A model generated the notes under the pieces. That model made no database searches and was not told the DNA's origin. It saw only the letters and a program-made list of their open reading frames with translations. Shown piece by piece: positions 1 through 64,000 of a stretch of DNA of 64,000 nt. Positions within the stretch are counted from its first letter, which is position 1; each line of letters begins with the position of its first letter. Made by a program: the position numbers and the translations under genes. The stretch covers positions 124,001 to 188,000 of the forward strand of contig NZ_BCAG01000003.1 in the NCBI RefSeq assembly GCF_001293685.1. Direction: 5' to 3'. The DNA is from Desulfatitalea tepidiphila (GTDB lineage Bacteria > Desulfobacterota > Desulfobacteria > Desulfobacterales > Desulfosarcinaceae).

Positions 1-2
1 AC

Positions 3-221
3 GAATACATCCTGGAAGGTCTGATGCGTCTTCAGATCGGCTATGACAAGGGCAACATCGAAGCAGGTATCCTCATGCTGACCGCCAAACGCAGCGAAAA
101 GAGTCCCTATGGGGATATCGTGAACATGGTCAAAGAGGACGTGGATTCGCTCTATCCGACCATATCCATGCCCGTATCGATCTGTCTGTTTGACCTGGGA
201 GAGCCCTATCTGCCCGATTAG
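3..221 (+). CDS. C-terminal end of an unrecognised protein (partial)
   Basis: An open frame enters from the left edge and stops at 219-221, leaving about 72 residues. The visible part has a hydrophobic strand (GILMLTA), a charged stretch, and a second strand (VSICLFDLGEPYLPD). The alternating strands and the phrase NIEAGILML recall the ends of some type II restriction endonucleases of the BglII/BamHI sort, but there is too little to claim that. The frame is clear; the function is unknown. Confidence 0.55.
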   Translation, partial: EYILEGLMRLQIGYDKGNIEAGILMLTAKRSEKSPYGDIVNMVKEDVDSLYPTISMPVSICLFDLGEPYLPD

Positions 222-568
222 ATGGAGGTGATGACATGGCCTATCCATTTGAAAAGCTGACGACCCGTAAGTTGAGAAGTAAACTGCATGGGAAATGCAA
301 ACGGGATCGTAGCCATGATGATCGTTGCGACCATACAGAATCAAACCCATGGAAGTTCAAGTCCCGAAGATTCAATCCCACCCATTGTCAGACCAACGAG
401 AATCCCACCAGCCGGTAATCATCACCGACAATCAATAAATTCAAATTTTCCGGAAGCCATCCGTCCGCTTGCATGGATACGCACCCTGAAAGAGTCGTCA
501 GGGAAAATATAGTGCGCCAGGTGGTGAAAGGCGCATCTTCCGGAATTCAACCTTTAAAGGAGAATCGT
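222..568 (+). other. region with two weak overlapping small frames
   Basis: No convincing gene is seen here. A frame at 236-418 (60 residues, Lys/Arg-rich) has a good ribosome site (GGAGGTG) five bases before its ATG. An overlapping frame at 288-512 has a short hydrophobic stretch near its start. Neither resembles a known family. They may be the two halves of a frameshifted small gene. Confidence 0.3.
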
Positions 569-1498
569 ATGAAACCCAATCTGACCACCCTTGGTAAAGT
601 GTTCGACCGCGTGGATGCCATGTCGGTAAACTGTTTCGATCATAACATCGCTGTGCCGGACATATCGTTTGATAACCTGGACATCGTTCGCATTGCAGGT
701 GAACCCCATCCGCTAAGACCTGTGGCGCAACGATCCATATCCAATCGTCTGGGAATCCCATACCCGTATTTGACCAGATGTCCATCCGATGTGCAGGCGA
801 TGAATTTGAATCACTGGATCAAGCATGAGAAAAATGATCAGCTGCTTTTCCGTTTCGATGGACAGGAAGTTCGAGCAGTCTTTACCACCAAGTATATCCC
901 CGTGGATAACTTTGAAGTGATGGAGCGCCTGGACTCTCTGGGATATAAACCCGAGACACCGGTCCAATGTCATCTGGATACAGAGTTCATGTCGTTGAGC
1001 ATCCCGGATGGTGCCAAGGCATTTGACATCAACGGAGACAAATTCAAACCGGGCATCTCCATATCCAATTCTGAAGTGGGATTGGCATCGCTATCCATTG
1101 CGGCGTTTGTGTTGAGACTGGTCTGCACAAACGGGTTGGTGGCGAAATCCGATGTCTCTGCGTCGTATAGGCATGTGAGCACCAAGATTTTGAACGAATT
1201 TCCCATCGTGATGGACAAGGTATCGCTGGAGTTGGGCGCTCAGCGGGAACAGTTCCGGTTGTCGTTGGAATCAAGAGTGGAAAATCCTGAATCGACCCTG
1301 GCCAGCTTCAATCGACAGTTTGCTTTGAATGGCGGTGAAAAGGATGCTGTGGAACGGGCATGGCTTCATGAAGCAGGAGAGACCATGTTCCATGTGGTTA
1401 ACACGTATACCAGGGCGGCACAGAAGGAGGATTTGCCAGCCGAATCCAGTTTTCGGCTATCGCGTGTCGGCGGGAATATATTGGGGATGTTGAACTGA
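569..1498 (+). CDS. DUF932 family protein
   Basis: This 309-residue protein belongs to the DUF932 phage/plasmid-like family. The best family signal lies around residues 180-225, where SNSEVGLASLSI is followed by LRLVCTNGLV, the conserved core. The start is the ATG at 569 because AAAGGAG lies just upstream; the frame is open further upstream but that extension looks non-coding. Members occur on phages, plasmids and islands, often near recombination or nuclease genes, and their biochemical role is not established. The YqaJ-type nuclease gene on the opposite strand fits that setting. Confidence 0.8.
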   Translation: MKPNLTTLGKVFDRVDAMSVNCFDHNIAVPDISFDNLDIVRIAGEPHPLRPVAQRSISNRLGIPYPYLTRCPSDVQAMNLNHWIKHEKNDQLLFRFDGQEVRAVFTTKYIPVDNFEVMERLDSLGYKPETPVQCHLDTEFMSLSIPDGAKAFDINGDKFKPGISISNSEVGLASLSIAAFVLRLVCTNGLVAKSDVSASYRHVSTKILNEFPIVMDKVSLELGAQREQFRLSLESRVENPESTLASFNRQFALNGGEKDAVERAWLHEAGETMFHVVNTYTRAAQKEDLPAESSFRLSRVGGNILGMLN

Positions 1499-1564
1499 AA
1501 AACGAACTGTGGTTCGTTTTCTGTGAGAAGGGAAAGGCCCCCTTGGAAGAATCCTTTGGGGCCT
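1499..1564. terminator. paired hairpins between convergent genes
   Basis: Directly after the DUF932 stop, AAAACGAAC (1499-1507) pairs with GTTCGTTTT (1512-1520) around a 4-base loop, and the right arm ends in T's. A second hairpin pairs AGGCCCC (1535-1541) with GGGGCCT (1558-1564). They sit between convergent genes ending at 1498 and 1577 and could end transcription from both sides. Confidence 0.55.
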
Positions 1565-1576
1565 CTGCTTCAAATT

Positions 1577-2311
1577 TTAATTCCCAAGCTTTTTGAGGTC
1601 ATTCCAAAATTCCATTTCATTTTCCAGTAATTCAGCTATGTAGCGGTCATCCTTGTAAACATTTATGTTAATTCCTGGCAGGTCCGGAAGGTAACACCAA
1701 AAATCTATCATAGGTAAATCTGTTACTGCCAAAATATGCTGCAACTGACCATAATAATATTTTGGTACTTTGTTAGTCGATCTCGTATTTCTGTAAACAC
1801 TATTTCCACATTTTATTTCAACCACAAAACGTCCATCTTTAGATAATCCGTCAACGCTTGCTAACAACCAATCAAATTTTGAACTCTTAAGGCATATTGG
1901 ATGTACAGAAATCTTTTTCATTTCTTCATACTTTTTTCGTGCCTCAGGTTCAAGAGAAGTTCCACGAGCCATAGCGGCATTGGCTTTAATTCGAATTTTA
2001 TTCTTTTTTTCATACAAAAGTTGTTTACGGCTTTTCCAAGGATTTTCTCCCATAATCGTAGGTGCATCTGATGAACCCAGACCAGAATCTCTCCATGCAA
2101 GCCAAGCAGTGGATCCTTGTTGAATATCAATAACCTGATAAGGAAGCTGTACGTGGTGATAATGAGGTTTATTTCCAGTATCGACAATAAAACAAGATTT
2201 GCATTTAGAACAGGTAACACGGATCTGCCCAATATTGATAGGGACACGCAGCCGCTGCTGACATGTAGTACATCTAATTATAGATTTTAAGGTTTCTTCC
2301 GTATAGATCAT
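1577..2311 (-). CDS. YqaJ-type exonuclease with N-terminal zinc ribbon
   Basis: The 244-residue protein starts with a zinc ribbon (C14, C17, C34, C37) and continues into a YqaJ-like PD-(D/E)XK nuclease. Visible nuclease motifs are GSSDAP at 79-84, the acidic GTSLEPEAR at 117-125, D154 in SVDGL, and the catalytic E165-I-K167. YqaJ and lambda exonuclease relatives resect DNA ends for phage-type single-strand-annealing recombination. No partner annealase is seen in the window. The ATG at 2311 follows a GGAG site. The gene is clearly AT-richer than most of the window, suggesting recent transfer. The zinc ribbon may help it bind DNA. Confidence 0.8.
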   Translation of the reverse strand: MIYTEETLKSIIRCTTCQQRLRVPINIGQIRVTCSKCKSCFIVDTGNKPHYHHVQLPYQVIDIQQGSTAWLAWRDSGLGSSDAPTIMGENPWKSRKQLLYEKKNKIRIKANAAMARGTSLEPEARKKYEEMKKISVHPICLKSSKFDWLLASVDGLSKDGRFVVEIKCGNSVYRNTRSTNKVPKYYYGQLQHILAVTDLPMIDFWCYLPDLPGININVYKDDRYIAELLENEMEFWNDLKKLGN

Positions 2312-2360
2312 TTCAACTCCTTCATTGCATCATGCTACAGTGATTTGCATATAGTATCAT

Positions 2361-3386
2361 TTAGAGTGGAACAATGGTTTCGCCCATATGTCCTCTTGCG
2401 AAAGTCAAATTTTTCCGGACAATGTTTTTATTTTTGTTGGCATAACAATATTGGCAAAAATGACCGCAGGTGTCATATTGTCCGATATCTTTACTAACAA
2501 TACAGCCACATTCTTTCCGTTGGCCCGGATCTTTAGGTGCATTAGAGGCCGTTGGACCCGGTATACTATCCATAATGCCTGTCAATTGCGTGGTAGGATT
2601 TAAAAAATTCATTAGTTGATCATCGTGAGAAAATAATCTTATCATCAAATCGTCATCGATACACTTGTTGTGAGAAATCCCATACGGGGACAAATCCAAT
2701 CCTTCACCACATGTACAGGCATCCAAAGACAGCTCCTTTGCAATTTTGCCAATGCCTGAACCCATTTGAACCATTAAATCTTCAGTAAATTCTCTATGCT
2801 GGAGCTTAGCCTTATTTAAGCTGGCAATTACTTTTTTATAGTTACCTATATCCGCGAAGCTAAACACCAATTTTTCTGTATATCCTTTTAATTCCAATCC
2901 AATACGATGCACTTTATCCAATAAAGCATCGTGTGTTATCCCCCCAACTAAAATGAGAGGATCAAAGCGCCAGATGACTCTTTCCTTCCCGATTGTATCA
3001 GACAGACTTTTAAATGTGTCGATCCGCTTTTGGAGTGGGGGAATGCCTGGTTCTAATCCTTCAGTTTCATAATCGTTCAGAGTAAATTGGAAATAATAAT
3101 TGATATTCCGTTTGTTTAATTCATCTAAATCCTTCATAAAGATAGATGGATTTTTTGTCCAAAAAACGAAGACGCGAGCTTTTGAAAAGGAGACATACTG
3201 TTTTGTTTTATTAAAAGGATTTACCCAAGCAGCATGACCGATATTTAGGCGATGAAAAAACCACTTCCAATGAAATGCTGGAAGGTCGGTAGCTCTGCTG
3301 GCCGAAATAATTACTGGGGCGATCGCTGAAACAGTTTGCCCGTTATCTGAAGTTATTTGAATTCGGTCCCATCCTTTAAATGCCAT
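2361..3386 (-). CDS. DUF1848 family protein with C-terminal cysteine cluster
   Basis: This 341-residue protein matches the DUF1848 family. The N-terminal part has the typical ISASRATDLPAF and FWTKNPSIF segments of a TIM-barrel-like fold. The end has a dense cluster, CGC then DIGQYDTCGHFCQYCYA, which likely binds an iron-sulfur cluster in the manner of radical SAM-related enzymes. The reaction is not known. The start at 3386 has GGAG about eight bases upstream. It lies 49 bases from the YqaJ gene on the same strand and shares its AT-rich composition, so the two probably arrived together. Confidence 0.8.
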   Translation of the reverse strand: MAFKGWDRIQITSDNGQTVSAIAPVIISASRATDLPAFHWKWFFHRLNIGHAAWVNPFNKTKQYVSFSKARVFVFWTKNPSIFMKDLDELNKRNINYYFQFTLNDYETEGLEPGIPPLQKRIDTFKSLSDTIGKERVIWRFDPLILVGGITHDALLDKVHRIGLELKGYTEKLVFSFADIGNYKKVIASLNKAKLQHREFTEDLMVQMGSGIGKIAKELSLDACTCGEGLDLSPYGISHNKCIDDDLMIRLFSHDDQLMNFLNPTTQLTGIMDSIPGPTASNAPKDPGQRKECGCIVSKDIGQYDTCGHFCQYCYANKNKNIVRKNLTFARGHMGETIVPL

Positions 3387-3675
3387 TGGATAATCTCCAT
3401 ATTTTTGTATAAATAATCCTTTTCTTACTTATGATTATTGGCAATTGTTTAAATACCATAAGCTTTCAAAAACAATACAACGCTATGTATTAACGACGAG
3501 CTCTAATCTGGTAAAATTAAGAAACATAAGAATCAATATTTTAGTGGGAACGGAATTTGTATTGCGAAAATATTTTAAGTTTTGTTAAAGGTTGACATAA
3601 ATTGCTGACACATCTAAATAATTCGATATATCAACACATTAAAATAGATCCCAATACTTACCCAAGAAGGGGAAA
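3387..3675. other. AT-rich intergenic region, divergent promoters expected
   Basis: About 290 AT-rich bases separate the divergent DUF1848 and DUF429 genes. Promoters for both should lie here, but no motif is strong enough to name. Confidence 0.4.
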
Positions 3676-4332
3676 ATGGCATCCTATTACTTGGGCATAG
3701 ATGTTCAAATCCGCCGACACTGTAGCTATGCAGTAATAGACGATCAGGGGACCCTCACTGAGTCTGGTTGGTTCTCAGATGATCCTCTGAATGATGCTGT
3801 GAGTCTCGTCAAATGGATAGTATTACGCAGGCCTGTCCAGATCGGCATCGATGCACCAAGAATGCCACTTGAAACAAAACGCATTTGGTTTTGGAACGGC
3901 AATCAGCGGAGATGGAATCAAAGCAATAACCGAATTGGAAATGGCCGGCATTGTGAAATTGTGCTTTCCGCCCATCGTATCGCAAATCCTCAATGGACCC
4001 CGATCAAAATACAGGCTCCTGCATGGATGAAATTGGGCTTTCGTCTCTATGAGACTTTAGAGGGTCAGGCCAGAATACATGAAGTATTCCCCAGCGCTTC
4101 CTATACCCTTCTTTCCGGTGTCAGGGATGTTAGGGTCGACATCGATTTTTCGGCATGCAGGCCTGGCCCCAAGGATATGCTGGATGCCTGGGTTGCAGCG
4201 GCCACCGTCAGGGAGTTTGTAGAGGGTCGAGGTGTTGAGGTTGGGGATGGAGATGGATTGGGAACGATAATATTGCCAAGGCCAATACCTGGTCCAGTGA
4301 TTAAGGAGGTCCTTAAATGGCCAGAAAACTGA
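3676..4332 (+). CDS. DUF429 family protein (RNase H-like fold)
   Basis: This 218-residue protein fits DUF429, a family predicted to have an RNase H-like fold. It has the opening strand with an acidic residue (YYLGIDV), the IGIDAPRMP motif near residue 55, the EVFPSASY motif near 137, and the closing PKDMLDAWVAAATV helix. The Asp and Glu residues match a two-metal nuclease site, but activity of the family is not well characterised. AAGGGG precedes the ATG. It stands alone upstream of an HU-like gene 35 bases downstream and may be co-transcribed with it. Confidence 0.75.
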   Translation: MASYYLGIDVQIRRHCSYAVIDDQGTLTESGWFSDDPLNDAVSLVKWIVLRRPVQIGIDAPRMPLETKRIWFWNGNQRRWNQSNNRIGNGRHCEIVLSAHRIANPQWTPIKIQAPAWMKLGFRLYETLEGQARIHEVFPSASYTLLSGVRDVRVDIDFSACRPGPKDMLDAWVAAATVREFVEGRGVEVGDGDGLGTIILPRPIPGPVIKEVLKWPEN

Positions 4333-4367
4333 ACCATCTCAACTCACACTGATGCCAGGGAGATACA

Positions 4368-4643
4368 ATGAACAAACTCGAACTGATCCAGGCCCTGAAG
4401 GATGCCCAGAACCTGACCAAGCCCGAAGCAACCAAATGTGTCGACATATTTTTCGGTGAAATGGCCAAAGCGCTTGAAAAAGGTGACCGGGTTGAAATTC
4501 GGGGATTGTGCTCGTTTCACATCAAAACATATGATTCATATGCCGGGCGCAATCCAAGATCGGGTGAGAAGGTCGTCGTTAAACCAAAGAAGCTGCCGTT
4601 TTTTAAAGTGGGAACGGAGTTGAAGAAGCGGGTGGATCGATAA
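4368..4643 (+). CDS. HU/IHF family DNA-binding protein
   Basis: This 91-residue protein has the normal HU length and fold: two N-terminal helices (residues 1-38), then a strand region with VEIRGLCSF, the DNA-clasping arm with GRNPRSGEKV around 60-70, and a final helix (TELKKRVDR). Pro in KKLPFFKVG is the usual spot. Such proteins bend DNA and often assist site-specific recombination. An accessory copy inside an island could serve the element. The ATG follows GGGAG. Whether it is closer to HU or to IHF-beta cannot be settled here. Confidence 0.9.
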   Translation: MNKLELIQALKDAQNLTKPEATKCVDIFFGEMAKALEKGDRVEIRGLCSFHIKTYDSYAGRNPRSGEKVVVKPKKLPFFKVGTELKKRVDR

Positions 4644-4729
4644 TTGCTTTGAATTAACAAAAGGGCACATCCTTGAATCTGCATCGAGACCTTGCATTGA
4701 TCTGATTTTGATCCTGAAGAGGTGGCAAT

Positions 4730-5833
4730 ATGGAATCGAAACCGTCCTACGCAGAATTAGGGCAAAGGGTCAAAGAGCTGGAAAATGAACTTCAAACCAA
4801 AGAACAATTCTTCAACAATATCCTGAACAACATTCCCGATCTTATTTTTGTCAAAGATGCAAACCATCGATGGATCTATTTGAATGATGCCTTTTGTGCA
4901 GCGTTGGGCCGCAGTAGAGAAGAGTTAATCGGCAAAACAGATTACGACATCCACACCAAGGAGCAAGCCGATATTTTTTGGCAAAAGGATAACTTGGTCC
5001 TTGAAACGGGATGCGCCAATTCCAATGAAGAGACTTATACCGATGCTCAGGGAGAGTTGCGCACGATACTGACTCGTAAATCGATCTTCAAAGACAAAAA
5101 GAGCGGACAAATTATTGTTGGGATATCTCACGACATCACCGAAAAAAAGCGTGCCGAACAAGCGCTGGCAGATTCACAACGCCGTCTGGCCGACATCATA
5201 GAGTTTTTGCCTGATCCAACGTGTGTCATCGACATCGAAGGACGTGTGGTGGCATGGAATCGGGCAATGGAAAAGATGAGCGGCATCAAGAAGGAAAAGA
5301 TTCTCGGAAAGGGCGACTATGCCTATTCCGTCCCATTTTACGGAGAACCGCGTCCCACCCTCATCGATTTGGTATTAAAGCCGGATAGGGATTATGAAAA
5401 GCAATACCTGTCTATAAAGGAAATTAACGGTGACTTGTTTGCCAGTGTTGCCTTCAGCTCATCACTTGGAATCGACGGAAGATATTTTGAGGGGACCGCT
5501 GGAAAGCTTTACAATTCAGAAGGCAATGTGGTCGGGGCAATAGAAACCGTAAGAGATATTACCGCCATGAAACGTGCAGAACAGGATCGGGAACGACTGA
5601 TATCAGAGCTCCAAGACGCGCTGGCCAATGTTCGGACGCTGAAAGGACTGCTCCCAATTTGTTCAGCGTGCAAGAAAATTCGAGACGACAAGGGATATTG
5701 GACCAAGATAGAGGCGTACATAAAAAGACATGCGGAGGTTGATTTCAGCCACAGCCTCTGCCCCGAATGTGCGGAAAAATTGTATGGCAATGAGGATTGG
5801 TTTAAAAAACGAGAGGATAAACCCAAAAAATAG
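4730..5833 (+). CDS. PAS-PAS sensor protein with Cys-rich C-terminal tail
   Basis: The 367-residue protein has a short N-terminal coiled coil (residues 5-27), PAS 1 (about 28-140), PAS 2 (about 148-285), another coiled linker, and a tail with CSAC at 311-314 and CPEC at 344-347. The tail probably binds zinc or another metal. There is no kinase, cyclase or receiver output, so it must act through partners or through the tail itself. There is no membrane segment, so it should be cytoplasmic. GAGGTGG precedes the ATG. A decayed copy of its last 90 bases appears at 7858-7946. Confidence 0.8.
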   Translation: MESKPSYAELGQRVKELENELQTKEQFFNNILNNIPDLIFVKDANHRWIYLNDAFCAALGRSREELIGKTDYDIHTKEQADIFWQKDNLVLETGCANSNEETYTDAQGELRTILTRKSIFKDKKSGQIIVGISHDITEKKRAEQALADSQRRLADIIEFLPDPTCVIDIEGRVVAWNRAMEKMSGIKKEKILGKGDYAYSVPFYGEPRPTLIDLVLKPDRDYEKQYLSIKEINGDLFASVAFSSSLGIDGRYFEGTAGKLYNSEGNVVGAIETVRDITAMKRAEQDRERLISELQDALANVRTLKGLLPICSACKKIRDDKGYWTKIEAYIKRHAEVDFSHSLCPECAEKLYGNEDWFKKREDKPKK

Positions 5834-5907
5834 CTATGGGCAGACCTCTGTTGAAACTTGCTCCCTATGCGGGAAACCGATAGAGTTCAATCTCTTGGAT
5901 AAAATCC

Positions 5908-6120
5908 ATGAACCGTGAATACGGCGACAGAAAGGCCAGTCCTTTGCCAGAAAAAACTGATCCGATCATATGTTCAGGCGATACCGAGCAAATCGTTATC
6001 AATGTTCCATGCCGGCTGATCGAAAGAGCGCAGAAATACGCTGATGAGCATGGTAATACCGTCACAGGTGTGGTCATCGAAGCCTTGGATGCGTTGTTGG
6101 GAGGAAGAACAACCAGATGA
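5908..6120 (+). CDS. small protein, possible ribbon-helix-helix type
   Basis: This 70-residue frame has a disordered start and then a strand (EQIVINVP) followed by two helices (RLIERAQKYADEHG and VTGVVIEALDALL). That strand-helix-helix order is what ribbon-helix-helix DNA-binding proteins show. There is no convincing ribosome site before the ATG at 5908. It ends ten bases before a micro-gene at 6130. The family call is an inference from pattern only. Confidence 0.45.
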   Translation: MNREYGDRKASPLPEKTDPIICSGDTEQIVINVPCRLIERAQKYADEHGNTVTGVVIEALDALLGGRTTR

Positions 6121-6129
6121 TTTAATCAC

Positions 6130-6189
6130 ATGCACCCCAAAATCATCGGCATCCTTTCCGGCATCCTCGCAGTCGGCGTCTATGCCTAA
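6130..6189 (+). CDS. micro-gene for a 19-residue hydrophobic peptide, copy 1
   Basis: The frame encodes a 19-residue peptide containing PKIIGILSGILAVGVY, long enough to cross a membrane. A second copy lies at 8822-8944. Over the 17 shared codons the copies differ at four bases, and three of the four changes are silent. That favours a translated peptide over a non-coding repeat, although the number of sites is small. Function is unknown; a toxin-like or membrane-inserting peptide is possible. Confidence 0.4.
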   Translation: MHPKIIGILSGILAVGVYA

Positions 6190-6293
6190 TTCGGCCGCGA
6201 ATCATGTCGGCGTGGATTCTGACGGCGGGGGAAGGAAGAACAGGCTACGGCTAATTGCGCTGATGGATCGATTTTAGACCAGCCTATCCTACA

Positions 6294-6767
6294 TTAATCG
6301 ACTTGCTCTTCTTGTTCAGCGGGCACCTCCGTATCTGTGTCCTCATCCGCATCGTCCGGTTCGATTTCAATTCCAAAAAAGAGGATTCCCTCTAAATTAG
6401 TACTATTCAGCCAACTCAACGCCGCTCGGTGCTTTTGCTCGAAATACTCTGAGATCCATACGATATTTAAAATTTTATACCCGCCGGCACTGATACTTAA
6501 TTCAGTGAGACTGGTAAATTTGTTTTGCGGGGGGCCAATCAGGAATAGCACATATGCGCCGGTGCATATATCTTTGCAGAGGGTGCCGCTTTTGATTCGT
6601 CCCGCGCGAACCTCTGGCTCGACGCACTCAAGCTGCATTCCGATGCAGTCCCCGAGGCGCGTCAAATTTTCCGGGTGCAAATACCATTTATCTAAAAAAC
6701 TTCGGCCGCTGATAGGACCGACAAGAGCGACTCTTTTGAGCCTGCAGAGAAACAGTTTGTCATCCAT
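6294..6767 (-). CDS. degenerate DUF4268-type N-terminal domain protein
   Basis: The 157-residue protein resembles the N-terminal nuclease-like domain that precedes DUF4268. It has WYLHPENLTRLGDCIGMQLE, then a VLFLIGPPQNKFTSL segment, then IVWISEYF, HRAALSWLN and FFGIEIE. In usual family members the middle segment carries an acidic catalytic patch (E-N-Q); here it reads IGPPQN, so the catalytic Glu is missing. The DUF4268 half is also absent and is replaced by a Glu/Asp-rich tail. A non-catalytic DNA-binding or decoy role, or simple decay, is possible. It is divergent to the LuxR gene across a shared control region. Confidence 0.5.
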   Translation of the reverse strand: MDDKLFLCRLKRVALVGPISGRSFLDKWYLHPENLTRLGDCIGMQLECVEPEVRAGRIKSGTLCKDICTGAYVLFLIGPPQNKFTSLTELSISAGGYKILNIVWISEYFEQKHRAALSWLNSTNLEGILFFGIEIEPDDADEDTDTEVPAEQEEQVD

Positions 6768-6888
6768 GATCCCTCAATTGATTGTTGGGGCACCAGAAAG
6801 CGTTTTGCTGTATTTTTAAATTCTTAAAATGGGTGACAAGGCTGGCTTATTGTCATTGACATGTTGATCAAAAATGTTTTCAGGTCAA

Positions 6889-6904
6889 CTGTCACAAGTG
6901 ACAG
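6889..6904. promoter_or_regulatory. lux-box-like palindrome CTG-N10-CAG
   Basis: CTGTCACAAGTGACAG is a perfect 16-base palindrome with the CTG-N10-CAG layout of LuxR-family binding sites. It lies in the roughly 300-base divergent control region (6768-7070) between the DUF4268-type gene and the LuxR-type gene, about 180 bases before the chosen luxR start. It is a strong candidate operator for that regulator. Confidence 0.6.
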
Positions 6905-7070
6905 GTGCCATCTTAACGTGTCGTATCCATGAGATAAAAAACATCAGGTGGGGATTTACAGAGCTTTGAAATTAACATATCATAATTTTGTTCAATCAAT
7001 TCTGACACCACAATTCGATCTTAAGCGGCCTCACATTGATCTGCCCACTTCAAACTCGAAAGGGGCAAAG

Positions 7071-7829
7071 ATGGTGCACGGTGATCTGCTGAAACACCTG
7101 TCCTCCAACGATCGTACCGAACTGATGATGCTGAGTCATCAGTCTCTTAAATGCCAGACCAAAGACCAATTGAGTAGGCTTGTACTGGATTTGAAAGGTC
7201 TCATTGGATTCGAAAACGCGGTCTGTGCGCATTCCAAAATCCCCGATGCCTTCCTCGATCCGGGAGCGCGTATAGAGTATCTGGATGTGAGTTATCCAGA
7301 CGGATACATGGATCTTTACTTTGAAAAGAAGTTCCAGCTGACCGATGCCGTTTTGTGTGAATTTTTGAACCACCTGTCACCGGTGAACTGGGCGAGTTTG
7401 AACCGAGACTATGGGTTTGACTATACTGCCTCGGTGCGGGCAATTGACTTCAACATGCGGGATGGGTGGACCCATGGCATCATGGATCCGTCCACCATGA
7501 CCAGCACCGTCTTTTTCCTGGGCGGCCCACAAGCGGATGCCGACATCCGGTCCAAAGCCGTTTTATCCTATATCATCCCTTTTTACGCGGAGGCCTTCAA
7601 AAGGGCTTTAGACAGCACGAACAAGCCCATCCAAAGCCTCACCCAAAGAGAAATTGAAGTCCTGAGATGGATCAGGGAGGGAAAAAGCTCCTGGGAGATC
7701 TCCGTTATTTTAAAGTGCAGCAAGCGGGTGGTCGATTACCATGCAAACAACATAAAACAGAAGCTCAACGTCATGAATCGCGCGCAAGCCGTAGCGGTCG
7801 GTCTTCAAAGCGGCATCATCCAATTTTAA
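7071..7829 (+). CDS. LuxR-family transcriptional regulator (solo)
   Basis: The 252-residue protein has an N-terminal ligand-binding-like region (about 1-175) and a C-terminal LuxR helix-turn-helix (about 185-250) opening with LTQREIEVLRWIREGKSSWEIS. The frame stays open to a GTG at 6948, but the ATG at 7071 has AAAGGGG upstream and gives the usual length. Aromatic and acidic residues (W-x-H-x-I, MD) occur in the sensor region, but I cannot confirm an acyl-homoserine lactone pocket. No luxI-type synthase is seen, so it would be a solo receptor. The palindrome at 6889-6904 suggests self-regulation. Confidence 0.8.
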   Translation: MVHGDLLKHLSSNDRTELMMLSHQSLKCQTKDQLSRLVLDLKGLIGFENAVCAHSKIPDAFLDPGARIEYLDVSYPDGYMDLYFEKKFQLTDAVLCEFLNHLSPVNWASLNRDYGFDYTASVRAIDFNMRDGWTHGIMDPSTMTSTVFFLGGPQADADIRSKAVLSYIIPFYAEAFKRALDSTNKPIQSLTQREIEVLRWIREGKSSWEISVILKCSKRVVDYHANNIKQKLNVMNRAQAVAVGLQSGIIQF

Positions 7830-7857
7830 TGCCACGTCGATTAAGAAAAATGCTCAA

Positions 7858-7946
7858 GTTGATTTCAGCCATGGCCTGCGCTCCGTGTTTGCCGGAAAAC
7901 GGTATTTTCGAAAAGCTTGGTTTCAATAATATTGAGAGGATAAACC
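7858..7946 (+). pseudogene. decayed 3' end of a PAS-protein gene
   Basis: This stretch is similar to the last 90 bases of the PAS gene (5738-5829). Both begin with GTTGATTTCAGCCA and both end with GAGAGGATAAACC, with partial similarity between, including GG-TTT near the end. The Cys codons of the CPEC motif are lost and the frame does not continue. The end of the relic now supplies the ribosome site for the VOC gene at 7948. Confidence 0.55.
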
Positions 7947-7947
7947 T

Positions 7948-8451
7948 ATGCCCACAGCAACTAAACACCGGTTTGCGCACGTCTGCATCCTGGTAAAGGA
8001 TATCGATACGGCCATCGAACATTACACCCGCATATTAAAGGCGGTGGCGCCGCAGATGCTCGAAGAGAAAGTAGTCAAGCAGGAAGGGCATATGGGGAAT
8101 GAGCATTATCTGACAGCCTTTTTTCCCGCAGCTGGAGATGCTTGCGATATCCAATTGTTGCAGCCGGTAAATGCCGATTCGGCTATCGCGCGGCGATTGG
8201 CTGAACATGGAGAGGGCGTTCACCACATTGCTTTTACCACGGGCCATCTTGAGGATACCTTTCGAGAACTTAAAGAGCAGAAGGTGCAGCTGCACGGCGA
8301 TAATTTTCTCAAGGACGGCAGCAACTCGAAGTTGCAACTTATCTGGATACATCCGAAATACGCTCACGGCGTGCTGATCGAGGTAATGAACGAGTATCGA
8401 CTGGAGGATGGGTTGATTAAGGAAGTGCAGGGCAGTAACCTGGCTGGTTGA
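7948..8451 (+). CDS. VOC superfamily protein, methylmalonyl-CoA epimerase-like
   Basis: The 167-residue protein has two beta-alpha-beta-beta-beta units of the vicinal oxygen chelate fold. Likely metal ligands are H11 in FAHVCILV, a His in GVHHIAF near residue 93, and the Glu in VLIEVMNE near 146. Overall it looks most like methylmalonyl-CoA epimerase, which interconverts the 2R and 2S forms. However, it sits in an island with no propionate genes next to it, so the substrate is uncertain. GAGAGGA precedes the ATG. It is 21 bases upstream of the receiver-domain gene. Confidence 0.65.
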   Translation: MPTATKHRFAHVCILVKDIDTAIEHYTRILKAVAPQMLEEKVVKQEGHMGNEHYLTAFFPAAGDACDIQLLQPVNADSAIARRLAEHGEGVHHIAFTTGHLEDTFRELKEQKVQLHGDNFLKDGSNSKLQLIWIHPKYAHGVLIEVMNEYRLEDGLIKEVQGSNLAG

Positions 8452-8472
8452 AAGATTGCTAAGGTTGTTGAC

Positions 8473-8847
8473 ATGAACAGGTATCGTATTCTCATAGTCG
8501 ATGACGAGCAGGCCATTCGCGATGCACTTAAAGAATGGTTGGAAATGAACGGATATGAAGTGACCCTCGCTATGGGCGCCGAGGATGTCATTTGGTTATC
8601 AGACTGGCAATGGCAGGGTTTTGAATGTATCGTTACCGGGATCAATCAACCCGGCTTAAATGGTTTGGAGTTTACAAGCCTTGTAAAATCTTGCGATGGT
8701 CCCCCCGTTGTCGTCATGACTGGATACCAACCTGAAGAAGTCAGGCCAATCGCTTGCAAGTTTGGTGCAGCGGCATTTATGAAAAAACCGTTTAATCTTG
8801 ATGATTTTTTGGAAATTATTAATGACTGCTGCCAAAAAAGGCATTAA
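8473..8847 (+). CDS. stand-alone receiver domain lacking the phosphorylated Asp
   Basis: The 124-residue protein is a single receiver domain. The acidic pair is present (D10, D11 in IVDDE), as are the Thr of VVVMTGY and the Lys of FMKKPF. The phosphorylation site, however, reads IVTGINQPGLNG, with Gly56 where Asp is normally found. It therefore should not accept phosphate in the usual way and may work as a phosphate-independent protein-binding domain. Its stop codon overlaps a micro-gene at 8822. There is no kinase beside it. Confidence 0.75.
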   Translation: MNRYRILIVDDEQAIRDALKEWLEMNGYEVTLAMGAEDVIWLSDWQWQGFECIVTGINQPGLNGLEFTSLVKSCDGPPVVVMTGYQPEEVRPIACKFGAAAFMKKPFNLDDFLEIINDCCQKRH

Positions 8848-8944
8848 CACCCTGCGCCCCAAAATCATCGGCATCCTATCCGGTATCCTTGCAGTCGGCG
8901 TCTATACCTGTGAGTTCAAGGGGATGCCACTGTGTCGGTCATGA
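8822..8944 (+). CDS. micro-gene for a 40-residue hydrophobic peptide, copy 2
   Basis: The ATG lies inside the end of the receiver gene in another frame. The peptide has a basic start (MTAAKKGINTLR), the hydrophobic core PKIIGILSGILAVGVY, and a short tail with two cysteines (TCEFKGMPLCRS). Copy 1 (6130-6189) shares the core with mostly silent base changes. The layout of positive start, one membrane span and short tail resembles small membrane peptides of phages. Function is unknown. Confidence 0.4.
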   Translation: MTAAKKGINTLRPKIIGILSGILAVGVYTCEFKGMPLCRS

Positions 8945-9179
8945 ATCATGTTGCCCCTTGGCCTGGGCGTCGGCTACGCCGTTTATTGGGTGGTGAGATG
9001 GGTGATGTCTTAGGTGGGGTAGGGCGATAAAAGCGTTTTTCTGTGTGTGAATCTGTGTGTGAAAAAGTTTCCAAAATTGACCAAAATATGGAAAATTTAA
9101 AAAAATGTAGAAAATGTATATCCAATGGTTTCAATATGTTATTATAAAATCAGGAGGTTAGGAAACTCAGAGGGCCTGT

Positions 9180-9224
9180 CTTCGAATCCGTAGGTCGCCC
9201 GTTCGAATCGGGCCGGGCGTGCCA
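9180..9224 (+). other. 3' half of tRNA-Arg(TCG), probable attachment site
   Basis: The sequence runs from the anticodon loop (CTTCGAA) through the anticodon 3' stem (TCCGT), the variable region, and a T arm (CCCGTTCGAATCGGG), to acceptor bases and CCA. Bases before 9180 do not pair: the anticodon 5' stem should be ACGGA but reads CCTGT, and there is no matching 5' acceptor strand. So only the 3' half exists. Such fragments mark the distal end of an element integrated in a tRNA gene; the intact tRNA should lie at the other end. Confidence 0.75.
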
Positions 9225-9234
9225 TTTTAAATAA

Positions 9235-9280
9235 ATACAAAGGGTTGCAAAGCCAATTTTGCAACCCTTTGTATTTTGTA
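9235..9280 (+). terminator. tRNA terminator hairpin
   Basis: ATACAAAGGGTTGCAAA (9235-9251) pairs perfectly over 17 bases with its complement at 9258-9274 around a 6-base loop, followed by TTTTG. It lies ten bases after the tRNA fragment and was probably the native terminator of the original tRNA gene. Confidence 0.7.
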
Positions 9281-9492
9281 GACACCTCACATGACTTATA
9301 AATATTTTTTCTGCACCTATATTCCAATATATTATATTTAGATTCAATTGGTTAAAGACGCCACTATCTTAATGATCAAGTTGATCTCTTTAGGCAATAA
9401 ATCCCGTCATCACTGTTGTTCCGCTTAACCCTGAATAAAAATTAAGAAAAATGTCAGTTGCCCTGGATTGTTTCCATGGATAAAAATGGGAC

Positions 9493-10176
9493 ATGAAAAA
9501 AATTCTGGTCATAGAGGACGATGTCAAAATCGCCCAATCCCTGAAACAAGGGCTGGAAACCGAAGGCTACGATGTGATGACGGCCTTCACCGGCGAGGAC
9601 GGTTTTTTTCTCATCAGCACGGAAAATTTCGATGTGGTGGTTCTGGATCTGATGCTTCCCGGCCGCAGCGGATTGGAAATCCTGGAAGCGCTCCGTCGCC
9701 GGGACTCCCAAACCCTGGTTTTGATCCTTTCCGCGCGGGATGAATTGAAAGACCGCATCATCGGCCTGGACAGCGGTGCCGACGACTATATGGTCAAGCC
9801 TTTTGCCATAGCCGAATTGTTGGCCCGGATTCGGGTGCTGTTGCGCCGCGGCCGGGCGGACCAGGTGTTTCATCTTCAATTTGCCGACCTGGAGCTGGAT
9901 CTTGTCACCCGTGAGGCATGGAAAGCGGGAGAGCCTGTCGACTTGACATCCAGGGAATTTGATCTGCTGGCTTTTTTGATGCGCCATCAGGGGAGGTTTG
10001 TCACCCGTGACATGATTGCCCGTGACGTTTGGAAAGAGGCGGCAAGGGCCACGCCCTTGGACAATGTTATCGACGTGCACATGGCGCGGCTCCGTAAGAA
10101 GATCGATCAAAACGGCGAAAAGCTGATCCACACCATACGAGGGGTGGGTTTTACGATTCGAGCAGACAAATCATGA
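9493..10176 (+). CDS. OmpR/PhoB-family response regulator
   Basis: The 227-residue protein has a receiver domain (1-118) with acidic residues D9-D10, phospho-acceptor D52 in VVLDLMLPG, Ser in ILSAR and Lys in MVKPF, followed by a winged-helix DNA-binding domain (about 128-224) ending in LIHTIRGVGFTIR. It overlaps the next gene, a histidine kinase, by four bases, so the two form a pair. The downstream genes resemble lipid A or glycan modification enzymes, so the pair may play a PmrAB-like part. It probably controls its own operon. Confidence 0.93.
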   Translation: MKKILVIEDDVKIAQSLKQGLETEGYDVMTAFTGEDGFFLISTENFDVVVLDLMLPGRSGLEILEALRRRDSQTLVLILSARDELKDRIIGLDSGADDYMVKPFAIAELLARIRVLLRRGRADQVFHLQFADLELDLVTREAWKAGEPVDLTSREFDLLAFLMRHQGRFVTRDMIARDVWKEAARATPLDNVIDVHMARLRKKIDQNGEKLIHTIRGVGFTIRADKS

Positions 10177-11591
10177 GTCGTCGCATCATCAAAAGCATCC
10201 GGGCGCGCATCACCCTTTGGCAGTTATGTATACTGGCAGCGGTCCTGATATTGTACATGCTGATCAACCTGGCTTTTTTATGGCATGAGGAGCTTTCCGA
10301 ATTGAAGGTGAGCCTGATGGACGACCTTCAACTGGTGGAGGGTTTCCTTGTTGTAAAGAACGAAAAAGGCATTGTTTGGGATGGGCCTCAGGGATTTCTG
10401 TTTCATGACGGCAACCAGCTCTGGATGGAATTGCGTCATATGGACAGGGGCTTGATTTACACCAATTTGCCCGACGAGAGCATCCATTCGATACTTCCTT
10501 CGCCAACACGAAAATCCCATGACCACGTCTTTCGTTCTTTCCGTTTGAACGATGGTGAGTCGCTTCTGGTGCTCCAATCGATGCATCAGGTACAAGGACA
10601 GTGGGTGGAGATCATCCTGGGGCGTTCCCGCGATCGAATGGCCACGGTCTTGAGCGAATTGTTAATGATCCAAATCCTGAGCTTTCCGATTGTCCTCATA
10701 TTTGCTTGGATCGGGAGCTTTTTCTTCGCAGGCCGGATTCTGTCTCCGTTAAAAGCCATTATCGCCCAGACCAAGACCATCTCGGCGGAAATGCTCCACA
10801 AAAGACTTCCGGTGGAAAACCCGGAGGATGAGTTGGGGCAGCTCTCGATGACCTTTAACGAACTTCTCGGGAAACTCGATCGCTCTTTTAAACAGACGCG
10901 CCAATTTACGGCCGACGCTTCCCATGAATTGCGAACCCCTCTTGCCGCAATTCGTTCTGTAGGGGAAATGGCGTTACGCAATCCAAGGGACGTGAGGGCC
11001 TGCCAGGAGACCATTGGCAGCATGCTGGAAGAAGTGGACAAGTTGAATCGCCTTTTAAATGACCTTTTGTCCTTGGCGCGCTCCGACAGCGGCATGGTCG
11101 AGCCAACGTTCGAGATCATGGATCTCGGCGCTGTCGTCCAGGACGAAGTGGCCCTGATCAAGGTGCTCGCCGAAGAAAAACGGCAACACCTGCTGATGGA
11201 GATCGAGCAGCCGTGCCAAGTGAGGCTCGACCGGAGCATATTTCGGCAGGCCGTAAGCAACCTCTTGCACAATGCCATCAAATATACCCCCGAAGGCAAA
11301 GAGATTCACATCACTGTGGAAAAGACCGACGAGGGATGCGTATTGGACATCACCGACACGGGGCCGGGAATCGATCCAGGGCATGCAGCGCTCGTTTTTG
11401 ATCGATTTTACCGTGTGGACAAGGTGCGTTCGCGTCATACGGGCGGGTTCGGCCTGGGGCTCGCCATCGCCAAGTGGGCAGTGGAAATTCATGGCGGCCG
11501 AATCGAACTTCGCAGCACACCTGGCAATGGATGCTCATTTCGCGTGTGCCTGCCTCGGGCGAAACAGCCCCAAACGGCACCCAAAGCATAG
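10173..11591 (+). CDS. sensor histidine kinase
   Basis: The 472-residue protein has a first membrane span (about 13-35), a periplasmic region (about 36-160), a second span (about 165-190), a HAMP linker (about 190-240), and a HisKA domain with H251 in ASHELRTPL. The ATPase domain has an N box (NLLHNAIKYTPEG), a G1 box (DTGPGI) and GGFGLGLAIAKW. It should phosphorylate the regulator encoded just upstream. The periplasmic domain belongs to no family I recognise and presumably senses an envelope signal. Its stop is followed after 20 bases by the GtrA gene. Confidence 0.93.
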   Translation: MSRRIIKSIRARITLWQLCILAAVLILYMLINLAFLWHEELSELKVSLMDDLQLVEGFLVVKNEKGIVWDGPQGFLFHDGNQLWMELRHMDRGLIYTNLPDESIHSILPSPTRKSHDHVFRSFRLNDGESLLVLQSMHQVQGQWVEIILGRSRDRMATVLSELLMIQILSFPIVLIFAWIGSFFFAGRILSPLKAIIAQTKTISAEMLHKRLPVENPEDELGQLSMTFNELLGKLDRSFKQTRQFTADASHELRTPLAAIRSVGEMALRNPRDVRACQETIGSMLEEVDKLNRLLNDLLSLARSDSGMVEPTFEIMDLGAVVQDEVALIKVLAEEKRQHLLMEIEQPCQVRLDRSIFRQAVSNLLHNAIKYTPEGKEIHITVEKTDEGCVLDITDTGPGIDPGHAALVFDRFYRVDKVRSRHTGGFGLGLAIAKWAVEIHGGRIELRSTPGNGCSFRVCLPRAKQPQTAPKA

Positions 11592-11611
11592 GTGCCGGGA
11601 CATTCTCGGAC

Positions 11612-11995
11612 ATGAAAACTTCCGCACGGATAGCGGTTCAACTGTTCAAATACCTGGGCGCCAGCATTGCCGGTACACTGGTCCATTACAGTCTTCTGAT
11701 CATTCTGATTCGATCGCTTTCGCTAAAACCCCTGTGGGCTTCGACCTCCGGCGCGATTGCAGGCGCCATGGTAATCTATGTGCTCAATTATTTCGTAACG
11801 TTTCAGAGCACCAGAGGGCACATCAGCGCTTCATCCAGATTCTTTTTCATTGCGGCGATCTGCACCGCTGTAAATGGATGGGTACTCAATTTTGCCATGA
11901 CCCAGATGAACTTGCCTCTGGCGCCGGCCCAGGTGTTCGCCACGGGAGCGCAGTTTTCAGTCGGTTTTGCCGTCCACCGTGGGTGGACTTTTTAA
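11612..11995 (+). CDS. GtrA-family membrane protein
   Basis: The 127-residue protein has four predicted membrane spans and the GtrA family start (QLFKYLGASIAGTLVHYSLL). GtrA-like proteins are thought to move or present undecaprenyl-linked sugars across the inner membrane. The start at 11612 was chosen because homology begins there, though the frame is open upstream. The neighbouring ArnC-like and ArnT-like genes agree: one charges a lipid carrier, GtrA flips it, and the other transfers the sugar outside. Confidence 0.85.
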   Translation: MKTSARIAVQLFKYLGASIAGTLVHYSLLIILIRSLSLKPLWASTSGAIAGAMVIYVLNYFVTFQSTRGHISASSRFFFIAAICTAVNGWVLNFAMTQMNLPLAPAQVFATGAQFSVGFAVHRGWTF

Positions 11996-12009
11996 GGGAG
12001 GTTAGGACC

Positions 12010-13023
12010 ATGAGAGGCCAGAACAGTCTCGTTAGGACGCTTCAAACTGCCGTGCTTTCGATCATCGTTCCAATTTTCAATGAAGAGGAGGTACTGTACG
12101 AATTTTACCGGCGGCTTTCCCGTGCGTTGACCTCCGCACATCTGGACGATGTCGAAATCTTGTTCATCAACGACGGGAGCACGGATAAGACCCTTGGCTT
12201 GTTGCTGGCGCTCGCCCAGACCGATGCGCGCGTTCAAGTGCTTGATCTGAGCCGCAATTTCGGCAAGGAAGCGGCCATGACGGCAGGCCTTGAGCATGCT
12301 GCGGGGGATGCGGCGATTATCATTGACGCGGATCTGCAGGACCCGCCGGAGCTGATCCCCCAGATGGTCGCTGCGTGGCGCAATGGCTCGGATGTGGTTT
12401 ACATGCATCGGCTGAGCAGGGAAAAGGAAACTTGGCTTAAAAAAACGACGGCGGCCGCTTTTTATGCGCTGATGGGGCGTATCGGACGATTCCGGGTGCC
12501 GGAGAATGTAGGCGATTTCAGGCTCCTGAGTCGCCGGGCGATCGACGCCTTGAATCGGATGCCGGAACGCACCAGGTTCATGAAAGGGCTGTTCGCCTGG
12601 ATCGGCTTCCCTGCAAAACAGATCTCCTATCATCGTGCCACCCGTCATGCCGGCACAACGAAATGGAATTACTGGCATCTTTGGAACTTCGCGATCGAGG
12701 GAATCACCTCGTTTACCGTGACACCGCTCAAAATAGCCAGTTACGTCGGGGTGCTGACATCATTGGCAGCGCTTCTTTACGGCGGGTTCGTTTTCACCAA
12801 AACCCTAATTTCAGGCGATCCGGTCCCCGGCTATCCGAGCCTGATGGTGGTCATCGTTTTCCTGGGCGGTCTGCAGCTGCTGGCACTCGGCATCATGGGG
12901 GAATACCTGGGAAGGATGTTCATCGAGACCAAACAGCGCCCCCTATATCTGGTGAATCGCCATTATAAGGACATGGCCCAGCAGCGCAAGCTGGCCCTGG
13001 TCCAGGACGAGGGTGCCCGGTGA
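12010..13023 (+). CDS. GT2 glycosyltransferase, ArnC/dolichol-phosphate-sugar synthase-like
   Basis: The 337-residue protein has a GT-A domain: LSIIVPIFNEEE (about 17-28), INDGSTDKT, and the metal-binding DADLQDPPELI motif. Two C-terminal membrane spans lie at about 240-265 and 278-300. Such enzymes transfer a sugar from a nucleotide donor to undecaprenyl phosphate on the cytoplasmic face. The ATG at 12010 starts close to the domain; the frame is open much further upstream, but that part lies inside other genes. GGGAGG lies just upstream. The stop overlaps the next gene start. Confidence 0.88.
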   Translation: MRGQNSLVRTLQTAVLSIIVPIFNEEEVLYEFYRRLSRALTSAHLDDVEILFINDGSTDKTLGLLLALAQTDARVQVLDLSRNFGKEAAMTAGLEHAAGDAAIIIDADLQDPPELIPQMVAAWRNGSDVVYMHRLSREKETWLKKTTAAAFYALMGRIGRFRVPENVGDFRLLSRRAIDALNRMPERTRFMKGLFAWIGFPAKQISYHRATRHAGTTKWNYWHLWNFAIEGITSFTVTPLKIASYVGVLTSLAALLYGGFVFTKTLISGDPVPGYPSLMVVIVFLGGLQLLALGIMGEYLGRMFIETKQRPLYLVNRHYKDMAQQRKLALVQDEGAR

Positions 13024-14549
13024 CAATGATCCGCGAGAATGCTGGAAAGCCCTTCCGCCGATGGCTCTGGACCCTGCTGATTTCCTTCGGCCTGTTGCGG
13101 CTGGCCACGCTGGGAGCATACCCCCTGGCCGATACCACCGAGGCCCGCTATGGCAATATCGCCAGGCTGATGCTGGAAACCGGTGACTGGGTAACCCCCC
13201 AATACAGCCATGGGGTTCCCTTCTGGGGAAAACCGCCCCTGTCGACCTGGCTGGCAGCCGGATCCATGAAGCTTTTTGGCATGAATGAATTCGCCGTCCG
13301 CTTGCCATCCTTCTTGCTGGCCCTGGCGGCCATGATCCTTGTCTGGCATATGGCGGAACAGCAGCGAAGCCGCGATCACGCTATGGCTGCGGCGCTTATT
13401 CTGGCGACCTCTGCACTCTTTTTCGTCAGTAGCGGTGCGGTCATGACTGACCCGGCCCTGTCGGCCGGGACCACCCTCTGCATGACGGCATTCTGGCAGG
13501 CCCTCAACACGCCTGGGCGCGCCGGACGACTCTGGGGATATGCCTTTTTCATAGGAGTAGCCGTCGGCCTGCTGGCCAAAGGACCTGTGGCCGTTGTTCT
13601 GACAGCCCTGCCGATCGGGCTGTGGACGCTGCTTCAACGCCGCTGGTGGGACGTATGGCAGCGCCTTCCCTGGCTGGGCGGCCTGACGCTGACGGTTTGT
13701 TTGAGCGTTCCATGGTACGCGTTGGCCGAACACAAGACGCCTGGATTTTTGGACTATTTTCTGATCGGCGAGCATTGGAAACGGTTTACCGTCCCCGGCT
13801 GGAAGGGCGACCTTTACGGCAACGCCCATGTACGCCCCAAGGGAACGATATGGCTATATGGATTGGCCTGCTCATTGCCATGGTCGTCCGCTCTGCTCGT
13901 CTACCTGCCGAAAAGAGAGTTTCGAAGCGGCCTTTTAAAGCGCCTTAGCATTGGGGATGGATGGATTCTCTACCTGACCCTTTGGGCAACAGCGCCCATG
14001 CTGTTTTTCACCTTGGCCGGAAACATCCTCTGGACCTATGTGCTCCCGGGTCTGCCGGCGCTCGCACTATTGACGGCCGAGGTGATGATCGCCGGCTCCG
14101 GGTTGTCCGGAAAGCCAATGGCTGCGTTTAAAGCGCTCAGTTGGGGGGCGTCGCTTTTCTTGCTGATATTCGCGGTCGCTCTGGGCTGGATCGCGATGGG
14201 CAACGGTCCTGCGGAACGGAGCCAGATGCGGCTGATCGCTGCCTATCACGGCACTCGCGGTCCCGATCAAGAGAAGGGCCATCTGATTTATCTGTTTAAA
14301 CGTCCATTTTCCGCAGAGTTTTACTCAAAGGGGAAAGCCCTTCTGGCGCGCAATTTCAAAGAGGCAGAAAAGTTATTGGACGATAAAACCATAGATTACC
14401 TCGCCGTGCAAAGTAAAAATTTGGATCGCCTGCCTGAAGTTCTGACGCGCCGATTCAACACCGTCTACAAGACTGAAGAATATTATCTGCTCATGGAAAA
14501 GGTTGCTTCGGCACGCGCTGAGATCGATCTGAAAAACGATGGCGGATAA
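13020..14549 (+). CDS. GT39-type membrane glycosyltransferase, ArnT-like
   Basis: The 509-residue protein has the conserved GT39/ArnT start: a first membrane span, the acidic DTTEARYGNIARLML motif after it, and then a TPQYSHGVPFWGKPPLSTW segment. About ten further membrane spans follow and a soluble tail lies at about 415-509. The first-loop Asp is the family's catalytic candidate. It should move a sugar from an undecaprenyl carrier to a periplasmic target such as lipid A. The start is GTG 13020, overlapping the GT2 stop; ATG 13026 is also possible. Confidence 0.88.
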   Translation: MTMIRENAGKPFRRWLWTLLISFGLLRLATLGAYPLADTTEARYGNIARLMLETGDWVTPQYSHGVPFWGKPPLSTWLAAGSMKLFGMNEFAVRLPSFLLALAAMILVWHMAEQQRSRDHAMAAALILATSALFFVSSGAVMTDPALSAGTTLCMTAFWQALNTPGRAGRLWGYAFFIGVAVGLLAKGPVAVVLTALPIGLWTLLQRRWWDVWQRLPWLGGLTLTVCLSVPWYALAEHKTPGFLDYFLIGEHWKRFTVPGWKGDLYGNAHVRPKGTIWLYGLACSLPWSSALLVYLPKREFRSGLLKRLSIGDGWILYLTLWATAPMLFFTLAGNILWTYVLPGLPALALLTAEVMIAGSGLSGKPMAAFKALSWGASLFLLIFAVALGWIAMGNGPAERSQMRLIAAYHGTRGPDQEKGHLIYLFKRPFSAEFYSKGKALLARNFKEAEKLLDDKTIDYLAVQSKNLDRLPEVLTRRFNTVYKTEEYYLLMEKVASARAEIDLKNDGG

Positions 14550-14551
14550 CG

Positions 14552-16453
14552 ATGACTTTTTCCCAACGAAATATCTTACTGAACCATTTCTTTTTTTTGT
14601 CCTACCTGGCGCTGCTGCTGGTAGCGGCCCCTGACTTGAAGCATACGCTTTTTTTCACAGGCCTGCCGGTGGCAACTTATGTAATTGCCGTCTATCTGAG
14701 CTATGGATTCATCTACTTGCTTCCCTCTCTGGTGATCACCAAGGTCGCTCACCGTATCCTCAATTGGCGTCAGCACGGACACGACCTGTCACCCGGTGCG
14801 GCAGGGGTTCTGTATGCGATCGCCATCGCACTGACAGCGGGCAGCCTGATTTTCCTGTTTATCGATGCCAGCATCTTCAAGATTTTCGGATTTCATATCA
14901 ACGGCTTTGTCTGGAATCTGGTCACAACCCCCGGCGGCATCGAATCCATGGGCAGCGATCGTGTCACCGTGCTTCTATTTGTATCGGCCATACTCGGATT
15001 GATCCTCACGCAAATGCTCCTGCTATGGGGCGTGTATTACATCTCAACCCAAAGGCGTTTTGGCTGGATTCTCCAGCCGCGCAAACGATATCGATACCTC
15101 CTGCTTCTCTTTTTCCTGTTTGCGGCCGGAGAGCGGGTGATATACGGTGTCAGCAACCTGCAAGGTTACAGTCCGGTATTGATTTCGTCCCAAGCTTTTC
15201 CCGGATACATTCCCTTTACTTTCGGGAGCCTGGCTCGAAAATTTGGCGCCAAATCTCATTCCGGAAATGAAGTAAATCTCAAACTCGGTAAGGGCGCACT
15301 GAATTATCCCATATCGCACCTGGAAATCCAACCGCCCGAACGGCCAATGAATATCGTTTGGCTGGTCGCCGAATCCTGGCGTTGGGACATGCTCGACCCC
15401 GAAATCACCCCCGCAACCTGGCGATTCGCCCAGCGGTCCCACCTGTTTCGCAAGCATTACAGCGGCGGCAACTCCACCAGGATGGGCATGTTTTCCATGT
15501 TTTACGGACTTTACGGGCCCTACTGGTTTGATTTCCTGAATGCCCGACGCGGGCCGGTTCTCATGGATGTGCTACGGCAGCAGAATTATCAGATGAGCAT
15601 GTACACAAGTGCCAAATTTACTTATCCGGAATTCGACAAAACTATTTTTGCATCCATTGAACGCGATCTCCTGCATGAAAACGATGAAGGCCCGGGCTGG
15701 CAAAGAGACCGAAATAACGTGTCCGATCTTCTGAACTTTATCCGGCAGCGCGACCAAACGCGCCCCTTCATGACCTTTATGTTTTTCGAGTCGCCCCACG
15801 CCAGGTATTATTTTCCGGAGGACAGCATTCTGCGGGAAGATTATCTCAAGGATTTCAATTACGTCACCATGGATCTCGATCAAGATGTTCAGTCGATCAA
15901 AAATCGTTATATCAACTCGTGCCACCATCTCGACAGCCAGTTTGCCAGGATATTAGGGTTTCTGGAAAAGGAAGATCTTTTACAGAAGACGATTGTCATT
16001 ATCACCGGCGACCATGGCGAAGAATTCATGGAAAAGGGCAGGTGGGGGCACGGGTCGTCCTTTGTCGAAGAACAAATCAGAGTTCCCCTAATCCTTTGGA
16101 TCCCAGGAACCGGCCAAGACCAGACGGATCAGATGACCAGTCATCTGGATATTGCCCCCACAATATTGGCCCGCCTGGGCGTTAATAATCCTCCGGCGGA
16201 CTATTCGCTCGGCCACGATCTATTGAGTGGACAGCCGCGGATATTCACTGTTGTGAGTGATTGGTCGCGCATTTGTTACGTGGACTCCCGTTATAAGAAA
16301 TCGATTCCACTGAAGGCGGCAGGTGCCTTCAAGAACGAACTGAGTACTCAAAACGATGCTGCCGTTCAAAATGATGGCCCCTTTATAAAAACACACCAAA
16401 AAGAGCTGATTGAGTTGATGCACGCGCTGAAAAGGTTCAAGCGGCCGGTGTAA
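14552..16453 (+). CDS. membrane sulfatase-family protein
   Basis: The 633-residue protein has about five N-terminal membrane spans (1-220) and a periplasmic alkaline-phosphatase-fold domain (about 265-600). The domain has IVWLVAESWRWDML with an expected metal-binding Glu, SGGNSTRMGMFS with a possible nucleophile Ser/Thr, and the metal motif TGDHGEEFMEKGRWGHG. Relatives include sulfatases, lipoteichoic acid synthases, phosphoethanolamine transferases and YejM-like proteins. The location suggests phospho-group transfer to, or control of, lipid A. The gene starts two bases after the ArnT-like stop. Confidence 0.85.
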   Translation: MTFSQRNILLNHFFFLSYLALLLVAAPDLKHTLFFTGLPVATYVIAVYLSYGFIYLLPSLVITKVAHRILNWRQHGHDLSPGAAGVLYAIAIALTAGSLIFLFIDASIFKIFGFHINGFVWNLVTTPGGIESMGSDRVTVLLFVSAILGLILTQMLLLWGVYYISTQRRFGWILQPRKRYRYLLLLFFLFAAGERVIYGVSNLQGYSPVLISSQAFPGYIPFTFGSLARKFGAKSHSGNEVNLKLGKGALNYPISHLEIQPPERPMNIVWLVAESWRWDMLDPEITPATWRFAQRSHLFRKHYSGGNSTRMGMFSMFYGLYGPYWFDFLNARRGPVLMDVLRQQNYQMSMYTSAKFTYPEFDKTIFASIERDLLHENDEGPGWQRDRNNVSDLLNFIRQRDQTRPFMTFMFFESPHARYYFPEDSILREDYLKDFNYVTMDLDQDVQSIKNRYINSCHHLDSQFARILGFLEKEDLLQKTIVIITGDHGEEFMEKGRWGHGSSFVEEQIRVPLILWIPGTGQDQTDQMTSHLDIAPTILARLGVNNPPADYSLGHDLLSGQPRIFTVVSDWSRICYVDSRYKKSIPLKAAGAFKNELSTQNDAAVQNDGPFIKTHQKELIELMHALKRFKRPV

Positions 16454-16693
16454 CCTTCCTTTGAATCAAACGTTATAGGTACAACGACAATACCAACCTC
16501 TTGCCAGTCTGTCCGGCAGGATATGCGCGAAACTTCCTTTTGATCGATCGTCGGATGATGGCTGCTGCTTGCGGCAACATTGATATCGGCACCTTTCGTT
16601 GATGGTGCCGCCGAGCGGAAAGAAAGTTGTGAACATTCCGCTGAACATGATTTGCAGAACCGAGTCATAGCATTTGCGAAAAGGAGGCAATTC

Positions 16694-17761
16694 ATGAAAA
16701 AATCATTTAAGGTCGGTTGCTTGTCCATTTTGCTGATCACATCTGGCGCATTTCTACTTCATGCCGCTGGCAAACCCACGGTGGCAAACGATCTGGAAAA
16801 ACTGGGCATGCACCTTTACAAGGACAAGAACCTGTCGCTCAATCAGAATCAATCCTGTCAGACCTGCCACCACCCCCTGGCCGGTTTCGCCGACCGCTCC
16901 AATTTTCTGCATCCCTACGACAAGGTGGTTTCCCTTGGATCGGACGGGGTGAGCCTGGGTGGACGCAATGCCCCCACGTCGGCCTATGCCTGCTTCAGCC
17001 CCATCCGTTATCAGGATGAGACGACTGGGGAATGGTTCGGCGGCATGTTCTGGGACGGACGGGCCACCGGTGAAACCTTGGGCGACCCGCTGGCCGAGCA
17101 GGCCCAGGGGCCGCCGCTGAATCCGGTGGAGATGGCCATGCCCAGCATCGATGCCATCATGACCGTCATCGAGGCATCGACCTACTACCCATTGTGGAAA
17201 AAGGTCTATGGCCCGATTACGGATCAAGAGGTCGCTTGGGTGAATTTCGCCGATGCCGTGGCCGCTTACGAGCGTTCGGCGGACGTGACCAAATTCAACT
17301 CCAAATTCGACGTGGCACCGGGGCAGTTTACGGGCGCCGAAAACAGAGGCTATGTGCTTTTCCAAACCAATTGTGCCTCCTGCCATTCCGCCACGCCCAT
17401 GTACGCGGCGCCAGAGGCCCTGTTCACCACCTACGGCTATGCCAATATCGGCGTGCCGGCCAATACCGCTGTCCCTTCACCGGATCTGGGACTTGGGGGA
17501 GAGCTTGGCGATACAAGCCAGAACGGAAAATTCAAGATTCCTACCCTGCGCAACATTGCCGTGACCGCGCCATATTCTCACAACGGCGGGTTCCCGACGC
17601 TTTATGACATGGTCTCCTTTATCAACGACAGAAGTGGATTCGGGGCTCCGGATGTTTCCGAAAACGTAGTTGATGGGACGGTGATCGGCGACTTGGGATT
17701 GTCAGAAGAAGACATCGCCGACTTGATCGCCTTTTTGAATACGTTGACTGATGATTATTAG
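16694..17761 (+). CDS. di-heme cytochrome c peroxidase
   Basis: The 355-residue protein has a signal peptide (about 1-25) and two c-type heme sites, C55QTCH59 and C-A-S-C-H near 227-231. It matches the bacterial CcpA/MauG family: LGMHLYKDKNLS near the start, FWDGRATGETLGDPL in the middle, and IPTLRNIAVTAPYSHNGGFPTL near the end. It should reduce hydrogen peroxide in the periplasm using electrons from a small cytochrome. AAGGAGG lies just before the ATG. It is a single-gene unit with a strong terminator behind it. Confidence 0.93.
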   Translation: MKKSFKVGCLSILLITSGAFLLHAAGKPTVANDLEKLGMHLYKDKNLSLNQNQSCQTCHHPLAGFADRSNFLHPYDKVVSLGSDGVSLGGRNAPTSAYACFSPIRYQDETTGEWFGGMFWDGRATGETLGDPLAEQAQGPPLNPVEMAMPSIDAIMTVIEASTYYPLWKKVYGPITDQEVAWVNFADAVAAYERSADVTKFNSKFDVAPGQFTGAENRGYVLFQTNCASCHSATPMYAAPEALFTTYGYANIGVPANTAVPSPDLGLGGELGDTSQNGKFKIPTLRNIAVTAPYSHNGGFPTLYDMVSFINDRSGFGAPDVSENVVDGTVIGDLGLSEEDIADLIAFLNTLTDDY

Positions 17762-17820
17762 GTCGCCGAAAAAATGATAGACTCCTGCTTCCCTTCAGAA
17801 CACGAACGGGAAACGGATCG

Positions 17821-17852
17821 GGTGGGGAGGTTCGCATCTCCCCACCATTTTT
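17821..17852 (+). terminator. rho-independent terminator after the peroxidase gene
   Basis: GGTGGGGAG (17821-17829) pairs perfectly with CTCCCCACC (17838-17846) around an 8-base loop, followed by ATTTTT. It lies 60 bases after the peroxidase stop and separates that gene from the sigma factor unit. Confidence 0.88.
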
Positions 17853-17953
17853 AGTTTGCAGATGCTCGTTGAAAAAGGGAAAGATGGAAAGCACGCATCG
17901 ATTCCGGTTTGCCTTTGCTAATGGCGTGTGTGCCCTTTTCATCGTGGTGACCG

Positions 17954-18478
17954 GTGGATACACTCCACTTATGTTCGAATACGGCTTTTGGTAGTATTTC
18001 CGTGGAAACATACGAGCACTTTTATACTGAAAACAAGGTACGACTGATGGCCTACCTGATGCGGTTGACCGGGGACGCCCAGCTGTCCCTGGATCTCATG
18101 CAGGAAAGCTTTACGCGCTACCTGGCCGGATACGGGCGCAATGGCAACAACCGGCCCCTGCTGTTTACCATCGCCCGCAATGCTGCCTTGGATGCCCTTC
18201 GCAGGCACCGAGAAGAGCCGTCGGCAGATTGTGAAAGTGAGGCATCGGGCTTGGACCCGGAATGCCGGTGTATCGCAAAGGAGGCGGTCGACCGGATGTT
18301 CGCCGCGATCCGACGGCTCGACCCACTCGATCGGGAGTTGATCAGCCTGGTGGCGACCGAAGCGTTTTCCTACAAAGCGATCGGCAAGCTCCTCGACATC
18401 AGCGAGGGAAACGTGAAAATAAGGGTCCACCGGGCGCGCCTCAGACTCCGGTCGATCCTTGCCGATGGAGACAAGTGA
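17954..18478 (+). CDS. ECF-type RNA polymerase sigma factor
   Basis: The protein is about 174 residues. Region 2 spans about 20-90, with LMQESFTRYLAG and NRPLLFTIARNAALDALRR, and region 4 spans about 115-170, with LDPLDRELISLVATEAFSYKAIGKLLDISEGNVKIRVHRAR split over its helices. The start is uncertain: GTG 17954 gives the longest form and GTG 18002 also fits. Its stop shares a base with the next gene's ATG. ECF factors are usually held by a membrane anti-sigma factor encoded next door, which matches the following gene. Confidence 0.88.
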   Translation: MDTLHLCSNTAFGSISVETYEHFYTENKVRLMAYLMRLTGDAQLSLDLMQESFTRYLAGYGRNGNNRPLLFTIARNAALDALRRHREEPSADCESEASGLDPECRCIAKEAVDRMFAAIRRLDPLDRELISLVATEAFSYKAIGKLLDISEGNVKIRVHRARLRLRSILADGDK

Positions 18479-19041
18479 TGGATTTTCTTGCCAGCATGTA
18501 CATCGATAACGAGATGAATCTGGACGAAAAGCGGCGCTTCGTCGAAAGGGTCCGCGCCGATAACGAGTTCTGCGCGCTTACCCTTTCGCTGCTCGAACAG
18601 GAAAAATTGCTTCGGGAGCCGCTGATCCCGGCCGAACCGGTCCTCGAAAAAAATTGGCATCCTCCGTTGCGCCGCGTCGTATCTCGGCTGCTCAAACCCA
18701 TTGCCCTTGTCGCGGCCGGCTTTGCCGCGGCGATGCTGCTGTTTTCGACCCATCCCGCCGGCCCTGAGGCGTTGAAGGGCAGCAAGCGGTTCGTATTATT
18801 TGAGCCGGCAGCGGATCGGGTGGAGCTGGCGGGTTCATTCACCGGCTGGCAACGATTGGCCATGCGACGCATCGGTGACAGCGGCTACTGGGAGCTGAAC
18901 CTCGCCATCCCTTGGGGCGAGCACCGCTTCGTTTATATCCTCGACGGCCACCGCCGCATGGCGGACCCCACCCTGCTCGCCAGTGAAAAAGATGATTTTG
19001 GCGGGGAAAACTCCATTCTGCGCATGGAGGAACGCATATGA
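18478..19041 (+). CDS. anti-sigma-like membrane protein with C-terminal CBM48-like domain
   Basis: The 187-residue protein has a cytoplasmic helical region (1-65; starts MDFLASMYIDNEMNLDEKRRF, typical of anti-sigma N-termini), one membrane span (about 73-92), and a C-terminal domain (about 103-187). That domain looks like the glycogen-binding/isoamylase N-terminal fold: VELAGSFTGW, then YWELNLAIPWGEHRFVYILDG, then ADPT. The expected topology places the carbohydrate-binding-like domain outside the membrane. I infer that ligand binding outside could free the sigma factor. No zinc-binding HxxxCxxC is present. It overlaps both neighbours. Confidence 0.75.
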   Translation: MDFLASMYIDNEMNLDEKRRFVERVRADNEFCALTLSLLEQEKLLREPLIPAEPVLEKNWHPPLRRVVSRLLKPIALVAAGFAAAMLLFSTHPAGPEALKGSKRFVLFEPAADRVELAGSFTGWQRLAMRRIGDSGYWELNLAIPWGEHRFVYILDGHRRMADPTLLASEKDDFGGENSILRMEERI

Positions 19042-19358
19042 GACAATTGTTGCTGACGGTTGGCTGCGTGCTGCTCATGAGCGGCTGTGCCGCGCACTAC
19101 TACGAGGTCGAAGAAAATGTGTTGACCCTGTACCTGGACAAGCCGGGTGCTTCCAAAGTGTACTGGGCCTGCAGCCTGGACGGATTCCAAACCCATGAAG
19201 TATCCAAGGTGGAGGGACGGTGGACCATCGCATTGCCGGCCGTTGCACCGTTTCGATACTTCTACATTGTGGACGGACAAATCTATACGCCCTCCTGCCG
19301 ACTGCGCGAGAAAGACGATTTCGGATTTGAAAACTGCATTTTCGATCCACAGATGTAA
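19038..19358 (+). CDS. lipoprotein with CBM48-like domain
   Basis: The 106-residue protein has a lipoprotein signal with LMSGC, giving an acylated Cys at residue 17. The rest resembles the outer domain of the preceding protein: VLTLYLDKPGASKVYWACSLDGF, then WTIALPA, then FRYFYIVDGQIYTPS, ending in EKDDFGFENCIF against EKDDFGGENSIL in the neighbour. The two domains therefore probably arose by duplication. It overlaps the previous gene by four bases. It may present or pass a ligand, or a signal, to the membrane protein. Confidence 0.75.
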   Translation: MRQLLLTVGCVLLMSGCAAHYYEVEENVLTLYLDKPGASKVYWACSLDGFQTHEVSKVEGRWTIALPAVAPFRYFYIVDGQIYTPSCRLREKDDFGFENCIFDPQM

Positions 19359-19418
19359 CTTTTTCCCCTCAGGGTAGTTCTAATGGCATACGATCAGTTA
19401 CTTCTGGAAGGAGGCGGT

Positions 19419-20297
19419 ATGAAAAAAAATTTACTCATTGCCTTGTTGTTGTCCTGCTTCACAACGTTGGCCATTGCCGAAGAAAACCAGGGGTTCTCTC
19501 AGCAGGCCATGCAAAGCATCGAGCAGCAGGCACGGGAAATGAACGCCTACGGTGTGCCCGAGGCTAAAGCCCGGCAGATGCTGACCCAAATGGTTCAAAA
19601 CCGCTATGAGAGCCGTATTATGAATCAGGCGCGGCAAGAAGTCGTCAACGCCGCAAAGGCGGGACTGCCCACCGAACCGGTAATGAACAAGGCACTGGAA
19701 GGCATTGCCAAGAAAGCCAGTCCTCAGGAGGTCGTCGCGGCCATGCAGGCTGTGCGTAGTCGCTACGCCCAAGCCGATCAGTTGGCCAGATCGCTGTCCA
19801 GGGATCCCAAGAACATCGGTCAGATGACGCACGCCCTGGCCGACAGCTTGGCCGCGGGGATGAGATTTTCGGAGTTGGAAGCGGTGAAAAGCCAACTGCA
19901 AACCCGGCAACAGCAGCAAACGCAGAACCAGGCTCAAAACGAGGCGCTGGCCTTACAGACCATGCAGACCGTGCGCGCCATGGCCCGGCTGGGTATCCGC
20001 TCCAATGATGTGGCCGACACCATTTGCCAGGCCCTGAGAAACCAATATACGGAAAGGCAGATGGAGCAGATGCGCCACCAGGTGGCCGAACAGTCTCACC
20101 AAATGTCGCGACAGCAGATGGCCGATCAATTCGGCACCGGCCGCAAAGGCAGTGATGCCGGCCAAGGCGGCATGGGCGGTGGTTCCGGAGCGGGGGCAGG
20201 AGGATCCGGTGGTGGAGGATCCGGTGGTGGTGGCTCTGGTGGCGGTGGCGGTGGCGGTGGCGGAGGTTCCGGAGGAGGCGGCGGGGGCGGCAGATAA
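19419..20297 (+). CDS. secreted Gln-rich protein with Gly/Ser tail
   Basis: The 292-residue protein has a signal peptide (about 1-20, cut after AIA) and a helical, Gln- and Met-rich body (about 21-250) of repeated short helices such as GVPEAKARQMLTQMV and GIRSNDVADTICQALRNQY. A tail of about 40 residues is almost entirely Gly and Ser. It belongs to no family I recognise. The ATG at 19419 follows GGAAGGAGGCGG. Position and direction suggest it is a target or structural output of the sigma-factor unit. The tail could be a flexible anchor or an aggregation-prone segment. Confidence 0.7.
   Translation: MKKNLLIALLLSCFTTLAIAEENQGFSQQAMQSIEQQAREMNAYGVPEAKARQMLTQMVQNRYESRIMNQARQEVVNAAKAGLPTEPVMNKALEGIAKKASPQEVVAAMQAVRSRYAQADQLARSLSRDPKNIGQMTHALADSLAAGMRFSELEAVKSQLQTRQQQQTQNQAQNEALALQTMQTVRAMARLGIRSNDVADTICQALRNQYTERQMEQMRHQVAEQSHQMSRQQMADQFGTGRKGSDAGQGGMGGGSGAGAGGSGGGGSGGGGSGGGGGGGGGGSGGGGGGGR
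20185..20294 (+). repeat. GGN-rich low-complexity tract
   Basis: About 110 bases of repeated GGT/GGC/GGA/TCC codons encode the Gly/Ser tail of the preceding gene. Such a tract is prone to length change by slippage. Confidence 0.7.
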
Positions 20298-20875
20298 TCG
20301 ACATCGGCCGAAGACAGTGCATGCTTTTCACCGATTCCTTGGACTGTGCGCTTTTCTTGCGCCCTGCTGCTTACTGAAAAACCGATCCGACGGTCGTACG
20401 ATGCCAAGGGATATGGAGGGGTGATGGATGCCCGTCAGAGATGGCTGGCGGAAAGGGAATAATGAAGGTGGTGTGTTGACAATTAATCCCGACTGGGTCG
20501 CCAAAGGCTTTGGTTGCTTCACGGTGCTTCCCTCTTAAACAATGGATACAGCCAAAAATGACTCGGGTTGCTTCTAAGGCTGGGCGTTGGGTACCCCGGT
20601 AATTGGGTGGTGAAACGGATGAATTAAGAAGGATTATGGGCGTCCAAATTGGCATGATTCTGTGCGAGAACCTGTGTAAAAAAATTTACCAAAAAATTTA
20701 AAGGGGATACAGAATTGACACTGTAATCCCTTTCTTTGTGTTTGAATGATAGCCGTGTCCACCGAATTCGTGATACTAAAAACTTTTAGACATCCGATAT
20801 GTCTTTCTGATAGATGTGCTGCCTTTTGAAAAACATGGATGTCCATTGTTATCACATGAAGGACGCTCATTCCAC
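20298..20875. other. long intergenic region without a supported gene
   Basis: No coding region is convincing. An imperfect hairpin near 20701-20732 (AAGGGGATACAG with CTGTAATCCCTT), followed by a T-rich stretch, may end transcription. A small hairpin, AGACAT with ATGTCT, occurs near 20788-20804, upstream of the next gene. Confidence 0.4.
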
Positions 20876-23227
20876 ATGAACCCTTTTTCATACGCCGATG
20901 GTGGCGGTGATGATTTGATAGATAAAAACAACAATAAACGGGTGCCCGCAGACCGCGAGCAATATCTGCAGACCATTATTGAGACCACTGCTGACGGATT
21001 CTGGGTGGTTGATACCGCTGGCCATATTGTTGAGGTCAATGAGGCGTATTGCCGTATGTCGGGCTATACGCGGAATGAAATCATAGGCCTTCGCATCCGT
21101 GATCTGGAGGCGGAAGAAACGTCCGAGGACACGGCAAACCGTATCCAGCGTATTGTTTCCAATGGCTTCGAGCTCTTCAGAACCCGTCACCGCCGCAAGG
21201 ATGGCAGTCTATTTCCCATCGAGATGTCCGTCACGTGGGTTGATTTCAATGGAGGACGCCTGGTCTGTTTCGGGCGTGACCTGACGGAGCGCAATAGGGC
21301 CGAAGCAGTGCTGGAGGAGGAACGCCGGCGCCTGGAGAACATATTAGAAGGAACGAACGTTGGCACCTGGGAGTGGAATGCGCAGACAGGCGAAGTCGTT
21401 TTTAACGAGCGCTGGGCGCAAATGGTGGGTTACACTTTGGAAGAACTTTCGCCCATATCCATAGAGACATGGGAACGGCTTGTCCATCCGGAGGATTCGA
21501 AAATCAGTCGGGATCGGCTATCCAGGCATTTTGCCGGCGAGTTGGATCATTATGAATGTGAAGCCCGCATGAGGCACAAGGCGGGCCATTGGGTCTGGGT
21601 GCTGGACCGAGGCAAAGTCAGTGTCCGGACAGATGACGGGCAACCGCTGCTCATGCAGGGCACCCACCAGGACATTACCGAGCGAAAACGGGCCGAAGAA
21701 GCGCTGAGGGTGAGCGAAGAACGCTTCCGTCTGCTCTCCGACGTGACCATGGAAGGGATCATCATCCACAAAAACGGGTTGGCCAAAGACGTGAACGCCT
21801 CCCTGGCGAAACTCCTCGGTTACCAAAGGGAAGATCTGCTCGGTAAAAATTTTCTCGAGTTCGCTGTCCATCCGGATGACCGGAAGATCGTTTTGGAAAA
21901 CATCGTCAAGAACTATGCGCGTCCTTACGTCGTCAGGGGAGTGAAACAAAACGGGGAACTGTTTTTCGCCGAACTCGAGGCGCGTGATTTCCATTTCGAA
22001 GGTGATGTGCTGCGCGTGGCGGCCGTGCGTGACGTTACGGAGCGCGTCAAGATGCACGAGGCGCTTCGGCAAAGCGAAGATCGGTATCGCGATCTGTTCG
22101 AAAATGTTTCCGATTTTCTCTATTTTCATGATCTACAAGGAAACTTCATCGAGGCGAATTTATCTTTTAAACAAGTGTGCGGCCTCAAAGACGTGTGCAA
22201 AACCAACGTCAGAGACCTGATTCCCGAGGATGTTCGGCCAGGCTTCAGTCAGTATTTGGAAAGGATCATTAAACATAAAAAGGACGAGGGACACTTGAAG
22301 CTGATGACCGAAAAAGGTCGCATCATCGTTGTCGAATACAAAAATTCGCTCGTTTGCGATGCGGATGGACATCCGGTCGGGGTGAGGGGGTCGGCAAGGG
22401 ACATTACCGCTAAACTTCAGGCCGAAAAGGAGCGCCGTCAAGTAGAGGCCCAGTTGCGTCAAGTGCACAAAATTGAAGCGATGGGCATCATGGCCGGCGC
22501 CGTCGCCCACCACTATAATAACCTGCTCATGGCCGTCATGGGAAACCTGGAGATGGCAATCGAAGAGATGCCATCTGAAGCGAAGTGTTCCGAAAAATTG
22601 GCGCAAGCATTTTTCGCAGCCCGCCGGGCGGCCAAACTGGGCGAAAAGATGTTGACCTATCTCGGTCAAACGGTGGTCCAACGTGAGCTTCAGGACCTTT
22701 GCGAGATTTGCCGTAAATCACTGCCGGAACTGCTGACTGAACTGCCTGCAGTTACAGCCCTGGAGGCCGATCTGCCAGAGCCGGGTCCGATGGTGTATGC
22801 GAACGCGGACCAACTTCGCCAGTTGTTGAGCAACCTTCTGATCAACGCCGTGGAGGCATCGGGGCAAAAGAGCCATCCCGTGTCGGTAATCGTCCGCAAG
22901 GTTTCTGCCACCCAGATTTCCGCCGTCCACCGTTGGCCGGTGGAGTTTCTGCCTGAGTCAGACGGTTATGCCTGCCTGGAGGTGGCGGATCGTGGGGCAG
23001 GTATCGCGAAAGACACCATTGAAAAAATCTTCGATCCATTCTTTTCGACCAAGTTTACCGGTCGGGGACTGGGATTGGCCGTGGCACTTGGCATTGCAAA
23101 AGCGCACGGAGGTTGCATTGCGGTGAAAAGCATACCAGAAAGGGGAAGCGTCTTCTCAGTGTTCCTGCCATTGTCGGAAAATGGTGCTTCAGACCAGCGT
23201 ACTTCAGAAAGATTCACCCTTCCATAA
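20876..23227 (+). CDS. multi-PAS sensor histidine kinase
   Basis: From ATG 20876 the protein is 783 residues. It has four PAS domains, at about 25-145, 150-270, 275-390 and 395-515, each followed by a PAC-like end (GRDLTERNRAE, GTHQDITERKRAE, AVRDVTERVK, GSARDITAKLQAE). The kinase region has the H box GAVAHHYNNLLMAVMGNLEMA, where AHDFNN is more usual, and an ATPase domain with NLLINAVEAS, DRGAGI and GRGLGLAVALGIA. There are no membrane spans, so it should be cytoplasmic. A GTG at 20816 would add 20 residues. No response regulator is adjacent. Confidence 0.88.
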   Translation: MNPFSYADGGGDDLIDKNNNKRVPADREQYLQTIIETTADGFWVVDTAGHIVEVNEAYCRMSGYTRNEIIGLRIRDLEAEETSEDTANRIQRIVSNGFELFRTRHRRKDGSLFPIEMSVTWVDFNGGRLVCFGRDLTERNRAEAVLEEERRRLENILEGTNVGTWEWNAQTGEVVFNERWAQMVGYTLEELSPISIETWERLVHPEDSKISRDRLSRHFAGELDHYECEARMRHKAGHWVWVLDRGKVSVRTDDGQPLLMQGTHQDITERKRAEEALRVSEERFRLLSDVTMEGIIIHKNGLAKDVNASLAKLLGYQREDLLGKNFLEFAVHPDDRKIVLENIVKNYARPYVVRGVKQNGELFFAELEARDFHFEGDVLRVAAVRDVTERVKMHEALRQSEDRYRDLFENVSDFLYFHDLQGNFIEANLSFKQVCGLKDVCKTNVRDLIPEDVRPGFSQYLERIIKHKKDEGHLKLMTEKGRIIVVEYKNSLVCDADGHPVGVRGSARDITAKLQAEKERRQVEAQLRQVHKIEAMGIMAGAVAHHYNNLLMAVMGNLEMAIEEMPSEAKCSEKLAQAFFAARRAAKLGEKMLTYLGQTVVQRELQDLCEICRKSLPELLTELPAVTALEADLPEPGPMVYANADQLRQLLSNLLINAVEASGQKSHPVSVIVRKVSATQISAVHRWPVEFLPESDGYACLEVADRGAGIAKDTIEKIFDPFFSTKFTGRGLGLAVALGIAKAHGGCIAVKSIPERGSVFSVFLPLSENGASDQRTSERFTLP

Positions 23228-23275
23228 TATAACCGGCGATCCGGGCAGGTCCGCTCCGCCGGCTGGCAAGTCTGT

Positions 23276-24895
23276 TCAGAAACCCAGGGGGAATCGCCCG
23301 GTGGTATCCGGCAGGGGGGCTTCCGGGAACTGCGTGTCCGGTCCAATTCCTCCGGCCTGCAGCACGCTGCATAGTGCCCGGACCACCTGAGGATCGAAAC
23401 GCGATCCGGCGCCGCGCTGCAGTTCGGCCACGGCCTCGTCGGCGGGGTGCCGGGGCATGCCCGGCCGCCCGGCGATCATGGTTTCCAGGGCGTCGCAGGC
23501 GGTCAGGATGCGCGCCCCGATGGGGATGGCTTCTCCCTTGAGGCCGTCGGGATAGCCGGAACCGTCGTAGTGTTCGTGGTGGTGCCGAATCATGGGCACC
23601 AGTTCGTCGAGGAACAGCAGGGGCTCCAGGATGCGCGCCCCGATTACGGGGTGGAGCCGGATCTGACCCATTTCCCGGGGAGTCAGCCGTCCGAGCCGGG
23701 CCAGGATTTTGTCGGTCATGCCGATTTTGCCGATGTCGTGCAGCAGTCCGGCGTGGTAGAGCAGATCCGCCTGCCGGGGCGTGAGTCCCATCGCCAGCGC
23801 GGTGCGGCGGGCGTAGATCCCGACGTTGAGGGAGTGGCCGTGGGTCACGACATCCTTGGCCTCCAGGGCCATCACCAATCCTTCAACGGTCTGGCGGAAG
23901 GTGTCCAGCATGCGCGCATCGTAACACCGGGCCCGGAGCAGCGAAATGGCCCCCTGCTCGCCCAGCACCTGGAGAAAATCCATGTCACGGGGGGTGAGGC
24001 GGCGCGGGCCGCTGAAATAGACCGCCAGAATGCCGACGATGTTGGCGTCGATTTCAAAGCAGAGCCCCACCACCGTGCGGATGTGCTGCTTGCCGAGTCC
24101 TTGCGGATCCGGAATCCGCTCGTCCGCATGGGCATCCTCGATGATGACGGTGCGGCCCGGCGCGGGATCGAAGATTTTCACCAGGGCGGCATAGTCCACC
24201 GCCGCCAGGCTGCGGAAGGCGAATCCGTGGCTGACCTTGGCTTCGATGCGCCGCCCGGTGGTATCGATGATCCAGTAGATGCATCCCGCGGCCGACAGCA
24301 GGTCGGTGATCTGGCTTACGATGCCTTGCAGGATGGCGGCGGTGTCGTTGCCTGCGTGGACGGCCCGGCTGACATTGCGGAACGTCTTGATGTAGCGGTC
24401 CGGGACCATGGTGTCGCGGATGGCCTGGGCGCACTGCCGGCCCAGGATCGTCAGAAACCCCAGATCTTCTTCCGTCGGCGCGACTGGACCTCCAAAATGA
24501 AGCCGTAAGGCCATGTGACAATCGGGCAGAATCCGGAAGGGCACCTCGATGATCGCGGCCACCCCTTCGGCCGCGACGGCATCGGGATATTGCGTGCGCG
24601 GGTCCGTTTGGACATCATGGATGACCAGCGGACCTTCTGCATAGATGCGGCGGAGGGGTTGCTGCACCGTCACCGCACCCTTTTTCAGATAGGCGGCACT
24701 CAGTCCGACCGATGCCCGCAGGCGCAATTCGTTCGAGGGCAGTTGCAGAACCCGCAGAGTACCACCCTTGGCGTGAAAGAGGTCCACCGCGGCGGTGAGG
24801 ATACGCTGGAGCAGTTCATCGATGGAGTCGACGGCCTCGGCGGCCCTGGAAATGTCCGCAAGGATCTGAAAGGGATGGCAGGCGTGGTCAAGCAT
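23276..24895 (-). CDS. GAF-GAF-HD-GYP cyclic-di-GMP phosphodiesterase
   Basis: The 539-residue protein has two GAF-like domains (about 15-150 and 165-310) and a C-terminal HD-GYP domain (about 335-515). The HD-GYP motifs are clear: HAGLLHDIGKIGM, then RLHPVIGARIL, then HHHEHYDGSGYPDGLKG, then ACDALETM. Such enzymes hydrolyse cyclic di-GMP. The second half of the domain is slightly unusual in its final helices (HPADEAVAELQRGAGSRFDPQVV), but this is within the normal range. It is cytoplasmic. It faces the multi-PAS kinase gene across a 48-base gap. Confidence 0.9.
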   Translation of the reverse strand: MLDHACHPFQILADISRAAEAVDSIDELLQRILTAAVDLFHAKGGTLRVLQLPSNELRLRASVGLSAAYLKKGAVTVQQPLRRIYAEGPLVIHDVQTDPRTQYPDAVAAEGVAAIIEVPFRILPDCHMALRLHFGGPVAPTEEDLGFLTILGRQCAQAIRDTMVPDRYIKTFRNVSRAVHAGNDTAAILQGIVSQITDLLSAAGCIYWIIDTTGRRIEAKVSHGFAFRSLAAVDYAALVKIFDPAPGRTVIIEDAHADERIPDPQGLGKQHIRTVVGLCFEIDANIVGILAVYFSGPRRLTPRDMDFLQVLGEQGAISLLRARCYDARMLDTFRQTVEGLVMALEAKDVVTHGHSLNVGIYARRTALAMGLTPRQADLLYHAGLLHDIGKIGMTDKILARLGRLTPREMGQIRLHPVIGARILEPLLFLDELVPMIRHHHEHYDGSGYPDGLKGEAIPIGARILTACDALETMIAGRPGMPRHPADEAVAELQRGAGSRFDPQVVRALCSVLQAGGIGPDTQFPEAPLPDTTGRFPLGF

Positions 24896-24930
24896 ACGGT
24901 CGGCCTTGCGCCGGCATCAGGCGCGGGGTT

Positions 24931-25479
24931 TCAGGTCCACAGGTAAAGAAAACAGCCGGCATAAATCAAGGTGGCGATGGCGCACACTACCATTTTGACC
25001 CGGGAGAGGCCGGCGGCGGCCTGAACCGCAGTATAACCTACGGACAGGGCGTAGACCGCGGCCACCAGGGCCGCTGCCCCGCTCAATACATTCGGTGACA
25101 CCTGGAGCCGGGCCGCGAAAGGCGCCAGGGGCCATGCCGCGATGGCGGCGGCGCCGAGATTGAGATAGGGCGGCAGGAATTGCGGGCATCCTCCCAGCGC
25201 CCGGCAGAATACCCAGATGAACAGGGCCGCTGCACCGTGCACCAGGAAGGCTACCGAAACGCCCACCATGACGACCAGCATCGCGTTGTAAGGGCTATCG
25301 GACACCCCGCTGCGGGCCAGCACCTCCGAGCTGAAATAAAGTGAGGCGGCCCCGTAGATCAGGCCCAGCACCATGACATTGATCACCGTGTAGCGCAAGG
25401 AGCGTTGTCGATTCATCATGTCGGCATAGACGCCGCCGTCCAGCCGCAGGAGACGCTTCATGTCGTCCAGATAGGACAT
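24931..25479 (-). CDS. Yip1-like integral membrane protein
   Basis: From ATG 25479, which follows GGAGG, the protein is 182 residues. A short cytoplasmic start (MSYLDDMKRLLRLDGGVYADM) leads to five predicted membrane spans. The length and layout resemble the Yip1/YIF1-like bacterial membrane family. Function is unknown. It lies between the HD-GYP gene and the symporter gene on the same strand. The hairpin at 25533-25560 separates it from the symporter, so it is probably transcribed separately or at reduced level. Confidence 0.55.
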   Translation of the reverse strand: MSYLDDMKRLLRLDGGVYADMMNRQRSLRYTVINVMVLGLIYGAASLYFSSEVLARSGVSDSPYNAMLVVMVGVSVAFLVHGAAALFIWVFCRALGGCPQFLPPYLNLGAAAIAAWPLAPFAARLQVSPNVLSGAAALVAAVYALSVGYTAVQAAAGLSRVKMVVCAIATLIYAGCFLYLWT

Positions 25480-25532
25480 AGGTGCTTTTTCCTCCATGCA
25501 GACCACCGGGTTTACGGCGGTTATGAAAAGGG

Positions 25533-25560
25533 CAAAGGGGAGGTCGGAACCTCCCCTTTG
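25533..25560 (-). terminator. hairpin after the symporter gene
   Basis: CAAAGGGGAGGT (25533-25544) pairs perfectly with ACCTCCCCTTTG (25549-25560) around a 4-base loop. On the minus strand it follows the symporter stop by about 80 bases and is followed by a weak pyrimidine tail (CCCTTTT). Confidence 0.65.
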
Positions 25561-25640
25561 CTGCGGAACGCCGGGCACAGGAGCGTTCATTCATCAACAA
25601 TCAATAACGACATAATAATAACCGTTTGGTACCCTCATCG

Positions 25641-27278
25641 TCAACTCCAGGGTTGCAGTCCCCAGATCATGACCGCGATACAGACGACAGAAGCGATCAG
25701 CGGCCAGGTAATGCCATTGTAACGGGTTTCCTCGTAGTGTTCTCCCCAGCCGTGGATGCGGTCGATCACCTTTTTGTCTTCCAGCGTCGGCGCGTAAGCC
25801 GAAAACGCCGACATCCGGTTGAAAGCGATGGAGAGCAGGATGAACATGGCGAAACTCATCGGTACGGTGACCATCCCGCCGGACATCCCCAGGGCTGCAA
25901 CCAGACCTTTGCCCACGCAGATATTGGGCAGGACGTGGGGAGAGATCACGATGTAGAGAATGCCGCAGATCGTGGAGGAGACGATCATGGCCAGTTTGTT
26001 GGCCTCTTTCCACCAGACGCCCAGCAGGATGGCCGGGGTGGCCGTGGTGGCCAGCAGGCCGAAGGCCCACAGGATGCTGGTGACCAGAAACTTGGGCGGT
26101 TTGAAGGCCAGCAGGATGGCTATGATGCCGCCCATGGCCAGCGCCACGTAACCCCATTTGATCTTTTTGCGGGATTCCATGTTCGGGGCGATAATGCCCA
26201 GCAGGTCGTTGCCGACCAGGCCGGCGATGGCCATCAAGTTGCCGCCGATCGTGGAAAGACCTGCTGCCAGGGCGCCGCCCATGACAAAGGCTGCCACCAG
26301 GGCCGGATTGTAGAAAACGTTCAAGATCAACAAGGTCTGGTCCGGCTTCTCGATGATGCGGTCGGTGGTGGCGCGGAAGAAGTTCCCGGCGAAACCGGCG
26401 GTGTAGGTCCCCGAGAACAGCAGGCCCAGGAAGAGGACGAACCAAACCACGGCCCAGCGGGCGCTCTTCACGCTTGAGGAGGTGAACACGCGCATGGCCA
26501 GGTGGGGCAGAGCGACGGGCCCGAGGGTGAAGGCCGGGATCAGGGCGAAATACCACCGGACGTCGTATTTCATGTCGAAAAAAGTCGGGATCATTTTGAG
26601 CATGCTGGGGACCATGTCGCCGTAGGCCAGGGGTGGAAACCACCATCCCGAGGATCCCATGGCCTTCATGATGGCGCCCATGGGAACGACCATGGCGATG
26701 GTCATGACCACCATCTGGAAGGCGGCGTTATAGGAGGCGCCGTACATGCCTCCCATGGTGATGAAGCCGACCGTGGCGGCGCCCGCTACGATCAGGCCGG
26801 TGTTGTAGGGTACGCCGAACAGCAGTTCGAAGGCCTGCCCCAGCCCGATCATCTGCCCCAGGGCGTACATGACCATGATCAGGGTCATCCAGCAGACGAT
26901 AACGACCGTCGAGGGCTTGCCGTAGCGCGCTTTGATAAAGGAAGCCGGCGTAAAGGCTTTCATGCGCCGCAGGCTGGTGCCGTAAAGCAGGGTCAGCAGC
27001 GGAATCGATATGGCCCACTGGATCCACAGGTAGACGAACGGCACCTGCAGCTTCTGGATCAGAGCGATGACGCCCAGAAAAGTGGCCAGACTGGCCCAGG
27101 TGGCGGCCATGCCCAACCCGTTGGTCACCGGGCCGATGGAAAAGCCGGCGGCGTAGAAATCCGCGTCGCTGGCGGTTTTGCGGCTGGCCCACCAGCCGAC
27201 GTAATAGAAGATGGCGAACAGGGCGATGACGACCCCGATTCCCAACCAGACATTGCTCAGTGCGTATTCAGCTGGCAT
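25641..27278 (-). CDS. sodium:solute symporter (SSS family), carboxylate permease-like
   Basis: The 545-residue protein has about 13 membrane spans and belongs to the SSS family near the acetate permease ActP group. It starts with an outward N-terminus and a first span (VWLGIGVVIALFAIFYYVG), and has GFSIGPVTNGLGMAATWASLATFLG as the family core, plus the GGNLMAIAGLVGNDL segment. It should import a small carboxylate with Na+. The small protein encoded just upstream is the usual partner in this subfamily. The acyl-CoA synthetase gene upstream is in the same direction. Substrate is inferred only. Confidence 0.88.
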   Translation of the reverse strand: MPAEYALSNVWLGIGVVIALFAIFYYVGWWASRKTASDADFYAAGFSIGPVTNGLGMAATWASLATFLGVIALIQKLQVPFVYLWIQWAISIPLLTLLYGTSLRRMKAFTPASFIKARYGKPSTVVIVCWMTLIMVMYALGQMIGLGQAFELLFGVPYNTGLIVAGAATVGFITMGGMYGASYNAAFQMVVMTIAMVVPMGAIMKAMGSSGWWFPPLAYGDMVPSMLKMIPTFFDMKYDVRWYFALIPAFTLGPVALPHLAMRVFTSSSVKSARWAVVWFVLFLGLLFSGTYTAGFAGNFFRATTDRIIEKPDQTLLILNVFYNPALVAAFVMGGALAAGLSTIGGNLMAIAGLVGNDLLGIIAPNMESRKKIKWGYVALAMGGIIAILLAFKPPKFLVTSILWAFGLLATTATPAILLGVWWKEANKLAMIVSSTICGILYIVISPHVLPNICVGKGLVAALGMSGGMVTVPMSFAMFILLSIAFNRMSAFSAYAPTLEDKKVIDRIHGWGEHYEETRYNGITWPLIASVVCIAVMIWGLQPWS

Positions 27279-27288
27279 TGAATTCCTC

Positions 27289-27573
27289 CTATTCGTTAAT
27301 CACCCGTTCCAATCTTTGGGTTTCAGAAGCGGCATTCTCTTCCATCTCGTCGTCAAAGCGATTGCAGGCGATCGCCATGACCAGGCAGACGATCGCCATG
27401 CCGAACCACCCGAGCAGGATGGGAAGGATGTACTGGGTCGGAAACCCCCAGAAGGTGCCCTGCTGCAGGCCGGGGAAGAGCCTGAAAATCGTTGCCGAGT
27501 GGCCCATGAGGATCAGCAGAACGGAAAACACGACGGTCAGCCAAATCTCTTTTTTGTAAAGTTTTTCCTTCAT
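27289..27573 (-). CDS. small subunit of a sodium symporter (DUF4212-like)
   Basis: The 94-residue protein has two membrane spans (about 10-28 and 46-68) and charged ends. It lies ten bases upstream of the SSS symporter, the place of the DUF4212-type small subunit found with such transporters. Assignment rests on size, topology and position more than on a sharp motif. The upstream ribosome site is weak (GAGTTCTATGAG). Confidence 0.65.
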   Translation of the reverse strand: MKEKLYKKEIWLTVVFSVLLILMGHSATIFRLFPGLQQGTFWGFPTQYILPILLGWFGMAIVCLVMAIACNRFDDEMEENAASETQRLERVINE

Positions 27574-27609
27574 CTCATAGAACTCCTCTGTCGTTAAAGG
27601 GGTTGACTG

Positions 27610-27649
27610 CGGCCGGCATCGGTCTGGGATGAATGCCCGGTGCCGGCCG
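27610..27649. terminator. GC-rich hairpin between synthetase and symporter genes
   Basis: CGGCCGGCATCGG (27610-27622) pairs with CCGGTGCCGGCCG (27637-27649) with one weak pair. The run of T's following it lies on the plus strand, while the genes run on the minus strand. It may therefore act as an RNA stability or partial termination element between the two genes. Confidence 0.45.
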
Positions 27650-27666
27650 ATTTTTTTGGGGTGGAT

Positions 27667-29304
27667 CTATTTTCTGCCCCACTCTTTGTTCCGCAGTTCG
27701 ATCCGGCGGATTTTGCCGCTCACGGTCTTGGGCAGGGCCGTCACAAAATCGATCTTGCGCGGATATTTGTAAGGCGCGGTCACCTTCTTGACGTGGTCCT
27801 GGAGTTCCTTGACCAGCGCGTCGCTCCCGGTGTAGCCGGGGGCCAGGATGACGAAAGCCTTGACCACTTCGCCGCGGGTCTCGTCGGGGCTGGAAACCAC
27901 GGCCGACTCGGCCACGGCAGGATGTTCGATCAGCGCGCTTTCCACCTCGAAGGGGCCGATGCGGTAGCCCGAGGTCAGAATGACGTCGTCGGCCCGACCC
28001 ACAAACCAGAAATAGCCGTCTTCATCCACATAGGCCCGATCGCCGGTGACGTACCATCCGTTGCGGTAGGCAGCCTCCGTGCGATTCGGCTCTTTCCAGT
28101 ACTCCTTGAACAGGCCCACCGGGCGTTGGGGTTCCACGCGTACGGCAATGTCGCCCTCGGTGTTGGGCGGCAGGATGTTGCCTTCAAAGTCGATGACTTT
28201 CAGGTCGATGCCCGGCATGGGTTTTCCCATGGAACCGAACTTGGGCTCCAGACAGGGAAAACTGCCGCAGAGGCACACGGTCTCGGTCTGGCCGTAGCCG
28301 TCGCGGATGGTGCATCCCGTGGCTTTCTTCCAGACCTCGATGATCTCGGGGTTCAGGGGCTCGCCGGCGCCCACGCAGTGACGCAGATGGGGGAATTTGT
28401 ACTGGCTCAGATCCTCGAGAACCAGCATGCGATAGATGGTGGGGGCCCCGCACATGGTGGTGACCGGATACTGGCTGAGCAATTCGAGGGTCTTCTTGGG
28501 GTCGAAGCGGTCGGTGTGGTGGATGAACTGGGCCGCTCCCATGTTCCACGGTCCGAAATAGCTGCTCCAGGCCGCCTTGGCCCATCCCGTGTCGCTCACG
28601 TTCCAGTGCATGTCGTCTTCCCGTAGGTCGAGCCAGTACTTGCCGGTCACCCGGTGGCCGATGGGATAGGAGGCATGGGTGTGCAACGCCATCTTGGGGA
28701 ACCCGGTGGTGCCGGAGGTGAAGTAGACGATGCAATTGTCGCCACTGCGGGTGTTCGCCGTCTCGAAGACCTCCGAAGCAGCGTCCACGGCTTCCGTATA
28801 GAATAGCCAGCCGTCCCGGGGTTGGGTGATTACGATGCGGCTTTTGACCGACGGGCACTCCTTGGCGACTTCGTCGAATCGGGCCGCGATCTCGGGGTTG
28901 GTGATGATGCAGGAGGCCTGGGCCGTGTTGGCGCGATACTTGATATCCTTGGCGGTCAACTGGGTCGTGCCCGGAGCCACCACGGCGCCCATGCGGATAC
29001 ACGCCGTGAAGGTTTCCCACCACTCGATGTTGCGCGGCAGGATCACGAGGACGACATCGTCTCGTTTGACGCCCTGGGCCGTGAGAAGATTGGCCAGCCG
29101 CCTGGAAGCCAGTGCCAGTTCGCGAAAGGTCCTGCGTACTTCCTTGCCGCTGTCGTCGACCCACAGCATGGCCAGCTTCTGGGGATTTTCGGCCCATTTG
29201 TCGATCACGTCACCGGCGAAGTTGAAGTACTCGGGGACCTCCCACTGGAACGTGCTGTACTCCTTGTCGTAATCGGTCATGTTCATTTTGGCTGCTGTGC
29301 TCAT
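27667..29304 (-). CDS. AMP-forming acyl-CoA synthetase
   Basis: The 545-residue protein is an adenylate-forming enzyme of the acetate/medium-chain acyl-CoA ligase class. Visible motifs are the P-loop YFTSGTTGFPKMALHTH (about 185-200), the A5-like DGYGQTET, YVTGDRAYVDEDGYFWFVGR, and the lysine motif PKTVSGKIRR near the end. It converts a carboxylate, CoA and ATP to acyl-CoA, AMP and pyrophosphate. The symporter pair behind it suggests it activates the imported acid. With IcmF and an acyl-CoA dehydrogenase nearby, isobutyrate is a reasonable substrate; acetate, propionate or butyrate are alternatives. Confidence 0.88.
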   Translation of the reverse strand: MSTAAKMNMTDYDKEYSTFQWEVPEYFNFAGDVIDKWAENPQKLAMLWVDDSGKEVRRTFRELALASRRLANLLTAQGVKRDDVVLVILPRNIEWWETFTACIRMGAVVAPGTTQLTAKDIKYRANTAQASCIITNPEIAARFDEVAKECPSVKSRIVITQPRDGWLFYTEAVDAASEVFETANTRSGDNCIVYFTSGTTGFPKMALHTHASYPIGHRVTGKYWLDLREDDMHWNVSDTGWAKAAWSSYFGPWNMGAAQFIHHTDRFDPKKTLELLSQYPVTTMCGAPTIYRMLVLEDLSQYKFPHLRHCVGAGEPLNPEIIEVWKKATGCTIRDGYGQTETVCLCGSFPCLEPKFGSMGKPMPGIDLKVIDFEGNILPPNTEGDIAVRVEPQRPVGLFKEYWKEPNRTEAAYRNGWYVTGDRAYVDEDGYFWFVGRADDVILTSGYRIGPFEVESALIEHPAVAESAVVSSPDETRGEVVKAFVILAPGYTGSDALVKELQDHVKKVTAPYKYPRKIDFVTALPKTVSGKIRRIELRNKEWGRK

Positions 29305-29529
29305 TGCTGGACATGCCTCCTTCTCTGGTTGATGCCGGCCGCAGCCACGATGGCGTCATCGGACGGCGCGATCGGCAAGATATAATTAATCAACGCAATT
29401 TAATGAATTTTATTTATTGATTTAGCGGCACGGTAGATGGTTTGACAATCGGCTGGCGTCTGATTTTGATGTCGGCGCAATGGCTGACAATGGTGAAGGG
29501 CTTTTGCGTAGGCGGGGTAGGTCCATCAC

Positions 29530-30000
29530 CTACAAATCGGTTTCCTCCGAATCGGTTCGGGCACCCCGAGACCAATTGACGGCGTGGCGGAGCAGCTCGA
29601 TGGCGTTTTTCAGGCCCAGTTTGACTTTGATACGTTCACGATAGGTGCCGATGGTCTTGACACTGATGTTCAGGCGGGAGGCGATATCGCGGGTGTTCAA
29701 CCCCTGGCCGATGAGACTGAAGACTTCCAGCTCGCGGTCGGTGAGCCGCTCCATGGGCGCCAGTTCCCGGTAATGGCGCTTGATCTGTTTGGTGAATTCG
29801 ATGCCGTCGCCATCTTCGAGGGTGATGTCGGCGATGACCAGGTCCGGGCGCAGCGTCTGGACGGCATGCCAGGCGGTGTGGGCATCCTTGGCCTCGCCGC
29901 AGACCATCATGTCGGGCTCCTGATTGATCAATTCCCGTAACCCGAGCCGGAAAATGGGATGGTCTTCCACCACCAGAATCTGCTTCTTGCACTCCGTCAT
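29530..30000 (-). CDS. NarL-type response regulator with a shortened receiver domain
   Basis: The 156-residue protein starts like a normal receiver: acidic E12-D13 and phospho-acceptor D58 in DLVIADITLEDGDG. At about residue 80 (KRHYREL) it jumps directly to the linker and helix-turn-helix (APMERLTDRELEVFSLIGQGLNTRDIASRL). The second half of the receiver, with its conserved Thr/Ser and Lys, is missing: about 55-60 residues compared with usual 210-residue members. The frame is intact. The gene overlaps the partner kinase gene by four bases. The product may be constitutively active, inactive, or specialised. Confidence 0.85.
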   Translation of the reverse strand: MTECKKQILVVEDHPIFRLGLRELINQEPDMMVCGEAKDAHTAWHAVQTLRPDLVIADITLEDGDGIEFTKQIKRHYRELAPMERLTDRELEVFSLIGQGLNTRDIASRLNISVKTIGTYRERIKVKLGLKNAIELLRHAVNWSRGARTDSEETDL

Positions 30001-32237
30001 CGCGACACGTCCTTCCGGTGGGCGCTGTCCACCAGAGGCTCATCGATCGGTGGGGGCAGCACCACCTGAACGAGAGTTCCCTCGCCCTTTTGGGATCGAA
30101 TGGTTAGATTACCGCTGATCATTTTGGCACGAAAATCCATGATCTGCAAACCCATGCCCCCGGATTCACGGACTTCTTCCATCCCGCAGCCGTCGTCATC
30201 GACCGTCAGCACAACCTGGTCATTTTTTTGCTGGAGCTGGATGCTGATATTGCGGGCTTTGCCATGGCGGATGGCGTTGTTTACGGCCTCCTGGGCTATA
30301 TAGAAAAGCTGCGTGGCAGCCGTATTGTCCGGGGTACCGGCACCGGGGTCGGCGCTGAACCGGCAGTGGGCGCCGAAAAAGGATTCGGTTTTCATGGCCA
30401 GTTCGCGTAGCGCGAAAACCAGGCCGCGATCCACCAGATAGACCGGGCACAGTCCCCGGGCCAGGCCCCGGCTCTTGGTGGTGGCTTCCCGGATCAGGTC
30501 GGTGATCTGTTCGGCCAGCGGCAGGACCTCGATGCAACATCTGGCCAGCCTGGTACAGAGCACCTTGGCCAGGCCCTCGATGCCGATCAGGTGGGGGCAG
30601 AGGTCGTCGTGCAGATCCTGACCGATCTTCTGGCGCTCGCGATCCCCGATTTCCATGAGCTGCTTTTCCATCCGCTTCAATTCGGAGACATCCCGGTGGA
30701 TGATGACGCTGCCCGCCAGCTGACCGTCCAGATCGCGGTAGACGGCCCCCCGGACGCTGACATGGATCACCTTGCCGGATTTGGTGAGGCGTCGGGTTTC
30801 CACAGTGGAGAGCATCTTGCCGGCGGCGATCAAAGCCAATCCCCGTCGGGTTTCCTCCCAGGTGTCGGAGGGGACGAAATGATCCATTTTTCGGCCCAGG
30901 CACTCTTCCGGCGTCCATCCGAATACCCGCGCGAAGGCCGCGTTCATGTAGGTTACACGTCCCTTCATGTCGTAAACGATGATCGGGTCCGGCGCCGCCT
31001 CCATGACCGACCGATAGCGTCCCTCGCTGATGCGCAGAGCCTCTTCGGCCTGGCGGCGTTCGGCGATTTCCGATTCCAGGTTGCGACTGTAGATTTCCAG
31101 ACGTTCCATGAAATGGTTGAAATAATCGGCCAGTTGTCCGATTTCATCCCGGGAAGGCTGGTGCACGCGCACCGAAAAGTCTCCTTCGGCGCCCCTTTCC
31201 AGCCGGTCCACCAGGTCGCGCAGCGGATTGGTGATGGACAATCCAATCAAGAACGACATGGGCAGCACCAAGAGCAGCGAAGCGAGGGCCGAGAACAGGA
31301 TCACCCGGTTCAAGGTGTTCAGCGGCCGGTAAAATTCGTCCATGTAGCTGGAACTGGCCACGATCCAGTCATATTCAGGAATCGCATTGAAGATGACGAG
31401 CTTGCGGCGCGGCCGCTGTTCGCCGGGATTCTGCCAGTCATATATGATCTTGCCGTTCTTTTGGGTCAGCATCCGGCGCAGCGGCTCGTGGGGAAAACTC
31501 TCGTCCCGGAAGATATTGATGCCCTGGAGCTGGGGATGGATCACGATATTGCCGCGGCTGTCGGTCACGAAGGAGTAGCCGGTGCGGCCGAAACGCATGC
31601 CCAGTACGCTCTCCCGGAAATCGTTGACATTCACCAGGGTGTGGAATTCGTCGCGGTAGGAGGATACGTCGATGATCCAGTCCCAGGGCTCGAAATAGGT
31701 CATATAGAGAGCCTTGGGCCGCGGCCGAACGTCGCCCGGATTCTGCCACTCGTATTCCAGATATCCCTCCTTGTGGGCGATCATCTCCTTGACGAAGGCC
31801 TGGTCTGAAATATCCACACCGACCCAGGCGGGCTGGGGATGGATCACCATGGTGCCGGCACTGTCGACGCAGGCGATGTAGCCGGTGGTGCCGATTTTCT
31901 GGGTCAGCAGGACCGCTTCCGCCATGGCTTTGGCCTCGGTCTCGGTCATCAGCCCCTGGCGGTAGCGGTCATAGAAATACGTTACGACCTCGCGGTTTTT
32001 TTCGGCAACGGCCCGAAGATGGTTTTTGATGGAGGCGGAAACCGAGGTGCGCACCATGTTCAGGATGGCCGAGGTGGAATTTTTCAGTTCGCTCTCGATA
32101 TTGGCTTCCACGGTTTTGCGCAGGATGGAAAATGCCACCAGCCCGCTGAGTACGACGATGAGGGCAAAGGCCGAGGAATAGGTATAGAGGAGTTTATGCC
32201 GGATCGGCAGGTTGCGGTAAGTCTGCAGAAGATTCAT
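29997..32237 (-). CDS. Cache-HAMP-PAS sensor histidine kinase
   Basis: From ATG 32237 the protein is 746 residues. A membrane span (about 12-35) is followed by a double Cache sensor (about 40-315), with two copies of the pattern GTTGYIACVDSAGTMVIHP / GRTGYSFVTDSRGNIVIHP. Then come a second span (about 320-345), HAMP (about 345-398), PAS (about 420-535), and a HisKA_3 region with ERQKIGQDLHDDLCPHL and an ATPase domain (GMGLQIMDFRAKM). Cache domains of this type often bind small carboxylates, which fits the neighbouring uptake genes. Its partner is the shortened NarL-type regulator. Confidence 0.9.
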   Translation of the reverse strand: MNLLQTYRNLPIRHKLLYTYSSAFALIVVLSGLVAFSILRKTVEANIESELKNSTSAILNMVRTSVSASIKNHLRAVAEKNREVVTYFYDRYRQGLMTETEAKAMAEAVLLTQKIGTTGYIACVDSAGTMVIHPQPAWVGVDISDQAFVKEMIAHKEGYLEYEWQNPGDVRPRPKALYMTYFEPWDWIIDVSSYRDEFHTLVNVNDFRESVLGMRFGRTGYSFVTDSRGNIVIHPQLQGINIFRDESFPHEPLRRMLTQKNGKIIYDWQNPGEQRPRRKLVIFNAIPEYDWIVASSSYMDEFYRPLNTLNRVILFSALASLLLVLPMSFLIGLSITNPLRDLVDRLERGAEGDFSVRVHQPSRDEIGQLADYFNHFMERLEIYSRNLESEIAERRQAEEALRISEGRYRSVMEAAPDPIIVYDMKGRVTYMNAAFARVFGWTPEECLGRKMDHFVPSDTWEETRRGLALIAAGKMLSTVETRRLTKSGKVIHVSVRGAVYRDLDGQLAGSVIIHRDVSELKRMEKQLMEIGDRERQKIGQDLHDDLCPHLIGIEGLAKVLCTRLARCCIEVLPLAEQITDLIREATTKSRGLARGLCPVYLVDRGLVFALRELAMKTESFFGAHCRFSADPGAGTPDNTAATQLFYIAQEAVNNAIRHGKARNISIQLQQKNDQVVLTVDDDGCGMEEVRESGGMGLQIMDFRAKMISGNLTIRSQKGEGTLVQVVLPPPIDEPLVDSAHRKDVSR

Positions 32238-32281
32238 GTCGCCTTTCGTGGCGGGTGGCACCGGATCGCCACCCCCTTTGC

Positions 32282-33319
32282 TTATGAAAAGAAGTTCAGC
32301 CAGGACATCCCGTAGCGTTTGCCCACCAGCTTCTGCATGCGGGCGCCGCCGTAAAGGGCGTCTTTAAGCAGGGATTGCTCGTTACGGGACAGGGACTCGG
32401 GATCCAGATAATGATCGGGGCGGCCCCCCCGCCGGATGCTTTCCAGGTCGGCCCGGATCATGAAGAGCATCAAGGTTTCGAAGCAGGTGCGGAAAAAAGC
32501 GGCGTCTTCCATGGACAGGGCGCCCTGCTCCGCGAGGCGGGCGAGGCGCTCGAGGGAGGAGGCCTCTCTGACCCGGTGGTTCACGGCCAACACCCGCAGC
32601 CCGTTGACGAGGTGCACCAGGCCGGCGGTCTTGAGGTTCAGTCTGTTCTTGTGGGGGCCCCGCTTTTCGGTGGCAATCGTCCCGAGAAACGACACAGGCG
32701 CTGCGGACTGGCGATCGTCTCTGACCAGCAGGTGGCTGGCGCTGCCGGACGCCTCGAAGGCGCCGAAGATGCGATCGCGCACCCTGTTCCCGAGATCCTC
32801 TCTGCCCCAGACGACCTGGAAGTCGAGCAGGATCGTCAATACACGGGTGTCTTCCGGGGCAGGTGAGGCCACCCAGCCATCCACCGCCCGAAGCCAATCG
32901 GCCACAGAACGGCGCCACTTGGCATTGCTGGCCATGACCCCGCCCGGGCAGAGTGCGAAGCCGCAGGCGGCCAAAGCCTCGACGGCCGTCCCGGCCAGGT
33001 GCGCGAAATAGCCGGCGGTCGCTTCGGCCTTCTCCTGCGGCGGTGTATCATAAATCAAGGCGTTGTCCTGATCCGTGCGGAACACCTGTTCGCGGCGGGC
33101 GGCGCTGCCCATGTTGATCCAGCAGTAATCCACCGGAGGCGGCCCCCAGCCTTCCCGCTGCAACCGGTCTTCACTAAGCTGCAGGACCTGACGCGTCAGT
33201 CGTTCGTAAAGGGAAGCCATGATGCTGAGCACCTCGGGGACCCCGGCCTTTTCCGCCAGAAGGGCCGGAAGCAGATCATCGGCCTCCCGGCCGACGCTGG
33301 TCAACCCTTCTATCGACAT
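32282..33319 (-). CDS. DUF294 nucleotidyltransferase-like half of a split protein
   Basis: The 345-residue frame has the DUF294 nucleotidyltransferase motif GSAARREQVFRTDQDNALIYD (shown in parts: GSAARREQ, TDQDNALIY) and the C-terminal DUF294 helical domain. In related genomes this is fused behind the cNMP and CBS domains. Here the two parts lie in different frames that meet at an A7 run (T7 at 33331-33337). The fusion partner's length plus this one gives about 650 residues, near the usual full protein. Translation could restart at ATG 33319, which has AGGAG close by. Found commonly beside acetate-type symporters. Confidence 0.8.
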   Translation of the reverse strand: MSIEGLTSVGREADDLLPALLAEKAGVPEVLSIMASLYERLTRQVLQLSEDRLQREGWGPPPVDYCWINMGSAARREQVFRTDQDNALIYDTPPQEKAEATAGYFAHLAGTAVEALAACGFALCPGGVMASNAKWRRSVADWLRAVDGWVASPAPEDTRVLTILLDFQVVWGREDLGNRVRDRIFGAFEASGSASHLLVRDDRQSAAPVSFLGTIATEKRGPHKNRLNLKTAGLVHLVNGLRVLAVNHRVREASSLERLARLAEQGALSMEDAAFFRTCFETLMLFMIRADLESIRRGGRPDHYLDPESLSRNEQSLLKDALYGGARMQKLVGKRYGMSWLNFFS

Positions 33320-34214
33320 CTGCTCCTGGATTTTTTTCGCCCAGCATCAGGGCGCCGGCACTGTATAGTTTCACCAGGTCTGTGCGGCTGACCACCCCGA
33401 TGGGCGCGTCCCGCTCCACCACCAGCAGCCGGCGAACCCCGCGGCGCGTCATGCGGGCCAATGCATGGGCCACCGACCCAGAGGGGGCGATCGTCTCCAT
33501 GCGGCAATCCATGGCCGCCTCCACCGGAATCTCTTTGAGATCGCCGGTGCGGCGCACGACACCGTGCCGCAGCACATCCCGGGCCGACAGGAACCCGGCC
33601 GGCCGGCCGGCTGCATCCAGGACCACCAGGGCGCCCTCGTTCTGCTCGGCCAGCCTGGCCGCCGCTGTGTCCAGGCGGTCCTCTCGCCGACAAGTCACCG
33701 GCGGGCTCGACATAATGTCCCCCACCTGACGGCTGAAAAGGAGGCCGCCCGAAGCAGGGACGCATTCCCGGGGCTGATCCGACGCCCACCCCTCATAGAT
33801 GAGCCGCATCCGTTCGGCCAGCAAGGTATTGAAGAAGCCGGAAAATTCAGGAAAGCGGTAGATCAGGGATTCCAATTCCTGGCGGCCCAGGGAGATGCAC
33901 CTCGTCTTTTCGCGCGTCCGGGCCGACCCGGGATAGCGCTGCCGGGACAGCACCACGGTCTCGCCGAAAAAGTCGTAACGGCGGCGCATGCCCACGACCG
34001 AGGCTTGACCGTCTTCCCCGGCGATAAGGATTTCCACCAGCCCTTCCACCACGATGAAGAGGCGGTCTTTGCTGGCCTCGCCCTGCCTGAAGATGTAATG
34101 TCCGGCGGGGTAGTCGTGAGTCTGCGTGGCGTCCGCTACCGACGAGAGCACCTCCGCGGGCAGTATCTCAAAGGGATTCGTTCGGTGCAAAATGTCCAGA
34201 CACGTTGGGTCCAT
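33276..34214 (-). CDS. cNMP-binding and CBS-pair half of a split protein
   Basis: The 312-residue frame has a cyclic-nucleotide-binding domain (about 15-130, with YPAGHYIFRQGEAS) and two CBS domains (about 165-290), ending with GVVSRTDLVKLYS. After the A7 run its last 18 residues (NPGADVDRRVDQRRPGGR) look random, while the next frame continues the expected family sequence KIQEQMSIEGL. Removing one A would join the two. So the protein is either truncated by a frameshift, or joined by slippage, or split by a sequencing error. Probable role: sensing nucleotides to control the nearby symporter. Confidence 0.8.
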   Translation of the reverse strand: MDPTCLDILHRTNPFEILPAEVLSSVADATQTHDYPAGHYIFRQGEASKDRLFIVVEGLVEILIAGEDGQASVVGMRRRYDFFGETVVLSRQRYPGSARTREKTRCISLGRQELESLIYRFPEFSGFFNTLLAERMRLIYEGWASDQPRECVPASGGLLFSRQVGDIMSSPPVTCRREDRLDTAAARLAEQNEGALVVLDAAGRPAGFLSARDVLRHGVVRRTGDLKEIPVEAAMDCRMETIAPSGSVAHALARMTRRGVRRLLVVERDAPIGVVSRTDLVKLYSAGALMLGEKNPGADVDRRVDQRRPGGR

Positions 34215-34403
34215 GCCGCAACCTCCAAAGACCGTCCGAAAATGCCGGCTCTGCCAAGCAAAAATAAATCATTCCATGCTTCGCCGCTTTTGCCAATTTT
34301 TATATTCTATATTGATCATTTTCCCGAGCACAACACTTTTTGCCTTCATTTGGACGACTTATAGGATTCCTATCCCCCCTTCAGCCTTTCTCAAAAATTT
34401 TTC

Positions 34404-34451
34404 TTGACACCGTTGCGATCTGGACGTATTTCTGACTGAGCGCTCGTTCAG
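34404..34451 (+). promoter_or_regulatory. promoter and operator palindrome for the TetR gene
   Basis: TTGACA (34404-34409) lies 17 bases before TATTTC (34427-34432), a plausible sigma-70 promoter. CTGAGCGCTCGTTCAG (34436-34451) follows directly, an imperfect palindrome of the kind TetR-family proteins bind. The -10 match is weak. Blocking here would give self-repression of the regulator at 34482. Confidence 0.5.
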
Positions 34452-34481
34452 ATTGATCATCACAATGAAAAGGCAATCTCC

Positions 34482-35168
34482 ATGGGCACACCACCGCGAC
34501 AGCCAGCACTACATATTCCGACCCTGGTCAAGAATCCGGACCTGGTTCAGCGCCGACGTCGTCAGATCGTGGATGCGGCGGTCAAGCTCTTTATCGAAAA
34601 CGGCTTTCACAAATCCACCACCCGCCAGATCGCCCAAGCCGCAAATGTCTCCATCGGCACGCTTTATGAGTATGTCTCCTCGAAAGAGGATATCCTCTAC
34701 CTGGTCTGCGATGCCATTCATGCTGAGATGGAACACGGCATGGCGGACGCCCTCGAACGGGCCTCCGGGCACGGCAATCCACTGGCCGAGGTCGTCCGGG
34801 AGTACTTTCTGGTTTGCAACCGTATGAGCGACCACATTCTGCTGATCTATCAGGAGACTCAGTCACTGCCGCAGAAGTGGCGTCGATTGGTTTTGGAGAA
34901 CGAGGTGCGCATTACCGGTTTTTTTATCCGGCCCCTTGCTCAGCTGATGGCCTCCGGGAGCATCCCGTTGCTTTCGGAGGCGGCCATGGATCTCATCGCT
35001 CACAACATCACCGTCCTGGGGCACATGTGGACTTTCAGACGCTGGTTTCTGGGGCGTCATTACACCATCGAGGATTACATCCGTCATCAGACCGCGGTCA
35101 TACTCAATATGTGCCATACCGAAGAGCCATTCCTGGCCGATGCCGGCCTGGGCCCCATACCCGGGTGA
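34482..35168 (+). CDS. TetR-family transcriptional regulator
   Basis: The 228-residue protein has a long N-terminal arm and a TetR helix-turn-helix at about 20-68 (RRRQIVDAAVKLF, then TTRQIAQAANVSIGTLYEYVSSKEDIL), followed by a helical ligand domain. TetR proteins near fatty-acid genes often respond to acyl-CoA. It sits immediately before the icmF gene in the same direction, divergent from the cNMP/CBS gene, so both units may be under its control. The palindrome at 34436-34451 is the likely operator. Confidence 0.9.
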   Translation: MGTPPRQPALHIPTLVKNPDLVQRRRRQIVDAAVKLFIENGFHKSTTRQIAQAANVSIGTLYEYVSSKEDILYLVCDAIHAEMEHGMADALERASGHGNPLAEVVREYFLVCNRMSDHILLIYQETQSLPQKWRRLVLENEVRITGFFIRPLAQLMASGSIPLLSEAAMDLIAHNITVLGHMWTFRRWFLGRHYTIEDYIRHQTAVILNMCHTEEPFLADAGLGPIPG

Positions 35169-35332
35169 TGATCGGCAGCCTGACCAGGAGGTGGAGAACA
35201 CACATCATGGTATTTGAACCGCGATCTGGCTGACCTGGCCAATAAAAACAAACGGCTTTTGGGCCGGAATACGGGTGGCTGCCGAATCCATTTCATGCCG
35301 GCACCCAAATAAAACTGCAAAGAGGAGGGTTT

Positions 35333-38300
35333 ATGACAGCCGAAGTCTACCAACCCCGCAACAGCGTCCGTGTCGTGACGGCGACATCGCTTTTCGACGG
35401 GCATGACGCATCGATCAATATCTTTCGCCGTATCCTTCAGAGTACCGGGGTCGAAGTCATCCATCTTGGACACAACCGGTCCGTGCAGGAAATCGTCGAT
35501 GCCGCTGTTGAAGAAGACGTACAAGGGATTGCCGTATCCAGTTACCAGGGCGGCCACATGGAGTACTTCAAGTACATGGTCGACCTGCTCAAGGAGGCCG
35601 AGGCATCGCATGTGAAGGTTTTCGGCGGCGGCGGCGGGGTGATCGTGCCCGAAGAGATCAAGGAGTTGGAAGCCTACGGGGTGGCCAAGATATACTCTCC
35701 CGAAGACGGGGCCCGCTGGGGCCTGCAGGGCATTATCAATCACATGGTGCAGACCATGGATTTTCCGCGGGTCGCCGGTCAGGTGCCCGATCTCACCCGA
35801 CTCACCCCCGACAACAAGCTCATGGTCGCCAACCTGATCACCACCATCGAGCAGGCCAAAGTCATGGAGAACGGTCACCTTGCCAAGCTGCGGGCCGAGT
35901 TGAAGGCGCACCTGCCCGAACGACGCATCCCGGTGATCGGCATCACGGGCACGGGTGGCTCCGGGAAGTCTTCTCTCACAGACGAACTCATTCAGCGCAT
36001 GCTCCTGGACCTCAAAGATGTCCGCGTGGCCATCATCAGTGCCGACCCCTCCCGGCGCAAAACCGGAGGCGCCCTCTTGGGCGACCGCATTCGGATGAAC
36101 GCCATCGGCAATCGAAGGGTCTATATGCGTTCCCTGGCCACACGCCGATCGCACACCGAAGTGCCCGAGGCTCTCGAGGACATTTTAAAGGTCGCCATGG
36201 CCGCGGGGTTCGACCTGATCATCGCCGAAACCGCCGGCATCGGCCAGGGTGATTCCCTCATCGTCGATCTGGTGGACATCTCCATCTATGTCATGACGGC
36301 CGAGTTCGGCGCCGCCTCCCAGCTCGAAAAAATCGACATGCTCGACTATGCCGACATCGTCGTGGTGAACAAGTTCGAGAAGCGCGGCGGAGAAGATGCG
36401 GTCCGCGACGTGCGCAAGCAAGTGCAGCGCAACCGTATGGCCTTCGACAAGGCCTCCGAGGAGATGCAGGTCTACGGTACGATCGCCTCCAAGTTCAACG
36501 ACGACGGCGTGACCGCCCTCTACCACGGCCTCCTGGATACCATTCGGGAGAAGACCGGCGTGGCGTTCAAATCCAGTCTACCGCGCCCGCAGGCCAGGGT
36601 TTCCTCCTCCAAGACCATCATCATTCCGCCTGAGCGCACCCGTTATCTGGCGGAGATCGCAGAAACCGTGCGTGACTATCACGTCCGCACCGAGGAGCAG
36701 GCCGAGGCCCTTCGCCGGGTCTGGCATCTGGAAGAGGCCGCCAGGGCCTTGGAAGACGCCGAACCGGCTGAAACCCGTGATGCCCTGATGGCCCGTCTGA
36801 AGGCCGCCGCCGCCGAAGCACGCCAGACCCTGGCGCCGGAGACCATCGAACTGGTGAAGCGCTGGCAGGAGACAAAACAGGCCTACCAGAAAGACGAATT
36901 GGTTTACCAGGTACGCGACCGCGAGATCCGGGTACCGCTTTTCACTGAGTCGCTCAGCCGCAAGAAGATCCCCAAGATCGCCCTGCCGCAGTTCACCGAT
37001 CCGGGGGAGACCTATCGCTGGCTGCGGCGGGAAAATCTGCCGGGCTATTTTCCGTTTACCGCAGGCGTGTTCCCCCTGAAACGGGTGGGGGAGGATCCGA
37101 CCCGCATGTTCGCCGGCGAAGGCGACCCGGCCCGTACCAATCGCCGCTTCAAGCTACTGTCGGCCGAAAGCGAGGCCAAACGGTTGTCTACGGCCTTTGA
37201 CTCGGTCACGCTCTATGGCTACGATCCGGACTTGCGGCCGGATATCTACGGGAAAGTGGGCACCTCGGGGGTAAGCGTGTGCACCCTGGACGACGTGAAG
37301 GTTCTATACAGTGGGTTCGATCTGTGTGCTCCCTCCACGTCGGTGTCCATGACCATCAACGGCCCGGCGCCCATCATACTGGCCATGTTCCTGAACACCG
37401 CCATCGACCAGCAGGTAGATCGGTACCGCGAGACCGAAGGCAAGGAACCGTCGCAGGAAATGTATCAAAAAATTCGTACCGAGGTGCTGGCCAACGTCCG
37501 CGGCACGGTTCAGGCCGACATCCTCAAGGAAGATCAGGGGCAAAACACCTGCATCTTCTCCATTGATTTCGCACTCAAGATGATGGGCGACATCCAGGAA
37601 TATTTCATCGAGAACAATGTGCGCAATTTCTACTCGGTCTCCATTTCCGGTTACCACATCGCAGAGGCCGGTGCCAACCCGATCTCCCAGCTGGCCTTTA
37701 CTCTGTCCAATGGTTTTACTTACCTTGAATACTACCTGTCCCGGGGGATGCCCCTCGACCATTTCGGGCCCAACCTCTCCTTCTTCTTTTCCAACGGTAT
37801 GGATCCGGAATACACCGTGATCGGCCGTGTGGCTCGCCGAATCTGGTCAGTTGCCCTTCGTGAGAAGTACGGCGCCTCCGCACGCTCGCAGATGCTCAAG
37901 TACCATATCCAAACTTCGGGTCGATCCCTGCACAGCCAGGACATCCAGTTCAACGATATCCGCACCACACTCCAGGCTTTGTGCGCCGTCTACGACAATT
38001 GCAATAGTTTGCACACCAATGCCTTTGACGAGGCCATTACGACGCCGTCCAAGGAATCGGTGCGTCGGGCCCTGGCCATCCAGATGATCATCAATCGGGA
38101 ATGGGGACTTGCCAAAAACGAAAATCCTCTCCAAGGCAGTTTCATCGTGGACGAACTTACCGATCTGGTCGAAGAGGCGGTCCTGATGGAGTTCGACCGC
38201 ATCACCGAGCGCGGCGGAGTGCTGGGCGCCATGGAGACCGGTTACCAGCGCGGCCAGATCCAGGAGGAGTCCATTTACTACGAGACCCTTAAACACACGG

Positions 38301-38605
38301 GCGACTTCCCGATCATCGGCGTCAACACCTTTCGGGATCCGGATGCGTGCGATGGCGAGCTTTCAGAGACCGTCGAGCTGGCCCGGGCCACCGAGGAAGA
38401 GAAGCAGTCGCAGCTCGACCGGCTGGCCGCCTTCCAGGCCCGCAATGCCTCCAGTGCCCCACAGGCCTTGGATCGGCTCCAGAAGACAGCGCTTTCCAAC
38501 GGCAATATTTTTGCCGAGCTCATGGAAGCTGTCAAAACCTGCTCGCTAGGGCAGATCACCGGTGCGCTCTACGAGGTGGGTGGCAAGTATCGCCGTAACA
38601 TGTAG
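35333..38605 (+). CDS. icmF: fused isobutyryl-CoA mutase IcmF
   Basis: The 1090-residue protein has the IcmF order: B12-binding domain (about 1-150, with FDGHDAS supplying the axial His and GGGGGVI), a G-protein chaperone (about 195-420, with P-loop GTGGSGKSS and [11 protein letters not shown]), and the mutase large domain (about 530-1090). It interconverts isobutyryl-CoA and n-butyryl-CoA. Substrate-selecting residues are F593 in RMFAGEG and Q737 in GQNTCIF, as in isobutyryl-CoA mutases; methylmalonyl-CoA mutases have Tyr and Arg there. Length matches the family (about 1090). GAGGAGG precedes the ATG. Confidence 0.93.
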
Positions 38606-38656
38606 GTTCTGCAATCGTTCCCGGCGGCGGCGCGACGCATCGGAAAAGGAGATGGC

Positions 38657-39208
38657 ATGCCACAGAAGAAACAAAACAGCAAAGAAACGGTGGGCAGTAA
38701 GATCAAGCATGTGCGCACCAAGAAGAAGATCGCGCTGGATGCGATGGCCAACGATACAGGGTTCTCCATCGATTATCTCAAAAAAATCGAAGCGGGAAAG
38801 ACAATCCCACCGGTGGGTGCCCTGTTGCAGATCGCCCGTGCCCTGGAGATCGACTCCACCTACTTTCTGCGCGAGCAGGCCGCCAGCGTTCATGATCGGG
38901 TAAAGGCCTATACAAAGCGTACCGACAACTACGCCTACACCACCCTCACGCCGGGAGCGGAGAACAAGCACCTGAAGGCCTTCAAGGTCGCTATCGAACC
39001 GCTCAAGGATCACGAGGGGGTTGGGTATCAGCACGAGGGAGAAGAATTCGTCTACGTGCTGAAAGGAGCCGTAGAAATCTCCGTGGGTGATCACATCAAC
39101 CTCCTCGAGGAAGGCGATTCGCTGCACTTCAATTCCGGCATCCGGCACCGCATGCGCAACATCAGCGACAGTCGAGCGGAGATGCTGGTGGTGATCTATG
39201 GCCCCTGA
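38657..39208 (+). CDS. XRE-cupin transcriptional regulator
   Basis: The 183-residue protein has an XRE helix-turn-helix (about 12-70, with FSIDYLKKIEAGKTIPPVG) and a C-terminal cupin domain (about 105-183, with HEGEEFVYVLKGAVEISVG and LHFNSGIRHRMRN). Such regulators sense small molecules through the cupin. It lies 51 bases after icmF and 111 bases before the acyl-CoA dehydrogenase, so it likely controls this set. In other genomes, similar regulators accompany acyl-CoA synthetase and mutase genes. Confidence 0.88.
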   Translation: MPQKKQNSKETVGSKIKHVRTKKKIALDAMANDTGFSIDYLKKIEAGKTIPPVGALLQIARALEIDSTYFLREQAASVHDRVKAYTKRTDNYAYTTLTPGAENKHLKAFKVAIEPLKDHEGVGYQHEGEEFVYVLKGAVEISVGDHINLLEEGDSLHFNSGIRHRMRNISDSRAEMLVVIYGP

Positions 39209-39319
39209 CCGTTCCACGGTTCGGGAAATCACGGCAGTCAAAACCGGGAGGGCCCCATTGTCGCGGCCGCCCGGTTATCGGGTAAATTTGCGATAGAGAC
39301 GGTCCCAGGGGAGGATGAC

Positions 39320-40474
39320 ATGCTTTTTCGCTTGACCGACGAACAGTTGATGATCCAATCCATGGTTCGGGAATTTTCCCGCAAAGTTGTGGCCCCAACC
39401 GCGGCGGAACGCGACCGCACTAAAGAGTTCCCGGCCGACAATCTCAAACAGATGGCCAAATTGGGGCTTCTCGGCATGATGGTGCCTCCCGAGTATGGCG
39501 GAGAAGGCGCAGACACCATCAGTTATGTGCTGGCGCTGTCCGAGATCGCCTACTCCTGCGCATCCACGGCGGTGGTCATGTCGGTCCACAACTCCATTGT
39601 CTGTGAAAGCATATTGCGTTTCGGTACCGAAGAACAGAAAAAGAAGTATCTGACGAAGCTGACCGCCGGCAAGATGATCGGCGCTTTTGGCTTGACCGAG
39701 CCGGAAGCGGGCTCCGATCCCGTCAGCCAGACTACGACAGCCATTCGTGACGGGGATTTTTATATTATCAACGGGACCAAACGGTTCACCACCACCGGCA
39801 AAAATTCCCATTTGGTCATTGTCACCGCCAAAACCGATGATGCCCAGCGGCACCGGGGTATCAGCGCCTTCATTCTCGAAAAGGGTCTGCCGGGGTTCAA
39901 GGTCGGCCACATGGAGGACAAAATGGGACTCCGGGCCTCCGACACCACCGACCTGATCTTCGACAATTGCCGCGTGCCGGCTGAAAATCTGCTGGGACAG
40001 GAAGGCGACGGCTTCAAACTGGCCATGACCGCCCTGGACAGCGGCCGCATTGGCATTGCGGCCCAGAGCATCGGCGTGGCCCAGGCGGCCCTTGACGCCG
40101 CCATCCGCTATGCCAAGGAGCGTTCCCAGTTCGGCCAGAAAATCGTCAAGTTCCAGGGGCTGCGCTGGATGATCGCCGACATGGCCACCGAGCTCGAAGC
40201 CGCCCGACAGCTGACCATGTCGGCCGCGGCAATGAAAGATCAAAAGACCCGCTTCACGCGACAGGCCTCCATGGCCAAGCTCTTTGCCTCGGAAATGGTC
40301 AACCGGGTCACCGGCAAGGCCATCCAGATTCACGGAGGGTATGGATTTACCAAGGATTACGATGTCGAACGCTATTACCGGGATGCCCGGGTCTTCACGA
40401 TTTACGAGGGCACCTCGGAAATACAGCGGGTGGTCATCAGCAACCAACTCCTCAAGGACACGCGTTCGCCCTGA
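39320..40474 (+). CDS. acyl-CoA dehydrogenase (short-chain type)
   Basis: The 384-residue protein has the normal acyl-CoA dehydrogenase length and motifs: MMVPPEYGGEG near 50-60, GAFGLTEPEAGSDP near 118-131, FAD-binding VTGKAIQIHGGYGFTKDYDVERYYRDAR, and the catalytic Glu in IYEGTSEIQR near 365. It should oxidise butyryl-CoA or another short acyl-CoA to the enoyl form. Beside IcmF, its natural substrate would be n-butyryl-CoA, giving crotonyl-CoA. No electron-transfer flavoprotein genes are in the window. GGGGAGG precedes the ATG. Confidence 0.93.
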   Translation: MLFRLTDEQLMIQSMVREFSRKVVAPTAAERDRTKEFPADNLKQMAKLGLLGMMVPPEYGGEGADTISYVLALSEIAYSCASTAVVMSVHNSIVCESILRFGTEEQKKKYLTKLTAGKMIGAFGLTEPEAGSDPVSQTTTAIRDGDFYIINGTKRFTTTGKNSHLVIVTAKTDDAQRHRGISAFILEKGLPGFKVGHMEDKMGLRASDTTDLIFDNCRVPAENLLGQEGDGFKLAMTALDSGRIGIAAQSIGVAQAALDAAIRYAKERSQFGQKIVKFQGLRWMIADMATELEAARQLTMSAAAMKDQKTRFTRQASMAKLFASEMVNRVTGKAIQIHGGYGFTKDYDVERYYRDARVFTIYEGTSEIQRVVISNQLLKDTRSP

Positions 40475-40605
40475 AAGAGCGGCGGCCGACCCTCTACCGG
40501 CTTGCGATTGCGGGGGCGCATGCCAGTAGGCGCCCCTGGTGGATACCGCATACGACCTTTAATCCAATACCATAACGGCTCTTTTATCGAAGAGGACATA
40601 ACGTC

Positions 40606-41091
40606 ATGATCAGAACCGAAATCTCCCTTTTTCTAAAAAACGCACCCGGCGAACTGGCCAAGCTCTCCGCCCTTTTCGCCGAGGCAGGCATCAATATTGA
40701 CGCCATCACCATTCAGGACGCCTCCAGCTATGTGCAGGAGCTATTCAAGGCCCGGGGCAAATCCCTCAATCGTATCGCTTCGGCGGCGAGCTACAACTCC
40801 ATGCGCAAGGATTCCGCTGAATTCGCGCTCATTCGGATGCTGCCGGCCGACGGCAAAATCAATGCGGCCATTGACCTGCTCAGCCGCAACGACTTCATTT
40901 TTGACATGCTTCCGGTGATCGCTTTGGAACTGTCCAACCAGCCCGGCGCACTGGCCGAGGTGACGGCCAAATTCGGCGAAGCGGGCATCAACATCAACTA
41001 CGTTTATGGTTCGGTGTCATCGCCGGAGGAAAAATGTCTTTTTATCTTCTCGCCGGAAGACATCGATCTTGCCGCCAAGATATTCGCATAG
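40606..41091 (+). CDS. tandem ACT-domain protein
   Basis: The 161-residue protein has two ACT-like domains, about 3-70 and 90-160 (ISLFLKNAPGELAKLSALFAEAGINIDAIT and the matching VIALELSNQPGALAEVTAKFGEAGININYV). ACT domains bind amino acids or other small ligands to control enzymes; here there is no catalytic domain. It follows the acyl-CoA dehydrogenase by 131 bases. An IS1380 element is inserted nine bases after its stop codon, which may cut it off from former downstream genes. Confidence 0.8.
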   Translation: MIRTEISLFLKNAPGELAKLSALFAEAGINIDAITIQDASSYVQELFKARGKSLNRIASAASYNSMRKDSAEFALIRMLPADGKINAAIDLLSRNDFIFDMLPVIALELSNQPGALAEVTAKFGEAGININYVYGSVSSPEEKCLFIFSPEDIDLAAKIFA

Positions 41092-41099
41092 GATTAAGA

Positions 41100-42876
41100 C
41101 CTGAATTTTGCACGCATACGGCCGTAACGGCTCATGCCCGCTAAATTCTCGAGATGGATCAAATCTACCGCGCTCGTCCTCAGGCCGCCGTCAGTACCAA
41201 TAAAGAGAGCGACCTGAAGTAGAACTGCCCGACAGAATGCGTCGTATGTATTTATAATGAATCATCATATTTCCATGCAAGAAATTTTGTGCATTAACAA
41301 CAGATCTACCCGCCAGGTGCCTGGAGTATACCGCCAGCCCATGGCCTGGGCTTGAACCTTTTTTCGTCAATGTATTTCAGGAAAGACATCAATGCCGGCG
41401 TTCGGCTGTCATGGATAGAATAACGAACCTTATCTCTATTTGAAGCCGTAACCACCTTGGCCGCGATCATTAACAGGCGCAACCGCGCAATGCGCACCGT
41501 GTTGGTTTGGATGCCTTCAAATCCATGGCCTCCGGCCGCTTGTCTGGGGTATGCGCTCTGCTCGGCCAATATCTTCAAATAGCGCCAGATATTGTAGGCC
41601 AGCATGACGATTTGGAAATAGGCATAGTTGTTTTTAAAGCGAGACGAGGGGATGGCATCCAGACCTTCGCGCTTGGCTTCTCCCACAAGATTTTCGACGT
41701 CGGCCCGCTTGTCATACTCGGCGATGACCTTGTGAGCCGCACGGCGTAAATCCGTGCAAAAGATGCGGTACTCATAACGATCAGCCTCAAACAGTTCGTA
41801 TTGCACGCATCGATCTTTGGCAACATTTTTATCTTTGGGGATTCGCATGGCCACGAATCGAACCGGCATCTGCCATCCCATTGGCTGGTAAACACAGCTG
41901 TTGAACTCATAGGCGTTGCGCTTGTGCGGGCGGTACCAGCGCCGTGGATCAAATGGCGGTTCGCACCCTTTGTTGGCGATGATGAAATTGTAACCGGCCT
42001 TGATGCATTCATGGATGCTTTCCCAGCTTTGAAACTCGGCATCCGCGCGGATCAACACCTGCCTCACACAGCCGGGAAGGTATTGTTTGATTTTGGCGAT
42101 AAACGAGGCGGTTTGCTCGCCGCTGATGGTTTCGCCCTTGCGAAGTTTGCCCAGCAGGTACTCACGGCTTTGTTCGATGAAGCATAACACCGGGCGGTAT
42201 CCCTTTTTGCCCCGATTTCTTGGATTGTGGCCTTTTTTCGCCCCCTGCTGGTTGCCGAAAACCGTTTCCACGGTCGTATCGATATCCAGGCAGATGCGGT
42301 AGTACGATAGATCGCAAAGCCGCCAGACCCGCTCACGTAAATGGGCCATCACAGCCAGCAGTGAATTGGCTTGGTTGATACCCAGGCTGTTGACATAGCG
42401 CCAAAATGTGCTGGCCACCGGAAGCCGCGTCAGGTTGAAAAATCCGCACAGCATCGCATCCAGCCGCAGGTAGGAAAAATGCCAAATTCGGTTGAACCCT
42501 ATAAACAGTAGCATCAGCAAGCCTGTCATCATCGAATAATGGCCCAGTTTGGGTTCACGGGCCGGCGCTTTATAGGCGAAGTCAAAAATTTCTCGAAAAC
42601 CAACCAGATCAAAAAATTTGATCAGCGGCAAAACACCGCCAAATGCGCTCAGCTGCTCGCTGCACGTATCATAAGCGGTTGACGCATTGATTTTCTTGGC
42701 CTTCGCGCCATTTGGGCTAAATCCTTTAGGGTTGCGGTTTTTGCTGAAATCTGATTTCTTGGATTTTACCATCTGGGTACCTCCCTGCTTTTATGGGTTG
42801 GCTTCGTAACCCCCATTGTAGCAAGGGTTCCCAGATGGTTTCTACCCTTTCTCGCTATTCAGGTGCAAAATTCAGG
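41100..42876 (-). mobile_element. IS1380-family insertion sequence, intact ends
   Basis: The 1777-base element is bounded by 14-base inverted repeats, CCTGAATTTTGCAC (41100-41113) and its complement (42863-42876). TAAGA occurs directly on both sides (41095-41099 and 42877-42881), a 5-base target duplication. It carries one transposase gene of full length. Intact ends, duplication and open reading frame show a fairly recent insertion. Confidence 0.92.
41306..42772 (-). CDS. IS1380-family transposase
   Basis: The 488-residue DDE transposase has the expected acidic residues in LDIDTTVETVFG (near 168), LIRADAEFQSWE (near 249), and YDKRADVENLVGEAKREGL (near 375). The length is typical for IS1380, and the N-terminal Lys-rich segment likely helps DNA binding. 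It fills the element apart from short ends, and its frame is unbroken. Confidence 0.93.
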   Translation of the reverse strand: MVKSKKSDFSKNRNPKGFSPNGAKAKKINASTAYDTCSEQLSAFGGVLPLIKFFDLVGFREIFDFAYKAPAREPKLGHYSMMTGLLMLLFIGFNRIWHFSYLRLDAMLCGFFNLTRLPVASTFWRYVNSLGINQANSLLAVMAHLRERVWRLCDLSYYRICLDIDTTVETVFGNQQGAKKGHNPRNRGKKGYRPVLCFIEQSREYLLGKLRKGETISGEQTASFIAKIKQYLPGCVRQVLIRADAEFQSWESIHECIKAGYNFIIANKGCEPPFDPRRWYRPHKRNAYEFNSCVYQPMGWQMPVRFVAMRIPKDKNVAKDRCVQYELFEADRYEYRIFCTDLRRAAHKVIAEYDKRADVENLVGEAKREGLDAIPSSRFKNNYAYFQIVMLAYNIWRYLKILAEQSAYPRQAAGGHGFEGIQTNTVRIARLRLLMIAAKVVTASNRDKVRYSIHDSRTPALMSFLKYIDEKRFKPRPWAGGILQAPGG

Positions 42877-42987
42877 TAAGAACTCAGCAGAAGCCCTCAT
42901 AGACAACATAGGGGAGAAACGGCTGTCCAAGACTTTCAGACATAAGGGCCTGGATTTCGTTAGTGTTGTCCCCTGAAGGTGAAGAGC

Positions 42988-44037
42988 ATGTTGGTGCCCA
43001 TAAATCGATGGGCGCGAGGACGTCTGATTCTCTGCGCGACGATAGTGGGACTTATTCTATCCACAGCCCTGTCCTGCGCTGCGAATGAAAAGCCGCTCTA
43101 TTCCGATGGAGACATGCTGATCATGGAAAGCATCGGCACTCGATTGCCGCCGCTCGATCTGGCCCGGGCGGCTCCATCGCCGGCGGAGGTTTGTGCCTAT
43201 AGAAAATTCTACGGGCTCGATGTCGTCAGTGACCGCCACTATATCGGCCGGTTCACGTCTAATAAAATGGCGATCGTTGGCCAGGTGTTTCTCCCGTCAC
43301 GTCCGGTGGGAACTTTTTTTTTGTTGCATGGATATTTCGATCATTCCGCCACCCTGAAAAATCTGATAGCAGCGTGCCTGGAAAATAATTTCGCCGTTGC
43401 CCTGTTCGATCTTCCCGGTCACGGCCTGTCTTCCGGAGAGAGGGGCGCCATCGCCGATTTTTCTGAATATGCATCGACTTTGAGGGCTTTTATCGGCACT
43501 TATGCCAAGCATCTCCCCAAGCCCTATCATCTGGCCGCGCACAGCACGGGTTGCGCCGCCGCCTATGAATACCTGCATCATGATCCGCCGCTTGTTTTCG
43601 ATAAAATCGTTTTTCTGGCGCCTCTCGTCCGCCACGCATACTGGCACCTTTCCACCATCGGGTACCACTTGGTCAAGCCGTTTACCGATACGTTACCGCG
43701 GGCGCACCGCAGAAATTCATCGAACGAACCCTTTCTCGAATTTACCCGCAACGATCCGTTACAGGTTCACCGGGTGTCGCTCCGGTTTCTCGACGCCCTG
43801 CGTGATTGGAACCGAAGGATTCAAGGATACGCCACCATTACTCAGCCGGTTCTGGTGATTCAGGGTACTGATGACGACGTTGTCGATTGGAAATACAATC
43901 TCGAATTCCTGAAAACGAAAATTATGGGTTTGGAGATTGAATTGGTCGATGGTGCCAAACATCAGTTGGTGAACGAAAACCAGGCCCTGCGGCAGCGCGT
44001 GTTCGACCGTCTCTTCGGATATGTTGCGATACCATGA
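42988..44037 (+). CDS. alpha/beta hydrolase, lysophospholipase/monoglyceride lipase-like
   Basis: The protein is about 349 residues. A signal or anchor segment lies at about 10-30, with LSCAAN possibly a lipoprotein-like or signal cleavage site. The serine aminopeptidase-type fold follows, with the oxyanion strand LLHGYFDHS, the nucleophile Ser in AAHSTGCAAA, an Asp near GTDDDVVDW, and a His in GAKHQLVNE. It should be exported and hydrolyse lipid esters; a periplasmic or outer membrane role is likely. GTG 42979 is an alternative start nine bases upstream. It stands between the IS and a universal stress gene. Confidence 0.8.
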   Translation: MLVPINRWARGRLILCATIVGLILSTALSCAANEKPLYSDGDMLIMESIGTRLPPLDLARAAPSPAEVCAYRKFYGLDVVSDRHYIGRFTSNKMAIVGQVFLPSRPVGTFFLLHGYFDHSATLKNLIAACLENNFAVALFDLPGHGLSSGERGAIADFSEYASTLRAFIGTYAKHLPKPYHLAAHSTGCAAAYEYLHHDPPLVFDKIVFLAPLVRHAYWHLSTIGYHLVKPFTDTLPRAHRRNSSNEPFLEFTRNDPLQVHRVSLRFLDALRDWNRRIQGYATITQPVLVIQGTDDDVVDWKYNLEFLKTKIMGLEIELVDGAKHQLVNENQALRQRVFDRLFGYVAIP

Positions 44038-44063
44038 TTCCGTTGAATCAATAAGGAGGGAAG

Positions 44064-44552
44064 ATGAAGGATTATAAAAGAATATTGGCCGCATGCGATC
44101 TTTCAGAATACACCGATATCGTGCTGGACGCGGCCGTCGGCTTGGCCGCCAGTACGGGTGCGGAGCTGTTTCTGGTCAATGTCATCAATCAACGGGATCT
44201 GGATTCGATGGCGACGGCCCTCGAGAAGATCGCCCAGGATTATGACAATTTCCCGGTTTCCATCGCCCAGTATCGCGTCGATCTGGAAGCGGAGCGGCTC
44301 CAATCCCTGCAGGACGTTTTTAAGAAAGCCGCAGGGCCCGGCAGTAAATGCAATTTTGTGATCAAAGTGGGTATCCCATTCCAGCAGATTCTGGAAACCA
44401 TCGCCGAACATCACATCGATCTGGTTGTCATGGGGACCAAGGGCCGGACCAACCTCAGCGGCGTGCTGCTCGGTTCGACCGCCGAAAAGCTGTTCCGTCG
44501 CTGTCCTGTGCCGCTGCTCAGCGTGAGGATCGGTGAACAAAAGGGGCGATGA
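44064..44552 (+). CDS. universal stress protein (UspA family)
   Basis: The 162-residue protein has the Usp fold, starting with KRILAACDLSEYTDIVLDAAV and ending with the ATP-binding pattern MGTKGRTNLSGVLLGSTAEKL followed by CPVPLLSV. That G-2x-G-9x-GS pattern marks the nucleotide-binding subgroup. It is cytoplasmic. GGAGGG precedes the ATG. It lies 26 bases after the lipase-like gene, which suggests one transcript. Confidence 0.92.
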   Translation: MKDYKRILAACDLSEYTDIVLDAAVGLAASTGAELFLVNVINQRDLDSMATALEKIAQDYDNFPVSIAQYRVDLEAERLQSLQDVFKKAAGPGSKCNFVIKVGIPFQQILETIAEHHIDLVVMGTKGRTNLSGVLLGSTAEKLFRRCPVPLLSVRIGEQKGR

Positions 44553-44564
44553 GGCAGTCTGCAT

Positions 44565-44963
44565 CAGGGGTGAGCAGGATGCATCAGTTTTTTAACTGAT
44601 AGATGTTACATCAAGCCTGTCCAAAATCTACTACCGTTCAGGGGAGTTGGACAGCATCTTTGAACAAACTGCAACCAGGTTCATTAAAATGAGGTCCTGT
44701 GATTATAACCACCCGAAATTATAGCTGGCCCAGGCCACTTTCAGTTTTATTTTGGACAGCAGTGATATCGAATGGTCCTTTGTGACAGCCCCAGGTCGAG
44801 GCAACATCCGCAGTCAAGATCTGTCGCTCTTGACAAAGTCACTTTTTGAAAGACATTTATGGCTTAATGTCAGGTTTTGGGTGGGGATCTTTCAGCGATA
44901 GAACTGCCGAAACATGTGCAATAGGAGCTGAAGGGGGCAACGCTTTACGGGAGATCGCACATA
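44565..44963. other. intergenic region with an inverted-repeat-bounded segment
   Basis: No gene is supported here. Most of the region is the 143-base segment at 44617-44759, described separately. The rest is unremarkable. Confidence 0.4.
44617..44759. repeat. MITE-like segment with 11-base terminal inverted repeats
   Basis: CTGTCCAAAAT (44617-44627) is matched in inverse by ATTTTGGACAG (44749-44759). TTGGACAGCA occurs inside as well (44647-44656). A short frame starting TTGAACAAACTGCAACC occurs inside and soon stops. This looks like the fused ends of an insertion sequence that lost its transposase. No target duplication is clear. Confidence 0.4.
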
Positions 44964-45353
44964 ATGGCCAGCAAATCACTGCATCTCAGCGAGAGCCAGT
45001 TCGACCGGATCGTGCACCAGGCGGTGGCCCGAATTCCCCCCATGTTTCGGCGCCACCTGGACAACATCGTGATTTCCGTTCAGCGGCGGCCGGATCCTGA
45101 GATGCTCGACGAATTGGGTGTCCCTCCGGGGGAAACGCTTTTCGGTCTCTATTGGGGGGTGCCGTTGACCGAACGATCGCTGATCGAACCACCACTCTAT
45201 CCCGACACCATCTATATATTTCAGGAACCCCTCGAACAGGTTTGCACCACCCCCGAAGAGCTGCGGGAAGAGATAGCGATCACCGTCGTCCATGAGCTGG
45301 CGCATGCCCTGGGGATGAGCGATGCAGAGCTCGATGACCTGGGATTCGGCTAG
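44964..45353 (+). CDS. zincin-like metallopeptidase family protein
   Basis: The 129-residue protein matches the small zincin family (PF06262 type): LFGLYWGVPLTERSL, then PDTIYIFQEPLEQVC, then the zinc motif HELAHALGMSDAELDDLG, with HExxH and a downstream Asp. It has no signal peptide, so it is cytoplasmic. The substrate is unknown. No strong ribosome site lies immediately before the ATG (GGGAG is 19 bases upstream). It is likely a single gene. Confidence 0.88.
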   Translation: MASKSLHLSESQFDRIVHQAVARIPPMFRRHLDNIVISVQRRPDPEMLDELGVPPGETLFGLYWGVPLTERSLIEPPLYPDTIYIFQEPLEQVCTTPEELREEIAITVVHELAHALGMSDAELDDLGFG

Positions 45354-45547
45354 GGGGTATCGAACTTATATTGTAAGAAAGTTTCGTACATTCAAATCAT
45401 ACATTTCTTAATTGCCTGCTTCTGCAAGAGTTGATACGGTCCAAACGGCTAGGAGAATTTTTTTCATCACCGTTGTAAAATTTTCATTTCTTGACCGCTG
45501 ATGGTGGCAAGGCACCCGTATCGCTTGGGAAAGCCACAGGAGTGCAT

Positions 45548-45802
45548 ATGATTGTTGCCGGTCTCAAACTGACGCTTTTGGGAATGGCAGTGGTGTTTTT
45601 CTTTCTGCTGCTTTTGATCGTGTTCGTTCGGATTTCTTACTGGTTTCTCTCTGAAGGAAGCGCCAGGGAACTGGCCGCCGAGGAAGCCGCCGAGTTGAAC
45701 AAGAGGATGCGCTCCGTTTCGAAAAAGGACGACGGCGCGTTGATTGCCGCCATCGGTGCCGCTGTCGCAGCCCATCGATCCCGCATGCGCTCGGTCGGAT
45801 AA
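45548..45802 (+). CDS. oadG: OadG-type gamma subunit of a Na+-pumping decarboxylase
   Basis: The 84-residue protein has one membrane span (about 5-29) and a charged cytoplasmic tail (EEAAELNKRMR, SKKDDGALIAAIGAAVAAHR). That is the layout of the oxaloacetate decarboxylase gamma subunit, which links the alpha and beta subunits. The following two genes encode those subunits. The frame is open to 45491, but ATG 45548 starts at the membrane span. Confidence 0.8.
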   Translation: MIVAGLKLTLLGMAVVFFFLLLLIVFVRISYWFLSEGSARELAAEEAAELNKRMRSVSKKDDGALIAAIGAAVAAHRSRMRSVG

Positions 45803-45858
45803 TGTGCAGATAACGTGGGTTTTTGTTTATCACCCTTTCCTGGAAATAGGGAGCGATT

Positions 45859-47646
45859 ATGAAAAAGATTCAGTTTATGGACACTTCTCTGCGCGATGGG
45901 TTTCAGTCGGTTTTCGGTGCCCGTGCTTTGACGGATGACTTTATCCCTGCGGTGCAAGCCGGTGCGCAAGCCGGCATCGAACATATGGAAGCGGGCGGCG
46001 GTGCTCGTTTTCAGGCACTTTTCATGTACTGCGGCGAATCGGCCTTCGACATGATGGACCGCTTTCGCGAGGCGGCCGGACCGGAGATAAAACTGCAAAC
46101 CCTGGCGCGGGGCATCAACGTGGTGGCCCTTTCGGCCCAACCCAGGGATATGATCGACCTGCATGCCAGGATGTTCAAAAAGCATGGCATGACGCACATC
46201 CGCAATTTCGACGCCTTGAACGACGTGCGCAACCTGATCTACTCGGGCCAATGCATCAAGAACGCCGGTTTGCACCACCAGGTCTCGATTACGATGATGG
46301 AGCTTCCGCCGGGCTGCAGCGGAGCCCATGATGTACCGTTTTACATCAAGACCCTTCGCGAGATCCTGGACAGCGGTCTGCCCTACGACTCCATCTGCTT
46401 CAAGGATGCTTCCGGGACCAGCAACCCGCGCAAATTTTATGACACGATCAAGGCCGCCCGCGAACTTTTAGGCAAAGATACCATCATTTGGGCCCATACT
46501 CATGAAACGGCCGGTGTGGGCGTCGTTCAATACCAAGCGGCCATCGAGGCCGGTTGCGACGGTGTGGATCTGGCCCGCACCCCGCTGTCCGGCGGCACCT
46601 GCCAGCCGGACATGCTCTCCCTGTCTCATGCCCTGAAGGGCAGCGATTATACGCTGGACATCGATGTGAAGAAGATCATGGAGGCCAACCGGGTTCTGGA
46701 AGAGTGCCTGCAAGACTACTTTTTCCCGCCGGAAGCGCAGAAGGTCTCCTCCGAAGTGATTCTTTCCCCCATGCCGGGCGGCGCCCTGACGGCCAACACC
46801 ATGATGATGCGCGACACCGGCACCCTGCACCTCTATTCCAAGGTGATCGAGGCCATGTCCGAGTGCGTGGCCCGGGGCGGCTTCGGGACCTCCGTAACGC
46901 CGGTTTCCCAGTTCTATTTCCAGCAGGCCTACGCCAATGTCACCCAGGGACCGTGGAAAAAGATGACCGACGGCTACGGTAAGATGGTGCTGGGATACTT
47001 CGGACGCACACCGGTGCCGCCGGATCCGGAGATCGTCAAGATCGCCGAAGAGCAGCTCGGCAAACCGGTCTTCAAAGGCGACCCGGTGGATGAGCTGGAG
47101 CCGGGCATTCCCAAGGCCAGGGCGATTCTCGAAAAAGAGGGGCTGCCGGTCACCGAGGAGAATATCTTCATCGTCGGGGCACTGCAAACCCCTGGCGGCA
47201 ACAAAGGCCTCGACTTTCTGAAGGGGCACAAGCCCATCAACGTCCGCAAAGTGAGCGCCAAATCTGAGGAGACGCCGCCGGCCGCGGAGGCACCGCGACC
47301 AGCGCCAGTCGAGCAACCCACCGAATACACGGTCACGGTCGACGGCAAGACCTACCAGGTAAAGGTGGAAGCGGCCAGCGGCGCCGTGCAATCGGTAACC
47401 CCGGCGCCGGCACCGGCCGCCAAGGCGGCCGATGCGGTGGCCGTCAAGGCCAAGCTGCAGGGAATCGTGTCGGAGATTTTTATCGCCGTGGGTGAGCGGG
47501 TGCGTCGGGGCGACACCTTGATCATTCTCGAGGCCATGAAGATGGAAACCCCGGTGGTGGCGCCGTGCGACGGGGCGGTGGCCTCCATCGAGGTGGAAAA
47601 GGGGCAGGTGGTCAAGCCCGAGCAGTTGGTCGCAACGATTGCATAG
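45859..47646 (+). CDS. oadA: oxaloacetate decarboxylase alpha subunit (carboxyltransferase and biotin carrier)
   Basis: The 595-residue protein has a carboxyltransferase barrel (about 1-300; starts MDTSLRDGFQSVFGARALT), a conserved helical domain (about 300-465), an Ala/Pro-rich linker (about 475-500), and a C-terminal biotinyl domain with K561 in EAMKMETPV. It transfers the carboxyl group from oxaloacetate (or another 3-keto acid) to biotin, and the beta subunit then decarboxylates it with Na+ export. Similar proteins can serve as the biotin-bearing half of pyruvate carboxylase, but the adjacent beta and gamma genes point to the Na+ pump. Confidence 0.9.
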   Translation: MKKIQFMDTSLRDGFQSVFGARALTDDFIPAVQAGAQAGIEHMEAGGGARFQALFMYCGESAFDMMDRFREAAGPEIKLQTLARGINVVALSAQPRDMIDLHARMFKKHGMTHIRNFDALNDVRNLIYSGQCIKNAGLHHQVSITMMELPPGCSGAHDVPFYIKTLREILDSGLPYDSICFKDASGTSNPRKFYDTIKAARELLGKDTIIWAHTHETAGVGVVQYQAAIEAGCDGVDLARTPLSGGTCQPDMLSLSHALKGSDYTLDIDVKKIMEANRVLEECLQDYFFPPEAQKVSSEVILSPMPGGALTANTMMMRDTGTLHLYSKVIEAMSECVARGGFGTSVTPVSQFYFQQAYANVTQGPWKKMTDGYGKMVLGYFGRTPVPPDPEIVKIAEEQLGKPVFKGDPVDELEPGIPKARAILEKEGLPVTEENIFIVGALQTPGGNKGLDFLKGHKPINVRKVSAKSEETPPAAEAPRPAPVEQPTEYTVTVDGKTYQVKVEAASGAVQSVTPAPAPAAKAADAVAVKAKLQGIVSEIFIAVGERVRRGDTLIILEAMKMETPVVAPCDGAVASIEVEKGQVVKPEQLVATIA

Positions 47647-47709
47647 ATCCGGACGAGATCCAATGAAGTTCCAGTAGACCCAATGGGGTCATGAGGCTCA
47701 GGAGATCTG

Positions 47710-48999
47710 ATGAAAGACAATACAAAGTTCGCCATTGGCTGGCTTCTCCCTGCTGCCGTTCTGGCCTTCGGCGCTCCGGGCGCGGTCTGGGCGGGCGCTG
47801 GATCTCAAGGTGAATTGGCGCCCTTCGGGAGCATGATTGCCGAGTTTTTAAAATCCACCGGTTTATGGGGGTACCTCTTCCCGGAAGCGGGTGGATGGAC
47901 CGCGGGCATCGGCAGTTTGATCATGGTCGCGGTAGGGCTCCTGCTGCTCTATCTGGCCATTGCCAAACGCTTTGAGCCACTGCTGCTGGTGCCCATGGGG
48001 TTTGGGTGCATTCTGGCCAACGTTCCCCTGGCCGGGATTTCGGAACCGGGCGGGGTGATCTACTACATTTATGAAATCGGCATCAAAACCGGTGTCTTTC
48101 CGCTGCTGGTCTTCATGGGCGTGGGGGCCATGACCGACTTCGGCCCCATGATTGCAAACCCCAAAACCGCTTTGTTGGGAGCGGCGGCGCAGTTCGGCAT
48201 TTTCAGTACGCTGATCGGAGCGCTCGCGCTTTCGGCGATTGTTCCGGGCATCGATTTCGATTTGTTTGACGCCGCTTCCATCGGCATCATCGGCGGTGCC
48301 GACGGACCGACCGCCATCTTTCTGGCCAGCCAGTTGTCGCCCGATCTGTTGGGGGCCATTGCCGTGGCGGCCTATTCCTACATGGCCCTGGTTCCCATCA
48401 TCCAACCGCCGATCATGAAGGCTTTGACCAACGCCGAGGAGCGTAAAATTCGCATGACCCAGTTGCGCTACGTGGGCAAGGTGGAAAAGATCGTGTTCCC
48501 CTTGATCACCCTCGGGTTGTGCATGCTGCTGCTGCCGTCTGCGGTACCGCTCATCGGCTTTTTCATGTTCGGCAATCTCATGCGGGAGTGCGGCGTTGTC
48601 GATCGTCTCTCCAAGACCACCCAGAACGCTCTGATCAATATCGTCACCATCTTTCTCGGGATAGGGGTCGGTTCACGGCTCTCGGCGGAGAACTTTCTCA
48701 ACCTGGAGACCCTGGGAATTTTGCTTTTGGGGGTCATCGCGTTCAGCATCGGGACCGCCTCAGGTGTCCTGATGGCCAAGCTGATGAATCTGTTGCCCGG
48801 AACTAAAGTCAACCCCTTGATCGGATCGGCGGGCGTCTCTGCGGTGCCCATGGCCGCCCGGGTGAGCCAGAAGATGGGCATGGCGGAAGATCCCGAAAAC
48901 ATGCTGCTGATGTTTGCCATGGGGCCCAATGTCGCCGGAGTCATTGGATCGGCCGTGGCCGCGGGTGTATTGCTGACCTTGAAAAATCTGCTGGTCTGA
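47710..48999 (+). CDS. oadB: oxaloacetate decarboxylase beta subunit (Na+ pump)
   Basis: The 429-residue protein has about ten membrane spans and the beta subunit signature: [31 protein letters not shown], the central [18 protein letters not shown] with the conserved Asp, and [20 protein letters not shown] near the end. It decarboxylates carboxybiotin and exports Na+. An extra N-terminal hydrophobic region (about 1-45) precedes the usual start; it may be a signal-like segment. The gene closes the OadGAB set. The Na+ gradient could drive the symporter encoded at 25.6-27.3 kb. Confidence 0.92.
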
Positions 49000-49110
49000 T
49001 CCGGATCTCGAAAGGATGTCGTTCGAACGTTGCAAGCGGCTCATAATTTGATATACTGCCATTCATGCCATCAGCAATTGCGACCCCGCATCATCAAAGT
49101 GGAGGAAAAA

Positions 49111-49419
49111 ATGTCGATACGCGTCCTCATGTTCAGGAAAATGCCCCGGTTGTACGGTGGGATGGAAGCCGATCTGTTGCCCCAACTGGGCCCGTTGCTG
49201 GCCGAGGCCAGGCAGCTGGCCTTTCGTCAGGCCGGTTACATCTCCGGGGAAACCATGCGAAATGTCGCCGATCCCTATGAGTTTCTGGTCATCAGCACCT
49301 GGAAATCGGTCGAGGACTGGGAACGATGGTTCGCCAACAAAGAGCGTGCGGAGATCGAGGGAAAGATCGATGCCGTTCTGGGAGCGCCGACGGAGTACAG
49401 GGTCTACTCCTACGATTGA
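49111..49419 (+). CDS. antibiotic biosynthesis monooxygenase-fold protein
   Basis: The 102-residue protein has the small ferredoxin-like fold of the ABM family: an opening strand (IRVLMFRKM), a helix (LLPQLGPLLAEARQLAFRQ), a strand (GYISGETM), YEFLVISTWKSVEDWERWFANKERAEI, and a final strand (EYRVYSYD). Members range from monooxygenases to heme-degrading proteins. No specific activity can be assigned. GGAGG precedes the ATG at 49111. Confidence 0.75.
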   Translation: MSIRVLMFRKMPRLYGGMEADLLPQLGPLLAEARQLAFRQAGYISGETMRNVADPYEFLVISTWKSVEDWERWFANKERAEIEGKIDAVLGAPTEYRVYSYD

Positions 49420-49524
49420 TGGGACTGATTGAGATCGATATCCTGGCGTTCTTCCATTTATGTGATGCTCGACGCGTAATGCTTGAACTGGTTCCGGGCC
49501 CGAACGACACAAAGGAGCTATTAG

Positions 49525-50007
49525 GTGGACATGAGTCTATATGCCAAAAATGTAATGGTGACATCGTTTGACCGCATTCATCAGGATGCACCCATCGATG
49601 ATGCGATCCGTATGATCTTGAATGGGAAAATCAGAAGGACGGGCCATAAGACCGTCAGTCTCATCGTCGTGGATGATTATGGACGAATGGCGGGTGTGAT
49701 TTCCATGTACGATATTCTTTTCCACCTCAGGCCCGATTTTCTCAATTTGAGCGTGGATGCGGGCACGCTTCAGTGGAAAGGGCAGTTGAAGCTTCTGGTC
49801 GATTCCCTCAAACAGAAAAAGGTTGGACAGCTGATGAGCACCAACGTGATGTGCGCAGCGCCCGATGACCATGTCATGGTGATCCTGGACAGGATGATTA
49901 AAAATAAATTCCGCCGCCTGCCTGTTCTGGACGGCGACAGACCGGTTGGCGTGATCTACATTTCCGATGTGTATCACAGCATTTTCAACGTAATGCAGTA
50001 TTTTTAA
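49525..50007 (+). CDS. CBS-pair protein
   Basis: The 160-residue protein consists of two CBS domains (about 8-70 and 95-155): VTSFDRIHQDAPIDDAIRMIL with AGVISMYDILF, and MSTNVMCAAPDDHVMVILDRMI with PVGVIYISDVYHSIF. It likely binds adenine nucleotides and regulates something else. The start is GTG 49525 or ATG 49531; AAGGAG lies at about 49511. It is 48 bases before an amphi-Trp gene. Confidence 0.85.
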   Translation: MDMSLYAKNVMVTSFDRIHQDAPIDDAIRMILNGKIRRTGHKTVSLIVVDDYGRMAGVISMYDILFHLRPDFLNLSVDAGTLQWKGQLKLLVDSLKQKKVGQLMSTNVMCAAPDDHVMVILDRMIKNKFRRLPVLDGDRPVGVIYISDVYHSIFNVMQYF

Positions 50008-50055
50008 GAGCTTCTGGGATCTTCCCTGGACCCATCGATAACGAGAGGTTTCCGC

Positions 50056-50283
50056 ATGGCCAAAAAAAAGAAGAGAGATCTCGAAAAAAGCTATCCAACG
50101 GCCGAGTTCGTGGCCAAATTGCGCAGGTTCGCCGATGCCCTGGAAAGCGGTCGCCGGTTCCGGATTCAAATTGCCGGTGAGCGAATTTCTGTCCCTGCGG
50201 GAGCCGTGTTCAATATCGAACATGAACGGGAGGGCAATCAGGAGGAGATCGAATTCCAGATCAAGTGGACGCACGAAGCGTGA
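50056..50283 (+). CDS. amphi-Trp domain protein
   Basis: The 75-residue protein has a Lys-rich start, a helix (TAEFVAKLRRFADALESG), and beta strands (RFRIQIAGERISVPAGAV, EEIEFQIKWTHEA) ending in the Trp-bearing strand that gives the amphi-Trp domain its name. The function of the family is not known. GAGAGG precedes the ATG. It follows the CBS protein in the same direction. Confidence 0.85.
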   Translation: MAKKKKRDLEKSYPTAEFVAKLRRFADALESGRRFRIQIAGERISVPAGAVFNIEHEREGNQEEIEFQIKWTHEA

Positions 50284-50594
50284 TGACTTCTTGAGGATTC
50301 CCGATCACCCATACCATCGTTCACACCGAAAGCCGGCATCTCCGCGCGCCATGGACACATACCACTTGCATTGTGTACGCGCTTGCGATCATTCCTAACG
50401 CATTGATTTCCATATCTAATTAATTCCCGCACATCCTGTTTTGGCAAGAATTGGCGGACCTTTGTATCCACCTGACTTCCTTTGCTGCCACCGGGTTGTC
50501 TGCCCGTTCAAAGCATACGAAAGCCGGCGGCCTGACCCGATTCGGGCAAGGCCGCCACCCGAATATCAACGATTCCCAAAGAAAGGAGACGACC
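50284..50594. other. intergenic region
   Basis: About 310 bases hold no supported gene. A GC-rich hairpin, GGCGGCC with GGCCGCC (about 50527-50557), lies shortly before the peptidase start and may affect its transcription or translation. It does not match a riboswitch I recognise. Confidence 0.35.
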
Positions 50595-51434
50595 ATGAGG
50601 ACCCAGAAATATGCAATGGGATGGCAGAGGGATCTTCCCGATATCAGGGATTACACTCCCGATCATGAGAAGGTTGAAAAACTGTTCCATAAATCCAAAG
50701 CCTTGAAGCCGCCCCAAGCCGGTATTGCGGGCAAGGCCGACCTTTCATCCTTCTGTTCTCCCATAGAGGATCAGGGGGAGATCGGTTCATGTACCGCGCA
50801 CGCCGGCGTGGGGCTGATCGAATACTACGAAAAACGTGCTCATGGAAAATATCTGAACGCGTCCCGCCTGTTTCTCTACAAGACCACCAGGAACCTCCTC
50901 CACTGGACGGGTGATACCGGTGCCTGGTTGCGCACGACCATGAAGGCCATGGCGTTGTTCGGCTTGCCGCCGGAAGAATTTTATCCTTACGACACCGCCA
51001 AATTCGATGATGAACCGAGTGCTTTTTGTTATGCGTTCGGACAAAGCTACCAGAGCATCAAATACTACCGATTGGACAAGCCCACCAGTTCAACCAGTCA
51101 GTTGCTGGCAAGTGTTAAAAATTTTCTGGCGGCCGGCTATCCTTCCATGTTCGGTTTTACCGTCTATAACTTCGGCAACGACAAAGGGGAGTTCGAGTTT
51201 CCCGCGGATCATGATTCGGTCCAGGGAGGGCATGCCGTCGTTGCCATTGGTTACGATGACAATCGGAAAATCGGCAAGGAGAAGGGCGCTCTCAAGATCA
51301 GAAATTCCTGGGGAAAGGGCTGGGGCGAAAACGGGTACGGCTGGCTGCCCTATGCCTACATCGAAGCGGGCCTGGCCGAAGATTTCTGGAGCCTGTTCAA
51401 GAGCGAGTACCTGGACACGCAGCAGTTCAGGTAG
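50595..51434 (+). CDS. papain-like C1 family cysteine peptidase
   Basis: The 279-residue protein is a papain-type peptidase with the catalytic Cys in QGEIGSCTAHA (near 62), His in GGHAVVAIGYD (near 212) and Asn in IRNSWGKGWGENGYGW (near 235). Gln before the Cys site forms the oxyanion hole. There is no signal peptide and only a short leading region before the mature-type domain, so it may be cytoplasmic and lack a normal pro-domain. The ATG follows AAAGGAG. It directly precedes a GH13 enzyme gene by 37 bases. Confidence 0.88.
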   Translation: MRTQKYAMGWQRDLPDIRDYTPDHEKVEKLFHKSKALKPPQAGIAGKADLSSFCSPIEDQGEIGSCTAHAGVGLIEYYEKRAHGKYLNASRLFLYKTTRNLLHWTGDTGAWLRTTMKAMALFGLPPEEFYPYDTAKFDDEPSAFCYAFGQSYQSIKYYRLDKPTSSTSQLLASVKNFLAAGYPSMFGFTVYNFGNDKGEFEFPADHDSVQGGHAVVAIGYDDNRKIGKEKGALKIRNSWGKGWGENGYGWLPYAYIEAGLAEDFWSLFKSEYLDTQQFR

Positions 51435-51471
51435 TGGTTATCCGTAAAGCACCGGATGGAGGGAACAATCC

Positions 51472-52983
51472 ATGGACAAAAAGATTACCCAGGATGACAT
51501 CATCTATTTCGTGGTGACGGACCGCTTTTTCGGTGTCCATAAACGGATGGCCGAGATATCGGACAGCAGCATCCACGGCGGCACCCTGGATGGCATCATC
51601 GAAAAGCTCGATTATCTCCAGGAGCTCGGCGTGACCGCCATTTGGGTGACGCCGGTCTACGAGAATATCGATCGAGCCGGCACCTCGGAACCCTATCACT
51701 ACTACTGGCCACGCAACTTCGATCGTATGGACCGGCGCCTTCTTGACGGCACCCGTTTGCCCGACGCCGTGGCGATGGAGACATTCGGCCGGTTGGTGGA
51801 TCTTTGCGAAGAACGTCGGATGAAGGTGGTGCTCGATATGGTGGTCAACCATGCGGGATATGGCGCCCGTGATCAATTCGAGCCCACCTGGTTCAACGTC
51901 GGCGGCACCGGCGACGTCAAAGGGGAGTTGGCCGGCCTGCCCGACTTCAATCATGACAATCCCCAGGTGTTCGACTATTTTCTCAACAACATCGAGGAGT
52001 GGCTGACGCGCGGTAAAGTGACCAACATCCGAATGGATACCGTCAAGCATGTGGAGCCCAAGTTCTGGCACTACTTCAAGTCCCAGATTCGAGGCGAGTA
52101 TCCACATATCTGCCTGATCGGCGAGGTGCTTTTCGAAGGCAAGGAGGATATCGGCAAGCTGTTGGAATATCAGAACTATCACGATTTTGATTCGATATTT
52201 GATTTTCCGTTCTGCACGGCACTGCGATCGACGCTGATCTATGATGCAAGCATGAGCTATTGGTTGGCCCGGCCGCGGTTGAACGATGCGGAACCTCGCG
52301 GGGTGCTCGACGAAGACAATCCGGTCAAGCGGGGCTATCGGAATGCCGATCGGCTGGTTACGCTGCTCGATAATCATGATCTTGAAAAGAGGATCATGAG
52401 CCACGCCAGGACCAAGCATACCGGAGATGGCGCCGGGTTGGATTGGGCGATCCGAGTGACCAAGCTGTGTCTCGGCGCGCTTTTCACCATGCGCGGTATC
52501 CCCCAGCTTTACTATGGCACTGAGATCGGATTGGAGGGCTGGAAGTCCGGCCATGACGATAGCGACTTGCGCCGTGATTTTCCGTGGGACGTGATCGGAC
52601 CGGATCAGCAACCCCGGGCGGCGTATCGAACCGCCCGTGATATGTATGCGTGGACTCGAGATCTAATCCGTTTGCGCAAGCAGACCCCAGCCCTCAGGCA
52701 TGGCACTACCATCACCCTCTGGTCCGACGATCTGGTGTATGCATTTTTGCGCATTGCCACCGATGATGTCGCCTTGGTCATCCTTAACAACGGCTATACC
52801 CCGATGCCCTATCCCATTGGGTTGCCCCTGAACCGTTCGATATTGCCGCAACGGGTGATCGACATGATTGCAACGGAGCTGAAGCATTGGAAGACGGGTG
52901 ACCCTTTAACGGTGAGGAACGATCACGTGTATGTGTCCGTAGGCGCCAAGACCATCGATATTTTTTGTCATCATCAGCATTGA
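51472..52983 (+). CDS. GH13 family alpha-amylase-like enzyme
   Basis: The 503-residue protein has the four GH13 regions: DMVVNHAGYG (region I), NIRMDTVKHV with the nucleophile Asp (II), LIGEVLFEG with the acid/base Glu (III), and LLDNHDLEKR (IV). There is no signal peptide, so it should act inside the cell on glycogen, maltodextrins or trehalose-type sugars. The small C-terminal beta domain is present (about 430-500). GGAGGG precedes the ATG. With the CBM48-like proteins at 18.5-19.4 kb it suggests glucan metabolism matters in this organism. Confidence 0.9.
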   Translation: MDKKITQDDIIYFVVTDRFFGVHKRMAEISDSSIHGGTLDGIIEKLDYLQELGVTAIWVTPVYENIDRAGTSEPYHYYWPRNFDRMDRRLLDGTRLPDAVAMETFGRLVDLCEERRMKVVLDMVVNHAGYGARDQFEPTWFNVGGTGDVKGELAGLPDFNHDNPQVFDYFLNNIEEWLTRGKVTNIRMDTVKHVEPKFWHYFKSQIRGEYPHICLIGEVLFEGKEDIGKLLEYQNYHDFDSIFDFPFCTALRSTLIYDASMSYWLARPRLNDAEPRGVLDEDNPVKRGYRNADRLVTLLDNHDLEKRIMSHARTKHTGDGAGLDWAIRVTKLCLGALFTMRGIPQLYYGTEIGLEGWKSGHDDSDLRRDFPWDVIGPDQQPRAAYRTARDMYAWTRDLIRLRKQTPALRHGTTITLWSDDLVYAFLRIATDDVALVILNNGYTPMPYPIGLPLNRSILPQRVIDMIATELKHWKTGDPLTVRNDHVYVSVGAKTIDIFCHHQH

Positions 52984-53074
52984 ATGCCTTTGGCTCGCAT
53001 GACACAACAACAGGCTGGGTTTGGAGCCGGTCTGTGTCTTTCCCCGGATATCAGCCTGTGTGAAGAGGTGCGGC

Positions 53075-54157
53075 TTATCCGCAGAGGGTCGCCACCGCCC
53101 GTTCGGCGGCCCCCAGCGCTCCTTCGAGATAGCCGCCTTGCTGGTCCGCGGTTTCCGTGCCGGCAAAAAGGATGGCGCCATCCCAGATGGAAGTCTGGCC
53201 AGCGGGCGGCATGTAGATCGGATGCTCATGCATGGGCGGCTGGTCGTATTCAGTGGCCGTAAACCGTTCCCGGGCCCAATCTTTGTAAAAGTAGGTGCTC
53301 GGCCGAATGGCCGGGGTGCCGAAGATGCCGGCCAGCTGGTGGAGAATCGCCTCGGTGATGTTGGGTTGCTGGCCACGCTGCACCGCCGGAAGTCCGACAA
53401 AGCCGGTCAATGCATAGGGGCCCAGATGGTCGTTGGACGCATCGTGGATTTCGCCCAACGGCCCGCATTCGCTGAAGGCCTGACCCGACAGTCCGGCCTC
53501 GCGCCAGAAAGCGGTATCGTAAAGCACACAGAACTTGGCCTGTCCCGCCATCCAGGTGCCGATCTTCAGCATGGCCTGGGTCAGGCGGTCGGACAATTCG
53601 GGGGTGAACAGAATCGTGGCGGCGGCAAGGCGCGGGGGCAGTGCGAGGATGACGCGGTGGGCTTCAAATTTTGCCCAGGCTTCTTTTTCCAGCTCGCCGA
53701 CCGTGACCAGAACGCCATTGGGCTGTTTTTCGATGTGGCAGACCGGGTGATTCAATCTGATCATGCCGGGCGCAATGTCATCCCCTAATTTCCTGACCAT
53801 CGCCATCATGCCGCCTGAAAGTCTCCAGGATTGGGGTTGCATGGCATATCCCCGAACGGTCTGCACCGCACCCGTGCAGCGTTGAAAACGCCCGGCTCCC
53901 GTTTCGAATTGGCGATATCCGTTCAGCCCCAGGGATTGGATGAGATGCGCCATCCGCGGGTGGATTTCGGGCCAGTACCAGGAGGGACCGAGATCGGAAC
54001 AAAAGCCCAGGTATTCGGGAGATAGTATCCTCCCGCCGATCCGATCGCGCGCCTCTAAGACGATGCAAGATCGGTTTCTTTGCTGCAGCAGCCAGGCGGC
54101 ATAGATGCCGCTGAGACCGCCGCCGATGATGAGGGTGTCGACTTTTTCCGTAGTCAT
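53075..54157 (-). CDS. FAD-dependent amine oxidase-family protein
   Basis: From ATG 54157 the protein is 360 residues. It has the FAD-binding start VDTLIIGGGLSGIYAAWLLQQ and RIGGRI, and the end motif LFAGTETADQQGGYLEGALGAAERAV typical of monoamine oxidase relatives. Substrate is unknown; possibilities include polyamines and carotenoid-like lipids. An upstream in-frame ATG at 54241 would add 28 residues without homology. The gene lies alone between convergent and divergent neighbours. Confidence 0.85.
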   Translation of the reverse strand: MTTEKVDTLIIGGGLSGIYAAWLLQQRNRSCIVLEARDRIGGRILSPEYLGFCSDLGPSWYWPEIHPRMAHLIQSLGLNGYRQFETGAGRFQRCTGAVQTVRGYAMQPQSWRLSGGMMAMVRKLGDDIAPGMIRLNHPVCHIEKQPNGVLVTVGELEKEAWAKFEAHRVILALPPRLAAATILFTPELSDRLTQAMLKIGTWMAGQAKFCVLYDTAFWREAGLSGQAFSECGPLGEIHDASNDHLGPYALTGFVGLPAVQRGQQPNITEAILHQLAGIFGTPAIRPSTYFYKDWARERFTATEYDQPPMHEHPIYMPPAGQTSIWDGAILFAGTETADQQGGYLEGALGAAERAVATLCG

Positions 54158-54241
54158 GGTCGTTGCCGTCGCTTTCCATATTCGGTACTGACATTCGATA
54201 ATCGCGGCCGTATCCAACCATTTCCATCCCCGGGCTGTCAA

Positions 54242-54566
54242 TACATTGGGCGCTCACCAAAAAGGTCGGACGGTTCTCACAGGTTTTTTGAAATTGAATC
54301 TTTCTTCTTGTGCCCATGCCGAAATGCCACCTATCATAGGTATGTTTGACGGCACCGTAGAAAGTCCGGGATTCGTTTTTCCCGTCATCCCGGCGAACGC
54401 CGACATGACGCCTTTGCGACTTTTTAAAGTTTTATCATGCTGGACGGATTCTTAAAAAGCAGTTGCCGTCGTGTTTCGCGTCGGACGTCTGATGGATATC
54501 CGATGATCCCTTATGTCATGGATCGCTGCTCCTTTTTGGACATGACTTTGAATCGGCGAGGTTGAA
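54242..54566. other. divergent intergenic region
   Basis: No gene is supported. The region lies between divergent genes and contains the palindrome at 54383-54410. A T-rich stretch follows that palindrome. Confidence 0.35.
54383..54410. repeat. REP-like palindromic unit
   Basis: CGTCATCCCGGCG pairs with CGCCGACATGACG around a 2-base gap with two mismatches. The text GTCATCCCGGCGAACGCCG resembles a short dispersed palindromic repeat common in this bacterial group. It could also form a terminator-like hairpin. Only one copy is seen here. Confidence 0.45.
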
Positions 54567-56393
54567 ATGCGGAAAAACGATGGAAAGCCTGCGCTGTCGT
54601 CGGTTTCTCGCGAGATGGGCGAACCTGTGCAAGTGTTGCCGGAAATCACATTGGATCCGCCCGGGCATTGGGTGGAAATCCTGGACATGTTCCACAACGG
54701 TGTTCTGATTCTCGATCGCAACGGTATCATCAAGGTTTACAACCGGGCCGCGCGCCGGATTTTCGGCGAGGACCGGGAAACTTCTCCCGGACGGCACATT
54801 CAGGAGGTGCGACCCGGGGTGTGGCCCGAGTTCCAGCGGATCATCGCAACCGGCCAACCCCAAATCGGACGCAAACTGAGCATTGCCGGCGCCACGGTTA
54901 TCGCCAACCGCAGTCCGATCCTGATCGACGGGCAGGTGCAAGGGGTCATCTCCGTCTTTCAGGACATTTCCGAGTATGAGACGATCATTAGTGAATTGAA
55001 GAGTTTTCAGCGGTTGAACCGGGAACTGGAGGCGATCTTCGAGTCTTCCTATGACGGACTGTATATCACCGATGGAAAGGCCAACACCATCCGTGTCAAC
55101 CGGGCCTACGAAAGGATCACCGGCCTTCGACGCGAAGACCTGATCGGTCGCAACATGCACGAGCTGGTCGATGAAAAGGTGTACGACCATTCCGTGACGC
55201 TGGAGGTGATCAAAAAGCGGCAACCGGTGACCCTCATGCAGGTGGTGAGCGGCGACAAGCAGGTCATTGTCACCGGAACGCCGATTTTTGACGATGAAGG
55301 CGAGATTGCGCTGGTGGTCACCAATGTCCGCAACATCACCGAGTTGAATCAGTTGAAGGCCGAGCTCGAAAACAGCCGGCGGATCGCCTCGCGCATGGCC
55401 CAGACGCTCTTGGAGCAGGATTCGGTCGAGCATGCCATGCAGCAGATGGTGGTCAAAAGCCAGAGCATGATGAAGGTCGTGCGAACGGCGATCAAGGTGG
55501 CCGGCACCCAGGCGCCCGTACTGCTTCAGGGGGAATCGGGTGTGGGCAAAAGCATGCTCGCCCGTTTCATCCACCAGATCAGCGACCGCAAAGAGCGGGT
55601 CTTCGTCAAGATCAATTGCGGCACCATTCCTCCCACGCTCATGGAAAGCGAGCTGTTCGGCTACGAGAAGGGCGCCTTTACCGGTGCCATGCCCGGAGGC
55701 AAAGCCGGAATGATCGAAACGGCGCACCTGGGAACGGTCTTCCTCGACGAAATCGCCGAATTGCGACCGGAAATGCAGATTAAACTCCTTGAGGTCATCG
55801 AAGACAAGACTTTCGTTCGGGTGGGCGGCACCCGCCCGGTGGAGGTGGATGTGCGGATCGTCGCGGCCACCAACCGGGACTTGCTGGAGATGATCCACGA
55901 GGGGACGTTTCGTGAGGATTTATACTATCGTTTGAACGTGGTCCCTATTTCGATTCCGCCCCTGCGTCGGCGGCGGGAAGATATCGTCCCGCTGGTTATG
56001 AAATTCGTGGACTCCCTCAACCGTCGCAACGGGACCGCCAAACGTTTCGATTCGCGGGTCATCGACCGGCTCATGGAATACGACTATCCTGGCAACGTGC
56101 GTGAGCTGATCAATATTGTCGAACGCATGATGATTCTGAGCGACGGAGAGCGGTTGTGTGCCCAGGACCTCCCCGAAGAGACATTTTCTCCTGCCTGTGC
56201 CTTTAATCTGCCCTCGGGGGTGGGCACCTTGAAAGCGTCGGTGCAGGCGCTGGAAACACAGATGATCAAGGCGGCCATCGAAAAAGAGGCATCCCTGGCC
56301 GCGGCGGCCCAATGCCTGGGGGTCCACCCCACGACCCTCTGGCGAAAAATCACCCGCTATGGGGTATCGGGTGATATTGCGAAAATGAAATGA
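54567..56393 (+). CDS. sigma-54-dependent activator with PAS domains
   Basis: The 608-residue protein has two PAS domains (about 30-135 and 145-265), an AAA+ domain (about 290-520) with Walker A GESGVGKS, the sigma-54 loop GAFTGA, and FLDEIAELRP, and a Fis-type helix-turn-helix at the end (SLAAAAQCLGVHPTTLWRKI). It opens sigma-54 promoters after sensing a small molecule through the PAS domains. The GAFTGA loop is intact. It lies upstream of a strong -24/-12 promoter and the Liv transporter, its probable target. Confidence 0.94.
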   Translation: MRKNDGKPALSSVSREMGEPVQVLPEITLDPPGHWVEILDMFHNGVLILDRNGIIKVYNRAARRIFGEDRETSPGRHIQEVRPGVWPEFQRIIATGQPQIGRKLSIAGATVIANRSPILIDGQVQGVISVFQDISEYETIISELKSFQRLNRELEAIFESSYDGLYITDGKANTIRVNRAYERITGLRREDLIGRNMHELVDEKVYDHSVTLEVIKKRQPVTLMQVVSGDKQVIVTGTPIFDDEGEIALVVTNVRNITELNQLKAELENSRRIASRMAQTLLEQDSVEHAMQQMVVKSQSMMKVVRTAIKVAGTQAPVLLQGESGVGKSMLARFIHQISDRKERVFVKINCGTIPPTLMESELFGYEKGAFTGAMPGGKAGMIETAHLGTVFLDEIAELRPEMQIKLLEVIEDKTFVRVGGTRPVEVDVRIVAATNRDLLEMIHEGTFREDLYYRLNVVPISIPPLRRRREDIVPLVMKFVDSLNRRNGTAKRFDSRVIDRLMEYDYPGNVRELINIVERMMILSDGERLCAQDLPEETFSPACAFNLPSGVGTLKASVQALETQMIKAAIEKEASLAAAAQCLGVHPTTLWRKITRYGVSGDIAKMK

Positions 56394-56564
56394 GGCTGCA
56401 TTTTTGCAATTCTGATATCTACCCGTTAGTATAAATAAAAATAAATCTCCCATCCTTTAAAGCCTGGATTATTGCTTAAATGCAATAATCAAAATAAATC
56501 CAATTCAAATTATGTATTTTTATAACTCCTTCAAAAACAGGGGGTTGTAATTTTTCAGGGGGAG

Positions 56565-56580
56565 TGGCACAGCCGTTGCT
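56565..56580 (+). promoter_or_regulatory. sigma-54 (-24/-12) promoter
   Basis: TGGCACAGCCGTTGCT matches the consensus TGGCAC-N5-TTGCW exactly. It lies about 90 bases before the livK start and 170 bases after the activator gene. An AT-rich stretch at 56400-56530 between them could hold activator sites. Confidence 0.88.
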
Positions 56581-56670
56581 CTGTATCTTTTCTAACAGTT
56601 TGGTGCTCGCCGATAAATGGGGCAGGCAACCCCATATCTGTGGCGTATCTACAATCGAAAAGGAGGGAGC

Positions 56671-57912
56671 ATGAAAAGAAATCTGTGCGTTTGTCTGGCA
56701 ATCGTTCTGGGGGTGCTTTGCGCGTTGCCCATGGCCGTGCAAGCCCAGGAAAAGGTCATCCGGATCGGGGCCATGTATCCGATGACGGGTCGCGCTGGTC
56801 TTTACGGCATCGATTCGGTGGCCGCCGCCGAAATGGCCGTCGATGAAATCAACGGCAAGGGCGGGGCCAACGGCTACAAGATCGACATCACCTTCACAGA
56901 CAGCAAGGCCAAGCCGGCCTATGCGGTGCGCGTGGCCACCCGGTATATCACCGAGGACCAGGTTCATTTTCTCTTCGGCATCGTCAGCTCCGGGGTGGGG
57001 CTGGCCGTAACCGAAATTTCCAAGCAGCACAAAAAAATCTTCATTGGCACCGATCACGCTTCCACCCAGCTCACATCCGACAAGCTGCAGCCCTACTATT
57101 TCCGGGTGGCCAACAATACCTTCCAATCCATGGCCGCCGGGGCACTTTATCTGCAGGAACTCCAGAAGAGCAAACCCTGGAAAACCATCGCCTACATCGG
57201 TCCGGACTATGCCTACGGCCACGATCAATGGAACGAGCTGCGCTTCAGCCTGGATCGGCTGGGGGTAAAATACCAGGTGGTGGGCGAATACTGGCCCAAA
57301 CTCTTCGAACCGGATTACAACTCCTATGTCACCTCCCTGGTCAAGGACAATCCGGACATCCTGGTGACCGGGTTCTGGGGCGGTGATACCGTGGCCTTCA
57401 TCAAGCAGGCCCAGGTGTATGGGCTCTTCAAGAAATCCCTCTACTTCCAGCCGGATGCCGGCGGCAACTACGAACTCATGAGCGCCATGGGCGCGGAACT
57501 GCCGGCGGGGCTTGTGCTGGGCGCCCGTCACTACAACAACTGGCCCGAAACTGAACTCAACCGGAAATTCGTCGCCGATTTTCACAAGCGCACCGGCCGC
57601 TATCCGACCTACGCCGCCGAAGGCGCCTATGCGGGCGTCTATGCCATCGCCGAGGCGGTGAAAGTCGTTGGCAATCCCGACGACACCGAAGCATTGGTCA
57701 AGGCACTCGAGGGATTGAAGATCAAACTGCCCGAGGATCCGGATGGGTTCACCTCCTACATGGATCCGGCCACCCATCAGATCATGCAGGTGCAGGCCAT
57801 CGGTGTGACCATGCCCAACACAGATTTCCCACCGGCAAAAATGATGCTGGGTGATTGGAAGATCTACAAGGCAGAAGATATCGCACCCCCGCCGGGGTAC
57901 CCCAACAAGTAG
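56671..57912 (+). CDS. livK: branched-chain amino acid-type ABC transporter binding protein
   Basis: The 413-residue protein has a signal peptide (about 1-24, cut after VQA) and a periplasmic type I binding fold: VIRIGAMYPMTGRAGLYGIDSVAAAEMAVDEIN, the hinge IDITFTDSKAKPAYAV, and FGIVSSGVGLAV. It delivers a branched-chain amino acid, a short acid, or an aromatic compound to the permease. GGAGGG precedes the ATG. The sigma-54 promoter and PAS activator upstream indicate induction by substrate. The substrate cannot be read from sequence. Confidence 0.9.
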   Translation: MKRNLCVCLAIVLGVLCALPMAVQAQEKVIRIGAMYPMTGRAGLYGIDSVAAAEMAVDEINGKGGANGYKIDITFTDSKAKPAYAVRVATRYITEDQVHFLFGIVSSGVGLAVTEISKQHKKIFIGTDHASTQLTSDKLQPYYFRVANNTFQSMAAGALYLQELQKSKPWKTIAYIGPDYAYGHDQWNELRFSLDRLGVKYQVVGEYWPKLFEPDYNSYVTSLVKDNPDILVTGFWGGDTVAFIKQAQVYGLFKKSLYFQPDAGGNYELMSAMGAELPAGLVLGARHYNNWPETELNRKFVADFHKRTGRYPTYAAEGAYAGVYAIAEAVKVVGNPDDTEALVKALEGLKIKLPEDPDGFTSYMDPATHQIMQVQAIGVTMPNTDFPPAKMMLGDWKIYKAEDIAPPPGYPNK

Positions 57913-58016
57913 GCACCGTCGAAAGAGAACCAATGAAATGGCGGGGGCCCTCGGAGCGATGTGGCGCATGACGCCGACCGGGCCTCCGCCAATCTTCCGG
58001 TATAGGAATTCGTCCC

Positions 58017-58904
58017 ATGGATGTCTCTTTTCTTCTCACGCAGTTCATCAGCGGTCTGACCATGGCGACCCTGCTTTTCCTGGTGGCCAGCGGCCTGACG
58101 CTCATCTTCGGGGTCGGCAATGTCTTTAATTTCGCCCACGGCTCTTTCTACATGCTCGGTGCCTACTTCGGCTATCAATTCGTGTCGGTGTGGAGCACCA
58201 ATTTCTGGATCGCTCTACTCCTTTCGGGCGTTTGCGTCGGATTGTTCGGCATGCTGGCCGAGTTCGCCTTTTTAAGGCGCATCTATGGTCGTGCCAATGA
58301 AGGGGGATTTCAAATCCTGCTGACCTACGCCTTTATCCTGATCATCGACGATCTGGTCAAGCTGACCTGGGGCGCGGAGTATAAGTCATTGCCCCGTCCG
58401 ACCGGTTTCGGCGGTGCGATCCAATTGGGGGATCTTTTCATCCCCGCCTACAACCTGTTGATTATCGCCATCGGGGTGATCGTTGTGGTGGCGGCCTGGT
58501 GGATCCTGTCCCATACTCGACCGGGGCAGGTGGCCCGCGCCGCGGCCGTCGATCGTGAAATCGTCAGTGTGTTAGGGGTCAACGTTCCCATGACAATGAC
58601 TCTCGTATTCGGTATTGCCACGGCGCTGGGCGGCATGGCCGGCGCGCTGGCCGCGCCGCTGCGAACCGTGACGCCGGGTGCCGGAATCGAGGTCATCATC
58701 GATTCGCTGATCGTTGTGGTGCTCGGCGGCATGGGCAATTTCTGGGGTGCCTGGTTCGGTGCGCTGCTGATCGGCGAAGTCAACGCCTTTGCCGTGGCCG
58801 TCGTGCCCCAATGGGCCACATTGTTCAGTTTCCTGGTGATGGTCGTCGTGTTGATCTTTAAACCGGAAGGGCTCTTTGCTGCGCGCAAGGTGAGGAAGGT
58901 ATGA
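58017..58904 (+). CDS. livH: ABC transporter permease LivH
   Basis: The 295-residue protein has about eight membrane spans and the LivH features: GLTLIFGVGNVFNFAHGSFYMLGAY near the start and the coupling loop SHTRPGQVARAAAVDREIVSVLGVN. It pairs with LivM to form the channel. It follows the binding-protein gene by 104 bases and overlaps livM by four. Confidence 0.93.
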   Translation: MDVSFLLTQFISGLTMATLLFLVASGLTLIFGVGNVFNFAHGSFYMLGAYFGYQFVSVWSTNFWIALLLSGVCVGLFGMLAEFAFLRRIYGRANEGGFQILLTYAFILIIDDLVKLTWGAEYKSLPRPTGFGGAIQLGDLFIPAYNLLIIAIGVIVVVAAWWILSHTRPGQVARAAAVDREIVSVLGVNVPMTMTLVFGIATALGGMAGALAAPLRTVTPGAGIEVIIDSLIVVVLGGMGNFWGAWFGALLIGEVNAFAVAVVPQWATLFSFLVMVVVLIFKPEGLFAARKVRKV

Positions 58905-59863
58905 CAAATCTGGGTACACGCAATCTCAAGGCGGCATCCCTGTGGGCGTTCATCGTGCTGATCTTCGTTCTGGTGCCGGTCCTCTCCACGTCGTCCTACC
59001 AGGTGAATCTGGCCTGCCATGTCTTGATCTGGAGCCTGTTCGCGGTCTCTTTCAATATGCTCTGGGGGATTACGGGCATGCTCTCCTTGGGACAGGCGCT
59101 CTACTACGGATTGGGGGCCTACAGTGTGGGGCTGATGGTCGATCATCTGGGCCGGCAGTGGTACCTGCCGGCCATGGGCCTGGGGTTGCTGGCCGCCGCG
59201 GCGCTGGCCCTGCTGTTGGGCCTGCTGGTGATCCGGGTCGGCGGCGTCTATTTCACCATGCTTACCTTGGCATTCGCCCAGCTCGGATGGCAGATCACCT
59301 TCAAATGGTACGATTTTACCGGTGGCGACGACGGTATTCAGGGGATCATACCACCCGGCATCCTCGAGAGCGGCACGGTCTATTACTATTTTGTCCTGGC
59401 CGTGGTGATGCTCTCCATATGGATCCTCAAGCGCATGGCCTTCAGCCCCTTTGGCCTGGTGTTGCGCTGCGTGCAGCAGAATCCCGATCGCGTCCGCTTT
59501 CTGGGACGACGCGTGCGGCGCAACCAGCTGCGGGTGTACGTCATCTCTTCTCTTTTTTCCGCCTTGGCCGGGTCCTTGATGGCCGGGGTGGATGGCTCGA
59601 TCCACACCGATATGTTGTTCTGGACCACCTCAGGCGAGGTGATCCTCATGTCCGTACTCGGCGGCATCAACCAATTCTTCGGTCCCTTCGTGGGCGCCAC
59701 CGTGATTATTTTGATCGAAGACTTGGTCGGTGCACACACCGAATATTGGTCGCTGATCATCGGGATCATCATCATGGTGATCGTGCTCGTTTTTCCCAAG
59801 GGAGTGGTGGGCGAGGCGATGCGCGCCAAATCGCTACTGGCAAAAACCGGTGAGGGGAGGTGA
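58901..59863 (+). CDS. livM: ABC transporter permease LivM
   Basis: The 320-residue protein has about nine membrane spans, the LivM start (FAVSFNMLWGITGMLSLGQALYYGLGAY), and the coupling loop ALRCV-like VLRCVQQNPDRVRFLGRRVRRNQLRVY. It pairs with LivH. It overlaps both neighbouring genes by four bases, showing translational coupling. Confidence 0.93.
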   Translation: MTNLGTRNLKAASLWAFIVLIFVLVPVLSTSSYQVNLACHVLIWSLFAVSFNMLWGITGMLSLGQALYYGLGAYSVGLMVDHLGRQWYLPAMGLGLLAAAALALLLGLLVIRVGGVYFTMLTLAFAQLGWQITFKWYDFTGGDDGIQGIIPPGILESGTVYYYFVLAVVMLSIWILKRMAFSPFGLVLRCVQQNPDRVRFLGRRVRRNQLRVYVISSLFSALAGSLMAGVDGSIHTDMLFWTTSGEVILMSVLGGINQFFGPFVGATVIILIEDLVGAHTEYWSLIIGIIIMVIVLVFPKGVVGEAMRAKSLLAKTGEGR

Positions 59864-60618
59864 CCATGACTCCCATGCTGCAACTCGATGCGGTGGACAA
59901 GGCCTTCGGTGGACTGCGGGTGACCTCCAATGTCTCGTTTTCAGTCATGCCTGGTGAGATTTCGGCCATCATCGGCCCCAACGGCGCGGGTAAAACCACC
60001 CTGTTCAATCAGATCACGGGCCATTTGCTGTGCGATCGCGGAGCCATCCTGTTTCAGGGGGAGAATCTCGTCGGAAAGCCGCCCCAGCAGATCGTGGCCA
60101 GGGGCATCGGACGCGCCTTTCAGATCGCATCCATCTTTCCCGACGAGACCGTCCTGGACAACGTTCGCGTGGCCTGCCTCTCCAAACTGGGACAAACACG
60201 CAAGTACTGGCGCAATGTCGTCGATTTCAAACAGGCCACCGACGAGGCCCACGCGATTCTCGACAGCCTGGGGCTGGATGACCAGGCCCGACGGCCGGCT
60301 TTTGAACTGGCCCACGGCGATCAGAAGCTGCTCGATATCGGCATCGCCCTGGCCCTCAAGCCCAAATTGTTGTTGCTCGACGAACCCACGGCCGGCATGT
60401 CTCCCGACGAGCGGCAGCAGACCCGGGAACTGATCAAGCAGCTCTGGAAGCGTTATGATCTGACGCTGGTCTTCATCGAGCACGATATGGACATGGTCTT
60501 CGGTATCGCCCAGGTCGTGCGGGTCCTGCAGCAGGGGGCTTTGCTGGCCGAAGGGACGCCCGAGGAGATCCGCGCCAACAAGCAGGTGATCACCGCCTAT
60601 CTGGGAGAAGACTTTTAA
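59860..60618 (+). CDS. livG: ABC transporter ATPase LivG
   Basis: The 252-residue protein has Walker A GPNGAGKTT, an LivG-type signature region ending FELAHGDQKLLDIGIAL (in place of the usual LSGGQ), Walker B LLLLDEPTAG, and the LivG end with EGTPEEIRANKQVITAYLG. The start is GTG 59860 overlapping livM, or ATG 59866. It works with LivF to power the permease. Confidence 0.93.
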   Translation: MTMTPMLQLDAVDKAFGGLRVTSNVSFSVMPGEISAIIGPNGAGKTTLFNQITGHLLCDRGAILFQGENLVGKPPQQIVARGIGRAFQIASIFPDETVLDNVRVACLSKLGQTRKYWRNVVDFKQATDEAHAILDSLGLDDQARRPAFELAHGDQKLLDIGIALALKPKLLLLDEPTAGMSPDERQQTRELIKQLWKRYDLTLVFIEHDMDMVFGIAQVVRVLQQGALLAEGTPEEIRANKQVITAYLGEDF

Positions 60619-61322
60619 TGGAGAGCATTCTCAAAGCCGTTGGCCTGAACACATTTTATGACCGCAGCCACATTCTTTTCGACGTGGGTATCGATGTGGA
60701 GCCCGGTGAGACGGTCTGCCTGATGGGGCGCAACGGGGTCGGTAAGACCACCACCTTTCGCTCGTTGATCGGGCTCACACCTCCCCGAAGCGGCAAAATC
60801 GAATTCAAGGGAAAGACTTGCACCGGCCTGGCGGCGCACAAAATGGCCCGCATGGGTTTGGGGTTCGTGCCCGAAGACCGCCGCATCCTGGGGCCCTTCA
60901 GCGTGCGCGAAAACCTCGAGCTGGGGCGCATACCGGGCCGCCACGGCCGTTGGAATCTGGATTCGGTGTTTGCCCAGTTCCCTGCCCTGGCCGAAATGTC
61001 CGAACGGCTGGGCGGTACCCTGTCGGGCGGCGAGCAGCAGATGCTCACCATCGCCCGGGCGCTCATGGGCAATCCGGATGTGCTGATGCTCGACGAACCC
61101 TCCGAAGGGCTCTCGCCGGTGATCGTCAGCGATATGAAACGCCTCGTGCTGGACTTGAAGTCGGCCGACACCACCATTCTGCTGTCCGAGCAGAACCTGA
61201 AGTTCGCCCTGGCTGTGTCGGACCGGGTCGTCGTGCTCGACAAGGGTCATGTGGTCTACACCGGCAGTGTCGGCGAATTTCAAAAGGAAGACCAGGTGCA
61301 CAAGAAATATCTGGCGGTTTGA
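60618..61322 (+). CDS. livF: ABC transporter ATPase LivF
   Basis: The 234-residue protein has Walker A GRNGVGKTT, signature TLSGGEQQML, Walker B VLMLDEPSEGLSP, and the LivF-type end. It starts on the last base of the livG stop codon, so translation is coupled. With LivG it makes the ATPase pair of the transporter. Confidence 0.94.
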   Translation: MESILKAVGLNTFYDRSHILFDVGIDVEPGETVCLMGRNGVGKTTTFRSLIGLTPPRSGKIEFKGKTCTGLAAHKMARMGLGFVPEDRRILGPFSVRENLELGRIPGRHGRWNLDSVFAQFPALAEMSERLGGTLSGGEQQMLTIARALMGNPDVLMLDEPSEGLSPVIVSDMKRLVLDLKSADTTILLSEQNLKFALAVSDRVVVLDKGHVVYTGSVGEFQKEDQVHKKYLAV

Positions 61323-61380
61323 TCGATCAACCGTGTCAGAGCCAACCCAACGGCTATCATTTTCGAGAAAGGATATCACC

Positions 61381-62538
61381 ATGAACGCGATCCATCTGTT
61401 CCAAACCACACCCCGAATCGTGATGGGTCCCGGCTGCCTCGATCAGATCCAAAGCGAGATCAAGCGCATGGGCTGCGATCGGGTCATGATCGTCACCGAT
61501 CCCGGGATCGTGCAGGCTGGCATCGCCGGGCGGCTGGAAGAAATTCTCGCTGGCGCCGGCATCGCCTTTTCACGCTTCGACCAGGTGACTCCCGATCCCA
61601 ATCTGGATGTCGCCCGGCAGGCGATCGATGCGTTGCGGGCCTCCGGGGCCCAGGTAGTCGTCGGCCTGGGAGGCGGATCGGCCATCGACATCGCCAAGAC
61701 ATCGGCCCTGCTGGTGGACAACGGCGGGCAGCTGACCGATTACTTCGGCATCGACCTGGTGCCCAAAGCAGGACGCGGAACGATCATCGTCCCGACCACG
61801 GCCGGCACCGGCAGCGAAGTGACCCCCATCGTGATTCTCTCGGATGAGGCGGAAAAGCTGAAAAAGGGGATCGTGAGCCCCTATCTAATTCCTTCGGTTG
61901 CGATTCTCGATCCGGCCCTCACGTTGGATCTGCCGCCTCACGTCACCGCCGCCACCGGCATGGATGCGTTGATTCACGCGGTGGAGGCCTTCACCTCCAA
62001 GAACGCCTTTCCCATGAGCGACATGCTGGCTTGCAGGGCCATCGAGTTGATCGCCGCCAACATTCGCACCGCTTACGCCAACGGCCAGGACCTGGCGGCG
62101 CGCACCTGCATGCTCGAAGGCAGCCTGCTGGCCGGCATGGCCTTCGCCAATGCCGGCGTGACCGCAGTGCACGCTTTTGCCTATCCCATCGGGGCGGAGT
62201 TCCATATCCCGCACGGGGTGGCAAACAGCATCATGCTGGCGTCGGTCATGGAGTTCAACATGCTCGGCAATTTGAAGAAGTTTGCGCAGATGGCAAGCCT
62301 GCTGGGGGAGTGTACCGAGGGGTTGAGCGAGCGCGACATGGCCCTGGCGACGGTCAAGTCCCTGCGCACGCTCGCCGCGGATCTTCAGATCCCCAAGCAC
62401 CTGAGCCGCTTCGGCGTCAAGGAGTCGGATATACCGGTGCTGGCCGCGGGAGTGATGAAGGTTACGCGTCTGCTGGCCAACAACCCTCGTGTGATGACGC
62501 AGAAAGATGCTGAACGTATTTATCTGAGCGTGCTTTGA
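61381..62538 (+). CDS. iron-containing alcohol dehydrogenase
   Basis: The 385-residue protein matches the iron-dependent alcohol dehydrogenase family: start FQTTPRIVMGPGCL, nucleotide-binding VVGLGGGSAIDIAK, TTAGTGSEVTPI, and the metal residues including His in MDALIHAVEAFTS, HAFAYPIGAEFHIPHG. It interconverts an alcohol and aldehyde with NAD(P)H. It lies 58 bases after livF and 44 before the aldehyde oxidoreductase, so alcohol to aldehyde to acid is a likely route. AAAGGA precedes the ATG. Confidence 0.92.
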   Translation: MNAIHLFQTTPRIVMGPGCLDQIQSEIKRMGCDRVMIVTDPGIVQAGIAGRLEEILAGAGIAFSRFDQVTPDPNLDVARQAIDALRASGAQVVVGLGGGSAIDIAKTSALLVDNGGQLTDYFGIDLVPKAGRGTIIVPTTAGTGSEVTPIVILSDEAEKLKKGIVSPYLIPSVAILDPALTLDLPPHVTAATGMDALIHAVEAFTSKNAFPMSDMLACRAIELIAANIRTAYANGQDLAARTCMLEGSLLAGMAFANAGVTAVHAFAYPIGAEFHIPHGVANSIMLASVMEFNMLGNLKKFAQMASLLGECTEGLSERDMALATVKSLRTLAADLQIPKHLSRFGVKESDIPVLAAGVMKVTRLLANNPRVMTQKDAERIYLSVL

Positions 62539-62582
62539 GAGGGGTCAAGGGATGTGTTTCAAATCAAGGAGGAGATGCCCTC

Positions 62583-64000
62583 ATGTTCGGTTTTTATAAC
62601 ATGGCGCTCAGGGTCGATGTGACCCAAAGCGCTTTTGAACTGCAGATGATTTCGGACGAGGTTCTCGCCCGGACGCTGGGCGGCAAAGGGCTCGCCACCC
62701 ATTTGTTGCTGGCGCACAACCCGCAGGGCGTCGATCCGCTCTCCGCGGACAACCATATCATTTTCGCCGCCGGTCCGGTAGCCGGCAGCAGCATATGGGG
62801 ATCGTGTCGTTACGGCGTCTTTTCCAAGTCTCCCCAGACCGGTTTTTATTCCGAATCCTATTCCGGGGGACGCGTGGCCGAAAACATCGCTGCATGCGGT
62901 TTCGACGCCATCGTGATCCACGGGACCTCAGACACACCGATCTGGCTGGAGATCTGCGAAGAGACGGTCTACTTTCACAGCGCCGAAGAGCTCTGGGGAC
63001 TGGACACTTACGGCACCGAAGATCGCGTCAAGGCCTGGGTCAAGGAGAACCGTCCCGGCGCGGGCAGCTGCGGCGTCGTTTGCATCGGCCCGGCCGGGGA
63101 GAACCTCATCTCCTTTGCCGTCATCGAGAACGACTATTGGCGCAGCGCCGGTCGGACCGGGGTGGGCGCTATTCTGGGCGCCAAGAAGATCAAGGCTATC
63201 GCCTTTCACGGCAAACGCAAAAAAGCCTTTGCCGACGATGCCTTGGTGCGTGCCTTTTCCAAGGAGCTGGCCATCGAAGGCAAAGAGAACGCCGGCGTGA
63301 TCGCATACAAGACCAAGGGCACCCCCATGCTGGTGGATGTGATGAACAAGGCGGGAGGTTTTCCCACCCGGTACTGGCAGAAAGGGCGTTTCGAAGGGGC
63401 CAGTAAGATCAACGCCGACGCCCTGCACCAGCGCTGCGATGTCAAACCCCATGCGTGTTTGAAATGTTTCATGGCGTGCGGGCGCCTCTCCACGGTCAAG
63501 GAGGGGCGTCATGCGGGACTGCAGGTGGAAGGCCCCGAATACGAAACGATCTACGCCTTTGGTGGCTTGTGCGAGATCGACAGCATCGAGGAGATTATCT
63601 ACCTCAACGATATTTGCGACCGCCTGGGAATGGATACCATCAGCGCCGGTAATCTGGCCGCCCTGACCATCGAGGCCGCCCGTCAGGGGCGCATCGATCG
63701 CGTCATCGATTACGGCGACGTGGATGCCATCGCCCAGCTGCTGGCCGATATCGCTTACCGCAAGGATATCGGCGAGACGTTGGCCCGGGGCATTCGCACG
63801 GCCGCCGATGCCTGGGGCATGGCGGACCAGGCCATTCACGTCAAAGGCCTGGAACCGGCCGGATACGATCCGCGGGTGCTCAAGGGCATGGGGCTGGCCT
63901 ATGGTTCTTCCGACCGCGGCGCCTGCCACCTGCGGGCCACTTTCTACAAGCCGGAGCTGGCCGGTATCGTCGATCCGGAAAAGATCGAGGGCAAGGCCGC
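62583..64000 (+). CDS. aor: aldehyde:ferredoxin oxidoreductase (partial, runs off right edge)
   Basis: About 472 residues are visible and the frame remains open at the edge; complete members have about 600. The N-terminal domain has LGGKGLATHLLL and AAGPVAGSSIWGS, with GGRVAENI and RTGVGAILGAKKIKAI. The cluster cysteines begin with ACLKCFMAC (about residues 291-299). The enzyme is a tungsten protein that oxidises aldehydes to acids and reduces ferredoxin. GGAGG precedes the ATG. It fits the preceding alcohol dehydrogenase. The exact substrate is unknown. Confidence 0.93.
   Translation, partial: MFGFYNMALRVDVTQSAFELQMISDEVLARTLGGKGLATHLLLAHNPQGVDPLSADNHIIFAAGPVAGSSIWGSCRYGVFSKSPQTGFYSESYSGGRVAENIAACGFDAIVIHGTSDTPIWLEICEETVYFHSAEELWGLDTYGTEDRVKAWVKENRPGAGSCGVVCIGPAGENLISFAVIENDYWRSAGRTGVGAILGAKKIKAIAFHGKRKKAFADDALVRAFSKELAIEGKENAGVIAYKTKGTPMLVDVMNKAGGFPTRYWQKGRFEGASKINADALHQRCDVKPHACLKCFMACGRLSTVKEGRHAGLQVEGPEYETIYAFGGLCEIDSIEEIIYLNDICDRLGMDTISAGNLAALTIEAARQGRIDRVIDYGDVDAIAQLLADIAYRKDIGETLARGIRTAADAWGMADQAIHVKGLEPAGYDPRVLKGMGLAYGSSDRGACHLRATFYKPELAGIVDPEKIEGKA

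Follow-up and report, generated by a model that had tools for sequence, protein, structure and literature searches.

A predicted ECF sigma-factor unit with a CBM48-fold putative anti-sigma factor and exported glycine-rich proteins in Desulfatitalea tepidiphila and other sulfate-reducing bacteria

The window analysed here, a stretch of 64,000 nucleotides from Desulfatitalea tepidiphila, contains four tightly packed genes on one strand, as a first-pass annotation of this DNA had noted (Table 1). They encode an ECF sigma factor (SIG), a putative membrane anti-sigma factor (ANT), a lipoprotein (LIP) and an exported protein (GLY); SIG and ANT overlap by one base (TGATG), and ANT and LIP by four (ATGA). 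The SIG gene stands as annotated but its start does not: position 17954 opens only the longest frame, and GTG at 18002 is most likely the start because relatives begin V-E-S-Y, V-D-S-Y or V-E-N-F.

Table 1. Genes and predicted regulatory features of the locus (window coordinates).
Feature	Coordinates	Strand	Basis or detail
Sigma promoter TGTAAC-N16-CGTTA	16448..16478	+	TGTAAC 16449-16454; PWM 27.9
MauG-like di-haem cytochrome c gene, predicted target	16694..17761	+	CCP_MauG E 3.3e-34
Terminator-like hairpin, 11 pairs	17821..17846	+	between MauG-like gene and SIG
SIG, ECF sigma factor	18002..18478	+	PF04542 and PF08281 over cut-off; start set by comparison
ANT, putative membrane anti-sigma factor	18478..19041	+	Pfam, structure model, fold search
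ANT, helical N-domain	18478-18615		
ANT, predicted membrane helix	18667-18747		
ANT, CBM48-fold outer domain	18766-19038		
LIP, lipoprotein with domain homologous to that of ANT	19038..19358	+	profile-profile match
Weaker sigma-promoter-like site	19353..19383	+	TGTAAC 19354-19359 holds LIP stop; PWM 14.1; before GLY
GLY, exported all-helical protein	19419..20297	+	model and leader
GLY, Gly/Ser tail	20148-20294		

Pfam matches in SIG comprise Sigma70_r2 (PF04542; E 2.6e-9) and r4_2 (PF08281; E 4.4e-12), with no sigma-70 region 1 or 3 family among matches up to E 1. By profiles, ANT lies after SIG in 80/80 named loci (the top 80 among 180 that were confirmed). The structure model of ANT shows three helices, a long helix at residues 64-90 (27 residues), which we read as a membrane span, and a beta-sandwich; its pTM of 0.50 means that the relative arrangement of these domains is not predicted. 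The N-domain found no credible match among solved structures (a single match at E 1.8) and gave weak zf-HC2 matches in 6/28 members (best E 0.01). This want of a sequence match to known anti-sigma domains or solved structures is what favours reading ANT as a membrane protein with no role beyond being a neighbour of a sigma gene, an alternative made highly improbable by its constant place after SIG, by its modelled helices with a predicted membrane span, and by the zf-HC2 N-domain of its distant counterparts.

The outer part of ANT had been described as glycogen-binding-like, and this was borne out by matches over cut-off to AMPK1_CBM (PF16561; E 1.2e-7, 32.3 bits against a cut-off of 26.8) and CBM_48 (E 4.3e-6). 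Structure prediction, named beforehand as a possible refutation, gave a CBM48-like outer domain, and a fold search confined to residues 97-187 identified the AMPK-beta/CBM48 fold (Z 13.6, 1.4 Å over 81 residues against AMPK beta1). The same kind of domain had been proposed for LIP. Its homology to the ANT domain holds in profile-profile comparison (probability 98.8, E 1.2e-16), on which the assignment is based; Pfam gave no CBM match in the D. tepidiphila protein, and among LIP members CBM_48 appears weakly in 4/24 (best E 8.1e-4, not over the curated cut-off). A shared EKDDFG-EN ending had also been singled out; for the most part it proved to be how domains of the AMPK1_CBM family end in general, and is therefore weak evidence of a special duplication, which we set aside.

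The proposal that an outer glucan is the ligand of ANT fared less well. The sugar contacts of AMPK, which we take to be Trp100, Lys126, Trp133 and Asn150, are half kept in ANT: the alignment has W in 25/25 at the Trp100 position and N in 24/25 at the Asn150 position, but K in 0/25 at Lys126 and W in 0/25 at Trp133. At the Trp133 position, which adjoins alignment gaps, an aromatic residue (W/Y/F) occurs in 0/25 ANT of this type and 20/24 LIP, in 0/9 type-2 anti-sigma factors and 7/8 type-2 lipoproteins, and in 10/13 zf-HC2-type anti-sigma factors. Glycan binding by ANT is not claimed here, because two of the four contacts are missing. Direct sensing, with the sigma factor released when an alpha-glucan or another polysaccharide binds to the ANT outer domain, would fit the CBM48/AMPK1_CBM fold and family and the two kept positions, and excerpts of two papers on RsgI of C. 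thermocellum indicate that an anti-sigma factor can bear a carbohydrate-binding sensor (PMC12203970; PMC4711584); with Lys126 and Trp133 gone in 25/25 and no glycan enzyme among the predicted targets inspected, we regard it as unlikely. A protein contact is possible for the outer domain of ANT, and a division of labour is likely, with LIP as the binder of the ligand or of GLY and the ANT domain making the protein contact.

The leader of GLY is hydrophobic, and of the 49 residues in its tail 36 are Gly and 6 are Ser. The near-pure Gly/Ser tail reported in the first-pass annotation recurs among relatives, 69/72 complete ones having at least 15 Gly in the last 50 residues; the reported Gln-richness is real here (15.2%, the highest of 65) but not conserved (median 7.5%). 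Without the tail, GLY is modelled as all-helical (pLDDT 93.6). No Pfam family matched more than four of 65 members scanned (best E 6.8e-4). Fold relatives were a designed nanocage (best Z 8.1 at 10.9 Å) and then designed helical repeats, none of them clear, and profile matches among solved structures fell mostly in the Gly tail, for example on linkers. Each of the 34 genomes with a GLY match has exactly one (34/34); GLY is absent from the locus in some genomes (L085, L119).

By sequence comparison, the same small gene set is found in many sulfate-reducing bacteria and relatives. One peptide pattern yielded 180 confirmed loci, and among the best 80, from named genomes, all four genes are present in 75 and the D. 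tepidiphila order in 70. In a phylum sample of 297 genomes, ANT at full length (E < 1e-60) occurs in 15 and GLY (E < 1e-30) in 14, all within the 15; in the remaining genome ANT lies at a contig end. Since 11/15 of these carriers lie outside the class, the four-gene order is kept far outside close relatives. The domains, the fold and this wide conservation support the original reading of an ECF/anti-sigma unit with CBM48-fold outer domains. In more distant units, other sigma and anti-sigma domains are joined to CBM48 and a helical protein; units with a CBM48 outer domain and a GLY relative carry a zf-HC2 N-domain over cut-off in 3/4 tested, and GLY relatives accompany CBM48 anti-sigma factors even without the Gly tail.

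A dyad, GTAAC-N16-CGTT, lies upstream of the unit in 72/79 loci (82 were prepared and three with too little upstream DNA left out), whereas the best dyad of shuffled regions, which preserve base content only, reaches 6/79. Training of the PWM used 70 distinct sites chosen by the dyad itself, so its matches before SIG are not independent; those before GLY and at extra sites are independent of training. At PWM >16 there are 205 matches in 1.09 Mb of 106 loci (some DNA fetched twice) against 0 backwards; these 106 loci are 80 named and 26 class-sample loci, partly the same DNA (e.g. L034 and L072), and were pooled only for this count and for gene-position profiles. A second site precedes GLY in 47/70 canonical loci, the other 23/70 having no site over threshold, and in 32/70 a site whose TGTAAC holds the LIP stop codon stands before GLY. 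In five type-2 loci (L060-L064) the type-1 promoter was sought and not found, the best score being 13.8 in L060 and the other four having nothing >13.

A self-regulated promoter before 17954 had been suggested. A candidate promoter of this kind does precede the unit across the family (72/79), but in D. tepidiphila the strong site lies 1.5 kb upstream and none stands directly before SIG (best local PWM score -1.1). The 5.6 Mb genome holds no other exact match to the pattern than the strong site, whose TAA is the stop codon of an upstream YejM-like gene (14552-16453). That the MauG-like gene behind it is simply co-transcribed with SIG is weakened by the intervening hairpin, which has the longest stem of the three terminator-like sites in the region (3 against a mean of 5.1 in shuffles, so this type of site is not enriched). 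With no site before SIG and a hairpin after the MauG-like gene, autoregulation is doubtful in D. tepidiphila. Allowing one mismatch gave 22 matches in this genome against 68 backwards; because the 21 imperfect matches among them fall short of the control count and score PWM <=15.6, no further target is claimed in it.

Extra sites near the unit point mostly to Gly-rich proteins for export or, in other cases, to a MauG-like di-haem gene: an exported ORF lies behind 27/33 of them against 306/1954 random positions, and a Gly-rich exported ORF behind 23/33 against 34/1954, in a comparison where random positions were not matched for intergenic position and related loci were not thinned. The other 6/33 have no exported ORF by the rule used. 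Genome-wide, the bare TGTAAC-N16-CGTTA pattern is not enriched (40 against 50 backwards, 26 genomes), and targets away from the unit are therefore argued from PWM score and position; a longer pattern is enriched (32 against 5 backwards, 20 genomes), its search giving 30 loci, 15 of which were inspected, the rest lying at the unit by coordinates. In the genomes searched, eight sites away from the unit score >=23: five stand before genes for small exported proteins and one before a MauG-like gene, while two (L217, L237) lead to nothing recognisable.

The sigma site upstream of the MauG-like gene in D. tepidiphila also occurs in relatives. The encoded protein resembles the MauG/MbnH di-haem enzymes in its CCP_MauG family and two CxxCH motifs and differs in scoring 126 bits against the TIGR04039 (MbnH family) cut-off of 362.85, so it is not a member of that family. 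Were the unit a redox or peroxide response, answering oxidative or haem stress with the MauG-like enzyme as working output, one could point to MauG-like genes behind a sigma site in several genomes and to multihaem cytochrome genes after 3/7 of the tailless units listed; yet a MauG relative (E 1e-40 or better) is present in only 8/31 genomes searched, and GLY and Gly-rich targets are far commoner than MauG-like ones, which leaves this explanation distinctly improbable.

It is tentatively conceivable that GLY is itself the signal or brake, binding to the CBM48 domain of either ANT or LIP, and reporting its own export or placement, so that the loop would monitor export. In 19/20 distant loci a GLY relative has a CBM48 anti-sigma-like gene close by, and sometimes it separates the sigma gene from the anti-sigma gene; both the single copy per genome and the separate sigma site before GLY fit such a role; its absence from the locus in L085 and L119 speaks against it, and contact with ANT or LIP is hypothetical.

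RpoE-RseA-RseB and other class I systems combine an ECF sigma factor, a membrane anti-sigma factor with a small helical cytoplasmic domain and an extra envelope protein. The present unit shares the ECF sigma factor, the (here putative) membrane anti-sigma layout and the further envelope protein in the operon, and differs from RpoE-RseA-RseB in its CBM48 outer domain, its CBM48-like lipoprotein partner and its predicted exported Gly-rich targets. Class I anti-sigma domains without a zinc motif exist (excerpt of PMC7406223). The SigI-RsgI systems of Clostridium thermocellum have an anti-sigma factor with an outer sensory module and autoregulation (excerpt of PMC6056542) and are associated with carbohydrate sensing (excerpts of PMC12203970 and PMC4711584). 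An outer module on the (here putative) anti-sigma factor and autoregulation (here predicted) are common ground with the present unit; the sigma class, the Gram-positive host and the cellulosome-gene targets are not. SigI-RsgI is not known to carry CBM48, its CBM families being others. The glycogen-binding domain of AMPK beta shares its fold and core motif with the ANT outer domain, which by contrast lacks two of the sugar-contact residues and sits on a putative anti-sigma factor, probably facing outward. In keeping with the earlier impression that this is not a described system, an open-literature search found no such unit, although an ECF group number may already exist in the full ECF classification, which lay outside that search; for CBM48 with anti-sigma it returned nothing beyond unrelated metagenome work, and for DUF2202 or glycine-rich proteins other subjects, mostly plants. 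New here are the unit promoter dyad, the predicted second promoter before GLY, additional predicted targets that are exported and Gly-rich, a MauG-like one, and the distant lineages.

Read from gene content and order, predicted folds, the promoter motif and the genes behind it, the unit is, with moderate confidence, a dedicated envelope-signalling loop, in which a sigma unit with feedback controls exported Gly-rich proteins. In the scheme that we infer for sequestration, topology, proteolysis, ligand and the role of GLY, inner-membrane ANT would at rest hold SIG through its helical cytoplasmic domain, while its periplasmic CBM48-fold domain and LIP, probably in the outer membrane, would monitor the condition of the envelope or of the cell surface. 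Release from other membrane anti-sigma factors occurs by proteolysis, and a signal would most likely free SIG by proteolysis of ANT. Free SIG would then read TGTAAC-N16-CGTTA promoters, including that of its own operon in most genomes, and a SIG promoter starting at the LIP stop codon would drive GLY, which probably partners the sensor as well. Species-specific targets would be small exported proteins of Gly-rich or repeat type, together with a MauG-like di-haem enzyme; by its promoter targets, the output of SIG would thus be exported proteins, many of them Gly-rich.

More speculatively, and on balance unlikely, the units may be forms of one Desulfobacterota module, whose core pairs a CBM48 anti-sigma factor with a helical protein for export (K-x-x-E-G motif family), the sigma class, anti-sigma N-domain, lipoprotein and Gly tail being swapped or added by lineage; it would control the building of an extracellular layer of Gly-rich protein, which a MauG-like enzyme under the same control would oxidise or cross-link in some species. 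Cultured carriers include Desulfosarcina alkanivorans, D. widdelii, Desulfoprunum benzoelyticum and Desulfobacter vibrioformis. The unit draws attention to exported Gly-rich repeat proteins, whose function is not readable from sequence, and to GLY as a family of exported proteins that Pfam does not cover; it would link a glycogen-binding-type fold to sigma-factor control, and for a widespread group of anaerobes it would define a predicted sigma regulon whose sharp promoter is directly testable.

The unit consists of four plus-strand genes encoding an ECF sigma factor (SIG), a putative membrane anti-sigma factor (ANT), a lipoprotein (LIP) and an exported Gly-tailed protein (GLY). Short overlaps join the first three genes, SIG to ANT through TGATG and ANT to LIP through ATGA. 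The first-pass annotation had described this tightly packed, same-direction set correctly, but had begun it at 17954; the sigma gene most likely starts at 18002, since V-E-T-Y there aligns with the V-E-S-Y, V-D-S-Y or V-E-N-F starts of relatives.

Features of the window and of compared loci (L302, L303, L309)
Feature	Position	Strand	Remark
SIG, ECF sigma gene	most likely 18002-18478	+	start set by relatives
ANT, one-span membrane protein	18478-19041	+	
LIP, small lipoprotein	19038-19358	+	
GLY, exported protein with Gly/Ser tail	19419-20297	+	
Only exact TGTAAC-N16-CGTTA in the 5.6 Mb genome	16449-16475	+	before MauG-like gene; matrix 27.9
Weaker sigma site	19353-19383	+	spans LIP stop, before GLY; matrix 14.1
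Terminator-like hairpin, 11 pairs	17821-17846		between MauG-like gene and SIG
Multihaem cytochrome gene	L302:3959-6742		directly after tailless unit
Multihaem cytochrome gene	L303:112-3624		directly after tailless unit
Multihaem cytochrome gene	L309:4241-5989		directly after tailless unit

The gene order is conserved outside close relatives. A genome-contig scan confirmed 180 loci, and the best 80 of these, which span Desulfobacterales, Desulfobulbaceae, Desulfuromonadaceae, Syntrophaceae and other deltaproteobacteria, were kept; a profile search finds all four genes in 75 of these 80 and the order SIG-ANT-LIP-GLY in 70, with fewer genes in L079, L082, L085, L119 and L120 (the contig ends at the unit in L082 and L120). 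Relatives of ANT at E < 1e-27 occur in 27 of 192 class genomes, its own included (one of the 27 is shortened), and among 297 genomes from across the phylum full-length ANT is present in 15 and strong GLY matches in 14, all within those 15. In L054 (G050) the sigma and anti-sigma frames are short (75 and 111 residues) and GLY is full-length with its own sigma site; in Desulfoprunum benzoelyticum (L073) one SIG-ANT pair is flanked by two GLY genes, with a sigma site at each. The genome under study encodes two more AMPK1_CBM proteins (L001, C7; L002, C6), with no sigma gene seen in the 3.2 kb surrounding each.

The glycogen-binding-like character proposed for the outer part of ANT is upheld: the Pfam profiles AMPK1_CBM and CBM_48 both match over cut-off, and the structural model (pLDDT 85.8, pTM 0.50) comprises three N-terminal helices, a long helix (64-90) and a beta-sandwich that aligns with the AMPK beta1 glycogen-binding domain at Z 13.6 and 1.4 A over 81 residues. 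LIP was thought to carry the same kind of domain; profile-profile comparison relates it to the ANT domain (E 1.2e-16), but the Pfam scan gives no CBM match in the window copy. Three Cys are invariant among 24 LIP relatives, the lipobox Cys and two others that may form a disulfide. In E. coli the residue after the lipobox Cys (Asp or not) tells the membrane destination of a lipoprotein; because Asp directly follows this Cys in none of the 24 relatives, the rule suggests that LIP resides in the outer membrane.

Taking Trp100, Lys126, Trp133 and Asn150 of AMPK beta1 as the presumed reference sugar contacts, alignment gives a divided picture: the Trp100 position is kept in 25/25 ANT proteins and Asn150 in 24/25, but Lys126 and Trp133 in 0/25 each. 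In LIP, Phe or Tyr occupies the Trp133 position in 20/24 proteins and the Trp100 position in 23/24. Trp stands at position 133 in 7/8 lipoproteins of a second lineage (L060-L064-like units) and in 0/9 of the anti-sigma factors grouped with them, and in 10/13 anti-sigma factors of a third, zf-HC2-type group, in which no second CBM48 protein is seen. With small samples and alignment gaps near position 133, the comparison suggests that ligand binding has passed to the lipoprotein where one is present. The sigma factor had been proposed to be freed by an outer glucan or a protein partner; judged by the contact residues (Lys126 and Trp133 missing in 25/25), ANT is less likely to bind a glucan itself than to make a contact with a protein or to leave the binding of a ligand to LIP.

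Without its tail, GLY is confidently modeled as all-helical (pLDDT 93.6, pTM 0.85); no fold relative stands out among solved structures, the top matches being designed proteins (best Z 8.1 at 10.9 A), and a Pfam scan of 65 members turns up no family that suits them. The best conserved stretch is K-x-x-E-G-x-x-K. Of its earlier portrayal as a secreted Gln-rich protein with a Gly/Ser tail, the Gly tail is general (69 of 72 complete relatives carry 15 or more Gly in their final 50 residues, and 60 of 72 have a Lys, Arg or His within the final three), but Gln-richness is not conserved (15.2% in the window vs. a median of 7.5%).

Weak GLY matches (E 1.3e-6 to 5e-13) occur in 20 further genomes of the 297, with no overlap with the 14 strong ones, and each of the 34 genomes has exactly one. 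A CBM48 anti-sigma-like gene lies near 19 of the 20, with a sigma gene also in 18 (L317, cut by a contig end, is without ANT; L304 is without a sigma match). No Gly tail is seen in 16 of the 20 frames, the cut frame of L317 included. A second CBM48 protein is found in three of the 20 (L305, L318, L320) and in L060-L064 of the class sample, three of which come from the window's own genus; GLY ends in a Gly-rich tail in all eight loci and also in L312, where only one CBM48 protein is seen. The N-domain of anti-sigma factors in the tailless group is zf-HC2 (over cut-off in 3/4 tested), which by analogy supports window ANT as a putative anti-sigma factor. Multihaem cytochrome genes follow the tailless unit in three of seven neighborhoods examined. 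Since tailless GLY relatives accompany CBM48 anti-sigma factors, and some sit between the sigma and anti-sigma genes, the helical GLY protein likely acts together with the sensor and does more than serve as an output.

The dyad GTAAC-N16-CGTT is present in 72 of 79 regions before the unit's first gene, against 6 of 79 for the best dyad of shuffled regions (consensus TGTAACCTTTT, then CGTTATA). In many loci that begin with SIG, 11 bases separate the end of CGTT from the first aligned codon, so the message would be nearly or wholly leaderless. Scoring 106 loci (1.09 Mb, with some DNA represented twice) with a matrix trained on 70 distinct dyad-picked sites yields 205 matches > 16, against 0 when that DNA is read backwards. 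Independent of this training, a second site precedes GLY in 47 of the 70 canonical loci among the best 80 of 180, and in 32 of these 70 TGTAAC encloses the stop codon of LIP. Because of this second site, GLY looks like a sigma target in its own right. At both window sites (16448-16478 and the one before GLY), the -35 box TGTAAC also supplies the stop codon that ends the preceding gene.

Near the unit in the best 80 of 180 loci, 33 extra sites score > 18, followed by an exported ORF in 27 and by an ORF with at least 15% Gly in 23; 1954 random positions of the same 80 loci, not matched for intergenic position, give 306 and 34, respectively. Many proteins behind these sites are runs of GGNGG or GPGDGTGNG, and others repeat DRLKDGSC. 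Small exported GPGDGTGNxGxGPxDGTG-like repeat proteins stand behind a sigma promoter at L099:4903-5319, L137:4892-5290 and L203 (minus strand; the one scanned, with no Pfam match); at L207, L053:3963-4292 and L143:5007-5327 this promoter precedes a second kind of small exported repeat protein (DQLKDQKKDGSC or RLKDGSC). In L193 and L140:3352-4308 a sigma site is followed by a small Gly-rich protein and, after it, a leader-bearing DUF2202 protein (E 2e-52). The bare pattern TGTAAC-N16-CGTTA is not enriched genome-wide (40 matches vs. 50 backwards, 26 genomes) and says little away from the unit; a longer pattern gives 32 vs. 5 backwards in 20 genomes, but the unit itself accounts for most of those 32. 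Among the sites elsewhere, eight score at least 23: five precede small exported proteins (L196, L202, L203, L204, L218), one a MauG-like gene (L209) and two (L217, L237) nothing recognizable.

A candidate for the self-regulated promoter suggested before the unit is widespread, but in this genome no site precedes SIG (best matrix score -1.1). The single exact site, before the MauG-like gene, contains the TAA that terminates a YejM-like gene; a lone exact match might arise by chance, but not easily with such a matrix score at that place. Matches to the MauG-like gene with E 1e-40 or lower occur in 8 of 31 genomes. The window gene and the five relatives closest to it were compared by their best same-strand upstream site: four have one within 300 bases (27.9, 27.5, 19.9 and 17.0), G195 reaches a weak 10.1, and G192 has one of 19.6 at about 680 bases; the two more distant matches have no upstream sigma site. 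In G117, of the same family, the site is followed by a shortened MauG-like gene and then by SIG, which has no site of its own in front of it. Since the window shares this arrangement, the promoter and the sigma gene appear to have become separated by a MauG-like gene in this branch, and here the sigma factor may be produced by some other route.

An ECF sigma factor with a membrane anti-sigma factor is a well-known kind of system; its combination with CBM48 outer domains and a helical Gly-tail protein was not found in the open literature searched, outside the full ECF classification. RsgI is a precedent for an anti-sigma factor bearing an outer module that senses polysaccharides (PMC6056542). 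The data fit a feedback loop, the output of which would be exported, often Gly-rich proteins.
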